Source: a virus. Taken from it: a stretch of 41,353 bases of DNA. A program made the position numbers and the translations under genes. The number at the start of each line of letters is the position of its first letter. The first letter of the stretch is position 1. The stretch covers positions 1 through 41,353 of the IMG/VR virus record IMGVR_UViG_3300042560_002994, one strand, 5' to 3'. Of the stretch, positions 1 through 41,353 are shown one piece after another. Under the pieces are notes generated by a model. It worked only from the letters and a program-made list of their open reading frames with translations, had not been told where the DNA came from and made no database searches.

Positions 1-119
1 CCTTTTTTTTCAGCTGTTTCAGCTATTTTAGCTGCTCCTTTGCCTCTAATATTAGCAAATTCTTCAAAAGTTTCTTTAATTTTTTTAGCTTCGTTTAATA
101 TATCTGTAAGATTGATCAT
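1..119 (-). CDS. Partial CDS, N-terminus of a putative head-packaged protein
   Basis: Only the first 39 residues are in the window; the gene continues past position 1. It starts with ATG at 119, and the A of that codon lies within the TGA stop of the gene upstream (ATGA overlap), so the two are translationally coupled. The N-terminus reads MINLTDILNEA. The tripeptide L-N-E followed by A at residues 8-11 resembles the cleavage point of T4 capsid-targeting sequences. A lysine- and glutamate-rich helix follows. The family is not recognisable from this fragment; packaging into the head is inferred from the N-terminus and from its neighbours. Confidence 0.6.
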   Translation of the reverse strand, partial: MINLTDILNEAKKIKETFEEFANIRGKGAAKIAETAEKK

Positions 120-463
120 TTATTTAGATGTTTAGTTTTTTCTTTAGATGCTTCTTTTTTAGCGGTTATATACTCTAATCCTTTCTTTAAACGAGCTTTT
201 ACTTCAGAATTTTTAGCTCTACCATAAGCTGCTCTAACACGTTGATGAATTAAATTAATAATTTGTGATTTGCGAGCGTGTGGTTTGTTTTTAAATGATT
301 TTTTAGATAAAGTGTCAATTATATCTGCTTTAGTCTTAAATTTAATAGATACTGTATCTGTTGGATCTTCATCTGTATACAAACGGCGACCTGATCCTTT
401 AGGTTTTTTACCTGTACCTACTTTAGGGTCTCCTTCAAATAAAATATCTATCAATTTAATCAT
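116..463 (-). CDS. Small basic protein with capsid-targeting-like N-terminus
   Basis: A 115-residue, lysine-rich protein of unknown function. I chose the ATG at 463, which shares one base with the TGA of the upstream gene (TGATG); the TTG and GTG codons just upstream are less likely. The N-terminus MIKLIDILFEG places L-F-E before G, a candidate prohead-protease site, with a mature chain starting near residue 11. The rest is basic and helical (many Lys/Arg between residues 40 and 110), which would suit DNA binding inside a capsid. It lies between two genes of the same putative packaged-protein cluster. No catalytic motif is visible. Confidence 0.65.
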   Translation of the reverse strand: MIKLIDILFEGDPKVGTGKKPKGSGRRLYTDEDPTDTVSIKFKTKADIIDTLSKKSFKNKPHARKSQIINLIHQRVRAAYGRAKNSEVKARLKKGLEYITAKKEASKEKTKHLNK

Positions 464-1137
464 CACCAAAAAGTATTCATATTAGCTCCTAAACCAAGCG
501 CTTTAGCATATCTAGGAAGATTACAAGACCAATATCCTGGGGTGGTTCTGTCTGTTTTTTTATCACAGTTTTGACGGTCAGCAAATGCTTTACGAGCTTT
601 AGAGTCTTTAAATTTAACTCTTAAATTTTGACCACCACCAGCGGCTCCAAAAGATACCTTTTTAACCTTTTTAGTTTTGGGATTCATTACATAAACATAG
701 AATTTCTTAGAACCGCCTCTTTTAGGTTTACCTAATTGAACATTTTTTCCTTGATATTCTGCTTCATTTAATAATTCCATATCAACCATAGGCATATCTA
801 ATGGAACTTTTTGACCTTCATATATTCCAAATTTACCTATGTCTGTATTTTCGATTAGATGTTTATCAGCTTCAGATAATTGAATATATCCCCAATCATT
901 TAATAAACGAGCCTCATTAAATAGACCTAAATATGATTTAGAGCCAATTCTAAATACATTTTCTGATATGCTAATTCCTTTGTTAAGATGGAATTTTAAA
1001 TTTTCAGAGATAGGAGATTTAGTCTCAGTAAGAGCGGTTTTTTTATCTCCACAAGAATGACACCCACAAGAGCATGATTTTTTAGGAGCGGTATAATTTT
1101 TTAAGAGTTCTTTTAGGAGTTCTTGTACTTTACTCAT
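463..1137 (-). CDS. Virion-associated protein with conserved C-terminal Cys/Trp domain
   Basis: A 224-residue protein. Residues 20-30 hold a Cys-rich patch (CSCGCHSCG) that could bind a metal. The C-terminal 100 residues match a domain I recognise from many environmental T4-like phages: a beta-rich basic start (KKFYVYV), an R-K-A-F-A-D-R-x-N-C element and a Y-W-S-C-N-L-P-R-Y end. The junction between the variable N-terminal half and this domain reads LLNEAEYQG (about residues 122-130). That puts an L-N-E/A candidate cleavage site exactly where the conserved domain begins, so the mature virion form may be only about 99 residues. ATG at 1137 overlaps the upstream stop by four bases. The exact role is unknown. 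Confidence 0.7.
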   Translation of the reverse strand: MSKVQELLKELLKNYTAPKKSCSCGCHSCGDKKTALTETKSPISENLKFHLNKGISISENVFRIGSKSYLGLFNEARLLNDWGYIQLSEADKHLIENTDIGKFGIYEGQKVPLDMPMVDMELLNEAEYQGKNVQLGKPKRGGSKKFYVYVMNPKTKKVKKVSFGAAGGGQNLRVKFKDSKARKAFADRQNCDKKTDRTTPGYWSCNLPRYAKALGLGANMNTFW

Positions 1138-2063
1138 GATTTAAATATACTAAAATCTACAGAAAATTCAGCAGATTGGGTGGTTAATGCTTTTCTAACT
1201 TCATCATAAGACATATTTTTAATAAAATCTTCTATATTATTAGGAAGTTGATAAAAATAAATATCTGTTATATCCTTTGGTTTAATATTAGCTACATATC
1301 CTCCATTACCAGGTTTATTTGATAATTTTTGAGAAAATCCTTTGGCCATAACGGCCTTAGCTAAATCTTCAGGTGTTTTTTTAGAACTTAAAGATAAAAC
1401 ATAGTCTATCTCTTTTTTCATATTAGCTAAAGCTGGATAATTAGAAGTATTTAGATCGGCTAATACATCATTGAGTTTTATAATGTCTATGTAAGCGTCT
1501 CTAATGGTATCTAAATTAAAATTTACTTCAGAAGCAAAACTACGTTCATCTCCTTCTACAGCACTAGTTATGTTTTTTAAACCAAAAACTCTTGAGAGAA
1601 TAGTTCTAAACTCATTATCTCTTTTAAATTTACCTAAAGCTGTTCGAGAAGTAGGATAAGATTTGACTTCAACCGGTACACCTCCTATAAGTAAATCAGG
1701 TTGTTCATCTCCTTGATTACTTTTACTGTCAGTACCACTATATTGAAATAACCAATACAAAGCTATCTCACCATAACCAAATCCTTTACCAGGTGATATA
1801 AAATATATTTTCTTAAAATTCTCAATATCTGCAGGGTTAAGATTTAAGGGTCCTGGTTTTAGACTATATTTACCTTTTACCTCAGGGATTTCACCTAATT
1901 CTTTAATAATAGCTTGGTCTAAATTTGAATCCTGTTCACTTAAAGTTAAATTTTCTCTAACTAATTGAAAAAGTAATTCTTTTTCTTTAGGATCATTCAC
2001 ATCAGGATATCCTTTAGGGAATTTATATGAAACTTTTCTTAAAAATTTTTCTATAATATCCAT
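1134..2063 (-). CDS. PD-(D/E)XK nuclease-like protein in the packaged-protein cluster
   Basis: A 309-residue protein carrying the core signature of the restriction-endonuclease fold. A glutamate sits in the helix GYGEIALYWLF (E99), a P-D pair at 122-123 (QPDLLIGG), and E-V-K at 132-134 after a short hairpin. The spacing PD-X8-EVK is typical of PD-(D/E)XK enzymes. It therefore probably cleaves DNA, but its substrate is unknown. There is no clear capsid-targeting N-terminus (MDIIEKFLRKVSY). It overlaps the upstream gene by one base and the downstream gene by four, inside the run of putative virion proteins. It could act on host DNA after delivery or serve in head maturation; both are inference. 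Confidence 0.6.
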   Translation of the reverse strand: MDIIEKFLRKVSYKFPKGYPDVNDPKEKELLFQLVRENLTLSEQDSNLDQAIIKELGEIPEVKGKYSLKPGPLNLNPADIENFKKIYFISPGKGFGYGEIALYWLFQYSGTDSKSNQGDEQPDLLIGGVPVEVKSYPTSRTALGKFKRDNEFRTILSRVFGLKNITSAVEGDERSFASEVNFNLDTIRDAYIDIIKLNDVLADLNTSNYPALANMKKEIDYVLSLSSKKTPEDLAKAVMAKGFSQKLSNKPGNGGYVANIKPKDITDIYFYQLPNNIEDFIKNMSYDEVRKALTTQSAEFSVDFSIFKS

Positions 2064-2578
2064 TACGCCGCTGGACTTTCTGGTGGAGTTTCTAATTCTG
2101 GTTCTTCAGGAGTAGCTGGTGTTTCTTCAGCTGGGGTTTCTTCTGAAGCTGGTGATTCTGGTGGGGTGGCTTGGTCTTCAGGTTTGGCTTCACTTCCATC
2201 CGGTTTAGTATATCTTAAGATTCTGGATAATGCTTCGGAAGCTCTTTGTTGATCTATTAAAGATTCTAAATAATATTTTTTACCTTCTATTTGAGCGGTA
2301 AAAAGACCTTTACCACTATCAGTACCATCATACATGAGATAAAACTTACCATCATTAACTAATATGACTCTGAAAGTTGATGGTCGAGGTGCTACCCACT
2401 GTATATCACTTAAAAAAGCCTCATATTGAAAATCAAACAAATCATTCAACACATCTTTAATGACAGGAAATTTGTCAACTATAGGAAACTTACTTGGCTC
2501 AACAGGTTTATTAGTCTGTTGAGAGTAGGTAGCTTTAGCTAATTTTTTGATTTTTGATATGAGTTCAGATTTTGTCAT
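2063..2578 (-). CDS. Putative virion protein with acidic Pro/Glu-rich tail
   Basis: A 171-residue protein with a folded first part (residues 1-125) and a low-complexity C-terminus of Pro, Glu, Thr and Ala (about 128-171). The section around residues 55-75 contains an I-Q-W-V-A-P-R-P motif, which I recognise from a recurrent family of environmental T4-like phage proteins usually annotated as structural or hypothetical. It shares the base A with the next gene's start (TAATG) and overlaps the upstream gene by four bases. No catalytic residues can be named. Confidence 0.6.
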   Translation of the reverse strand: MTKSELISKIKKLAKATYSQQTNKPVEPSKFPIVDKFPVIKDVLNDLFDFQYEAFLSDIQWVAPRPSTFRVILVNDGKFYLMYDGTDSGKGLFTAQIEGKKYYLESLIDQQRASEALSRILRYTKPDGSEAKPEDQATPPESPASEETPAEETPATPEEPELETPPESPAA

Positions 2579-3951
2579 GATTCTTTCAGTTTCTTAACTA
2601 AAATTTCAGCTATTTTTTTAGTTGATATGAATCTACCTTTTTCATCTCGAGCAGGAGATGTTTTAGGTTTTTTAGTTGATATAAATCTACCTTTTTCATC
2701 TCGAGCAGGAGATGTTTTAGGTTTTTCAGTTGAAGTTGGTTGGGTAGGTGTTTTTTGAGCTGTTGGAGTTTGAGTTTGAGTTTTTGAAGTTGTTGGGGGT
2801 GGTGTAGAAGATTTTTGAGATGAAGAAGTTGGAGTTGGAGTTTTTGAAGTTGTTGGGGAGGGTGTAGAAGGTTTTTGAGTTGAGGAAGATGAGTCTGAAT
2901 CTTTTGAGGGTGTTGAAGTTTGGGTTGTTGGTTGGGGTTGGGAAGATTTTGATAAATCTGTTGAAGCTAAATCTCTGGCTTTAGTTTTTGTACTGTTTAA
3001 AACACTAATATAACTTTGTATTTTATCTTTTAAATTAGGATTATTTTTTAGTTTATCAGATGGAAAAAGTTTATTAATATCATTAATAACATCATCAATT
3101 TCTTTTTCTAAAGTTCCAGTTTTAGAAGATAATTTACTTAAAGCTGCTGTGTCAGCTACATTTTTAAATTGGGTAGAATCTCCTTTAAAAGCTGCTTTTA
3201 AATTTTTACCAATTTGTGAAGCCCCAGCCATTGATCCTTTTACATTAGCTTTTACTCTATCAAAAAAACCTTCATTTAAATCATTTAAAGGATTAACTTT
3301 TAATTCACCATCAAGGTAATGTTTAGCACCAACCATACACTCTTTAGCTTTAATTATTTTAGATTGCCACCAATGGGGGAAATCAACTTCACCATCTAAT
3401 TTACCTAATTCATCTACCATTTGAGCTAATTCAGTAGCATATTTAGCTATTCTATATAGATCTGATAGCAGCATATCAGGTTCATTATCTTGATGACCTA
3501 TATCAAGGTCTTCAGATAAATCTTCTTCTTCTTCATCTTTAAATTGTTGAAGTTTTCTATCTAAGGCTACTTGGGTTGGATCTTTCTTACCAGTATCTAT
3601 ACGTTCAAATCCTCCCTTTTTATCAGGGAAATAAGATACAGCTTCACTCTTAACACCTTTTTTCTTAGCAGCTTTTATAATCCCAGCTTGAAGAGCGTCA
3701 GGGAGATTTTTTTGTCCTCCTTTTAAAGATGGGTTATCATCAAATTTAGATGAAATTTCCTCACTAAAGACTTCTTTAACTAATTTTTTTAGTTCTTCTT
3801 TAGTTGTTTTTTTACCATCTTTTTTAGATAAGGCAGCAGCTATAGCCATTTCTCTTTTTTTAGCTTTAGATTTACCTTTAAATTGGGGAGCTTTAGATTT
3901 TTCAAAATCTTTAACTACATCTCCTATAGGTGTTTTTTTAGTGATAGGCAT
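2575..3951 (-). CDS. Large modular virion protein with Ser/Thr/Pro linker and basic tandem repeats
   Basis: A 458-residue modular protein. Residues 1-50 form a basic N-terminal module (APQFKGKSKAKKREMAIAAA) known from many environmental phage virion proteins. Residues 150-215 are a second recurrent module (GHQDNEPDMLLSDLYRIAKY to KHYLDGELKV). L-N-E/G at 225-228 is a candidate prohead-protease site, followed by a basic domain (FFDRVKANVKGSMAGA). Residues about 335-420 are a Ser/Thr/Pro/Gln linker, and the C-terminus holds two copies of the 18-residue unit PKTSPARDEKGRFISTKK. The architecture suggests a head-interior protein that binds DNA. Function is inferred from composition and context only. 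Confidence 0.65.
   Translation of the reverse strand: MPITKKTPIGDVVKDFEKSKAPQFKGKSKAKKREMAIAAALSKKDGKKTTKEELKKLVKEVFSEEISSKFDDNPSLKGGQKNLPDALQAGIIKAAKKKGVKSEAVSYFPDKKGGFERIDTGKKDPTQVALDRKLQQFKDEEEEDLSEDLDIGHQDNEPDMLLSDLYRIAKYATELAQMVDELGKLDGEVDFPHWWQSKIIKAKECMVGAKHYLDGELKVNPLNDLNEGFFDRVKANVKGSMAGASQIGKNLKAAFKGDSTQFKNVADTAALSKLSSKTGTLEKEIDDVINDINKLFPSDKLKNNPNLKDKIQSYISVLNSTKTKARDLASTDLSKSSQPQPTTQTSTPSKDSDSSSSTQKPSTPSPTTSKTPTPTSSSQKSSTPPPTTSKTQTQTPTAQKTPTQPTSTEKPKTSPARDEKGRFISTKKPKTSPARDEKGRFISTKKIAEILVKKLKES
2617..2724 (-). repeat. 54-bp tandem repeat, two copies, encoding an 18-residue basic unit
   Basis: The block 2617-2670 is repeated directly at 2671-2724 with only a couple of mismatches. 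The period is 54 bp, exactly 18 codons, so frame is kept. The unit encodes K-T-S-P-A-R-D-E-K-G-R-F-I-S-T-K-K-P in register. A recent in-gene duplication is likely. Confidence 0.85.
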
Positions 3952-4319
3952 TATCTTAAAGTTTTTAAGATTTCAGTTCTTAAATATTCTTTAACCTTTT
4001 TCTTTTTAGTATCTTCAGGTTCAGCTTCAACCTCAACATCTTCAATCTCAGTATTTTCAATATCTGTGATTTCAGGTTCAGGAGCAATTTCATCTCCTGA
4101 GACTTGTTTGTTTTGTTCTCTATCAGAGAAGGTAGCTATGTTAGTTAGCTGTTTAGCTAACTCTTTATTTCCCATACTTAAAGCTTTTTCAGCTAAATCT
4201 CTTAAGGCGTCAGCTATCTCATCATAAGCTTGAGCATCAGCTTCATGAAGCTGGAATTCTTCATTTAAAACTGAGAGGATTTCTTTTTTAAGAAGTTTTT
4301 TGGCTTCAGATTTTTTCAT
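3951..4319 (-). CDS. Acidic/basic small protein with two candidate capsid-targeting cleavage sites
   Basis: A 122-residue protein. The N-terminus (MKKSEAKKLLKKEILSVLNE) is a basic amphipathic helix ending in L-N-E at 18-20, and a second candidate site L-H-E/A follows at 24-27. The middle (about 28-70) is helical. Residues 75-105 are strongly acidic (repeated E, D, P, I), and the last 18 residues are basic again. The arrangement resembles internal head or scaffold-associated proteins, but no known domain is visible. Its stop overlaps the next start by one base. Confidence 0.55.
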   Translation of the reverse strand: MKKSEAKKLLKKEILSVLNEEFQLHEADAQAYDEIADALRDLAEKALSMGNKELAKQLTNIATFSDREQNKQVSGDEIAPEPEITDIENTEIEDVEVEAEPEDTKKKKVKEYLRTEILKTLR

Positions 4320-4321
4320 TG

Positions 4322-4495
4322 TTATTTTGTTTTATCTTCTGTTATAGAGGCTTTTCTGTACTCTGTAACAAGCTTTTTAATCTCACCTAAAGCTTTTCTA
4401 GCTCTACCGTGGGCTGCCTTGGAGTTACCTGCATGTTCTAATTTGAAGGACTCGTAAAGATAATCAATTTGTTCAAAGATTTCTTGGGTGTTCAT
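4322..4495 (-). CDS. Histone H1-like (Hc1-type) DNA-binding protein
   Basis: A 57-residue gene starting at ATG 4495. The central stretch GNSKAAHGRARKALGEIKKL matches the small histone H1-like proteins common in Bacteroidota, where G-N-K-A-A-G-x-R-x-R-K-x-L precedes a helix. It should bind and compact DNA without sequence preference. A late-type motif (4500-4507) lies four bases before the ATG, so it heads its own late operon and leads into the 3951-4319 gene. Its start in the putative virion cluster suggests a role in packaged or late-stage DNA condensation. Family assignment is by pattern recognition only. Confidence 0.6.
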   Translation of the reverse strand: MNTQEIFEQIDYLYESFKLEHAGNSKAAHGRARKALGEIKKLVTEYRKASITEDKTK

Positions 4496-4499
4496 GACT

Positions 4500-4507
4500 A
4501 TAAATAT
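4500..4507 (-). promoter_or_regulatory. Late-type promoter motif ATATTTAT
   Basis: The minus strand reads ATATTTAT, then four bases (AGTC), then the ATG of the histone-like gene. No -33 box is visible upstream. Confidence 0.55.
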
Positions 4508-4872
4508 TAATTTAAATTTTTTAATTTATATAAAGTTGATTGTATTAATTCAATTATTGTGTCAACCTGATTTTGGAGGTATGAATCAGGCATGTTTACT
4601 CTTAAAGTTTCAACAGTTTTACAGATCCCATCTAAGTAAGTTATAGTTTGATTTTTATCTGTATAATCATTATAACCAAAAGCTGAATAACCTCTGATTA
4701 TACCATATTTACCTTGGTAAGATTCAACTAAACCATCTATCAAATCTGTAACTTCATCATAAAAAGTTCCTAAAGCCATATGTTCAGCGTAGGAGGTTGT
4801 TTGTAAATGAAATATATGAGTTTGGTTTATTGAATGTAAAAGATAAGATATAAGTTTACTACAATTTTCCAT
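4507..4872 (-). CDS. Dps/ferritin-like protein
   Basis: A 121-residue helical protein. Residues 17-50 read as a Dps/ferritin-like first helix pair: Q-T-H-I-F-H-L-Q-T (H19, H22), then Y-A-E-H (H31), then F-Y-D-E-V-T-D-L-I-D-G-L-V-E. This matches the Dps pattern THxxHWxx...FxxxHxxFxxxYxxL...D. Such proteins store iron and protect DNA from oxidation. Similar proteins recur in environmental T4-like phages. The short length, lower than the roughly 150-170 of cellular Dps, suggests a reduced bundle. It lies just upstream of the histone-like gene, and the Dps-like stop region overlaps the late motif that serves it. Iron binding is inferred. Confidence 0.5.
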   Translation of the reverse strand: MENCSKLISYLLHSINQTHIFHLQTTSYAEHMALGTFYDEVTDLIDGLVESYQGKYGIIRGYSAFGYNDYTDKNQTITYLDGICKTVETLRVNMPDSYLQNQVDTIIELIQSTLYKLKNLN

Positions 4873-4882
4873 AGTTTATTTT

Positions 4883-5269
4883 TTATTTTGTTTTACCCCA
4901 AGTTTTACCTTTACCAGGTTTTCCACATTGGGAGGGTGTTGGACGACATGAGGGATATTTAGAACGTTTTTCACCTTCCTTACGACCACAGGACTTACAT
5001 TTTTTCTTTCCATCTACAGTACGGCAAGTATTACAATCAACCCATCCTCCTTCTTTACCTGATGGGCCTTGACGTTTAAACCATTTATGTAAGGATTCAT
5101 CTTCATTGATTCCTTTCCAAATTTTACCTTGACGACACCTAACTACTGCTCCTGATTTGTAAGCTGAAGGTTTGTCAAATTTACGGTCAGCGATACGGAG
5201 ACATCTATCACGTTTGGTTTTTTCCTCCAAAACAGATTTGATTACTTCTCGTAAACTACGTCTTGCCAT
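4883..5269 (-). CDS. Cys-rich putative zinc-binding virion protein
   Basis: A 128-residue basic protein. The N-terminus MARRSLREVIKSVLEE ends in L-E-E (14-16), a candidate capsid-targeting cleavage site. The C-terminal half is a domain I know from many environmental phages: LHKWFKRQGPSGKEGGWVDC, then C-x2-C and C-x2-C pairs (CNTC, CKSC), then Y-P-S-C-R-P-T-P-S-x-C. The cysteines probably bind zinc. A late-type motif lies four bases before the ATG. Its function in the virion or injected cell is unknown. Confidence 0.65.
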   Translation of the reverse strand: MARRSLREVIKSVLEEKTKRDRCLRIADRKFDKPSAYKSGAVVRCRQGKIWKGINEDESLHKWFKRQGPSGKEGGWVDCNTCRTVDGKKKCKSCGRKEGEKRSKYPSCRPTPSQCGKPGKGKTWGKTK

Positions 5270-5273
5270 GGTG

Positions 5274-5281
5274 ATAAATAT
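5274..5281 (-). promoter_or_regulatory. Late-type promoter motif ATATTTAT
   Basis: Minus-strand ATATTTAT is followed by CACC and then the ATG at 5269. The motif overlaps the last codons and stop of the upstream gene. Confidence 0.55.
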
Positions 5282-5860
5282 CTATTTCTTCAAACCTTCC
5301 AAAAAATCTAAACCTTCTTGAAGATTTTTTAATAATTCTTCTTTATTATTACCACCAACCCATTTTTCTACATCACCTGCTTCAGTTACAAATCCTTGGT
5401 TTGAAACATTATTCAATTGATCTTCTATAAAAGCTTTATATTCTTTTATAGTTTTGTCTATATTTTGGTTATGGAGATTATTATAATATTCTTCTAATTT
5501 TCCTTGACGTTGTAATTCAGCTTCAAAATCTACTATACAATCAAAACACTTTTGATAAGCAGGATATACCTTTTTATCAAGGTATTTTTTCATTAACTTA
5601 TTACAAGAAGGACAAAACAAAGGCAAATTAGCTATTTGTTTAAAAGAGTCTAATTTGGTTACATTTTGTTTAAGACCATTTTTAATAGTCCATGTTCTTC
5701 CATCTTCCTCCCAAACATCTCCTTCATGGTAATGTTCTTGTTTTTTAGTGTAACCTATTCCTAATGTGGTTTTATCTCCATGTTTACCTTTTACAAGGTT
5801 ACGAAGACGTTCAACATCTTTTCTTTGAAATTCTTTTTTTAAAACATTATCTTTTTTCAT
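5282..5860 (-). CDS. Zinc-ribbon-like conserved phage protein
   Basis: A 192-residue protein. Residues 45-70 (EGDVWEEDGRTWTIKNGLKQ) and the paired cysteines CPSC and CFDC (about 93-96 and 115-118) define a family I recognise from environmental T4-like phages, usually of unknown function. The two CxxC pairs about 20 residues apart should form a zinc ribbon. The C-terminal 60 residues are charged and helical. Its ATG overlaps the stop of the 1065-residue gene by four bases, so the two are co-translated. Confidence 0.6.
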   Translation of the reverse strand: MKKDNVLKKEFQRKDVERLRNLVKGKHGDKTTLGIGYTKKQEHYHEGDVWEEDGRTWTIKNGLKQNVTKLDSFKQIANLPLFCPSCNKLMKKYLDKKVYPAYQKCFDCIVDFEAELQRQGKLEEYYNNLHNQNIDKTIKEYKAFIEDQLNNVSNQGFVTEAGDVEKWVGGNNKEELLKNLQEGLDFLEGLKK

Positions 5861-8800
5861 AAACCTAATTCTTTAAGTTGACTAATTGTATCAGTGGCAG
5901 ATGTATATAATATACCAATTCCACCTTGACTTCTCCATTCTTCTATATTAGAAGGTTTATCATCTATTAAAATATGGTTAGGAGCTGCGTATTTTTGTTT
6001 AAGTTTAGCTGGGGATAGAATAAGTTTAGTACCTGGGAGATATTTTTTAATCCATAATCTTTTACCTAATCTTGAGGATTCATCTCTGGAGGGGGCTGAT
6101 AGGAGTGTAGGATTATATTTTTCTATATAACTCCAATATTCATTCCCATCAAGCATCCAAGGCATTCCAACCCAAAATCCTACTCCTTTACTCCCTATTA
6201 AATCCCAAAAAGCCTCTTTTCCATTTTTAGTTTCATACTCTTCAGGAAGCATTCCTGCTATTTTTTTAAATTGAGTATCAAAATCAGTTATAACTCCATC
6301 CATATCAGAATAAATCTTATAATCAGGAGCTGTTTCTTCTTTTAAGTTAGTTTTTTTTGAATCTTCCCACTTTCTTAAATTCATACTACCTAATTCATGG
6401 GCTTCTTTTTCTATATCAGCTAATTCCGCGTCCTCATAAACATTAGCTGTAGTCATAGGTTTAAGCCTGTTTTCAATATTTTGCATATGATGGACTAACT
6501 CATGAGAATAACTTCTTAAAATATCTTTAGGATGTCTGTTAAGGGTATATAAAGTTATACACTTAGTTTCTGGGTTGTAGTAAGCGGTTTTGCCTAAGGG
6601 GTCTTTAGCATTTTCTTCATCATTACTAATAAATTCAATTTTAGGGAATGGATGAAGTTTCATACCATTAGTGACTAAAAAAGATGTAAAGTCTAAAATA
6701 AGAGGTTTTAATTCTTCTTTAAGTGGTTTATATCCTGATCCATAAGGAGCAGCTTTACCCTCTTCTTCTTCTAAACCTACTTTAGCTAAGACATCATAGT
6801 AATTAGGATTCTCTTCAAGATGATCCAACGCTATTTTCATAGCTACTGTTGGGTTTGAAGTATGTTCTTTTTCTACTTTTATACCCTTTTTTAATTGAGC
6901 TTTTAATTCTTCAGCTGAGATATTGTGTTTTTTTATAATAGTTTCAATTCTGGGGCATAAGTCTTTAACACCTTCATTTAATTTAATTTGGGGTAAATTT
7001 AAACGAATCCACCTATCCCATACCTTTCTAACACTGGCTTCTTCTTCACCTGTTAATTCATCACTTCTCTCATCAAAAAACTCATCAATAGCTGCTTGTA
7101 AAGGTATTTTTTTGGTTTTAGCTCTTTTATATAAACCCTGAACAAATGCGGGAACTTCAGCGTCAAGAACTAAATACTGAGCTAAGGGCATTCCGTCTTG
7201 ATATTTTATTTCAACTCCTTTTTCAAAATTAAATTGAGATATATGTTCTAACTCATGTCTTAATGTTTCTTTTAACTCAGCTATTAAGTTATTATATTCT
7301 TTTGGAAAGGATTCCGGGTTGTATTGTATTTTTATTTCAGCTGCGCTATAGTCAGCTTCTCCATCAACTATAAAAGGAATAATGCCTAATTTTTTAGAAG
7401 GTCTAAATTTAAATGTTAAATCATATTCAATATTCCCTATACTACCTCCAGTTTCTTCTTCATATTTAACCCCAAAATTATTTTTAAGTTGGTTGACTAT
7501 GTAACGAGATTGAGTAGTTACTTCAGCATCATATCTACCTTCTTGAAGAGAAAGGACAGGATTTAAAGTTTTAAAAATGCTTTTACGCATTATAGTTTTA
7601 GCTGCAGCTTTATTCTTTGTTTTTTTAATAAATGGAATATTAATATTAGTTTGTCTATCTTGAGCTACAATTTCTCCATCACTATTTAACAAATCAATAA
7701 ATTGATCTTTTTTAACACCTAACTTATCAAAAAAATCTTCTAATTCTTCAACTTCAATCTCTGGATTGTTTCTGGGGTCATTTAGTCTATCAATAAAGTG
7801 TTGTCCTGATAAGTCTATATCTAAGGGAGCTAATTTAGAATCAGCGAATTGGTCTAAAAATTCAACATCATCTAAACCTATATTAGGCTCAGGTTTAAAA
7901 TAAATTTTTTCTTCAATTGGTTCTAACTCTGAATAGGTTCCATCTTTTAATTTTCCATTAAAGATTAAAGAGCCAGCCCCAAAATCATCATATTCAGTAC
8001 CTGTTAAATCAATACCATCATAATTTTTTAACAAATGATTTGTTAATAAATCACCATCATTTCTTTTAAAGACATCTTTTAGATAATCTTTAAATATATT
8101 ATATGTTTCTTTTTTATTTAAGTTTAGATAGCTTGAAAACCCATCAACCGCGTCATCAATATTGTTTTTTACGTCAGAATCCTGTAGATCTTCAGGTTTA
8201 AGTCCATGTAAATATGCTGTTGTGGCTTTTATATTCTCGTAAAATCCTGTGGGATCATCCGGTCTAAATAAATTATATTTAGATAAATCTACTTGTGATA
8301 TAGCATCATATCCTAATTGATCTTGTAGTCTTTTAACATCCTCTAAACTACCCATAAAATAATATCCTGTACCTAAAAGACCAACTTTGGATTTTACAAT
8401 ACCAATACCTTTATCTTTTAAACGTTCAGCAGGTTGAGATGGATTAAATAAACCAGCTCTATACCCCATTTTAGATTGAGCTTCTTGAATTTCAGGAATA
8501 AGGAAACGAGTTAAAATGTTCCAAATTTCTTCTCCAGAATTTTTAGGCATAAGAGATAAAAAAGTATCTTTATCCTTACGTGAAAAAGCTCTTCTAACTT
8601 TAGTTCCACTAACTTCAGCTGAGTTGTCTTGGATTATTTCTACTTGAATTCCTAAAGGAGCGAATGATTTTTTTAATTTTTCAGCACTATCTAAATCATC
8701 ATTGTCTCTAACACCAGCTATAAAAGCAATTTTTAAATCAGGATTTTCTTTAGCTAAATCTAAAGCATATTTTACAGGAGAAGGAGCTTGGAATATTTTA

Positions 8801-9054
8801 ATATCTTGAGGTAAACCTTCTCTGTTTTGGTATAATTGCCAAATTTTTAATGAAGCTTCTGATGTTATATTATCTCTAACTCCAGCTCCAATTACAATTT
8901 GATATTCATTAGATGGTATTTGATATGCTCTTAAGGCTGTTTTAAGGTGTCCCTTTGTAGGTGGTTTAAATCCACCTCCATAAATTACAACATCATATTT
9001 TGAATCAACCTCATTTAAAAAAGGTCTAATTAATTCTTGAACTAATCTATTCAC
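5857..9054 (-). CDS. Multi-enzyme virion protein: nucleotidylyltransferase, ART-like, two HExxH peptidase-like domains, HAD phosphatase
   Basis: A 1065-residue protein starting at GTG 9054. Domains in order: (a) residues 19-190, nucleotidylyltransferase with GGGFKPPTKGH (T33-x-G-H36) and V-S-G-T-K-V-R (148-154), resembling NMN or phosphopantetheine adenylyltransferases. (b) About 195-390, ADP-ribosyltransferase-like, with L-L-G-T-G-Y-Y-F and YDGIDLTGTEYDDFGAGSLI. (c) About 506-690, zinc peptidase-like, HELEH at 600-604. (d) About 695-900, a helical E-H-T-x-x-P module and a second HExxH (HELVHH, 851-856). (e) About 910-1065, HAD phosphatase with D917-M-D919-G-V-I-T-D and I-D-D-K-P (1030-1034), like 5'(3')-nucleotidases. 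Candidate prohead-protease sites fall at the N-terminus (L-N-E/V, 13-16) and at junctions (I-Q-E/A 189-192, L-Q-E/G 503-506, L-N-E/G 692-695, L-K-E/E 904-907). A packaged polyprotein is my inference. Domains (a) and (e) are most secure, (b) less so. Confidence 0.7.
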   Translation of the reverse strand: MNRLVQELIRPFLNEVDSKYDVVIYGGGFKPPTKGHLKTALRAYQIPSNEYQIVIGAGVRDNITSEASLKIWQLYQNREGLPQDIKIFQAPSPVKYALDLAKENPDLKIAFIAGVRDNDDLDSAEKLKKSFAPLGIQVEIIQDNSAEVSGTKVRRAFSRKDKDTFLSLMPKNSGEEIWNILTRFLIPEIQEAQSKMGYRAGLFNPSQPAERLKDKGIGIVKSKVGLLGTGYYFMGSLEDVKRLQDQLGYDAISQVDLSKYNLFRPDDPTGFYENIKATTAYLHGLKPEDLQDSDVKNNIDDAVDGFSSYLNLNKKETYNIFKDYLKDVFKRNDGDLLTNHLLKNYDGIDLTGTEYDDFGAGSLIFNGKLKDGTYSELEPIEEKIYFKPEPNIGLDDVEFLDQFADSKLAPLDIDLSGQHFIDRLNDPRNNPEIEVEELEDFFDKLGVKKDQFIDLLNSDGEIVAQDRQTNINIPFIKKTKNKAAAKTIMRKSIFKTLNPVLSLQEGRYDAEVTTQSRYIVNQLKNNFGVKYEEETGGSIGNIEYDLTFKFRPSKKLGIIPFIVDGEADYSAAEIKIQYNPESFPKEYNNLIAELKETLRHELEHISQFNFEKGVEIKYQDGMPLAQYLVLDAEVPAFVQGLYKRAKTKKIPLQAAIDEFFDERSDELTGEEEASVRKVWDRWIRLNLPQIKLNEGVKDLCPRIETIIKKHNISAEELKAQLKKGIKVEKEHTSNPTVAMKIALDHLEENPNYYDVLAKVGLEEEEGKAAPYGSGYKPLKEELKPLILDFTSFLVTNGMKLHPFPKIEFISNDEENAKDPLGKTAYYNPETKCITLYTLNRHPKDILRSYSHELVHHMQNIENRLKPMTTANVYEDAELADIEKEAHELGSMNLRKWEDSKKTNLKEETAPDYKIYSDMDGVITDFDTQFKKIAGMLPEEYETKNGKEAFWDLIGSKGVGFWVGMPWMLDGNEYWSYIEKYNPTLLSAPSRDESSRLGKRLWIKKYLPGTKLILSPAKLKQKYAAPNHILIDDKPSNIEEWRSQGGIGILYTSATDTISQLKELGL

Positions 9055-9812
9055 TGAGTTAAAAATTTATTTAATTTAGATTTAGCTGAGGGAAAGGGGT
9101 CAAATTCAATTTTTTGACTTAACAATTGTTGGATACTTTTAAATAATTCATCCATATCTTTCTTTTTTTTAGCTTCCTCCTCAGGAGTTTTAGGCTTACC
9201 TACTACTTTATCTTCACCTTTAACATATCTTTTTACATATTCATTAGGATCAAATTCAAAATTTTCTCCTTCAGGGCTATTATTAATAATAGTCATATTT
9301 GGACCAAATTCAGATTGATAAACAGGTATATTTTTAAATACCCCTTCCCAATTTTTTATAACAGCACTTGGGGGTAAAGATCTATCACGTTTAGAATTTC
9401 TATCTAAGGAAGTCATTACAGGAACAACAACCATAAACATAAAAGTATCATAACCTAAATCCTCAAGTTCTTGTTTTTTCCTTAATAAAGGTCCAGAAGC
9501 TGCTCCTGGGGAGTCTATGATTATGTTTTTAGCATTAGATATAACTTCTGCTTCTTTTTCTTTGGTAGCTGTTCGGGCTTGACTCATAAATTTACCTGCT
9601 TGTGCTATTTGATCAGGAGTAAACTTTTTAAAATCGGTTCCAAATCCTGAAGCTTTAAGTAGAGCTTCATAAGTATCATCAACATTTATAGTTTCAAATC
9701 CTTGAAGATTTAACTGCTTAAGTAAGGTTGTCTTACCAGCTCCAGAAGGACCAGTCAAGAATATAGCTTTAGGACTGGTCACAGCCTCTAAAAGAATAGA
9801 CAATAGCCTCAT
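9051..9812 (-). CDS. P-loop kinase with capsid-targeting-like N-terminus
   Basis: A 253-residue protein. The N-terminus MRLLSILLEA ends in L-L-E/A (7-10), a candidate prohead cleavage point. A P-loop follows at once, GPSGAGKTT (21-29), then V-D-D (44-46) and a later basic region with R-N-S-K-R-D-R-S. The layout resembles small-molecule or polynucleotide kinases and zeta-toxin-like kinases; the substrate cannot be told. Its TGA overlaps the GTG of the multi-enzyme gene (GTGA), so both are made together. A late-type motif lies 14 bases upstream of the ATG. If packaged, the kinase would act early in the infected cell. Confidence 0.65.
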   Translation of the reverse strand: MRLLSILLEAVTSPKAIFLTGPSGAGKTTLLKQLNLQGFETINVDDTYEALLKASGFGTDFKKFTPDQIAQAGKFMSQARTATKEKEAEVISNAKNIIIDSPGAASGPLLRKKQELEDLGYDTFMFMVVVPVMTSLDRNSKRDRSLPPSAVIKNWEGVFKNIPVYQSEFGPNMTIINNSPEGENFEFDPNEYVKRYVKGEDKVVGKPKTPEEEAKKKKDMDELFKSIQQLLSQKIEFDPFPSAKSKLNKFLTQ

Positions 9813-9826
9813 AGCAAGTATTTGTG

Positions 9827-9834
9827 ATAAATAT
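9827..9834 (-). promoter_or_regulatory. Late-type promoter motif ATATTTAT
   Basis: Minus-strand ATATTTAT lies 14 bases before the ATG of the kinase gene and overlaps the end of the upstream nuclease gene. The spacing is longer than the usual 4-5 bases, so a short leader is expected here. Confidence 0.45.
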
Positions 9835-10601
9835 TACAAATCCCGTTTAGCTTTAGTTCTAAATCCTGTAAATATCGGTGTTGGGTTTGGGTTTTCTAAG
9901 TCAAATAAACGTTTAACAGTTTGAAAAATACTTAAATTTTCCTCTCTAGAACGGGAAGACTCATAGACCTCCCACCCTTTACCTTGAATCTTACCTTTGG
10001 CTGGTCCTCTCTTAGAAGATTTTAACCATAATATACCTGTACGGTCTACTTTTTTACCAAAACATTCTTCAAAGCATTGGGCGTAAATAGCTGTTTGAAG
10101 ATCATAAGTAGTTTGAAGGTGGTTTGAAGTTTTAAAGTCTATAATCCATAATTCTCCATCTATTTCACAAACTAAATCACAAGTACCAGCTACTTTATAT
10201 TTGTCAGAAAATAAATGAACTTCAGGTTCGATTAAAGTTGGATTATATGTTTCCCACCAATCTACAAACTTCATAAACATCTGCCAAACATCAGGATTAT
10301 ATTGAGGATTATCAAAATCATCTAAAAAACTAAGTTCTTTACCATTAAGATAATCTTCAATCATTCCATGAACTTGAGTTCCTTCTTCACCTGCTCTTTT
10401 AACTATATGGTCTGCGGCATAACCAACTTGTTTAAGCCAATCTTCAAAATATTTTCCTTTAGGATAATAACTTAAAACATAAGTTATAGATGGATAATAC
10501 TCCCCATTGCGTCTATAATACCTGGAGTCTGGGAGTGTTATTTGCTTATGGTCATCAGATATCTCTAATATTCTACCATAAGAGTTTTTTATTTTACTCA
10601 T
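9834..10601 (-). CDS. Cas4/RecB-like PD-(D/E)XK exonuclease
   Basis: A 255-residue protein with the RecB-family nuclease signature: G-T-x-V-H (74-78), a possible glutamate near E127, V-A-G-T-C-D (D142), I-I-D-F-K-T-S (D155-x-K157) and Q-x3-Y (Q169, Y173). These are the active-site residues of PD-(D/E)XK exonucleases of the RecB/Cas4 type. It likely processes DNA ends in replication, recombination or host DNA breakdown. No iron-sulfur cysteine cluster like that of true Cas4 is evident. Its ATG overlaps the primase stop by four bases, which places it in the replication operon. Confidence 0.8.
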   Translation of the reverse strand: MSKIKNSYGRILEISDDHKQITLPDSRYYRRNGEYYPSITYVLSYYPKGKYFEDWLKQVGYAADHIVKRAGEEGTQVHGMIEDYLNGKELSFLDDFDNPQYNPDVWQMFMKFVDWWETYNPTLIEPEVHLFSDKYKVAGTCDLVCEIDGELWIIDFKTSNHLQTTYDLQTAIYAQCFEECFGKKVDRTGILWLKSSKRGPAKGKIQGKGWEVYESSRSREENLSIFQTVKRLFDLENPNPTPIFTGFRTKAKRDL

Positions 10602-11524
10602 ATCATTAATTTTCTACTTAATAACCCTGATAGGGTTAGAGGGGTTGATTTGTGAAGTAAATTTAAGAAGGATTTGAATCCCATCTCTGATGGGTCTTTA
10701 TCTTCCATATCAATTAAATGTACTTCTTTACCTTCATTCATAAACACTTCACAAAAATCTAAAGCGTCTTTTTGAGCGTCTTTATCTAAAGCTATATAAA
10801 TTTGCTCTACTTTAGAAGTAACAATTTTTTTCATTAAATTGTTTTGGATATGCTTTCCTAATAACGGAATAGCGTTTCGTTTAATAGCCATAGCATCAAA
10901 AGGACCTTCACATAACACTATGGGTGATTCCCAATTTATAAAAAGTTCAAAAGGTATAATGTCTTTTGATACAGATGGATTTTTATATTTTCTAAAAGAT
11001 TCCTTTTCAAAACTCCTACCTACAAAAAAATTAAGTTCACCATTAGCGTTGTAGGAAGGAATAACAATCATATTAGCATATTCTCCAAACTCGCAATATC
11101 CAATATTATATTTTATAATATCTTCAGTTGTTATATTTCTTTTCTTTAGGTAAAATAAAGCATGTTTAGCTGAAATACCAGAAGGTATTGGGTATAGGGG
11201 GGTAAATTCTTCAGGTAGTTTTAGAGTGTTTTTAACAACAGTTTCTTCTACCTCATATCCACTTTTAACATAAGATTTAGCTTCAGCTATTTTTTCAGGA
11301 GATGCTTCAGTCTTTTTAAATAATCCTACTATAGTTTTTCCTCTAGTATTACAAACCCAACAATGCCAAGGATTATGTCCTTGTTTATTTTCTGTAAAAT
11401 TTATTTCAAGTTTAGGTTTATGATGGTGGCAAAAAGGACAATGATAAGCATAGTTACCATTTGATGTTTTTTTACCTTGCCCTAAGACAGAATCAACTAG
11501 CGTTACTAGGATGTGATTTATCAT
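10598..11524 (-). CDS. DNA primase (zinc finger plus Toprim, T4 gp61-like role)
   Basis: A 308-residue primase. The zinc-finger pairs are C29-P-F-C32 and C55-W-V-C58 (HCWVC). The Toprim domain has C-E-G-P-F-D (E206) and A-L-D-K-D-A (D247, D249). It should make RNA primers for lagging-strand synthesis with the phage helicase. I chose ATG 11524 over the TTG three bases upstream. A promoter with CAAAAT/TAAAGATA on the plus strand (ATTTTG-N19-TATCTTTA on the coding strand) ends only seven bases before the ATG, which predicts a nearly leaderless mRNA. It is followed by the RecB-like nuclease in one operon. Confidence 0.9.
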   Translation of the reverse strand: MINHILVTLVDSVLGQGKKTSNGNYAYHCPFCHHHKPKLEINFTENKQGHNPWHCWVCNTRGKTIVGLFKKTEASPEKIAEAKSYVKSGYEVEETVVKNTLKLPEEFTPLYPIPSGISAKHALFYLKKRNITTEDIIKYNIGYCEFGEYANMIVIPSYNANGELNFFVGRSFEKESFRKYKNPSVSKDIIPFELFINWESPIVLCEGPFDAMAIKRNAIPLLGKHIQNNLMKKIVTSKVEQIYIALDKDAQKDALDFCEVFMNEGKEVHLIDMEDKDPSEMGFKSFLNLLHKSTPLTLSGLLSRKLMI

Positions 11525-11531
11525 CAAAGTA

Positions 11532-11564
11532 TAAAGATATAAAACTATTCTTGAGTATCAAAAT
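11532..11564 (-). promoter_or_regulatory. Early-type promoter for the primase operon
   Basis: Coding strand: ATTTTG, 19-base spacer, TATCTTTA, then seven bases (TACTTTG) and the ATG. The hexamer lies in the last codons of the GIY-YIG gene. Confidence 0.6.
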
Positions 11565-11997
11565 CTTTTCTATAAAACTTACCTAGAATATTATCATTAA
11601 AGTATAAATCTGGGTGTTCTAATACTCCAAATGTAAATAACCATTTTGTCTCAAAATAAGTTAAAAGTTTCTTATTATTTATAAATTGAAGAATTTCACG
11701 TTTAAATTCGTCTTTTTTACCTTGAGTAATTAATTCTTTGATTTCTTTTTGAGAACCATAATATGATTTCCAATCACTTTCTTTTTGAACTATCTTGTAT
11801 AAAGATTTTCTACCTCTACCTGTAGATAATTCTAATTCAGCTTTAGTTAGCTTTTTCTTTTGATTATGGTAAAGTACCTTTTTACCAATATATATCTTTC
11901 CTGTGGTAGAATGAATTACTTTATAGATAAATCCATAAGTATTTTCAGGAAATTGTGATATGTTTGTAATCTCGTCTTCATAATATAACCAATTCAT
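11545..11997 (-). CDS. GIY-YIG nuclease-like protein
   Basis: A 150-residue protein with a GIY-YIG-like core: Y-G-F-I-Y (21-25) and K-I-Y-I-G-K-K (34-40), followed by a basic segment (GRGRKSLYK, about 60-68) and a candidate catalytic glutamate in L-T-Y-F-E-T-K-W (E116). Proteins of this size and pattern are common beside replication genes in T4-like phages; some are structure-specific endonucleases, and a homing role is also possible. Its start overlaps the upstream tail gene by four bases, and its 3' end carries the primase promoter. Confidence 0.7.
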   Translation of the reverse strand: MNWLYYEDEITNISQFPENTYGFIYKVIHSTTGKIYIGKKVLYHNQKKKLTKAELELSTGRGRKSLYKIVQKESDWKSYYGSQKEIKELITQGKKDEFKREILQFINNKKLLTYFETKWLFTFGVLEHPDLYFNDNILGKFYRKDFDTQE

Positions 11998-12845
11998 CTA
12001 TCTATATTTATTAAAATTGTTGTATCTGTTGTTTGGGAAGTAGGAAGAGGTTGAGCTAATTTAGCCACAGCTAATAATTCTTGATTAGAATTATATAAAC
12101 CTACAGTAGTAACATAAGGTGAAAAATCAGATCCTGTTACAAAATCTTTATAAGTGTCTGTTGAGCCACTTTTTAATAGTGAAGGATTTAATGAATAATT
12201 ATACTCATTAGCTCTAATAGTACATTTATATTGGGCTTCATATAATGTAATTGAAGATTGAAATTCAATATTAGTAGCTGAGAATGTTGTTCCTATTCCA
12301 CTTCCAGTTCCTGTAAATATTAAAATACCATCTTGATAAATAATATTTCCTCCAAAATATGAAGAAGAAATTAAGTTGCCTTCTCCATCATCATAATAAG
12401 AACCTGATGGTATAGCGCTAGCTGATATGGTAACTCTAAGAGAGTTAGGTTGGATGTAATTTCCGTAGTATTTTGAAGGAATAGAAATCACACCAATATT
12501 ACCTGAAGAGACAAAATATCTTAAAGATCCTGTTGTATTAGGTAATGAATTTATATAATTAGTAGTATAAGCGGGGCCTATTACAGTACCGTCTGTATTA
12601 AAAGAGGCAGTGGATGCGTTAGAGATTAGCCCGCTACTACCTAATATATAATTACCATAGTAGAGTTGTTTTATAGAATTAAAAACTAAAGCAGCGCTGG
12701 CTGTACCCTCACTTCCTCCTACTATAGGGTATGGAATATTTGATCCTGTAAAGTAAGAATAATATTCTGTGCCTGAAAAGGTTTTATTAACTGTAAACGG
12801 GGTTACAATTACATCATTACTTGTGAGTGTTTTTAAGTAACCCAT
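11994..12845 (-). CDS. Putative tail/baseplate structural protein
   Basis: A 283-residue, Ser/Thr/Gly-rich, beta-type protein. The start (MGYLKTLTSNDVIVTPFTVN) and the C-terminal block Y-V-T-T-V-G-L-Y-N-S-N-Q-E-L-L-A-V-A-K-L are recurrent in environmental T4-like phages. The C-terminal block is shared with the neighbour at 12849-13889, so the two are paralogous in that part. It belongs to the tail gene run and probably forms a trimeric fibre, pin or baseplate plate element; the exact part is unknown. Confidence 0.65.
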   Translation of the reverse strand: MGYLKTLTSNDVIVTPFTVNKTFSGTEYYSYFTGSNIPYPIVGGSEGTASAALVFNSIKQLYYGNYILGSSGLISNASTASFNTDGTVIGPAYTTNYINSLPNTTGSLRYFVSSGNIGVISIPSKYYGNYIQPNSLRVTISASAIPSGSYYDDGEGNLISSSYFGGNIIYQDGILIFTGTGSGIGTTFSATNIEFQSSITLYEAQYKCTIRANEYNYSLNPSLLKSGSTDTYKDFVTGSDFSPYVTTVGLYNSNQELLAVAKLAQPLPTSQTTDTTILINIDR

Positions 12846-12848
12846 TCA

Positions 12849-13889
12849 TTAGAAGTCTAATTTAACTCTAATAAGAGCTTCTTTGGTAAAATCTTTCTTA
12901 AGTGGTTTACTTAATTTAGCTACAGCTAATAATTCATTAGCATCATTATATAAACCTACAGTTGTGATATAAGTTACAGGGGCATTTATAAAATCATTAA
13001 ATATAACAACACCTGTAGATCCTGAGATGAATGATGGGTTAGTTGAATAGTTAAACTCAGAATTTCTGGCTCTAATAAAGACATAGTCTGATGTTATATT
13101 TTCTTGACTGTTTAAAGTAAATGATTGAGCATTAGTTCCACCAAGTCTATTAAATAATAATGTAGGGTTATTATCATCTGAGTTGGAGTTTCTAAGTGTT
13201 CCTAAGTTTATACCTCCAGAAGCGATTGGTAAGCCTAAAGCCCCAGGATTCAAAAGTAAAGTTCCTATATCAGGTAAAAATAATCCATATGATCCAGAAG
13301 GAGTATAACCAGGCTGGGAAGACCCAATAGTAGCTGATGTCACAGATCCAGCTGATCCACTAATAATTTGAAAAACCCTTCCAGCTTCATTAAATGTTGT
13401 AGTAGTAGAAGTTAAACTATCATCAGTTAGTATTAAAGGACCATTTGTTCCAGCCCCTCCAGAGATATATAATGTTAAAGTACCAGGGAGAAGATTACCT
13501 TTATAACGAGCTCTATCAACAGTTATAGAGTAAAATTCTGTAATAGTGGTACCTCCAAAATTAAAATCAGTGTTTTCATCCCCCAAAACAATATTTTGGA
13601 ATTGACCATATATGGTTGAAGTTGGTGACTTACCATTTATACCAGAATCATAAAGGAGAGATCCAGAACCGTTTTTATTACCGTAAGCTATATTAAATTG
13701 AACTTCAGCATCAGCATTTGTAGCTGTAGTTTGATAAACATTTAAATAATAATTACCACTAGCCCCAGCTAGTTGGGTAGCTGAGTTGTTAAAGGAGGTA
13801 AGGGTAGGGGTATTACCAGTCCAAGCTCCCGCTGTTATACTATCAGCACTAATTAAAAAATCTTCGGGGTCTAATCTTTTGAATGACAT
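12849..13889 (-). CDS. Putative tail/baseplate structural protein, paralogue of its neighbour
   Basis: A 346-residue beta-rich protein with few charges. It begins MSFKRLDPEDFLISADSI, a start I recognise from environmental myophage structural proteins. The last 70 residues (Y-I-T-T-V-G-L-Y-N-D-A-N-E-L-L-A-V-A-K-L-S-K-P-L) align with the end of the 11994-12845 product, which indicates a shared C-terminal domain. Three bases separate it from the downstream gene. Baseplate or fibre attachment is inferred from context. Confidence 0.65.
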   Translation of the reverse strand: MSFKRLDPEDFLISADSITAGAWTGNTPTLTSFNNSATQLAGASGNYYLNVYQTTATNADAEVQFNIAYGNKNGSGSLLYDSGINGKSPTSTIYGQFQNIVLGDENTDFNFGGTTITEFYSITVDRARYKGNLLPGTLTLYISGGAGTNGPLILTDDSLTSTTTTFNEAGRVFQIISGSAGSVTSATIGSSQPGYTPSGSYGLFLPDIGTLLLNPGALGLPIASGGINLGTLRNSNSDDNNPTLLFNRLGGTNAQSFTLNSQENITSDYVFIRARNSEFNYSTNPSFISGSTGVVIFNDFINAPVTYITTVGLYNDANELLAVAKLSKPLKKDFTKEALIRVKLDF

Positions 13890-13897
13890 ATTTTATA

Positions 13898-14554
13898 TTA
13901 AGCTGTTTTAGTAATTATTACAGGGATTGTTATTCTGGCTCCACTATCTCTACCAACAATTTGTAATGTTGTATATAATTGAGTATTTGAGCCAAATAAA
14001 GTATTAATTGTTGTAGCTGTTAAATTAATAGTTGTTCCAATAACTGTTTTAGATACATTAGTACCTAAAGTTTGAGTCGAATTTAATTCAGTAGCTTGTG
14101 TTGTATTCACACCAACACCATTAAAATTACTTAAGGTTCTAATATCAGCTATAGTAGCTGTGTAACCACTAGCCTCATAAGTTTGATTAGATCCTAAATA
14201 ATTAAGTGTTTGAGGAGTTATAGCTAAGGAAGCACCTTGTTTTAAAGTTATAGAAGTATAACCAATATCAAGTACGGGCATTTTAGCTGTCCCTCTAGGT
14301 AAGGTTACTAATTTATATCTTAAATTTTGAGTAGTTTCAGGAAAAGCTTCTAATAAAGGTAAATTTTCAATAGCTTGACCATATAAAGCACTTCCAGAAG
14401 GATGAGTTGGGTTATATAGAGTATAATCAATCTCATCATCAGAGAGAGCAAATTGAGTAATTCTAAAAGAACCATCACCTCTAGCTAGAAGCTCTCTACC
14501 CTTATTTGTTAAGATAGCATCTACTGTTACAACAGCATTATTTAAGTATCCCAT
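13898..14554 (-). CDS. Putative tail/baseplate structural protein
   Basis: A 218-residue protein. The N-terminal part V-D-A-I-L-T-N-K-G-R-E-L-L-A-R-G and F-A-L-S-D-D-E-I-D-Y is a strongly recurrent element of environmental T4-like tail modules. The rest is Thr-, Asn- and Gly-rich beta structure. It heads the transcription unit that continues into the two paralogous tail genes. A late-type motif lies 18 bases upstream of the ATG. Confidence 0.65.
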   Translation of the reverse strand: MGYLNNAVVTVDAILTNKGRELLARGDGSFRITQFALSDDEIDYTLYNPTHPSGSALYGQAIENLPLLEAFPETTQNLRYKLVTLPRGTAKMPVLDIGYTSITLKQGASLAITPQTLNYLGSNQTYEASGYTATIADIRTLSNFNGVGVNTTQATELNSTQTLGTNVSKTVIGTTINLTATTINTLFGSNTQLYTTLQIVGRDSGARITIPVIITKTA

Positions 14555-14572
14555 TTTTTTATATTATATGTA

Positions 14573-14580
14573 ATAAATAT
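14573..14580 (-). promoter_or_regulatory. Late-type promoter motif ATATTTAT
   Basis: Minus-strand ATATTTAT lies 18 bases upstream of the ATG at 14554 in a short AT-rich gap between tail genes. It is the only late-type motif inside the 12-25 kb tail run that stands in front of a gene. Confidence 0.5.
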
Positions 14581-14588
14581 GTTAAATT

Positions 14589-15257
14589 TTAATTTTCTAT
14601 TATATTATTTTGTTTTAAACTTAAAATTATATTTTCAATATTATTTTGTAAGTTTTCTGAGGCATATCTAGGTATAATGACTCCTGTAAATTCTATAGTA
14701 GATTCACTAGGATTTTTTACAACATTACATGTTATATATTTTCCATCGTTAAGAATTCTGTATAAAACATAATTATTAGTATTAGCGGCGCTAGATATAT
14801 CTCTATCTATTTTTAAATATAAACGACCTTCAGTATTATTAGGATCATTAGGTTGTATAACTTCATATATAGTGTACACTTGAGATTGATCATATTGAAA
14901 TCTAATTTTATCTCCAACTTGAGGTATGAATGAATTTTCTATAGGTGAAAACCCAAAACTTAAAGATTCTGTGACAGGATTTTGAATTTTACCATAATTT
15001 TCAGTTAGGTAAAGTGAAGCTGTTAAATATCTTAAAGATCCGGTTTCCCAGTAACCATTTGGATTTTGATCATTTATATAAGGGGGGGCACCTGGGGATG
15101 GGTTTTGGGATGTGACAGAGATTTGGGGGGTTTTAAGTCTAACTGTGAAAGAACTACCAGCTCCTTTTTTAAGAACTAAAAAGTATTCATCATCAACTTG
15201 CATATCAGATCTTTGCAAGGTATAATTAAAATTATATGATACTTGAAATATAGGCAT
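14589..15257 (-). CDS. Putative tail structural protein
   Basis: A 222-residue beta-rich protein of unknown family. It contains short strands with alternating hydrophobic residues and ends in a coiled, Asn/Ile-rich helix (NNIENIILSLKQNNIIEN). The gene sits in the uninterrupted tail operon, 12 bases after its upstream neighbour, and has no promoter of its own. A role as a small baseplate or fibre component is inferred from position only. Confidence 0.55.
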   Translation of the reverse strand: MPIFQVSYNFNYTLQRSDMQVDDEYFLVLKKGAGSSFTVRLKTPQISVTSQNPSPGAPPYINDQNPNGYWETGSLRYLTASLYLTENYGKIQNPVTESLSFGFSPIENSFIPQVGDKIRFQYDQSQVYTIYEVIQPNDPNNTEGRLYLKIDRDISSAANTNNYVLYRILNDGKYITCNVVKNPSESTIEFTGVIIPRYASENLQNNIENIILSLKQNNIIEN

Positions 15258-15269
15258 TTTTTAATATTT

Positions 15270-16091
15270 TTAACCACCTCCAAAATCAGTTGTTCCTCCT
15301 GGGTAGGTGAGAGTTTTCCATTGTTCTGTTAATTGGGTTACAACTCCACCTCTATCTCTAAAAAGGGCTATAGAAAATGGGGCTGATTCTCCAGCGGTAA
15401 AACCTAATGAGTCTTCGGATTCTAGTATAGCGGTTATGTTAAATGTTATTGATTCTATTAAGTCAGGAGAAGGGAAAGAGGAAGCTAAAGTATAAGATCC
15501 AGTAGCATTAATTCCTGTGTTACTTCCAGTTTTAAAAATAGCAGCACTAATTGACGCTGTTGTTATAGGTAAATTATAGGCGGTTATAACAGTTTGTTTG
15601 TTATTGGATAATGTGTAAGTAGAATTTGTGGTTTTTCTCATCACACCTAAATAATTAGCTGTTCCAGCTACTGTTGATCCTCCAGGTTCAGTAAATGTTA
15701 TATAATTAACATTACTTCCAGACTCAACACCAGTTTGAGTATAAGATATAGGAACTATACTTCCTATAGAAGTTACACTATGGATGCCTTCTAATTGTTT
15801 ATTTAAGGATGTGGCCTGATCAACTCTAATAATAACCTCATTTTGGTCAGAAAAATTTTGAATAAGGTTAGAAAGAGCTACGCTTTCAGCTGAGATTTTT
15901 ATAGGTGTGCCTTGAGAATCAACCAAATAAGTAATAAAAAAAGAAGAATTATCTATAACTTCAGGAGAAGAACTTCCAACATCTTTAAAAACAATTAAAT
16001 AGTCTTGTAATTGTTCAACTACTGGGAGGCTTTTTAGGGCGTTTTGGGTGCCTAAATAACTTATAGATTGATTTTCTTCAAATGAGCTCAT
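15270..16091 (-). CDS. Putative tail structural protein
   Basis: A 273-residue Ser/Thr-rich beta protein. The N-terminus has a short acidic helix followed by strands; the C-terminus ends in a Gly-rich tail (PGGTTDFGGG). There is no signal peptide and no catalytic motif. It directly follows the 16093 gene (one base between stop and start) and precedes the 14589 gene in the same operon. Fibre or baseplate surface protein is the likely class. Confidence 0.55.
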   Translation of the reverse strand: MSSFEENQSISYLGTQNALKSLPVVEQLQDYLIVFKDVGSSSPEVIDNSSFFITYLVDSQGTPIKISAESVALSNLIQNFSDQNEVIIRVDQATSLNKQLEGIHSVTSIGSIVPISYTQTGVESGSNVNYITFTEPGGSTVAGTANYLGVMRKTTNSTYTLSNNKQTVITAYNLPITTASISAAIFKTGSNTGINATGSYTLASSFPSPDLIESITFNITAILESEDSLGFTAGESAPFSIALFRDRGGVVTQLTEQWKTLTYPGGTTDFGGG

Positions 16092-16092
16092 T

Positions 16093-17619
16093 TTATGTTT
16101 TGTTTATTCCAGGTGATGTTACACGAGATCCTCTATACCTTATATTATTCCAACTTTCTCTTGAATAGTTTGAATCATTTATTCTAGCTTTTTCGGCTGA
16201 GCCTTGATTAACTTGGGGTAAGTTAACAGGGGTTGACATTCCGTTTGAATAATCTAAATCGTAATAAAACACAGATTGAGGTGATAAATCAACATTATTA
16301 ATTAAAGGATTAAATTCAGATGTGGCATAATTTTCATCAGTATCAACTAATGGAATGTATGAAGAAGTAGTTAGAAGACTAGCTACTCTAAATCCTTTGT
16401 ATGTTGAATTTGTATTATAAAATGAATTTGAAGGAAAATTGGTTATACTATAAGCTGATATATACCCAGCTTTTACCCAAGTATCTATATTTCCTACAGT
16501 TAGTGAAGCTTCAGCTATACCTGTTGTGAATTCAGGTACTATAACACTCCAACTAACACCAGCAAATGGAAAGATATTACCTCCATATAATTTAATATCA
16601 TTATAAGATACAGATGAACTATTAATTATATCTATAGTAGGAGCTAAACTTGTAGTTGGATAGGGAGTTATTTCTAAAAATAGCCCACTACGGGAGATAT
16701 ATAGTTCTGAATTTGAAGATGATCCTGTACCAGCTGCTAAACTTACATACCAAGTGGGGGGAGTTAAGGTTGATGACTCCCCAAGTGTATACTTTGTTGG
16801 TCCATAAGTGGGGCCTATAGGTTTATTAAGAATTCTAGAGTATGATTGGGTAACTATAAAATCAAAATCAATATTTTGATCTTGTCCATTTGAAGCTGAG
16901 ATCAGGGTAGATTGGAGTTGATATCCTAAAGGAAAAGAAGAATTTATAATTGGTCTAAAAGATGCGGAGGTGGCATAATTGGTTGTTAAGTAATCCTGAG
17001 GGATATAATCACTTATCATACAGTATAGACTTTGGGTGGAGGGGGAAATAGACCCATTTCTGTGTATTTTACCATATACCCTAATTCTATATTGAGTTGT
17101 TGGAATATCTTCTATTTGAAAATACGAAAAATTAAGTTGGGATATGGGAAAGGTAAAATTTTTAAGCCATCCAGCAACATTACTTGAAGAAGCTGTTGGG
17201 AAATATAACGTTTTCCAACCTCCAATCCATTGAACTTCAGAAGTTGTAAATAAAGTGTTAGTTTGACTTTGTCTGTTACTTAAGACAGTAATTATATTAC
17301 TAATATTAGTTGTACTTACATTACTAGAAGTAGCATAAACAGCTATGTCAGGAGTAATAGTTTGGGTTAAATTACTATTTTGAGAGGTAGGAACTATGGT
17401 AAATAAAAAATTATTAACATTTTGCCTAGTATTAGTTATAGGATATGAAGTAGGTCCTCCTAAAATATTACTACCAGATACACCTATATTATTAATATCA
17501 TCTATACCTTTAGGATGATTTATAATAAGTTCTTCTAAATCTAGAAATTTAGATGAATTATCATATCCTTCTCTATCTATAGTAGATATTTTTATTTTTT
17601 TTACTCCTGATGTAGCCAT
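16093..17619 (-). CDS. Putative tail/baseplate structural protein
   Basis: A 508-residue protein, poor in Lys after residue 40 and rich in Ser, Thr, Tyr and Asn, the composition of phage fibre-type beta structure. The C-terminus contains a repeated aromatic pattern (SPQSVFYYDLDYSNG) and a basic end (RGSRVTSPGINKT). It lies between the 1342-residue baseplate protein and the smaller tail genes, six bases after the former. The family is not recognised. Confidence 0.6.
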   Translation of the reverse strand: MATSGVKKIKISTIDREGYDNSSKFLDLEELIINHPKGIDDINNIGVSGSNILGGPTSYPITNTRQNVNNFLFTIVPTSQNSNLTQTITPDIAVYATSSNVSTTNISNIITVLSNRQSQTNTLFTTSEVQWIGGWKTLYFPTASSSNVAGWLKNFTFPISQLNFSYFQIEDIPTTQYRIRVYGKIHRNGSISPSTQSLYCMISDYIPQDYLTTNYATSASFRPIINSSFPLGYQLQSTLISASNGQDQNIDFDFIVTQSYSRILNKPIGPTYGPTKYTLGESSTLTPPTWYVSLAAGTGSSSNSELYISRSGLFLEITPYPTTSLAPTIDIINSSSVSYNDIKLYGGNIFPFAGVSWSVIVPEFTTGIAEASLTVGNIDTWVKAGYISAYSITNFPSNSFYNTNSTYKGFRVASLLTTSSYIPLVDTDENYATSEFNPLINNVDLSPQSVFYYDLDYSNGMSTPVNLPQVNQGSAEKARINDSNYSRESWNNIRYRGSRVTSPGINKT

Positions 17620-17625
17620 TATAGG

Positions 17626-20600
17626 TTATAGATTACTTCCACTATCGTAAAATAAATATAATAATCCACTAGATGGTATAGATCTATCAGTAAAATCACG
17701 AAGTAATAATGTATTATTAGGTATAAAACTATCAAAATATACTTCAGCAGGACTACTATCATCAGGAAGTGTGTTCGATGATCCTACAATAGAGCAAGAA
17801 TGAAAATGAGATGTATAAGGTGTACCACCAGAAATATTTTCTAAGGAATATGATGTAAAAACAAAAGTCACTTCATTATAAGGAGGAGCATAAGATTTTA
17901 TTTTTATTAGGGGAGTAGCTCTATTAAATATAGAACTAGTTGGTACTCCAGGATATCCAGGATTTATTCTATGGTTAACAAATATATTGGTAACTTCACT
18001 AAGGGTATAAGTCCCAACAAATATATTTCCTTGTTTTTTAGCTAAAACTAGATATTGATCAGCCGCTCCACTTATATTAAATTGACTAGAACTAAAATCA
18101 TTATAACTATCTAGTGAAAGCATATCTACAGCGTATCCTTGTCCTCCTTGAGATTCAAATAAAGAAGATTCTTGTCCTCTATTATCAGATCCATCACCAA
18201 AAACTTTAACAATATTATAAGTATGTTCTGTAGTAGATGGTTCTAAATAAGGATTATCTAAATTTAGATTACCATCAGTAGCTAATATTTTAGACCCACT
18301 TAGTTCACCATTATAAAATTCATCTTGGGAAGATTGGGTTAAAATAAATCCTCCAGCAGGGCCACTTACTCCATATGTCCAACTTTGAGTTATTTGCGGA
18401 GATACTGTGTTTAAAATGGAGGAACTATATACATTGATATAATTGAATACCCCACCAGCACCTCCGTTTATTTTACTTATTCTTGAATGAGAAATATAGG
18501 TATCTTCAGTTACAGGATCCCACATTTGTTGTGAGTAAACAGATCCACTATAATCATGTTGAGAAATTTCAACTTGAGCGGGTCTCTGTTTGTTTCTTTC
18601 AAGTAAGTGTTGTTTTATAACTACTCCTGTTGAAAGACCAGATTTGGCAGGAGTAAAGTCTTTAATCATTTTAAATAAGGAATTATCAAAATATTTGATA
18701 AGTCTTATATAATCTTTCCAATTATAATTCTTGTAATATTTGTCAAAATAGGAATTACGTAATCTATCTAGATCAGGGTAAGAATAAGAAGATTCAGACA
18801 CTTGACGTGGGTCTCCAATATATTCCCCAATATTAAAATATCCCATTGATGAATTAATATCATCATTAATTTCATTTTGAGGTGAAAAAGCTACTTCAAC
18901 ATAGTTTACATCTCGGGTGTAACTTTCACTTTGAGGATATCTTTGCTGTATTGTTCTATATGGAGTTAAGACATCTCCTGTTGGGAGAAGATTATCTTCT
19001 ATTCTTATTTTTTGAGAAATTCTATTACGAACGCCAACAGCAGGTTGGTCATAATATATAAATTCAGTTTGAGGAATAAACGTAAGATTACTTCCAATAA
19101 AATAGTTACTGTTGGAGGTAAAGGAATTAGTAATAAATGATCCTGTTATTTTAGGATGGATAGATGTTCTTATTCCTGTTGTGGTTATTAAATCAGATCC
19201 TAAAGAAGCTCTAAAAATAAGGTTGTTAACTGATGATGAATAATTAGATCCTTCTATAGAATAAGGATTCATTACATAATCATGAAAAGTTTCTTCATTT
19301 TGAACTTCATTATAAAATCTTAATTCTTGATATGAGCCTGTGAATCTTGAGTAAGTTCTGGAGTTAAAAGTGGTTGAAGAAATGGAAGATGGTAAGAAAA
19401 GTAGAGTAGGAGAAGTCCAACTATTAGTTGATAAAATAGTAGATTCAACAGAAGAGGTGTATCCTATTTTAAATCCATCATTTCCATTATATATTTTATT
19501 AGCTACTCTTAAAATTGCTGATGTAGACCCTGGATATTTACTTAATTGGACTGACCACCAATTACCATCATAAAAAGGGGCGGAGCAACTAAAATAAGAA
19601 CTACCTAAATCTCTATAAGTTAAAGTGGCGTATTGATTAGAAGATGAAGGGATTGACCCTAAATAAGAAGAAGAAGAATATCCTGATCCTGTATATTCTA
19701 AAGTTAAAAAACTGTTAAAAAATAAAGATCCTGATAAGTGGAGTATAGTTTTATAAGAACCAGTTTGTGGAAGACTTTCAGGCTTGAATTTAAAAAAGAT
19801 AGTTTCAGGTCTATTATTAGATGAATCCCAGTCAGTATTAGACACCCATGATGATGATACTATATGAGTAGTTGAAGAACCCCCACTACAAAATAAAGCA
19901 TAATTAAATTTATTTTGGAAATAATCCCAGTCATTTGTATTATCTTTATCTTTACCTCCAAATTCAGATATTCTAAGAATAGTATCAGGAATACCATAAG
20001 TGTTAATCAAGGCTCTTAAACCTTCAACTGTACCTTTTTTCTTAAGTAAATAAGGTAAATTATGGTAAATTCTTTTATATATTTCTTTATTTACATCATC
20101 TAATTTAGTGACTTCAGAGGAAGCAGTCACATAAGTTGTAATTACTTCAGACCCAGTTGGAGGAAGTAAACTTCCAGAACCATTTATACCTAATAAAGCT
20201 GAGTAGAGATCATCTGATGAAAAATTGTTTTGATATAAATTAACACCCATACTTTTAATAGCATCAGACACTATGTCTTTAGATATGCCATAGTTCAGCC
20301 TATTATCAGCATCAAATCTATTGGTTATATCTTTAGTGTAAACCCACATATTATCAAAATGCTGCCCAACCATATCCATGAAGAGAAAGAAGGGAGTATT
20401 AGTATTATCATCTTTTACAAAAGAAGGTAAGTTATTAACTATTCTATCAGGATTTTCAATATCATATTCTGATCCTGAGATAGTTTGGGTATTTAACCAG
20501 GTTAGAGAAGAGGTACTTCCAGTAGAAGCTAAAATATAAGGAGGTGTAGAATTGGTTTTAGGATATATATCTGAAGAACCTGATGAGTAGTATTGGTAAT

Positions 20601-21654
20601 ATTCATAACCATCAAAATTCTTAATGATATTTTCTATTTGTTTTTCTAATAAAATAATATTAGAAGAGTTGTCTGAAGGGGTTAATGAAATAAGTTCATT
20701 AATTTCATTTTGATATTCTTCAATTAATCCTACTTTATAATAAAAATTTTCTACTCTATTTTGAGCTGAAGAAAAGTAAACAAAATCATTAAAATCACTA
20801 TAATTAATATTAACTGTTACTCCCTTCTGAGCTAGTAGGTTTTGTAGCTCATTATAAGAAGAAGTTAGGGTTGTAGTTGTTAATGAAGTTAGATTTTCAT
20901 AGGGAGTAGAATTATTAACAACATCTTTTAATTGAATTTCAAAATTAGGGCCTCTAAGCTTTGGGGAAGGTTCAGGTTCAACTACTTTAGGAGCAAATCT
21001 AATATTAAAAGATACAGCTTCAGCTGTTTGTAGTACTATCCATAAAGTATCTTTTAATTCAAATTGAATATCTAAAGGTTCATATAGTTTAACTAGAACA
21101 GTATATTGATTTTCATTTGAGTTATCAAGAGCTATATTATTAGCTATAAAAATATTATTATTACCAAAATTTAAATGAAAGTCTTCAAAATAAGGAGAAT
21201 CATTTAACTCAGTAATAAAAGAAGCTACAACAGATTCAATCTCTTGATTAGTTAAGTTATTAGTAGCTAATCTTAATTCAGTTCTATCAGAACTAATTTC
21301 TTGAATAAAGAAAGAAGATGACTGTGAAGAACTTAATTCATTTCTTAAAAAATTATATACAGCAGTATAATTACCATATTCAAAACCTGCTTTTAAAACA
21401 TCTTTTTCAGGATCAATATTAATAGTAGATACAATACTTTCCCCTGCATTATAATCATGGATTATAGAATAATCTTTATAATTATAGGAAATATATTCTA
21501 ATAAATTTTGCTCATTATATATTGAAAACTCAACTACATCATCATTAGGTTTAAATTGAGATATAGTATCAAAAGAAGGAATTAATTTAAGATCTTTAGG
21601 AGTATATTCCTCAAAAACAGAAGTTGATATTTTTGTTACTACTGTATTAGCCAT
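17626..21654 (-). CDS. Giant baseplate/tail protein, gp7-like position, with LamG-like region
   Basis: At 1342 residues this is the largest gene in the window. The first 230 residues are mixed alpha/beta. Residues about 250-480 contain helices and the segment F-F-L-F-M-D-M-V-G-Q-H-F-D-N-M-W-V-Y-T-K. Residues about 590-795 look like a concanavalin/LamG jelly roll (strands with T-I-F-F-K-F-K-P-E-S-L, D-G-N-W-W-S-V-Q-L and Q-E-L-R-F-Y-N-E). The C-terminal third is Ser/Tyr-rich. In T4 the largest baseplate wedge protein (gp7) follows gp6; here this gene lies three genes downstream of the gp6-like gene, so a wedge role is plausible. The LamG-like part may bind surface sugars. Confidence 0.65.
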   Translation of the reverse strand: MANTVVTKISTSVFEEYTPKDLKLIPSFDTISQFKPNDDVVEFSIYNEQNLLEYISYNYKDYSIIHDYNAGESIVSTINIDPEKDVLKAGFEYGNYTAVYNFLRNELSSSQSSSFFIQEISSDRTELRLATNNLTNQEIESVVASFITELNDSPYFEDFHLNFGNNNIFIANNIALDNSNENQYTVLVKLYEPLDIQFELKDTLWIVLQTAEAVSFNIRFAPKVVEPEPSPKLRGPNFEIQLKDVVNNSTPYENLTSLTTTTLTSSYNELQNLLAQKGVTVNINYSDFNDFVYFSSAQNRVENFYYKVGLIEEYQNEINELISLTPSDNSSNIILLEKQIENIIKNFDGYEYYQYYSSGSSDIYPKTNSTPPYILASTGSTSSLTWLNTQTISGSEYDIENPDRIVNNLPSFVKDDNTNTPFFLFMDMVGQHFDNMWVYTKDITNRFDADNRLNYGISKDIVSDAIKSMGVNLYQNNFSSDDLYSALLGINGSGSLLPPTGSEVITTYVTASSEVTKLDDVNKEIYKRIYHNLPYLLKKKGTVEGLRALINTYGIPDTILRISEFGGKDKDNTNDWDYFQNKFNYALFCSGGSSTTHIVSSSWVSNTDWDSSNNRPETIFFKFKPESLPQTGSYKTILHLSGSLFFNSFLTLEYTGSGYSSSSYLGSIPSSSNQYATLTYRDLGSSYFSCSAPFYDGNWWSVQLSKYPGSTSAILRVANKIYNGNDGFKIGYTSSVESTILSTNSWTSPTLLFLPSSISSTTFNSRTYSRFTGSYQELRFYNEVQNEETFHDYVMNPYSIEGSNYSSSVNNLIFRASLGSDLITTTGIRTSIHPKITGSFITNSFTSNSNYFIGSNLTFIPQTEFIYYDQPAVGVRNRISQKIRIEDNLLPTGDVLTPYRTIQQRYPQSESYTRDVNYVEVAFSPQNEINDDINSSMGYFNIGEYIGDPRQVSESSYSYPDLDRLRNSYFDKYYKNYNWKDYIRLIKYFDNSLFKMIKDFTPAKSGLSTGVVIKQHLLERNKQRPAQVEISQHDYSGSVYSQQMWDPVTEDTYISHSRISKINGGAGGVFNYINVYSSSILNTVSPQITQSWTYGVSGPAGGFILTQSSQDEFYNGELSGSKILATDGNLNLDNPYLEPSTTEHTYNIVKVFGDGSDNRGQESSLFESQGGQGYAVDMLSLDSYNDFSSSQFNISGAADQYLVLAKKQGNIFVGTYTLSEVTNIFVNHRINPGYPGVPTSSIFNRATPLIKIKSYAPPYNEVTFVFTSYSLENISGGTPYTSHFHSCSIVGSSNTLPDDSSPAEVYFDSFIPNNTLLLRDFTDRSIPSSGLLYLFYDSGSNL

Positions 21655-21656
21655 AA

Positions 21657-22028
21657 TTAAATTGTGTTCGCGTTATTGATAGCGTCTTGAATATTTTGAG
21701 TTTGTTCTCTAAGTCTTTGTTCTTCTAACTCAAATAATTCTCTTCTTAAATTATTTATTTCTTCTAATAAAGCTGTTATATCATTATTAATAACATCAGC
21801 ATTAACATATTCTGAGCTTTGTCTAATTAAATATTCATGAGAGTTGACATCTCCAGTTTTTGGGATATCATAAAATATTTCATTATAATTTTGAAAAAAT
21901 TGATCTACTGTTATTGGAGGAGGAGCAGGTTCTTCAGTTGGTGGAATTAATTCATTAAACTGATTATTAATAGTTTTCCCATATTTAGTTTTATCATAAA
22001 CTATCTTGTTTAAATCTACCTGTTTCAT
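21657..22028 (-). CDS. Small baseplate-associated protein with coiled coil
   Basis: A 123-residue protein. A Pro-rich linker (residues about 28-40) precedes a conserved block F-F-Q-N-Y-N-E-I-F-Y-D-I-P with G-D-V-N-S-H-E-Y-L-I-R-Q-S, which I recognise from environmental T4-like tail modules. The C-terminal 40 residues form a glutamate-rich coiled coil. Its ATG overlaps the stop of the upstream gene by four bases, and it ends two bases before the giant baseplate gene. Probably an adaptor in the wedge. Confidence 0.6.
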   Translation of the reverse strand: MKQVDLNKIVYDKTKYGKTINNQFNELIPPTEEPAPPPITVDQFFQNYNEIFYDIPKTGDVNSHEYLIRQSSEYVNADVINNDITALLEEINNLRRELFELEEQRLREQTQNIQDAINNANTI

Positions 22029-23152
22029 CCATTAATTATTTTAAAATAATAATTATCATCTAATATTATAGTTTCTCCATTTAACACTACTTTTAATAAG
22101 ATTTGATAATATCTTTCAGGTTCTAATCCATTCATGTAGATAGTGAAATAACTATTTGAACTATCAGCACTTATTTTAGTGTAAGTATCATCAAAGTTAA
22201 ATAGAAACTCATTAGTATCCAAGTCTTTTATAGCATAATATGAGGTTTCTGGTAGGTAATAGTTGGTTGTATAAATAGAAGAGGTTTGGTAGGTTCGGGT
22301 TGGGAATTCAGGTCTACAGTTAATTCTAAATTTGTATATTTCAGAATGTCTAAATTCAATAGGATTATTAGCTAAAGTTACAACCATTTGGGTTGTATTA
22401 ATAACAGATTGAGCAGATGAAGTAGAATAATTAAAATCATTCCATTGAAATTGAAGTTCAGGGGGGTAGATTGTATTAGTATCTATAGAATAGAATTGAA
22501 GTTTAGTTTGTTTAGACAAACTATTTACAAATTCATCCGCTCCACTTTGTTTAATAATAAATCCATCATTAGTAAAACCACCTAATCCTTTAGATGAACT
22601 ATACCAAGTTTTTATAGTGTTAGTTACATCTACATCTAAATCTTTACTACTATTATAATTATAAACTTTAGATTGGGTAACATTTAAACCTAAAGAAGAA
22701 CCAGTGTACCAAGTACCTCCTCCTGTCACACTACTATAAGAAGCAGTAACATAAGGAGAGAAACCAGAGACAGTCCAAGCGTTTGATCCAGAATATGTTC
22801 TATATATCCAACTACATCCATTATCCACCTCAGGAGTATTATTAAACTTGCCAGTTCCCATCCCCCAAGATCCTGATATGGGGTAGACTTCTAATGTGGT
22901 ATCTAGATTAAGATTTTCAATATTAGAGATATAATTTTTTAAATTGACTTTAAAAGAAGAAGTACCAATTTTATTATCAATAATAGAGTTAATTTCTTCT
23001 TGGGAAAATTGAATTAAATATCTACTAACATGAGCAGTACCTGTTGAAAAGTCAGCTATAGCTTCTATAATAGAATCTAACCCTGTGTTTTTAACAGGAT
23101 ATCTTGAATATATAGTTGTATCTTTTGTTGGGAAAATTTTATATACTGCCAT
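22025..23152 (-). CDS. Tail/baseplate protein with DNRLRE-like N-terminal domain
   Basis: A 375-residue beta protein. The first 200 residues show a pattern seen in DNRLRE/CBM96-like modules: K-D-T-T-I-Y-S-R-Y-P near residue 9, N-T-G-L-D-S-I-I-E-A, S-R-Y-L-I-Q-F, then strands leading to W-Y-T-G-S and D-V-D-V-T-N-T-I-K-T-W. These modules are carbohydrate-binding or structural. The C-terminal 150 residues look like a fibronectin-like fold. It sits between the gp6-like gene and the small coiled-coil gene. Surface binding is inferred. Confidence 0.6.
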   Translation of the reverse strand: MAVYKIFPTKDTTIYSRYPVKNTGLDSIIEAIADFSTGTAHVSRYLIQFSQEEINSIIDNKIGTSSFKVNLKNYISNIENLNLDTTLEVYPISGSWGMGTGKFNNTPEVDNGCSWIYRTYSGSNAWTVSGFSPYVTASYSSVTGGGTWYTGSSLGLNVTQSKVYNYNSSKDLDVDVTNTIKTWYSSSKGLGGFTNDGFIIKQSGADEFVNSLSKQTKLQFYSIDTNTIYPPELQFQWNDFNYSTSSAQSVINTTQMVVTLANNPIEFRHSEIYKFRINCRPEFPTRTYQTSSIYTTNYYLPETSYYAIKDLDTNEFLFNFDDTYTKISADSSNSYFTIYMNGLEPERYYQILLKVVLNGETIILDDNYYFKIING

Positions 23153-23154
23153 AA

Positions 23155-25038
23155 TTATAAAGTTTTAACTCTACCTCTAATATCAACATCTGGGTATTTG
23201 ATTTCAAAAATAGAGGGGTCTAATGAGGGATATATAACATTATTTAATGTAGCTCCACTTATATCATAAGCGTATTGAGAATAACCACTGGCTATACCAC
23301 TTTTGTTTGATATTTTTACACTGTCTACAGTTTGAACTCCTTTAACTTGGTCTAAGAGAATATATATCTCTCTTAATAAGATAGGTTGATTAATTTGTTG
23401 ATTATCAATATTAAAATAATTTTGTAGAGCTAAAATACAATTTGTTATAACTTGATTACTATTAAAATTAGGTAATACTATAATATCGAAATCAACACTA
23501 ATATTAATTATAAAAGCATCTTTTATTTTAATAGAATCATTAATAGTTCTATATTGAGATAAATAAGTTGAAAGATTTTGTTTTAAAGTGGGAGAAGCTG
23601 TGATTAATTGTCTATTAGCGTTATAACTTAAAATATATAAATCTAAAGCTGAGGGGGATTCGCCAGGGAGAAGATTTTCAAGCTTTTCAGGCTCAATATA
23701 AGCTTTAGCTATAGTACCATATTGAGAGGGTAAACTTAAAGATCTAACTAAATAATCTTCTTGAGTTACAGTTCTTAATTGAGCTCCAAAATTACCTAGG
23801 GTATTATTTCTTATTTCTTCTATATTATCCCCATCATCTCCTCCAGTAGCAGCTGTTGGATTTAATACTAAAACAGAATTAAATATATTTTGGGCTAAAT
23901 TAGAAGTATTATCTAAATTAGAATTTTGAAATTTTATATCAGCACTTACAATACTATTGATAACATTTGATTCAACATTAGCTGTTACTCCTCCTCCAAT
24001 CAAATAAGTTACAGTTAATGTTGTGTTAGAAGGAGCTATACCATAAGTATTACTATATAAAAAATTAGAGGGATTAAAAGCTGTTGTTAACTTTTCTTGT
24101 GATGAAGGTAAACCAATCCCAACATTGTCAGGATTAGGTATTATAACTTCATTAATGTTATTTTGATTGGTCCCAGCTCCAAATTGTATATCTAATTGGG
24201 TTTTAGATTTAAACCGGGTAGTAAATCTTCTTGGTACTTTTTTTAGATTTAAAATATAAGGTACTTCATTAGAATCAGATTGAGCATTAGGGTCAGGACC
24301 AAAAGGATTTTTATTTTTAATAGGCTCAAATACAGTCTCTTGAGCTAAATAAGGAACTTCAGTCCATTCATTACCATCACTGTCTATAATACTAGATATT
24401 CCAACTATATTAGCTTCATTAATAGTAACTGTTGGGTACCTTTGAACATTAGTAAAGGTAAATGTTGTAATTTTAGGTGTAGCTGAGATTGCTTTTCGTG
24501 TTTTCTTTAAAAGAAAAGAGGAAGGGTCAGAACCAACTACTTCATAGATAGTAACCTCTGTGGGATCTAATGATGAAGAAAATGAAAAATCTATAGGATC
24601 TTGAATTAAGAATCTGGTTGAGTTTCCTGTGTTAGATCCTACAATAGTATTATTAGTTATTAATAAAGCATAATCATAATCCGGTACATAAGTCCCACCA
24701 ACATTTTTAGCGGGGACCTTTTGGTAAATATCTACATCAACAATAGCTACACCTGTAGCTTTAGGTTTATAACCCATCATATAAGCTAAGTCATATAAAT
24801 TAGGTTCTTGACGAGCATACTGGAGAAAAGTCTCTTGAATTTGATTATCTAAATAAAAAGATAAAACATCTCCTACATATGAGGCCATTTCAATAAACAT
24901 TGACCCAGGAGAGTTAGGGCTAAAGTCATTGTAAGTAGTAGGGAAATAAGTTTTTGAAAATTCAATAAGAGAAGATCTTAAGGAATCAAAATCCCTATTA
25001 ATATATTTTATATCTTTATTTGTTTTAGTATCAGCCAT
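23155..25038 (-). CDS. Baseplate wedge protein, gp6/J-like
   Basis: A 627-residue protein. The N-terminus Y-I-N-R-D-F-D-S-L-R, followed by S-P-G-S-M-F-I-E-M-A-S-Y-V-G-D-V-L-S-F-Y-L-D-N-Q, is the hallmark of baseplate wedge gp6 and baseplate J proteins: the first residues place the chain in the wedge and the helix packs against its partner. A second conserved part lies near residues 405-450 (A-Q-L-R-T-V-T-Q-E-D-Y-L-V-R-S). gp6 dimers form the inner ring of the T4 baseplate. The gene follows gp25 immediately, as in many myophages, which supports the call. Confidence 0.85.
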   Translation of the reverse strand: MADTKTNKDIKYINRDFDSLRSSLIEFSKTYFPTTYNDFSPNSPGSMFIEMASYVGDVLSFYLDNQIQETFLQYARQEPNLYDLAYMMGYKPKATGVAIVDVDIYQKVPAKNVGGTYVPDYDYALLITNNTIVGSNTGNSTRFLIQDPIDFSFSSSLDPTEVTIYEVVGSDPSSFLLKKTRKAISATPKITTFTFTNVQRYPTVTINEANIVGISSIIDSDGNEWTEVPYLAQETVFEPIKNKNPFGPDPNAQSDSNEVPYILNLKKVPRRFTTRFKSKTQLDIQFGAGTNQNNINEVIIPNPDNVGIGLPSSQEKLTTAFNPSNFLYSNTYGIAPSNTTLTVTYLIGGGVTANVESNVINSIVSADIKFQNSNLDNTSNLAQNIFNSVLVLNPTAATGGDDGDNIEEIRNNTLGNFGAQLRTVTQEDYLVRSLSLPSQYGTIAKAYIEPEKLENLLPGESPSALDLYILSYNANRQLITASPTLKQNLSTYLSQYRTINDSIKIKDAFIINISVDFDIIVLPNFNSNQVITNCILALQNYFNIDNQQINQPILLREIYILLDQVKGVQTVDSVKISNKSGIASGYSQYAYDISGATLNNVIYPSLDPSIFEIKYPDVDIRGRVKTL

Positions 25039-25040
25039 TA

Positions 25041-25463
25041 TTATGGGTTAAAATTTATAGCTAAGGTATCTGTCTCATTGTTAAAAACAGAATAAGTTAT
25101 AACTACAGTTAAAGTATAATTATCAGGGGATCCTAAAACTTCAACTTTTTTTAAAGTAACTTGAGGAAACTGAGAAGCTAATTCTCTTCTTACAACACTT
25201 TCAACATCTGAAAAAGTATTAGCTGAAAGTTGTTCAAATAAAAAGTTTTTTAATCCTCCCCCATAGTTAGGATTTAAAGGGCGTTCACCCTTATTAGTTG
25301 AGAGATATACAACTATATTAGATTTTATTTGATCTCGAGTTGTATAATTTAATTTAAAAGGTATAGCTCCTGAAGTGGAAGCTTTTGAAAAAGGGAAGGC
25401 CAAACCAACAGCATTTCTTGGCTGTAAATCAATAGGAAATATGTTAGTTTGTTTTATAGCCAT
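25041..25463 (-). CDS. Baseplate wedge protein gp25-like
   Basis: A 140-residue protein with the gp25/GpW-type signature T-N-K-G-E-R-P-L-N-P-N-Y-G-G-G-L-K-N-F-L (about residues 57-76) and a C-terminal strand that ends the domain. gp25 joins wedge to sheath and starts sheath assembly in contractile tails. It sits directly upstream of the gp6-like gene, with a two-base gap. Its start shares a base with the stop of the 25463-25789 gene. Confidence 0.9.
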   Translation of the reverse strand: MAIKQTNIFPIDLQPRNAVGLAFPFSKASTSGAIPFKLNYTTRDQIKSNIVVYLSTNKGERPLNPNYGGGLKNFLFEQLSANTFSDVESVVRRELASQFPQVTLKKVEVLGSPDNYTLTVVITYSVFNNETDTLAINFNP

Positions 25464-25789
25464 TATTTATTCATTAAATTCATTATCTGGTTCATGCTTA
25501 ACTCACCAGCAGGAAGATCAGAACCGGGCATAGCTCCTCTAGGATTAAATTCAGCTACATTTTGAGTTGTAAAAGTGGCTGCTGTCTCACCTAAGATGTT
25601 TCTATATTGTTCTCTTTTTTGTTCCATAGTTAAAGAAGGAGAGGAAGAATAAGGTTGAGGAGAAGGGGTATATTCAGAAACTACTTGTTTTGGAGCTTTA
25701 ACAGCTTCTAATAAAATTTCTCTTAATTCTTCTCTAATAACTTCTCTAACAGCTTCTTTAATTATAGATTTGAAAGTATTAGTCTTCAT
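25463..25789 (-). CDS. Small protein with strong capsid-targeting-like N-terminus
   Basis: A 108-residue protein. The N-terminus MKTNTFKSIIKEA matches the T4 internal-protein leader MKTYQEFIAEA in layout: M-K-T, an aromatic, then I-x-E-A. A second site L-L-E/A lies at 26-29 at the end of the same amphipathic helix. The remainder is Pro/Ser-rich with a short helix (SLTMEQKREQYRNIL) and a Met-rich end. The gene heads the operon with gp25, next to a late motif five bases before its ATG. Either it is packaged like the 1-9.8 kb proteins or the helix has a tail-assembly role. Confidence 0.6.
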   Translation of the reverse strand: MKTNTFKSIIKEAVREVIREELREILLEAVKAPKQVVSEYTPSPQPYSSSPSLTMEQKREQYRNILGETAATFTTQNVAEFNPRGAMPGSDLPAGELSMNQIMNLMNK

Positions 25790-25794
25790 TGTTT

Positions 25795-25802
25795 ATAAAT
25801 AT
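25795..25802 (-). promoter_or_regulatory. Late-type promoter motif ATATTTAT
   Basis: Minus-strand ATATTTAT is followed by five bases (AAACA) and ATG 25789. It heads the gp25/gp6 unit. Confidence 0.55.
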
Positions 25803-25806
25803 TTAT

Positions 25807-27186
25807 TTAATATGCTTTTAAGTTATCTCTATCAATAATAAGTTTTAATTCATTAATTAAAAGTTCTCTATCAGTTGTAAAAGATAATTCAGTTTCAATT
25901 AATTTAATACCTTGAGAATTTAATCCAACAGCTTTTCTTCTATTTACAGTAGGAGAAAAAGGTACTTCTTCTATTTCTATTATAAATCCTTGATAAGTAG
26001 TATCATTTAAGGTTTGAGAAGCCTCTTGTTGGACTTTAGCTATTTCTTTTAGGTCTGGGTTTAGGGGTATAAGAGGAGGGAGTTGGATTGGGGTTTGGGT
26101 TATAGGGTCAATTACTTGTAAAGGGGAAGGGGTTGTCGGTTTAGAAGTTATTACTTCATCAACTTCTTTTCCATCTTTTACTCCGATTTCTTCAACAGTT
26201 AAAATTAACCCATCACCAACAATTTGAGTTTTTTCTAATTTTTTTCTTATTTTATTTTTTAAATCAACAGTCTCTGTATCAAATTTTAAGGGACTACTCC
26301 CTAAAACTCCTTTACCTACTGTTAGATATTTAGGTTCTTGAAAACCTAAAGAAGGATCAAAAGTTGATTTTGTATAATCTTTACCTCCATTTTCAATCAA
26401 AGCCCTAATAACTTTATTACCAGATACTATAATAGTAGCTGTAGCTCCTGATCCATCTCCCCCATTAAGCTTGATGTTTGTATAAGTTCCATCTTTATAA
26501 TTTCTTCCAGCATTTTGAATTTTTAATTTTAAGATTGGACCTTTAATTACTTTTTTAGTAGAAGTAATATTACCTTCCTCAGGACTAGGAGAAGGATTTA
26601 TAGTACATTTAGATATAGCTAAATCTAAATTACTTAAAGCTGAAACTAAAAGAGCAACAGCTGAGGATAAGATAGATATAGGTATTAGCAAACCATCAAT
26701 AGCATCTTTTATAGGTTGTAATCTTGAATTACCTTTAGTATCTAAAGTAATTGAGGTTATAGTGTCATCTACAGTTCCTAAGGTAGAAGGAACAGCTCCT
26801 GGTGTTATTGGGAGAAAAGCAACTGCTGCTTGAGCTACTGTTTTTGCTGTTTTTGTTATAGTTAATACAGTTAAGATAGTGCTTAATAAAGTTGAAGCTA
26901 ATCCTAAACTTAAAGTAACTGTATTTAAAAAAGTTGAAATAGAGTTAGCTTGAGTAACTATATTATTTCTTAATATTATAAGTCTTTCAAGTTCTTTAGG
27001 GCTAGGGCAGACCTCTCCTAAAAATTTAGTAGTTAATTCCTTTTGTAAAGGAGGCACCATAGTATTAACTATAGTTAATCCTTTACTAATTATAATAGGG
27101 CGTAAAGCACTAATCCCTTTTAATTTTAAATCTTCAGGAATTGATTTTTTAACCTTATTTACATCTATTTCATTACTTTCAGCCAT
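25807..27186 (-). CDS. Putative tail protein with hydrophobic helices
   Basis: A 459-residue protein. The first half is helical with two long hydrophobic stretches (about residues 85-145 and 165-190), unusual for a soluble structural protein; they could be buried helices or membrane-penetrating segments. The middle (about 220-290) has a beta/Gly pattern (G-R-N-Y-K-D-G-T-Y, G-G-D-G-S-G-A). The C-terminus is a helix plus a conserved R-R-K-A-V-G-L-N-S-Q-G element. The gene lies between the gp5-like hub and the gp25-type genes, so it may be a baseplate hub or tail-tip component. No enzyme motif is seen. Confidence 0.6.
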   Translation of the reverse strand: MAESNEIDVNKVKKSIPEDLKLKGISALRPIIISKGLTIVNTMVPPLQKELTTKFLGEVCPSPKELERLIILRNNIVTQANSISTFLNTVTLSLGLASTLLSTILTVLTITKTAKTVAQAAVAFLPITPGAVPSTLGTVDDTITSITLDTKGNSRLQPIKDAIDGLLIPISILSSAVALLVSALSNLDLAISKCTINPSPSPEEGNITSTKKVIKGPILKLKIQNAGRNYKDGTYTNIKLNGGDGSGATATIIVSGNKVIRALIENGGKDYTKSTFDPSLGFQEPKYLTVGKGVLGSSPLKFDTETVDLKNKIRKKLEKTQIVGDGLILTVEEIGVKDGKEVDEVITSKPTTPSPLQVIDPITQTPIQLPPLIPLNPDLKEIAKVQQEASQTLNDTTYQGFIIEIEEVPFSPTVNRRKAVGLNSQGIKLIETELSFTTDRELLINELKLIIDRDNLKAY

Positions 27187-28382
27187 TATATGGTAAAATT
27201 TTGTTTTGATCTAGAGTTATTTTTTAAAGGAGCAGCCACTTGATTTTTAAGAATATCTACTAATTGTTTAGCTGTAGCAGCTTGAGGAGCTAATTTGTCT
27301 TGGTTAGTCAAACTAAAAATTTCAAACCAATTAGCTAATTGATTAACTAAAACTAATAAAATATCAACTGTAGTATTTCCTTTTAATAAAGGTTCTGTCG
27401 CTTCTTTATTACCTAAAAAAATACCAGCGCTATCAATTACCATCAAATTAGTATCAATATTTACAAAATTAACACTATTTAAATTTATTGATTTTTTTGA
27501 TGAAAGAAGAATATCACTATCCGTTGTATTAAATAATAATCTACCAGAATTTAATATAATCTGATTTTTATTATATTCTTTTGGAGAAGTAGGTTGTTCA
27601 GTATAACTATTATAATTTTTACTTGATACTTCTATATTTATTTTTTGATTAGAAGTTAGGTAGATAGAAGATTGATCTTTATTTATGTCCTCAGTTATTG
27701 GTACCCAAGCGTCACTTGAAATATTACTTGGTTGGCCATTTCTAATTATAATATTAGGGTTATTAGTATTATTATCAATATAACTACCTAATCTAATTGA
27801 GTTACCCCATCTTCCTTCTAATAAATTATCTCCAGAAAAAGGTTTTAAAGGATGAGTATTTATTTGCTCATTAAACCCAGGTCCTAAATTAATATCTGTT
27901 GATTCATCATTAACTCTTCTTACATCTCTTGAAGATCCATCAATAGCATTTTCATAATCTGAAGATGTGTTATCTTTAGGTTGTTTGGTTGAGTCAGGGA
28001 CAGCGTTATGATGTTGGCTATTCCAAACATTTATAGGAGGTAGGTAATAAGCTGTGGTTAAGCTGGTGTTAGTTTGAGAGTCCCATGCTGCTAAGAATAT
28101 AATAGGGACTAACTCATTTATTAAGGGGTAAAATTTATAATTAGAAAATAAAGGTGTAGCTATATTATTAGTATCAACAGCAAAAGGAAATTGAACACTA
28201 TCAAAAAAAACAGTTCCAATACTATTCCACTCACCATATTCAGTGAATTTAGGATGAGTATCATCTAAAATAATATCAAGTACACGAGCATAAAGTATTT
28301 CTTTCCCCTTAATAGGAGTAGGGGTAGGGTTACTCCCCATATTTTTAGTTAAGGTAGAAATACCTTGATATATCTTAGGCAT
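27186..28382 (-). CDS. Baseplate central spike/hub protein, gp5-like
   Basis: A 398-residue protein. An N-terminal OB-type beta domain (about 25-115) is followed by a disordered linker and the block L-L-E-G-R-W-G-N-S-I-R-L-G-S (187-200), typical of phage spike and VgrG-like proteins. Residues about 250-340 have the regular short strands of a triple-stranded beta-helix (S-G-R-L-L-F-N, S-I-N-L-N-S-V-N, N-L-M-V-I-D-S-A-G-I-F-L-G). There is no lysozyme domain as in T4 gp5. The late sigma and gp25-type genes flank it. This is the probable membrane-piercing spike. Confidence 0.7.
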   Translation of the reverse strand: MPKIYQGISTLTKNMGSNPTPTPIKGKEILYARVLDIILDDTHPKFTEYGEWNSIGTVFFDSVQFPFAVDTNNIATPLFSNYKFYPLINELVPIIFLAAWDSQTNTSLTTAYYLPPINVWNSQHHNAVPDSTKQPKDNTSSDYENAIDGSSRDVRRVNDESTDINLGPGFNEQINTHPLKPFSGDNLLEGRWGNSIRLGSYIDNNTNNPNIIIRNGQPSNISSDAWVPITEDINKDQSSIYLTSNQKINIEVSSKNYNSYTEQPTSPKEYNKNQIILNSGRLLFNTTDSDILLSSKKSINLNSVNFVNIDTNLMVIDSAGIFLGNKEATEPLLKGNTTVDILLVLVNQLANWFEIFSLTNQDKLAPQAATAKQLVDILKNQVAAPLKNNSRSKQNFTI

Positions 28383-28726
28383 TATTTTTTACCTTTATCT
28401 TCGTTATATTTTTTTACTTCATCTAATAACTGTTGTTTTTCAGCTTCAGTCATTCCAAATACTTCTCCTCCTTCTTCAGCTTGCATAGCTCGTTGAACAA
28501 TTGTAGCCATTTTAATTAAGGCTTCATCATTTTTAACTCCTATTTCAAGATATTCCTTTATTAAAGGAACTATAAGAGTAGCATCTCCAATTTCTTGAAC
28601 CATTGGTTTAAGTTCATGGATTAAAATGGAAATTTGTTCTTCTTTTTTTTTCTGGTTGTTGTAAATTTCTTCTAAAAGGTTAGAGAAAGTTACCTTTCCA
28701 AATATTTTTTTATCAAATTTACCCAT
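28382..28726 (-). CDS. Small helical conserved phage protein
   Basis: A 114-residue protein, nearly all helix and charged. It begins MGKFDKKIFGKVTFSNLLEE and contains a hydrophobic hairpin near 45-70 (V-P-L-I-K-E-Y-L-E-I-G-V-K-N). The C-terminus is Glu/Lys-rich. Comparable small proteins lie beside the spike gene in environmental T4-like phages, but their role is unknown to me. A late-type motif lies four bases before the ATG, making it the head of the spike transcription unit. Confidence 0.6.
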   Translation of the reverse strand: MGKFDKKIFGKVTFSNLLEEIYNNQKKKEEQISILIHELKPMVQEIGDATLIVPLIKEYLEIGVKNDEALIKMATIVQRAMQAEEGGEVFGMTEAEKQQLLDEVKKYNEDKGKK

Positions 28727-28730
28727 GATT

Positions 28731-28738
28731 ATAAATAT
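28731..28738 (-). promoter_or_regulatory. Late-type promoter motif ATATTTAT
   Basis: Minus-strand (T)ATATTTAT, four bases (AATC), then ATG 28726. It heads the transcription unit leading into the spike gene. Confidence 0.55.
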
Positions 28739-28745
28739 ATCTTGG

Positions 28746-29462
28746 TTAAAAATTGGTATATCCGTTATCTAAATAAAAAAGATATTGTTCTTTATATATT
28801 TCACCTAAACGATCTGCGACACGTGTTATATGTGGGGTTTTAACATCTATCATTTCTCTGATATAGATGTAAAGAGCTTTTTTATTAAAAATATCTATAC
28901 CTTCTCTTCTTCTAAATACCTCTAATATAGCATCAGCTACTTGGGCATCTTTATCTTTAGGGAAGAGTTCATAAATATTATCAGAGCAATACTCCACATA
29001 TTGGTCTATAAAATCTGATATAGCATCTGTTTGGTTGAGAGGAGTATCTAATTCGTAAGAGTGGTTAAGATCCTTATATAATTCTTCAACTGGGGCTTTA
29101 TCTACTCTTTTTTTATAATTTTTAGTATTTTGAATTATAAGATATCTCTTAACTATTGTTCCAAAATATGAATAGGCTTTAGCTCCTTTACTTGGGTCAA
29201 AGAGATGGATTTTTTGAAGGAGGAAAGTTATAATCTCATGCTGAAGGTCTTCAATATTATCTACTTCAGTATAGTAAAATTTAAAAGTATGAATAATATT
29301 TTCTGTTAATTTAAAAAAGGCATAATGAATATGTCTATGATAAATTTTTTCCTTTTCATTAGAGGAAGTGGCCCTATTATAGGCCACTATAGCATCCTCA
29401 GTTTCTTGAGTAAAATAATTATTTGATGATGGTTTTTTTTTCTTTACAACTTCCTCTATCAT
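28746..29462 (-). CDS. Late-transcription sigma factor, gp55-like
   Basis: A 238-residue protein. Residues about 40-115 form a sigma region 2-like domain: H-Y-A-F-F-K-L-T-E-N-I-I, then D-N-I-E-D-L-Q-H-E-I-I-T-F-L-L-Q-K and F-D-P-S-K-G-A-K-A-Y-S-Y-F-G-T-I-V-K-R-Y. That layout is shared with T4 gp55 and its relatives, which replace the host sigma and direct RNA polymerase to late promoters made of a -10 element only. It fits the window, where late operon heads carry ATATTTAT without a -33 box. Stop and start overlap with the neighbours by four bases. Confidence 0.85.
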   Translation of the reverse strand: MIEEVVKKKKPSSNNYFTQETEDAIVAYNRATSSNEKEKIYHRHIHYAFFKLTENIIHTFKFYYTEVDNIEDLQHEIITFLLQKIHLFDPSKGAKAYSYFGTIVKRYLIIQNTKNYKKRVDKAPVEELYKDLNHSYELDTPLNQTDAISDFIDQYVEYCSDNIYELFPKDKDAQVADAILEVFRRREGIDIFNKKALYIYIREMIDVKTPHITRVADRLGEIYKEQYLFYLDNGYTNF

Positions 29463-29737
29463 AATTTATCTATTTTAAAATTTGATAGAAGATGTTGTAA
29501 ATTTTTTATTTCTTCATATATAAAACCAACTTCATCATCATTCTTAAAAATACCTCTACTATCTATATTTTTAATCTTTTCATCAGCGAACTCAATAGCT
29601 TTAGAAATTTGATCTAAATATGTTTGGTATCCTAACAAGATATCTTCTTGTTTCTCATTTTTTCTTAAAAGGTTAAAGGTTGTAAATCCTAAGATTACAA
29701 CCAAACAACCTAATATACTAATTATAATTGTTGTCAT
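29459..29737 (-). CDS. Small membrane-anchored coiled-coil protein
   Basis: A 92-residue protein with one N-terminal transmembrane helix (about residues 3-23, TIIISILGCLVVILGFTTF) followed by a cytoplasmic-type coiled coil. The C-terminal block F-K-N-D-D-E-V-G-F-I-Y-E-E-I-K is conserved in environmental T4-like phages next to the late sigma gene. Its function is unknown. It overlaps both neighbours by four bases, so it is translated with the sigma factor and the HD hydrolase. Confidence 0.65.
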   Translation of the reverse strand: MTTIIISILGCLVVILGFTTFNLLRKNEKQEDILLGYQTYLDQISKAIEFADEKIKNIDSRGIFKNDDEVGFIYEEIKNLQHLLSNFKIDKL

Positions 29738-30510
29738 AGATTATCTAACATATTTTTTAAATTAACACTTTGTATACTGCTTAAAGCCTTTTGCTTAACC
29801 GGGATTTTTTTCTCTTTAGTTAAGGTAAAATTTTCCTTTTTAACCTCAGTTTTAGTTCCTTTAAAAGTTGGAAGCCATTCTTTTTCAAATTCAATACGAG
29901 CTGCCATCAAATCTGCTTGGTGAATAATATAAGGAAGAGCAGTTCTAGGTTTAGTAGCTGGGGAGAAGTTAATTAGATATTTTTTATTAGCTTCATCATA
30001 CAACCCATCATGAGTTTGAATAGCTACCATTTCATTAAAAGTATATCTAATACCATGAGCCTGGAGAAGGTATAGACCACGATCAGGAATAGAAGCAAAG
30101 GCTAATTTTTCACTATGCTGATAAGTTTCACCTAATTTTTCTTTTCTCCATTGGTCAGTCTGGGGGATATAAGCTTCATGTTCTTCATCCCCTATTTTAC
30201 CTAAATCATGATTTAAAGCGGAGAAAACTAATTCTTCTTTAGTATAAGTAGAAGTATCTACTCCCATTTCAACCCAGACATCATTTAATTTAAGAGCACA
30301 ATCTACCACTCTAAGGACATGATCTACATAGCCTCCTGGGAAGGCATTATGGTATTCTTTTTTATGAGCCGCAGGCATCATCATAATACGATCAGAGTAT
30401 TGAGAATAAAAATCTAGTAATTGAGAACGACGAGGTTCTTCAATAAAAGTTTTAATAGTCTCTTCTAAATCTATCCAATTCTGTTGGATTTGCTCCGCTG
30501 TTAACTCCAT
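29734..30510 (-). CDS. HD-domain phosphohydrolase
   Basis: A 258-residue protein with an HD domain: H54 and H64 (E-Y-H-N-A-F-P-G-G-Y-V-D-H-V), then N-H-D-L-G-K-I-G (H101-D102), then a further H in I-Q-T-H-D-G. These are metal ligands of HD hydrolases, which act on nucleotides, cyclic nucleotides or RNA ends (YhaM-type enzymes look similar). The substrate cannot be told. The C-terminal 40 residues are basic. The gene starts the run that ends in the late sigma factor; a nucleotide-metabolism role is most likely. Confidence 0.75.
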   Translation of the reverse strand: MELTAEQIQQNWIDLEETIKTFIEEPRRSQLLDFYSQYSDRIMMMPAAHKKEYHNAFPGGYVDHVLRVVDCALKLNDVWVEMGVDTSTYTKEELVFSALNHDLGKIGDEEHEAYIPQTDQWRKEKLGETYQHSEKLAFASIPDRGLYLLQAHGIRYTFNEMVAIQTHDGLYDEANKKYLINFSPATKPRTALPYIIHQADLMAARIEFEKEWLPTFKGTKTEVKKENFTLTKEKKIPVKQKALSSIQSVNLKNMLDNL

Positions 30511-30523
30511 AACCTTTATTTTT

Positions 30524-30718
30524 TTAAATTTTATTTAACTCTCTTCCTTCAATTGATTCTCTCTCAATAGAGGATCTAATATCACCTAATTGCTCTAAAC
30601 ACTCCGCTAAAGCAACTCTAACGTTATCTAGGTCTCCTCTAGAGGCATAAAAATCTATATGCTTCATTTTAGCTTCTAATCTGTCTACCTGATTATTTAT
30701 ATACTCTCTCTGTCTCAT
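30524..30718 (-). CDS. Small coiled-coil conserved phage protein
   Basis: A 64-residue, highly charged helical protein (MRQREYINNQVDRLEAKMKH start). The pattern of a basic coiled coil followed by A-L-A-E-C-L-E-Q-L-G-D-I and an I-E-R-E end is one I recognise from small proteins near the late sigma gene of environmental T4-like phages. No function is known. It lies 13 bases upstream of the HD gene in the same direction. Confidence 0.55.
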   Translation of the reverse strand: MRQREYINNQVDRLEAKMKHIDFYASRGDLDNVRVALAECLEQLGDIRSSIERESIEGRELNKI

Positions 30719-30785
30719 TTTTTATTAACTTTTTATTTTTTTATATTTGGGATTGAAGTTATAAAACTTTTTAGGGAAGGCCAAT

Positions 30786-31220
30786 TTACTTTAAAGAAAG
30801 GTCAAGAAGATTTTTTAAAAAAGCACATTTTTCATATTCCTCTATTTCTTCAAAATATTTTAAGGATAATTTAAGGGAAATTTTTAATTCTTCATCCACA
30901 TTCAAGGTTATAATTTTTTTAACCTTTTTATCCTTTAAATCTAAACCATCTATATAACCATAAGCCCTCCCATAAAGCATAGCCTCACCCGCCCTCTCTA
31001 TCTCACTAATGTCTAATTTAGGATCAACTTTTTTAAACATTTCAATTAATCCCTTACTATAAGAAGTTTGATTCATAATAAGTTTCTTAAACATTTTTAG
31101 TTTAATAAAGGGATCATTAAAATCTATAGCTAAAGGATTAGCCTGATTAATAGGTTCTTTAGAGTTTAATTCTTCCTTTCCCCCAAATAGACCAAATATT
31201 TTATTAGGGTCAATAGGCAT
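30786..31220 (-). CDS. Conserved phage protein of unknown function with UVR-like C-terminal helix
   Basis: A 144-residue protein. Residues about 35-95 are helical (M-F-K-K-L-I-M-N-Q, A-G-E-A-M-L-Y-G-R-A-Y-G-Y). The C-terminal helix pair Y-F-E-E-I-E-E-Y-E-K-C-A-F-L-K-N-L-L-D resembles UVR-type protein-contact motifs. It starts five bases after a late-type motif. Given its nearness to the gp55-like gene, a transcription co-activator such as gp33 is possible but not shown by sequence. Confidence 0.5.
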   Translation of the reverse strand: MPIDPNKIFGLFGGKEELNSKEPINQANPLAIDFNDPFIKLKMFKKLIMNQTSYSKGLIEMFKKVDPKLDISEIERAGEAMLYGRAYGYIDGLDLKDKKVKKIITLNVDEELKISLKLSLKYFEEIEEYEKCAFLKNLLDLSLK

Positions 31221-31225
31221 TTTCT

Positions 31226-31233
31226 ATAAATAT
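31226..31233 (-). promoter_or_regulatory. Late-type promoter motif ATATTTAT
   Basis: Minus-strand ATATTTAT, five bases (AGAAA), then ATG 31220. The motif overlaps the stop region of the RNase H-like gene. Confidence 0.5.
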
Positions 31234-31682
31234 TACTTACAATGATAATCAGCTGCCCTTGTAGCTATTTGTTTATTTGGTTTGATATTAGCTTTATAAC
31301 CTAAAGACGTAACCCATCCCTTAGCGGCTGAGACTAATTTATTACTAAAATAAAATTCATCATCATTATAATCTAAATCTACCTCTACTTTTATAGTGGG
31401 TATATTTTCTGAGATTAAGTTGGCTATTTCTAAAGAAAACTCAGTTTCTTTCCATAACCGGGTCCAGTTATCTTTAGTGGGAGGAATAGAATTTTTTTGA
31501 TAGATATAATGAACACCATTATTAGGGTATCTATAAGCTATAGCTGTAACATATATAATTTCTTGCCCATAACGTTGAGAATCCGTTCCTATATGTATTT
31601 CTATAAATGGGTCGCCACCTATCATTTTAATGGTGTAGGTGATGGGATTTACTGGTTTTCCATCAACTGTTCTAAACTTCAT
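31233..31682 (-). CDS. RNase H-like DUF458/YkuK-type protein
   Basis: A 149-residue protein. The strand-turn I-H-I-G-T-D-S-Q (residues 30-37) supplies the first acidic residue, and V-E-V-D-L-D-Y-N-D-D (about 99-108) a second acidic cluster, matching the DUF458 (YkuK-like) group of RNase H-fold proteins. The end (I-K-P-N-K-Q-I-A-T-R-A-A-D-Y) also fits. Nuclease activity is likely but untested. It lies next to the tRNA cluster, immediately downstream of it in the transcription direction, so tRNA or RNA processing is an attractive guess. Confidence 0.7.
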   Translation of the reverse strand: MKFRTVDGKPVNPITYTIKMIGGDPFIEIHIGTDSQRYGQEIIYVTAIAYRYPNNGVHYIYQKNSIPPTKDNWTRLWKETEFSLEIANLISENIPTIKVEVDLDYNDDEFYFSNKLVSAAKGWVTSLGYKANIKPNKQIATRAADYHCK

Positions 31683-31696
31683 AATTAAAAAATTTG

Positions 31697-31770
31697 TACC
31701 GGTAGAGGGACTCGAACCCCCAATAACTTGATCCTAAGTCAAGTGCGTATGCCAATTCCGCCATACCGGC
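31697..31770 (-). tRNA. tRNA-Leu (UAG) with a five-base variable region
   Basis: A 74-nt cloverleaf: acceptor GCCGGTA/TACCGGT (one G-U), D-arm GCG/CGC, anticodon stem CTTGA/TCAAG with loop CTTAGGA giving anticodon UAG (reads CUA), T-arm GGGGG/CCCTC with TTCGAGT, discriminator A, no encoded CCA. The D-arm and T-arm are clearly leucine-type, yet the variable region is only TTATT instead of the usual long class II arm. The anticodon identity is secure; leucine charging without the long arm is an inference. Confidence 0.85.
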
Positions 31771-31793
31771 GCTCCGTATTTGCTTCGTTCGGG

Positions 31794-31878
31794 CGGAAGA
31801 TGTTGGATTCGAACCAACGCATCATTTTCATGATGACGGTTTAGCAAACCGCTCCATTAACCACTCTGGCAATCTTCC
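31794..31878 (-). tRNA. tRNA-Ser (GCU)
   Basis: An 85-nt class II cloverleaf. Acceptor GGAAGAT/ATCTTCC, anticodon stem GCGGT/ACCGT around loop TTGCTAA (anticodon GCU), long variable arm CATCAT-GAAA-ATGATG, T-arm GTTGG/CCAAC with TTCGAAT, discriminator G. All features fit serine. It reads AGC/AGU codons. No CCA is encoded. Confidence 0.92.
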
Positions 31879-31885
31879 TTTTAGG

Positions 31886-31970
31886 TGGTGAGGGAGAGAT
31901 TCGAACTCCCGGTACCTTTTAGTACTTCGGTTTTCAAGACCGACGCAATAGACCACTCTGCCACCTCACC
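31886..31970 (-). tRNA. tRNA-Ser (UGA)
   Basis: An 85-nt class II cloverleaf. Acceptor GGTGAGG/CCTCACC, anticodon stem TCGGT/ACCGA with loop CTTGAAA (anticodon UGA), long variable arm pairing GTAC with GTAC, T-arm with TTCGAAT. The discriminator is A rather than the usual serine G. It lies eight bases upstream of tRNA-Ser(GCU) in the transcription direction. It reads UCA, common in an AT-rich, Ser-rich tail gene set. Confidence 0.9.
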
Positions 31971-31978
31971 TAAGCCCA

Positions 31979-32167
31979 TTATTGGGCTGCTTCTGGAGTA
32001 GCTGATGGAAGTGTCTCAAGAGAGTCGAGCAACTCACCAACAGAATCAACAGGAGCTACATGAACTGTAGAATCCTGAGTTGCAGCATTCTCACAGTTTT
32101 CACAATCGCCTTGGGTCCCACATCCCATGAAACCAACAGCGGCTAAAACAATAAACAAGTTTTTCAT
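31979..32167 (-). CDS. Small secreted lipoprotein
   Basis: A 62-residue precursor. The N-terminus (K-N-L-F-I-V-L-A-A-V-G-F-M-G-C) is a signal peptide ending in a lipobox with Cys16 as the lipid-modified residue. The mature part is short, acidic and Ala/Thr/Asp-rich (C-E-N-C-E-N and V-D-S-V-G-E-L-L-D-S-L) with two further cysteines. Bacteroidota genomes carry many such small lipoproteins. A phage-encoded envelope lipoprotein could act in superinfection exclusion or lysis control; neither can be shown here. It lies just upstream of the tRNA cluster. Confidence 0.7.
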   Translation of the reverse strand: MKNLFIVLAAVGFMGCGTQGDCENCENAATQDSTVHVAPVDSVGELLDSLETLPSATPEAAQ

Positions 32168-32195
32168 ATCTATTATAAGTATTAAATTTTTTTAA

Positions 32196-32360
32196 TTAAA
32201 TATCCCATTCCTCGGCTGCCATTAAATAAGCTGAGCCTGAATCTAAAGTTGGGTCTTCCATCATAAAAGCTATAGCTGTAGATCTGACTTCTGTTATAAG
32301 TCCATACTTAGCTGCTTCTTTTAAAACTGAATCAACAACATCTTGATAATTAGCTTTCAT
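32196..32360 (-). CDS. Small hypothetical protein
   Basis: A 54-residue acidic helical protein starting at ATG 32360. It reads from MKANYQDVVDSVLKEAAKYG to a W-D-I end, with no recognisable family. The start follows an A-rich leader 15 bases after a GC-rich hairpin. Its stop lies 28 bases before the lipoprotein start, so the two are probably co-transcribed. Codon use matches the neighbours. Confidence 0.55.
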   Translation of the reverse strand: MKANYQDVVDSVLKEAAKYGLITEVRSTAIAFMMEDPTLDSGSAYLMAAEEWDI

Positions 32361-32375
32361 TTTTCTTTTTGTTAG

Positions 32376-32399
32376 TGGGGGAACCCTATTGTTCCCCCA
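32376..32399 (-). terminator. GC-rich hairpin between the DUF932-like gene and the small gene at 32360
   Basis: A perfect 9-bp inverted repeat (TGGGGGAAC, six-base loop, GTTCCCCCA) lies 27 bases downstream of the stop of the gene that ends at 32427. It is not followed by a clear U-tract on the minus strand, so it may be a weak terminator or an RNA-processing and stabilising hairpin. Confidence 0.55.
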
Positions 32400-32426
32400 T
32401 TCAACAACATGGCATTTATTTTAATC

Positions 32427-33221
32427 TCAAACAAATTGAGAAGCGATTTCATACAATTCTTGATTAATTTTCAAATCCTGTTTGAAATTTTTAATCCGAC
32501 GAGCTTTACGCAACTTAACTCCACTAATATATTCAAAATCTCCATCAATTACTTTCTCTTGGAGAACATTAAATACATTCCACAAATCATCCCCCTCATC
32601 TTCCTTGCGAGTGGGTTTAAGAATATCTTCAATATTGAGGCCATAGTCTTTAATAATATCTTGGTTTTCGTTAACTTTATCAAATCGAGTTTCAATAGCT
32701 TTCTTAGCAAATTCTACTTTTTGTTCTTTAGACAAAACAGTATTTTTAAACTTATTCATAACCTCAACTGTAACTGGAAGTTGATCAACCAACTCAGAGA
32801 CAATGGCTTGAACTTCTTCAAATGAATAACCCATATGGCGGATTTTCTTATCAGCAAATTGTTCAGTTGCAATTACCAATCCATTAGAACAAACCAACCT
32901 AAACAATCCAGCTGTAAATTGGAAGCTATTTTTCCCATCATGAGAGTTAGTAACTAAAATTTGGGGGTAAACAGTGTCGTTATCATTACCCTGAATTACA
33001 ACATCTGGGTTACGGAAAACCAACATATGTTTTTGGTATCCCTTATTACGACGAGCTCTAACTTCAACAGCTTTACTAACACCCCATCCCATTTTTTCCA
33101 TATCTTCAATAATACGGTCAGTTGGGATGTGAACATACTTCTCAGAAGTTGAAGTCATCTTAGCTGAGGTAAAAACAGATGGAGCTGCTGTTTTAACTTG
33201 TTCTTTTGTTAAAAATTCCAT
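32427..33221 (-). CDS. DUF932/YfjQ-like protein
   Basis: A 264-residue protein. The central block L-V-T-N-S-H-D-G-K-N-S-F-Q-F-T-A-G-L-F-R followed by L-V-C-S-N-G-L-V-I matches the DUF932 family of phage- and plasmid-borne proteins. Its biochemical role is not known. A clear early promoter (GTTTGG-N19-TATATTTA) stands about 25 bases upstream, so it is made early. The hairpin at 32376-32399 follows it. Confidence 0.75.
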   Translation of the reverse strand: MEFLTKEQVKTAAPSVFTSAKMTSTSEKYVHIPTDRIIEDMEKMGWGVSKAVEVRARRNKGYQKHMLVFRNPDVVIQGNDNDTVYPQILVTNSHDGKNSFQFTAGLFRLVCSNGLVIATEQFADKKIRHMGYSFEEVQAIVSELVDQLPVTVEVMNKFKNTVLSKEQKVEFAKKAIETRFDKVNENQDIIKDYGLNIEDILKPTRKEDEGDDLWNVFNVLQEKVIDGDFEYISGVKLRKARRIKNFKQDLKINQELYEIASQFV

Positions 33222-33245
33222 AACTTTTATTTTTTCTTTTTTATT

Positions 33246-33278
33246 TAAATATAACTAACTTAGAGTGTGGAGCCAAAC
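33246..33278 (-). promoter_or_regulatory. Early promoter for the DUF932-like gene
   Basis: Coding strand: GTTTGG, exactly 19 bases, TATATTTA. The upstream hexamer touches the stop codon region of the 33279 gene. Confidence 0.7.
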
Positions 33279-33530
33279 TTAATTAAAGAGAGCTTGAAAT
33301 TCAAGCAAATCTTTTTCGGCTTCCTCGTAATTACCAATTCCATATTGGTCAACCATCAAGTAAAGAGCATGCTCATCATCAAAAGCAGCCATTACATGAT
33401 CTCCCTCAGTGGCGTTAAGGTATTTTCTAATCATAATAGCTGTGATGATAAGCTCATCAAATGAACATTCATTCTCAATAAGTTTTGAAGCAAACTCATT
33501 TGTCAATTCGGGCAAAGCTGAAATAGTCAT
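33279..33530 (-). CDS. Small acidic hypothetical protein
   Basis: An 83-residue acidic protein, mostly helix, with a hydrophobic middle (L-I-I-T-A-I-M-I-R) and a run of Asp/Glu in the second half. No family is recognised. It starts about 30 bases after an early promoter and ends where the next early promoter begins, so gene and promoter units are packed end to end as in the 35-41 kb array. Confidence 0.65.
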   Translation of the reverse strand: MTISALPELTNEFASKLIENECSFDELIITAIMIRKYLNATEGDHVMAAFDDEHALYLMVDQYGIGNYEEAEKDLLEFQALFN

Positions 33531-33561
33531 GTTGTTAAATTTTATTTCTTATTTTACACTC

Positions 33562-33594
33562 TAAAGATAACAAATTTAGCCTGTCAAGCCAAAT
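33562..33594 (-). promoter_or_regulatory. Early promoter (33530 gene)
   Basis: Coding strand: ATTTGG, 19-base spacer, TATCTTTA followed by G. Confidence 0.6.
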
Positions 33595-33597
33595 TTT

Positions 33598-33987
33598 TTA
33601 ATAAGAAAGGTTAACCCCGTAAACTGTTGTGACAGACCCACTTAAAACCGTAGGATTTGTTGCTATAAACTTAATATGACTTGCAGGTATGGTAATAGAT
33701 GGAGTAAAAGAAAAACTCGCTGTAGATGACGGATTTACTATAAAACCAGCATGAACTGACTCTGTTATAACAGTACAGTTTGTAAGAGAGGAAATAGAAG
33801 CAGAGTTAAAAATTTGTCTATAAGCTACTCCCCCATAAGGAGAACTTGGGTCAGAAAAAACAGTTCCTTCAATAATAAAATAGGTAACATTAGGGATATC
33901 ATTTACTAAAGTAAAAGTAGCTCCAACAGATAAATTAGCCGAAGCAGTAACCCCATTTCTCAAATCAGTTCTTGTGTATGTTGGCAT
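33598..33987 (-). CDS. Small beta-rich late protein, probably virion-associated
   Basis: A 129-residue protein of Ser, Thr, Val and Asn-rich strands with one Cys and almost no helices, the composition of capsid decoration or fibre-type proteins. It begins MPTYTRTDLRNGVTASANLS. A late-type motif stands four bases before the ATG, which places it among late, structural products although it lies in the early half of the window, beside the second ADP-ribosyltransferase gene. The family is not recognised. Confidence 0.6.
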   Translation of the reverse strand: MPTYTRTDLRNGVTASANLSVGATFTLVNDIPNVTYFIIEGTVFSDPSSPYGGVAYRQIFNSASISSLTNCTVITESVHAGFIVNPSSTASFSFTPSITIPASHIKFIATNPTVLSGSVTTVYGVNLSY

Positions 33988-33991
33988 GTTA

Positions 33992-33999
33992 ATAAATAT
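33992..33999 (-). promoter_or_regulatory. Late-type promoter motif ATATTTAT
   Basis: Minus-strand ATATTTAT, four bases (TAAC), then ATG 33987. Confidence 0.55.
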
Positions 34000-34055
34000 C
34001 CAAGATCAAGCCAACTTACACATACCTCACCTCAAAATATCCGTATATACAAACC

Positions 34056-34853
34056 TTATCTAAAATCTAATGGATCTTCAGTAGGAAATTCATAATCACT
34101 ATCATACTTGCCTTCCCCTTTTCCTCCTTTATAAGGCCCAATTTTATAAAAATAAGCCATATCATCAGGCAATATGAAATAATCAGGCTTAAAAGTATTT
34201 CCTACATATAAAACTTCATCTTCAGTGAAGGAAGATATAGTATTCATAAACTCAGGGTTAAATATAAAATTTGGATTATCCGAGGAAATCCCAATAATAA
34301 TAGGGACTCGATCAGAGGTATCTAGATATTGTCTTGAAATGAAATTATAAGCGATTCTCGGGTCTGTAGTGAATGAATGAATGCCCCTTTGACTACGAGG
34401 AGCAACTTCTAACCCGGGATTGGGAACCGCTATAAATTCATATTTTGATAGGTCAATATAATCATCCCAATCAAGTTTTTCAAATGTGGAGAGGGGGATA
34501 GTTGCTCCCCTGAGAATTAGTTGTTTACCACGAGGGGTAGCAATCCAATCTTTTGAGTCGGAAGCTAAGGGGTCTAAGATTCTGGGAAATTTGGGTTTTA
34601 AGGATAGGAGCTTTGGGGCGTTACTAACTAAAATAGAAGGGATATCTATCCCTTGTCCTATTGTTGCTTTTGTAAAAGACCTTAACCCCGATAAGAATTC
34701 ATCTTCATCTTCTGTATTTTTTTCATGTTCATCCCCAATTAAATAAGCAAATTTAGCTCTTTTTGAATTGTTAGTTTTTATAGCGGATGAATATGGATCG
34801 GCAAATAGTCTTTTACCGTACTCTAATTCTCTGAGGATATTAACTAATTTCAC
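34056..34853 (-). CDS. R-S-E class ADP-ribosyltransferase, Alt-like, putatively packaged
   Basis: A 265-residue protein starting at GTG 34853. It shows the three ART elements in order: R115 in L-I-L-R-G, the S-F-T strand (G-I-H-S-F-T-T-D, S160), and E-x-E at 211-213 in F-T-E-D-E-V-L-Y-V. The closing V-G-N-T-F-K-P-D-Y-F also fits the fold. R-S-E enzymes such as T4 Alt and ModA move ADP-ribose from NAD to arginines of host proteins, including RNA polymerase. The N-terminus MKLVNILREL has L-R-E (7-9), like the capsid-targeting leaders of the left-hand cluster, so injection with the DNA is plausible. A late motif lies five bases before the GTG. Confidence 0.65.
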   Translation of the reverse strand: MKLVNILRELEYGKRLFADPYSSAIKTNNSKRAKFAYLIGDEHEKNTEDEDEFLSGLRSFTKATIGQGIDIPSILVSNAPKLLSLKPKFPRILDPLASDSKDWIATPRGKQLILRGATIPLSTFEKLDWDDYIDLSKYEFIAVPNPGLEVAPRSQRGIHSFTTDPRIAYNFISRQYLDTSDRVPIIIGISSDNPNFIFNPEFMNTISSFTEDEVLYVGNTFKPDYFILPDDMAYFYKIGPYKGGKGEGKYDSDYEFPTEDPLDFR

Positions 34854-34858
34854 GGTTA

Positions 34859-34866
34859 ATAAATAT
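34859..34866 (-). promoter_or_regulatory. Late-type promoter motif ATATTTAT
   Basis: Minus-strand ATATTTAT, five bases (TAACC), then GTG 34853. The motif touches the stop codon of the acidic peptide ORF at 34866-34937. Confidence 0.55.
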
Positions 34867-34937
34867 TATAAGGCATCATGAGGATACCATTCATCATCAT
34901 CCCATTCTGAGATGATTTCGTTTTCTTCTTCGTCCAT
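34866..34937 (-). CDS. Possible 23-residue acidic peptide
   Basis: A small ORF starting at ATG 34937. The peptide is very acidic (M-D-E-E-E-N-E-I-I-S-E-W-D-D-D-E-W) and ends just before the ADP-ribosyltransferase gene. A late-type motif lies further upstream at 35004-35011. Acidic peptides of this kind can mimic DNA, but the ORF is too short for certainty. Confidence 0.3.
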   Translation of the reverse strand: MDEEENEIISEWDDDEWYPHDAL

Positions 34938-35003
34938 AGATCATTAAATGTTTGAAGGTTAATATGTAGTTTTTAGAGAGGAAACCTGGGTTAACTCATA
35001 ATA

Positions 35004-35011
35004 ATAAATAT
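35004..35011 (-). promoter_or_regulatory. Orphan late-type motif with a two-codon ORF
   Basis: Minus-strand ATATTTAT, four bases (TATT), then ATG-AGT-TAA. Motif and spacing match the genuine late gene starts, but the frame closes after two codons. Confidence 0.45.
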
Positions 35012-35264
35012 AGGTATATGTTTTTTCGATAGCAAAAAGTTTTAAAGATCTTTTTTTACGGTTTTGCGGCTTTTGGAAAAGTTTGGCAAAATGGAAAAAT
35101 GGGGTAAGTTATGGGATATAGGTATATACTTTGTCGATGGTAAAGATTTTATCTCCCCATTAAACACACCACACCCTGCTAACATACCCTGTCCGCATCG
35201 ATGGATAACAACGCGCGTGGGAGATACGGTGCTATATAGCGGTACGTACGTACGACACAGATAC

Positions 35265-35288
35265 GACAGACTCCTTACGGAACCTGTC
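35265..35288 (-). terminator. Hairpin downstream of the AT-hook gene
   Basis: GACAG pairs with CTGTC and TCC with GGA around a TTAC loop, separated by a 2x2 internal loop. It starts 27 bases after the stop of the 35315-35611 gene. There is no clear U-tract, so the terminator call is tentative. Confidence 0.4.
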
Positions 35289-35314
35289 GCACCACATTCT
35301 TATCGTTTCGTAAA

Positions 35315-35611
35315 TTACGCCTCGACAGATTCGACAACCTTTTTCGGGCGGCCGGGTTTTCCACCTCCAGCTGCTTTTTTAGCGTTCAATTCGGCGATTC
35401 GCATTTGACGCTTCGATTCCGGGTTCACAGTACCTGCTGGTCGACCGCGCTTAATCACTTCACCACTTGCGATACGATTCGCAATTTCGGTCAAACGCTT
35501 CTGACGAGCCGATTCTGGATTGATACCGCTGCCAACCGGCCGTCCTGCCTTACGCTTTTCAACATTCAATTCAACGTTCATCACGACTTGGTTTTTGGTG
35601 TTCTTAGCCAT
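35315..35611 (-). CDS. AT-hook protein, three hooks
   Basis: A 98-residue basic protein with three AT-hook cores: K-A-G-R-P-V-G-S-G (GRP 23-25), K-R-G-R-P-A-G-T (56-58) and K-P-G-R-P-K-K (87-89). The linkers repeat a helix pattern (N-P-E-S-x-R-Q-x-R-x-x-E-I-A/L-N). AT-hooks bind the minor groove of AT-rich DNA, so it could coat the phage's own genome or silence or displace host nucleoid proteins. It has an early promoter. A paralogue with the same hook-helix repeat lies at 39527-39862. Confidence 0.8.
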   Translation of the reverse strand: MAKNTKNQVVMNVELNVEKRKAGRPVGSGINPESARQKRLTEIANRIASGEVIKRGRPAGTVNPESKRQMRIAELNAKKAAGGGKPGRPKKVVESVEA

Positions 35612-35657
35612 TTGACTTTGTGTTTTTTTTGTGTGTGTTATTTTTAAATCTTATACC

Positions 35658-35690
35658 TAAATATAACGATCAATCTTGCGGTTCTAAAAT
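35658..35690 (-). promoter_or_regulatory. Early promoter (AT-hook gene at 35611)
   Basis: ATTTTA-N19-TATATTTA on the coding strand, followed by the common leader G-GTATAAGATTTAAAA. Confidence 0.8.
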
Positions 35691-35713
35691 CCTAGGTGTG
35701 CGTTGTTTGCGTT

Positions 35714-35899
35714 TTACTTCTTTATGGTCAATGTTTCAATATCAATATAGTTGAAATCGCTATCCCCACTATTCCATTCCCTACCATCATACCACTTCAT
35801 TTCTCCGTTTACAATAACATACCCATCTGATGCTTTAATTAAACTTGTACCTTCAAACCATTCATCCAAGTTTTCTATTTTCGCTTTAAATTTTATCAT
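35714..35899 (-). CDS. Small early protein of unknown function
   Basis: A 61-residue protein (MIKFKAKIENLDEWFEGTSL start) with a compact beta pattern and several Trp (E-W-F-E-G, M-K-W-Y-D-G, E-W-N-S-G), of a kind seen in YopX-like small phage proteins, where W-Y-D-G type turns are common. That similarity is weak. It is one of the early gene cassettes and carries the shared promoter/leader upstream. Confidence 0.6.
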   Translation of the reverse strand: MIKFKAKIENLDEWFEGTSLIKASDGYVIVNGEMKWYDGREWNSGDSDFNYIDIETLTIKK

Positions 35900-35919
35900 A
35901 TCTTTTAAATCTTATGAAC

Positions 35920-35952
35920 TAAATATAACAATAAATATTGCGGTTCTAAAAT
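35920..35952 (-). promoter_or_regulatory. Early promoter (35899 gene)
   Basis: ATTTTA-N19-TATATTTA on the coding strand. The 25 bases upstream of the hexamer are repeated from the promoter at 35658-35690 (CCTAGGTGTGCGTTGTTTGC on the plus strand). Confidence 0.8.
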
Positions 35953-35979
35953 CCTAGGTGTGCGTTGTTTGCGTTTGAA

Positions 35980-36102
35980 TTACTTGTCTTCGCTCTTAGT
36001 GAGCGTGTAGATGATTGGGTATGCAACCAAGAAAACACTGTACGCGATTAAGCTATATGTTCCAACAGTGAAAATAGCGTTCATAACAGTTTCAAAATTC
36101 AT
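35980..36102 (-). CDS. Small early membrane protein
   Basis: A 40-residue ORF starting at ATG 36102. A single hydrophobic helix (about residues 9-33) with a short acidic/basic tail (T-K-S-E-D-K) predicts an inner-membrane peptide. It is one of three single-helix peptides in the early array (with 37013-37117 and 40891-41013). Function unknown. Confidence 0.6.
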   Translation of the reverse strand: MNFETVMNAIFTVGTYSLIAYSVFLVAYPIIYTLTKSEDK

Positions 36103-36144
36103 GGTCGGTTGGTTTTGGTGTGTGTTACTTTTAAATCTTATACC

Positions 36145-36177
36145 TAAATATAACGATCAATCTTACAATTCTAAAAT
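36145..36177 (-). promoter_or_regulatory. Early promoter (36102 gene)
   Basis: ATTTTA-N19-TATATTTA on the coding strand with the common leader. Confidence 0.8.
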
Positions 36178-36199
36178 CCTAAGTGTGTATCGTTTCGAT

Positions 36200-36400
36200 T
36201 TAATACTTAGGATTGGTATGGGACACTCCTAAAACAATCATAGCAGCTTTATCAAAATCAACTTCCGATACCATCAACTTGATACCATACCTTGAACCCC
36301 ATTCTTTGAACTTGATTTCGGCGGCTGTCAATTTCTTTCTTACAACGTCATTATACTTACGACGGTGTGGGGTGAGTTGGAGATGAGCTACTTGTTTCAT
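36200..36400 (-). CDS. Small basic early protein
   Basis: A 66-residue protein with a basic first half (L-T-P-H-R-R-K-Y-N-D-V-V-R-K-K) and a hydrophobic second half (A-A-M-I-V-L-G-V). No known family. It lies within the early cassette array with its own promoter. DNA or RNA binding is possible from charge alone. Confidence 0.6.
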   Translation of the reverse strand: MKQVAHLQLTPHRRKYNDVVRKKLTAAEIKFKEWGSRYGIKLMVSEVDFDKAAMIVLGVSHTNPKY

Positions 36401-36426
36401 TTTACCTACTTTTAAATCTTATACCG

Positions 36427-36459
36427 TAAATATACGATCTGATTGCGTTGGGTCAAAAC
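36427..36459 (-). promoter_or_regulatory. Early promoter (36400 gene)
   Basis: GTTTTG-N19-TATATTTA on the coding strand. Confidence 0.8.
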
Positions 36460-36469
36460 CCTGGGTGCG

Positions 36470-36706
36470 TTAGTAACTGGTATTCCAAGGTTTATTAACC
36501 AACATTTCGTTCAATCGCTCTAAACTCTTCCTACCCCCATGTCTGAGTTCGGAGTACCTATCCAACAAATCATCATCATTTGAGTTGGTTAGTGTTTCAT
36601 TAGATAACTCTACAACGTATCCTGCTCCTATAGCCCCGAAGGACATACCTGTGTCTCTACCTTCTCGAATCTTAACTATAGACACATTTACATTGTTGAT
36701 GGTCAT
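36470..36706 (-). CDS. Small early protein of unknown function
   Basis: A 78-residue protein. The first half contains strands (V-N-V-S-I-V-K-I-R) and a Gly/Ala turn (F-G-A-I-G-A-G-Y-V-V-E-L); the second half is an acidic and then basic helix. No family is recognised. It has its own early promoter and the same A-rich leader as its neighbours. Confidence 0.6.
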   Translation of the reverse strand: MTINNVNVSIVKIREGRDTGMSFGAIGAGYVVELSNETLTNSNDDDLLDRYSELRHGGRKSLERLNEMLVNKPWNTSY

Positions 36707-36752
36707 TTGACTTTGTGTTTGGTTGATGTATATTACTTTTAAAACTTATACC

Positions 36753-36785
36753 TAAATATAACGATCAGTTTCGGTTAAACCAAAC
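36753..36785 (-). promoter_or_regulatory. Early promoter (36706 gene)
   Basis: GTTTGG-N19-TATATTTA on the coding strand. Confidence 0.8.
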
Positions 36786-36797
36786 CCCTAACCCCAC

Positions 36798-36947
36798 TCA
36801 CTTATGTCTCAACCTCTTAAATACATCAAGCAACTCTGGGTTATTCATTATCCTATCCCTCAATGCCTTTGACTTTTGATCCAAGAAATCGTTATATTCT
36901 TTCTCACTCTTAAATCCATTCTTTTTCCAATTTTCCATTTTAATCAT
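36798..36947 (-). CDS. Small basic early protein
   Basis: A 49-residue ORF starting at ATG 36947; a second ATG three codons later is possible. It is basic and helical (W-K-K-N-G-F-K-S-E-K-E-Y-N-D-F, K-A-L-R-D-R-I) with no recognised family. An early promoter stands 26 bases upstream. Confidence 0.55.
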   Translation of the reverse strand: MIKMENWKKNGFKSEKEYNDFLDQKSKALRDRIMNNPELLDVFKRLRHK

Positions 36948-36972
36948 TATTTTTATTATTAAATCTTATACA

Positions 36973-37005
36973 TAAATATAACGATCAATTCAAACTAAAC
37001 CAACC
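36973..37005 (-). promoter_or_regulatory. Early promoter (36947 gene)
   Basis: GGTTGG-N19-TATATTTA on the coding strand. Confidence 0.75.
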
Positions 37006-37012
37006 CTTTAAG

Positions 37013-37117
37013 TTATCGTGTCCCCCTAATCACACTCCACACTCCCCAACCTATCACTACCAAAATCATCATTTCCAACACCCCAATCACTCCAAAAATC
37101 AAATCGATATTATTCAT
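37013..37117 (-). CDS. Small early membrane protein
   Basis: A 34-residue ORF starting at ATG 37117: one hydrophobic helix with Val, Ile, Met and Trp and a basic end (I-R-G-T-R). It is the first gene of the cytosine-poor stretch: only three C on the coding strand in 105 bases. Single-helix peptides of early phage regions can act in envelope protection, but nothing specific can be said. Confidence 0.5.
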   Translation of the reverse strand: MNNIDLIFGVIGVLEMMILVVIGWGVWSVIRGTR

Positions 37118-37137
37118 AACATTTAAATCTTATAAAC

Positions 37138-37170
37138 TAAATATAACAAATAAATCCAATCAAACCAAAC
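37138..37170 (-). promoter_or_regulatory. Early promoter (37117 gene)
   Basis: GTTTGG-N19-TATATTTA on the coding strand. Confidence 0.8.
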
Positions 37171-37177
37171 CCCCAAG

Positions 37178-37378
37178 TTAAAACACCCCACCATCAATTA
37201 TAACCCTCTTCCTAACCTTATATTCTTCTAACCCCTCATAATAAACATTCCCTACTTTTACACTATCTATTTTATTAAAATAAACATAGTCAGATGGATC
37301 TTCTCCTCTAATAACTACTTTTAAATTCTTATTCTCAACTTTCTCCAACACCTTAATCAATTCTTTAACAGTCATCAT
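37178..37378 (-). CDS. Small early protein, cytosine-poor gene
   Basis: A 66-residue protein (MMTVKELIKVLEKVENKNLK start) resembling small phage proteins with a T-V-K-E-L-I-x-x-L-E start and a strand-rich end (V-I-R-G-E-D-P-S-D-Y). The coding strand has only five C in 201 bases, so codon choice is strongly shifted. It has its own early promoter. Function unknown. Confidence 0.6.
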   Translation of the reverse strand: MMTVKELIKVLEKVENKNLKVVIRGEDPSDYVYFNKIDSVKVGNVYYEGLEEYKVRKRVIIDGGVF

Positions 37379-37413
37379 TCTTTTAATTATTAACTATTTT
37401 TAAAACTTATACC

Positions 37414-37446
37414 TAAATATAACAAATAATTTTTAATTAACAAAAC
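37414..37446 (-). promoter_or_regulatory. Early promoter (37378 gene)
   Basis: GTTTTG-N19-TATATTTA on the coding strand. The hexamer overlaps the last codons of the upstream gene ending at 37437. Confidence 0.8.
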
Positions 37447-37760
37447 TCCTTATACTTAAAACTTACTTTATAAACTTCTCCATTTTCAAACTTCCCATTT
37501 TCTACACTTCTCTTTACATTCCAAACATCCCCCTCAAACATTTCAATTTCAAAATTCTCCCATAAACTATTATTACTAATCTCCTCCATCATTTCTTCTA
37601 TTTTAATTCCAATACTCCACATATCAAACCAATCTAACCCTACTTTATATTCTACTAAATCTCCTTCTTTATAATCCCTATAATCCCCATCCAAACTACT
37701 AAATATATTTTCTAAAATATAATCAACAACCTTCAATTCTCCTTCTTTAAACTTCTTCAT
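37437..37760 (-). CDS. Cytosine-free early gene, 107-residue product
   Basis: A 107-residue acidic protein (MKKFKEGELKVVDYILENIF start). No coding-strand base is C, so the product has no Pro, Thr, Ala, His or Gln at all; it uses only residues with C-free codons (Lys, Glu, Asp, Asn, Phe, Tyr, Trp, Val, Gly and so on). Four Trp and several Tyr/Phe suggest a folded core, and the start and promoter are ordinary, so the gene looks real rather than filler. A C-terminal K-Y-K-E-F-C ends it. Function unknown. Confidence 0.65.
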   Translation of the reverse strand: MKKFKEGELKVVDYILENIFSSLDGDYRDYKEGDLVEYKVGLDWFDMWSIGIKIEEMMEEISNNSLWENFEIEMFEGDVWNVKRSVENGKFENGEVYKVSFKYKEFC

Positions 37761-37792
37761 TTTATTTATTAATTATTTTAATTAATTATTAT

Positions 37793-37825
37793 TAAATATA
37801 ATAATTTTTATTTAATTATTAAAAC
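37793..37825 (-). promoter_or_regulatory. Early promoter (37760 gene), C-free version
   Basis: GTTTTA-N19-TATATTTA on the coding strand. The two boxes and the 19-base spacing are kept while spacer and leader have lost every C. Confidence 0.75.
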
Positions 37826-37839
37826 TCTAAATAAATTAA

Positions 37840-38058
37840 TTAATATTTAAATTCCAAAATTTCTCTATAATTATATAAACTTCTAAATTTAATAATAATA
37901 TTATTTAAAATAATTTCATTATTCTCATTAAATTCCAAATTACTAAATAATTCTTCAAATTTATATAAATCATATTTCTCAAAATCTTTATTATTAATTT
38001 CAATTTTCTTAATATTATTATTAATAATAAAATTTACAAAATTCTCTAAATTTTCCAT
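37840..38058 (-). CDS. Cytosine-free early gene, Asn/Ile-rich 72-residue product
   Basis: A 72-residue protein made of Asn, Ile, Glu, Leu, Lys, Phe and Tyr only, with a few others (F-I-I-N-N-N-I-K-K-I-E-I-N-N). It has no Pro, Thr, Ala, His or Gln because the coding strand contains no C and little G. The pattern F-x-N-F-I-I-N-N-N-I-K-K-I-E-I suggests a small alpha/beta fold. It has its own early promoter. Whether it is translated is less certain than for the 37437 gene. Confidence 0.5.
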   Translation of the reverse strand: MENLENFVNFIINNNIKKIEINNKDFEKYDLYKFEELFSNLEFNENNEIILNNIIIKFRSLYNYREILEFKY

Positions 38059-38105
38059 TTTTCTTAATTTTTAATTATTATTAATTATTTTTAAATATTA
38101 TTTAT

Positions 38106-38138
38106 TAAATATAATAATTTTTATTTAATTATTAAAAT
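38106..38138 (-). promoter_or_regulatory. Early promoter (38058 gene), C-free version
   Basis: ATTTTA-N19-TATATTTA on the coding strand. Confidence 0.75.
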
Positions 38139-38192
38139 TTTAAATATTTTTATTTTATTTATTATTATTAATTATTTTTAATTAATTATTAT

Positions 38193-38225
38193 TAAATATA
38201 ATAAATAAATATTAATTAATAAAAT
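38193..38225 (-). promoter_or_regulatory. Early promoter of an empty cassette
   Basis: ATTTTA-N19-TATATTTA on the coding strand, but only 54 pure A/T bases with no start codon separate it from the next promoter hexamer. Confidence 0.65.
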
Positions 38226-38235
38226 TTTAAATTAA

Positions 38236-38463
38236 TTAATTAATTTCCTCTCCTTTAATATAAACACCAATCTTGGCTTCTTTATCATAAAAAGTGACCA
38301 AATTATTTTCAATATATTGTGTCAATTTAAGGCCCATTCCTTCCCAAGCTATTGTCTCAATTAAATTATTTAGACCTTCATAAGCTTTATCAAAGGTCGA
38401 AAAATATCTATTTTCAATTATTGCCAAACCATCCTCCTCAACCCACAATTTAAATATTTTCAT
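38236..38463 (-). CDS. Small early protein of unknown function
   Basis: A 75-residue protein (MKIFKLWVEEDGLAIIENRY start), acidic with an alpha/beta alternation. Unlike its downstream neighbours its gene contains normal amounts of C except in the last 13 codons, where the C-free run begins. That sharp boundary lies inside this ORF. An early-type promoter precedes it. No family recognised. Confidence 0.6.
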   Translation of the reverse strand: MKIFKLWVEEDGLAIIENRYFSTFDKAYEGLNNLIETIAWEGMGLKLTQYIENNLVTFYDKEAKIGVYIKGEEIN

Positions 38464-38509
38464 TTTTCTTTTAATTAATTATTATTAATTATTTTTAATT
38501 AATTATTGC

Positions 38510-38542
38510 TAAATATAACAATTTTTATCTAATAAAACAAGT
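38510..38542 (-). promoter_or_regulatory. Early-type promoter, weak upstream box (38463 gene)
   Basis: TATATTTA is intact on the coding strand. The hexamer at 19-base spacing is ACTTGT; a GTTTTA box exists at 15-base spacing instead. Confidence 0.55.
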
Positions 38543-38668
38543 ATCTAAATTAAATTATCCACGTAGCGCCCTTACGTTAATGTGTGATTAATCAATCAGT
38601 TCAATAGTGAATTCGCCTGAAAGCATTTATTGAATAATAGTGAAAATGCCTGGAGAGTAGGTTAATCA

Positions 38669-38693
38669 ATTGCTATTCATTATATTTAGCAAT
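38669..38693. other. Stem-loop inside the repeat region
   Basis: ATTGCTA (38669-38675) pairs with TAGCAAT (38687-38693) around an 11-base A/T-rich loop. It lies between two copies of the 19-bp repeat. Confidence 0.45.
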
Positions 38694-38862
38694 ACTGAAA
38701 TCAACTGTAATATAAAATAAATCAATAATGAAAGTGCCTGGGAAATAGGCTATGCGCTAATTAATCATTAGCTTTACCCTTAGCATCACGAGCATGTTTC
38801 ATTTTATGATTCAATAATGAAAATGCCTCGAAAACAAGACAGTGATAGTAAGGAAAATTCCC

Positions 38863-38877
38863 GATCACTTGGTGATC
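38863..38877. other. Inverted repeat GATCAC-TTG-GTGATC
   Basis: A perfect 6-bp inverted repeat with a three-base centre. It directly abuts the fifth 19-bp repeat and could be an operator-like site. Confidence 0.45.
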
Positions 38878-39070
38878 AAAAACGAAAACGCCCGAGACAG
38901 AAGCATAGTCAATAGTGAAAATGCCCGTAAAATTGAATAAATTGCTATTAATCTGTTTGGCTTTAGCTAACTTAAACCGATGCACTATCGACATTCTTAT
39001 ACGCACTTTGGCGGGTCTGGCTGTGGTGTTTGGCTGTAAGCTTATTAATTAATAACGTTTTATTACGGTG

Positions 39071-39078
39071 ATAAATAT
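39071..39078 (-). promoter_or_regulatory. Orphan late-type motif in gene-free DNA
   Basis: Minus-strand ATATTTAT followed by CACC, the same spacer as at the 5269 gene, but the next codon is GTA rather than a start. A transcript from here would run leftward through the 19-bp repeats. Confidence 0.35.
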
Positions 39079-39349
39079 ATGATCTCTTATCAAAATCGCC
39101 AAGCTTCCCCGTAGGGAGATTGGGGGGGCCCCCCATTCCCCCAGGTATTTTTTTTGAAAAGTATATATTTTTTTTAAAGAGGAAGTTTGGAGGTGTGGGT
39201 GAATGCAAGCACCGGGACATAACTTAACATAACTCCATACACCCCTTGTTTGTCACCTACCCCTCCCCCATCCCATTCCTTGTTTCACCCTTACCTCTTT
39301 ATTTGTCACCCACTTACCATTCCTCTAAACATCAATTTAATATATTGGA

Positions 39350-39369
39350 GGGAACCATTCCTGGTTCCC
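39350..39369 (-). terminator. Hairpin downstream of the second AT-hook gene
   Basis: GGGAACCA pairs with TGGTTCCC around a TTCC loop, about 160 bases after the stop at 39527. It carries no strong U-tract. Confidence 0.45.
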
Positions 39370-39526
39370 CCCCTCCCACACTATGTTTCTAATATGTTTT
39401 TATGGATCATTTTTCCTGGACGCCACCGATTTCCATTCCCGGATACCTTATGTGGTTGTAAACGATCAAACCCCTGGGAGTATTATTATCTATCTTCCTT
39501 CTCCCTCACCATCCATCCTTTATTTC

Positions 39527-39862
39527 TTATCCTACTACTACTTCAATGGTTTCGGTTTGGGCGGTTTTGGTTCCACTACCCTTCGGACGCCCTACTTTCA
39601 AGGTTCCATTGGCTCGTTTTGCTTCCAATTCCGCAATTCGCAATTGACGCTTTGAATTTGGATTGATACCACTTCCAACCGGACGTCCTCGCTTCAACTC
39701 TCCATTGGCTCGCTTCTCATTCAGTTCAGCCAAACGGCGCTGACGCTTTGATTCCGGATTCACTCCACTCCCTACCGGACGTCCACGCTTCACTACTCCA
39801 AACTCAACATTTCCTACTTCTTGAACCAGCTTCTCAGATGCTTTGAATTGAACGTTTTCCAT
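39527..39862 (-). CDS. AT-hook protein, three hooks (paralogue of the 35315 gene)
   Basis: A 111-residue protein with AT-hook cores K-R-G-R-P-V-G-S-G (GRP 27-29), K-R-G-R-P-V-G-S-G (59-61) and K-V-G-R-P-K-G-S-G (91-93). Between the hooks lies a helix of the form N-P-E-S-K-R-Q-R-R-L-A-E-L. The 32-residue hook-plus-helix unit is repeated nearly exactly, and the same unit occurs in the 35315-35611 product, so the two are duplicates. It should bind the minor groove of AT-rich DNA. It has tandem early promoters, the outer one otherwise without a gene. Confidence 0.8.
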   Translation of the reverse strand: MENVQFKASEKLVQEVGNVEFGVVKRGRPVGSGVNPESKRQRRLAELNEKRANGELKRGRPVGSGINPNSKRQLRIAELEAKRANGTLKVGRPKGSGTKTAQTETIEVVVG

Positions 39863-39915
39863 CTTTTTTTGTTTTTGGTGTTTTTTATTAACTTTTATTT
39901 CTTAATCTTATTACC

Positions 39916-39948
39916 TAAATATAACAAACCTTTTTTAGTTTCTAAAAT
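39916..39948 (-). promoter_or_regulatory. Early promoter (39862 AT-hook gene)
   Basis: ATTTTA-N19-TATATTTA on the coding strand. Confidence 0.8.
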
Positions 39949-40004
39949 CCTAAACTAACTTGTTTTTTTAATTATTATTATTATTTCTTTTTAAATCTTA
40001 TACC

Positions 40005-40037
40005 TAAATATAACAAACTATTTTTAGGTAATAAAAT
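40005..40037 (-). promoter_or_regulatory. Early promoter of an empty cassette upstream of the AT-hook gene
   Basis: ATTTTA-N19-TATATTTA on the coding strand, followed by the usual A-rich leader and then directly by the next promoter; no ATG lies between. Confidence 0.7.
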
Positions 40038-40051
40038 CCTAAGTGAACTTA

Positions 40052-40213
40052 TTAAACAAAGACCCTTTTAACAAAAAAATCATTACTACCAAGTTCCTCA
40101 GCACACTCGTTAGCTTCTTTATAAGAAGTGTATAACTTAGGATAGACATTTGGAGTATTATCAAATAAATTGACCCAAGTCACTACATACAAACCATCGC
40201 TCTTAGTTACCAT
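40052..40213 (-). CDS. Small early protein of unknown function
   Basis: A 53-residue ORF starting at ATG 40213. It reads as a compact beta-hairpin plus helix (G-L-Y-V-V-T-W-V-N-L-F, then Y-T-S-Y-K-E-A-N-E-C-A-E-E-L), a pattern seen in small phage SPOR-like or Arc-like domains but too short to assign. Its own early promoter lies 28 bases upstream, and the promoter of the empty cassette begins 15 bases after its stop. Confidence 0.6.
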   Translation of the reverse strand: MVTKSDGLYVVTWVNLFDNTPNVYPKLYTSYKEANECAEELGSNDFFVKRVFV

Positions 40214-40240
40214 TATCTTTTATTTTTAAATCTTATGAAC

Positions 40241-40273
40241 TAAATATAACAATCCTTTTCATAATAATAAAAC
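40241..40273 (-). promoter_or_regulatory. Early promoter (40213 gene)
   Basis: GTTTTA-N19-TATATTTA on the coding strand. Confidence 0.8.
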
Positions 40274-40319
40274 TCTATGTGGCCTTGTTTCTTAAGAGTG
40301 AACTATAACCAATAAATGA

Positions 40320-40338
40320 CCAATAATGAAAATGCCGG
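40320..40338 (+). repeat. Seventh copy of the 19-bp repeat
   Basis: CCAATAATGAAAATGCCGG, two differences from the consensus of the 38.6-38.9 kb cluster. It lies four bases past the stop of the 40343-40507 gene. Confidence 0.75.
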
Positions 40339-40342
40339 TGTT

Positions 40343-40507
40343 TTATGATTCCAAAATGTCCCGTTCCACTACCCTCCAATGTCCTCCTGAGGTACGTTGT
40401 TTCCTTATTTCCATCCACTTCTCAGCCTCCTCAATGCTACTGAATCCCCATTTGGTGATTGGCCTCTCCATTTTCTTGTTGAACCAACTTACACCTATCT
40501 CCTTCAT
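40343..40507 (-). CDS. Small basic Trp-rich early protein
   Basis: A 54-residue ORF starting at ATG 40507. It has four Trp and a basic middle (W-M-E-I-R-K-Q-R-T-S-G-G-H-W-R-V-V). The pattern F-S-S-I-E-E-A-E-K-W fits a small strand-helix-strand domain. It overlaps the upstream gene by four bases (ATGA), so it is translated from the same message. The plus-strand ORF over it is a shadow. Confidence 0.6.
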   Translation of the reverse strand: MKEIGVSWFNKKMERPITKWGFSSIEEAEKWMEIRKQRTSGGHWRVVERDILES

Positions 40508-40665
40508 ACCGTTTCTACTTCAGCCAATTCTTCTTTAATCACCTTCATAATACCAATGGCAAAACCTAAAGCATAACTTGGACTAATTTCTTTAGACATT
40601 TTGTCCTCATTCATCAAAAAGTTATCAATAGCTTTGATAAGGGTTTGTTTTTGATACTCGTTCAT
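40504..40665 (-). CDS. Small early protein of unknown function
   Basis: A 53-residue helical protein starting at ATG 40665 (MNEYQKQTLIKAIDNFLMNE start). A hydrophobic turn Y-A-L-G-F-A-I-G-I-M lies in the second half. It has the shared early promoter 26 bases upstream and leads by a four-base overlap into the Trp-rich gene. Confidence 0.6.
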   Translation of the reverse strand: MNEYQKQTLIKAIDNFLMNEDKMSKEISPSYALGFAIGIMKVIKEELAEVETV

Positions 40666-40690
40666 CTTTTTTATTTTTAAATCTTATTCC

Positions 40691-40723
40691 TAAATATACG
40701 ATCTTTTTACCACGTAACAAAAC
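40691..40723 (-). promoter_or_regulatory. Early promoter (40665 gene)
   Basis: GTTTTG-N19-TATATTTA on the coding strand. It lies just past the hairpin that ends the previous unit. Confidence 0.8.
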
Positions 40724-40732
40724 TCTAAGGGA

Positions 40733-40760
40733 AGGAGTGGATGCTTTCACATCCACTCCT
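40733..40760 (-). terminator. Strong hairpin terminator after the 40787 gene
   Basis: AGGAGTGGATG pairs perfectly with CATCCACTCCT (11 bp, six-base loop); an outer CTAAG/CTTAG pair extends the stem. It starts 27 bases after the stop codon at 40787 and is followed on the minus strand by a T-rich stretch leading into the next promoter. Confidence 0.75.
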
Positions 40761-40786
40761 CTTAGGTATAAGTTAAAAGATAAAAA

Positions 40787-40894
40787 TTAAGATCGGTCAA
40801 CAATTGAATTGATTTCGTCAAGTTTATTTTCAATCCGTTTCAATCCATCCAATATTTCTTTAAGGAACTCAGCCCTTGATATTTCTTCATTCAT
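40787..40894 (-). CDS. Small early helical peptide
   Basis: A 35-residue ORF starting at ATG 40894, a charged amphipathic helix (F-L-K-E-I-L-D-G-L-K-R-I-E-N-K-L-D-E-I) likely to form a coiled coil. It overlaps the upstream membrane-peptide gene by four bases and is followed by a strong terminator hairpin. Function unknown. Confidence 0.55.
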   Translation of the reverse strand: MNEEISRAEFLKEILDGLKRIENKLDEINSIVDRS

Positions 40895-41013
40895 CGTTTC
40901 ACTAAATCATTAAGTAATTCTAAAGCCAATTTAAATACACCACAAGCGACAACAATCGCTAAACTAATCACTGCTAACGCTGCTACTCCTGCCATAACTT
41001 GTTGGACTACCAT
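40891..41013 (-). CDS. Small early membrane protein
   Basis: A 40-residue ORF starting at ATG 41013. A hydrophobic helix covers residues about 5-27 (V-M-A-G-V-A-A-L-A-V-I-S-L-A-I-V-V-A-C-G-V), then an amphipathic tail. It sits between the 41022 gene and the coiled-coil peptide and overlaps the latter (ATGA), so the two may form a membrane complex. Confidence 0.55.
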   Translation of the reverse strand: MVVQQVMAGVAALAVISLAIVVACGVFKLALELLNDLVKR

Positions 41014-41021
41014 TTTATTTC

Positions 41022-41246
41022 TTAGTTAAGCTGTTTCATTACACCCATAATTTCTTCCATGAGTTGATCCTCATCCAATTGAAACATCCAATTATCTGGG
41101 TGGATAATGGAAGCAATTCGTCTCTCTTCATCACTCATTAATGCTGCACCTGTAATTGAATTAACAACATTAAAGGCGTTTTTTTCTCCCATCAATGAAA
41201 TGGCAAAGAAACGATCATAACAAACCATACGATTCAAGAGTCCCAT
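41022..41246 (-). CDS. Small early protein of unknown function
   Basis: A 74-residue protein (MGLLNRMVCYDRFFAISLMG start) with an acidic C-terminal half (D-E-D-Q-L-M-E-E-I-M). No family is recognised. It starts 17 bases after the stop of the partial gene at the right edge and has no promoter of its own in view, so it belongs to a unit that begins outside the window. Confidence 0.55.
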   Translation of the reverse strand: MGLLNRMVCYDRFFAISLMGEKNAFNVVNSITGAALMSDEERRIASIIHPDNWMFQLDEDQLMEEIMGVMKQLN

Positions 41247-41263
41247 GTTAATGTTTTTTTAAG

Positions 41264-41353
41264 TTAGGCTACAACTACAACACGACCGGGGTAACAAACC
41301 AACTTACCCTTAGTTGGGTGAACAATAAAATCATCCTTATCAAATTCTTGGAT
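41264..41353 (-). CDS. Partial CDS at the right edge
   Basis: The last 29 codons of a gene whose start lies beyond 41353. The visible end (D-D-F-I-V-H-P-T-K-G-K-L-V-C-Y-P-G-R-V-V-V-V-A) is beta-rich. No family can be named. Confidence 0.5.
   Translation of the reverse strand: MQEFDKDDFIVHPTKGKLVCYPGRVVVVA

Follow-up and report, generated by a model that had tools for sequence, protein, structure and literature searches.

Can a working stretch of viral genes do without one of the four bases, and if so, what keeps that base away? The question is raised by a 41,353-nt stretch of DNA (the window), a 41-kb IMG/VR virus fragment with a contractile-tail baseplate module, in which the plus strand has no G, and the minus (coding) strand consequently no C, over 903 nt. 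A recount reproduced exactly the G-free span from 37372 to 38274 described in the original prediction: it consists of 349 A, 137 C and 417 T on the plus strand, is bounded by G at 37371 and 38275, and is preceded on its left by an interval (37013-37371) with nine G, again as described. The two complete ORFs of 107 and 72 codons placed inside the run were confirmed to lack Pro, Thr, Ala, His and Gln. The second-longest G-free run of the plus strand within the window measures 111 nt, and at the flanking G content (14%) a 903-nt run has a chance of about 1e-60 of occurring at a given place. Dinucleotide shuffles (n = 100) gave no C-free run of at least 191 nt from an ATG, compared with 10 in the real sequence. 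The view that the depletion is one-sided, non-random and compatible with working genes was upheld.

The run lies in a minus-strand cluster of small orphan genes, many of them behind a promoter-like repeat, and its right edge falls inside the 75-aa ORF (Table 1). The promoter-like unit within the run reads TGTTATATTTAGG, and several copies outside it have CGTTATATTTAGG at that place. Whole cassettes are gained or lost at these repeats: the 400-nt cassette with the 72-aa gene is missing from the nearest relatives, including IMGVR 3300009170_000021, and both its ends lie within a repeated intergenic unit. Between 38058 and 38236, a tandem pair of promoter-like units encloses no gene and may be what is left of a lost cassette. 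Repeats around AATAATGAAAATGCC recur immediately upstream of the C-free genes at spacings of 88, 89 and 98 nt (38601-38940), with a further copy at 40322-40351; the Rfam search over 34000-41353 returned no match, for these repeats or otherwise.

Table 1. Features in and around the C-free run (window coordinates).
Feature	Position	Strand	Basis
Run of 903 nt without C on the coding strand	37372..38274	-	Base count and 100 shuffles
C-poor domain, 1383 nt with 11 C, C climbing gradually downstream	36892..38274	-	Maximal-scoring segment
34-aa ORF, 3 C, tail of the C-poor domain	37013..37117	-	
66-aa ORF, MTVKELI family (phrog_5861, E 1e-4), 2.5% C	37178..37378	-	
Promoter-like intergenic unit within the C-free run	37395..37427	-	Repeat family D6
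107-aa ORF, 0 C, 28% G; relatives 93% identical, likewise 0 C	37437..37760	-	
400-nt cassette: 72-aa gene plus promoter-like sequence	37805..38204	-	Alignment
72-aa ORF, 0 C, missing from relatives, without significant Pfam/PHROG family	37840..38058	-	
A/T-only stretch, 183 nt, with two copies of the intergenic promoter-like unit	38064..38246		
75-aa ORF, C in its 5' part, final 39 nt C-free, 95% identical in relatives	38236..38463	-	
Upstream stretch: promoter-like unit, repeats spaced by 88-98 nt, hairpin; normal C	38464..39526		

Two contigs from other samples, 3300009170_000021 and 3300027683_000017, encode the 107-aa and 75-aa proteins at 93-95% identity and contain a C-free run of 490 nt whose right border coincides with that of the window run. 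When the window was aligned with a relative, the summed A/G and C/T differences stood at 17 to 1 for the run together with its graded side; the corresponding sums for the flanks were 64 to 52. Relatives had been proposed as the place to test the feature, with ordinary composition there as the outcome that would speak against it; those examined, close and distant, have no C or very little of it at the corresponding place. A sequencing or assembly artefact, to which the hard-to-sequence A/T-only part and the ending of several contigs near the cluster might point, is hardly credible, as the same feature occurs in independent samples and in immuto isolate genomes, with intact ORFs. Escape from restriction sites, an earlier suggestion, is no more believable: a few base changes would suffice, it would act on both strands, and it leaves a loss of one base on one strand unexplained while G climbs to 25-31% in many C-free genes.

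The baseplate wedge of the window matches that of Flavobacterium phage immuto with 49% identity over 99% of the protein, and the host is therefore probably a Bacteroidota bacterium. Other C-free contigs also belong to an Immutovirus-like group, with baseplate wedge identities of 50-61% and a similarly placed cluster, and the carriers of the C-free block probably infect Flavobacterium-type bacteria. The promoter-like repeat in immuto is TATATTTAGG with TTG upstream, an arrangement resembling, in our reading of the sequence, the Bacteroidota promoter consensus. In the complete immuto genome, the C minimum (3% in 500 nt) lies in the corresponding small-gene cluster, as do the four longest coding-strand C-free runs, mainly at gp143. 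Immuto thus shares with the window the myovirus group (baseplate wedge about 50% identical), a similar small-gene cluster with promoter-like units, and one C-poor unit (gp143), but its C-free stretch is shorter (158 nt; a 431-nt domain with 5 C) and the gene content of its cluster is different. When C-free genes were compared with isolate phages by tblastn, immuto itself was the single match. Upstream of its small-gene cluster, at L126:16270-16920, ACCCGTT-type units recur, possibly an origin or packaging site.

The C-free genes form a discrete class. Among 1373 ORFs of assembled contigs, called by a simple rule, 19 contain exactly zero C, a count that is not a prevalence since the set includes contigs picked for a C-free gene; few ORFs fall at 1-5% C, the main mode lies at 12-16%, and none lacks G. 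Contigs found by homology alone (G009, G018 and immuto) show the same gap in C content. With the amino acids unchanged, normal codon usage would put an avoidable C in 271 of the 1541 codons of 16 C-free genes; none of them has one. Five homologous pairs of C-free or nearly C-free genes, namely G033/G034 twice and G032/G009 (differing at 20-29% of sites) together with window/G018 and G027/G029 (3%), present 274 nucleotide differences, 2 of which involve C; for the homologues differing at 20-29% of sites the figure is 2 of 260, and for a C-normal control pair it is 17 of 44. Furthermore, a 48-aa gene is C-free in both L153 and L155 despite different flanks. The persistence of the feature across divergent pairs and in these two settings indicates a force that is long-lasting and at least partly borne by the gene. 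A single ancestry of all C-free proteins was considered and rejected, most all-against-all scores being composition noise: related-looking proteins are limited to G032/G009 and G033/G034 and, weakly, G034/G035 and G025/immuto, and nearly all C-free genes are orphans.

To gauge how widespread the feature is, two anchored patterns were used, each with 14 fixed bases around ATG followed by about 150 positions without C, and thus covering one kind of start context. They matched 6 and 8 stretches in IMG/VR, and neither matched anywhere in 257 Gb of genome sequence from bacteria and archaea. C-free stretches reached 924 nt in G025, 977 nt in G026 and 885 nt in G035; a further match has 955 nt with just 3 C, and G034 contains a 4.1-kb domain at 2.5% C that includes genes at exactly zero. 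Most matches belong to the broad myovirus group of the window and immuto, with G027-G029 unplaced. No C-free run of 142 nt was found in G002, G003, G004, G005, G006 or Microcystis phage Mel-JY01; the lack of a run in such large members makes the feature recurrent, not universal. Where found, C-free runs are limited to one cluster per genome or contig. Just 3' of the C-free unit in L167, on the same strand, lies a 414-nt G-poor stretch with 8 G (6667-7080), perhaps a C-poor gene on the opposite strand.

The confinement to one cluster, the 183-nt A/T-only stretch with non-coding repeats just upstream of the run in the window, and a GC skew of 1, like that of R-loop-prone DNA, could suit a replication origin or DNA-unwinding element (an A/T-only stretch or R-loop origin) whose single-strandedness shapes composition, as had been suggested. 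This explanation is highly improbable. The A/T-only stretch shrinks to about 80 nt in relatives, T is not reduced although it is the weakest base of an RNA:DNA hybrid, and no fixed place relative to an origin-like non-coding region was found across relatives, the C-free units lying 3' of non-coding regions in some lineages and among cassettes in others. The units follow gene and terminator limits, often ending at terminators. The immuto result had first suggested a smooth gradient running out from an origin, an idea that was dropped because L135 (G009) alternates C-free and C-normal cassettes: a 442-nt C-free cassette is followed by a second, nearly C-free one, both close at a GGGGGCAAATGCCCCC hairpin, and the adjoining cassettes have normal C.

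Many unit borders are sharp, and the typical 3' end is a terminator hairpin, as judged from sequence. C is absent for 10 nt past the stop codon and returns most strongly at +31..45 (frequency 0.12); the terminator-like hairpins in which it returns, and which need it, follow units in G009, G025, G027, G028, G031, G032 and G034, and no clear terminator was found at the C-free unit of the window. Units with zero C adjoin units of 10-20% C in G029, G032 and G035, where the change is sharp, whereas C recovers gradually over neighbouring genes in the window and G025. The original description of the run as graded on the left therefore holds for this genome but fails as a general rule, other phages being sharp at both borders. 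The graded recovery looks regional, not gene-specific, and speaks against a cassette reading; homologues of the MTVKELI family likewise range from 2.5 to 12.7% C according to neighbourhood, so the surroundings matter too. On the upstream side, the leader has little or no C, and the 5' ends of the units reach into promoter spacers that are C-poor. Two promoter copies of G035 are C-free and depart from the neighbouring C-normal copy where that copy has C. Depletion in the spacers, upstream of the presumed start, argues against a cause acting on RNA only, which would not require it barring read-through. Some transcripts retain C, clustered at the 5' end of the 84-aa gene in G025, or as one or two residues in the G027 and G028 leaders.

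Taken with the gene class, this layout leads us to favour, tentatively, the reading that the run is a natural 'C-less cassette', that is, one or a few small phage genes held C-free by long-term selection that acts on the transcript or on how it is made. C is missing from the coding strand over whole ORFs, and a cost attached to each C in the transcript fits because all ORF and leader positions are affected, synonymous or not, on one strand only; because G is spared and C is allowed where transcription should stop; and because the effect is strongest near the cluster start in the window and G025. The earlier idea of a C-free transcript has proved the best-supported of the causes first proposed, but not in its original form, since a need to avoid G-C pairs would not by itself leave G in place. 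Selection for unstructured mRNA, in which leaders and genes stay open for translation as no G-C pair can form, agrees with C-free units having no G-C hairpin and with hairpins returning at unit ends. It is nonetheless quite improbable: removing G would serve equally well, yet G is retained in every ORF of the set and abundant in many C-free genes, and absolute zero C exceeds what structure avoidance needs.

What replaces C separates this selective reading from its main rival, transcription-coupled cytosine deamination. Under that rival, C on the displaced non-template strand would turn to T hundreds of times above the normal rate, through an R-loop or ssDNA deaminase in highly transcribed genes, with selection removing only stops; conversion of normal genes in this manner would give stops at 5% of codons. 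T does replace C at codon position 3 (C 0.111 to 0.003, T 0.34 to 0.48), a change to be expected from mutation and from synonymous choice alike. In favour of the rival, too, the loss is one-sided, on the non-template strand only and following the direction of transcription, C-to-T changes separate the promoter-like repeats within the run from copies elsewhere, and the graded downstream recovery in the window and G025 is of the expected kind. However, lost C becomes mainly G at position 1 and mainly A at position 2, not T. The residues raised in C-free genes are Asp, Glu, Tyr, Trp and Cys, and no shift along C-to-T paths (Ala to Val, Thr to Ile, Pro to Leu/Phe) was found: Val, Ile and Phe stand at 0.085, 0.077 and 0.054 versus 0.120, 0.126 and 0.097 predicted under conversion, with Leu also below its prediction. 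The pattern resembles a process that avoids C while preserving protein function more than it does simple hypermutation, although it may also reflect long-term mutation bias combined with strong protein selection. Avoidable C was removed more than unavoidable C, which strong mutation bias predicts as well and which counts against a selection-only reading.

Deamination of the exposed non-template strand, among the causes first listed, remains the main rival, a possible though not a probable cause. Besides protein composition, it is opposed by the lone C-free cassettes of G029, G032 and G035 amid C-normal cassettes with similar promoters, by the 48-aa gene of L153 and L155, and by clusters of avoidable C persisting between C-free stretches, as in the 84-aa gene of G025. 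The PF00383 deaminase was absent from 10 contigs including the complete immuto genome, in a search that covered PF00383 alone among deaminase families and found its control in 12 of 14 genomes; an enzyme of the host might take its place. Strand-asymmetric deamination of mitochondrial DNA and transcription-associated mutation are similar in that exposure of one strand brings a graded, one-sided C-to-T bias, but these shift the skew moderately, whereas the C-free units reach zero, are discrete and often sharp, and encode proteins that are not C-to-T-like.

The cost could instead lie in the template. If part of the G were replaced by 7-deazaguanine through the DpdA pathway, a G-free template would spare RNA polymerase the modified bases. 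Several large members of the phage group encode DpdA and QueC, namely immuto, G001, G003, G005 and the 68-kb C-free contig G030; DpdA with the preQ0 pathway is present in immuto and G030, and was not found in the window, itself a fragment. In measured phages, about 30% of G at most is replaced, and the polymerases needed are stated not to be inhibited (PMC6884629). These two points, and G001 and G003, which have DpdA and QueC and no C-free run of 142-150 nt, weaken the explanation; it would moreover affect all early genes, and we consider it improbable.

Under the favoured reading of selection against C in the transcript, the genes would be transcribed from host-type promoter-like units in a small-gene, probably early, cluster, and every C in the transcript, copied from a G in the template, would lower expression when the genes are needed. 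The most likely candidate agent is a CTP-directed host defence, a condition making CTP incorporation unreliable through chain-terminating ddhCTP, as made by prokaryotic viperins, or through CTP shortage; an RNase cutting at single-stranded C is an alternative. The C-free genes, probably counter-defence or takeover factors, could then be fully expressed under conditions in which messages with C fail. The more specific idea that phages write chosen counter-defence genes in three-letter RNA (A, G and U, encoding 15 amino acids) as immunity evasion under CTP poisoning or exhaustion is unlikely on present evidence.

A protective omission of this sort has a precedent in ACA-free messages, which resist the toxin MazF because the mRNA has no site for it to cut; there too a gene is protected by dropping a sequence from its RNA, but a short motif is dropped and not, as in the phage genes, one whole base. 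In laboratory C-less or G-less cassettes, one nucleotide is missing from the hundreds of bases behind a promoter, up to the point where it first occurs, and T7 RNA polymerase in vitro crosses a C-less cassette without CTP and stops at the first C (PMC3388079); these cassettes are artificial and non-coding, whereas those of the window are real genes with conserved proteins. The ddhCTP, ddhGTP and ddhUTP produced by prokaryotic viperins terminate phage transcripts (PMC12926258). Harm from ddhCTP should rise with the number of C per transcript and would select such a pattern, but the link between viperins and these phages is inferred, and a viperin prevalence under 1% (PMC12926258) weighs against viperin as the agent.

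If selection causes the loss of C, the feature points to an undiscovered host mechanism acting on C in RNA or on G in the template, and the C-free genes become candidate counter-measures; if mutation causes it, the phage would harbour an extraordinarily strong, local and strand-specific mutator. The question is directly testable, as the isolate immuto, with Flavobacterium sp. LMO8, has such a unit. We know of no natural gene class without one of the four bases, and none was found in the open-access literature.

Pfam and PHROGs yielded no function for the C-free proteins of the window or for ten other C-free proteins. The AlphaFold model of the 107-aa protein is poor (pLDDT 49), and a C-free 81-aa protein of L168 gave a good fold (pLDDT 86) with no match in the PDB; its sole structural match is a phage protein (TM 0.77, 38% identity, E 2.7e-3). 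Elsewhere in the window, a minus-strand gene contains a mirror image of the C-free run, a 134-nt run without C on the plus strand, and therefore without G on the coding strand, at 2761-2894; the gene has Thr/Ser/Pro-rich repeats, and a low-complexity protein linker probably accounts for the run. Two paralogous genes built of GRPVxxxNPxSKRQxR repeats lie at 39527-39862 and 35315-35611, and genes of this type border small-gene clusters, often C-free units too, in many related phages.
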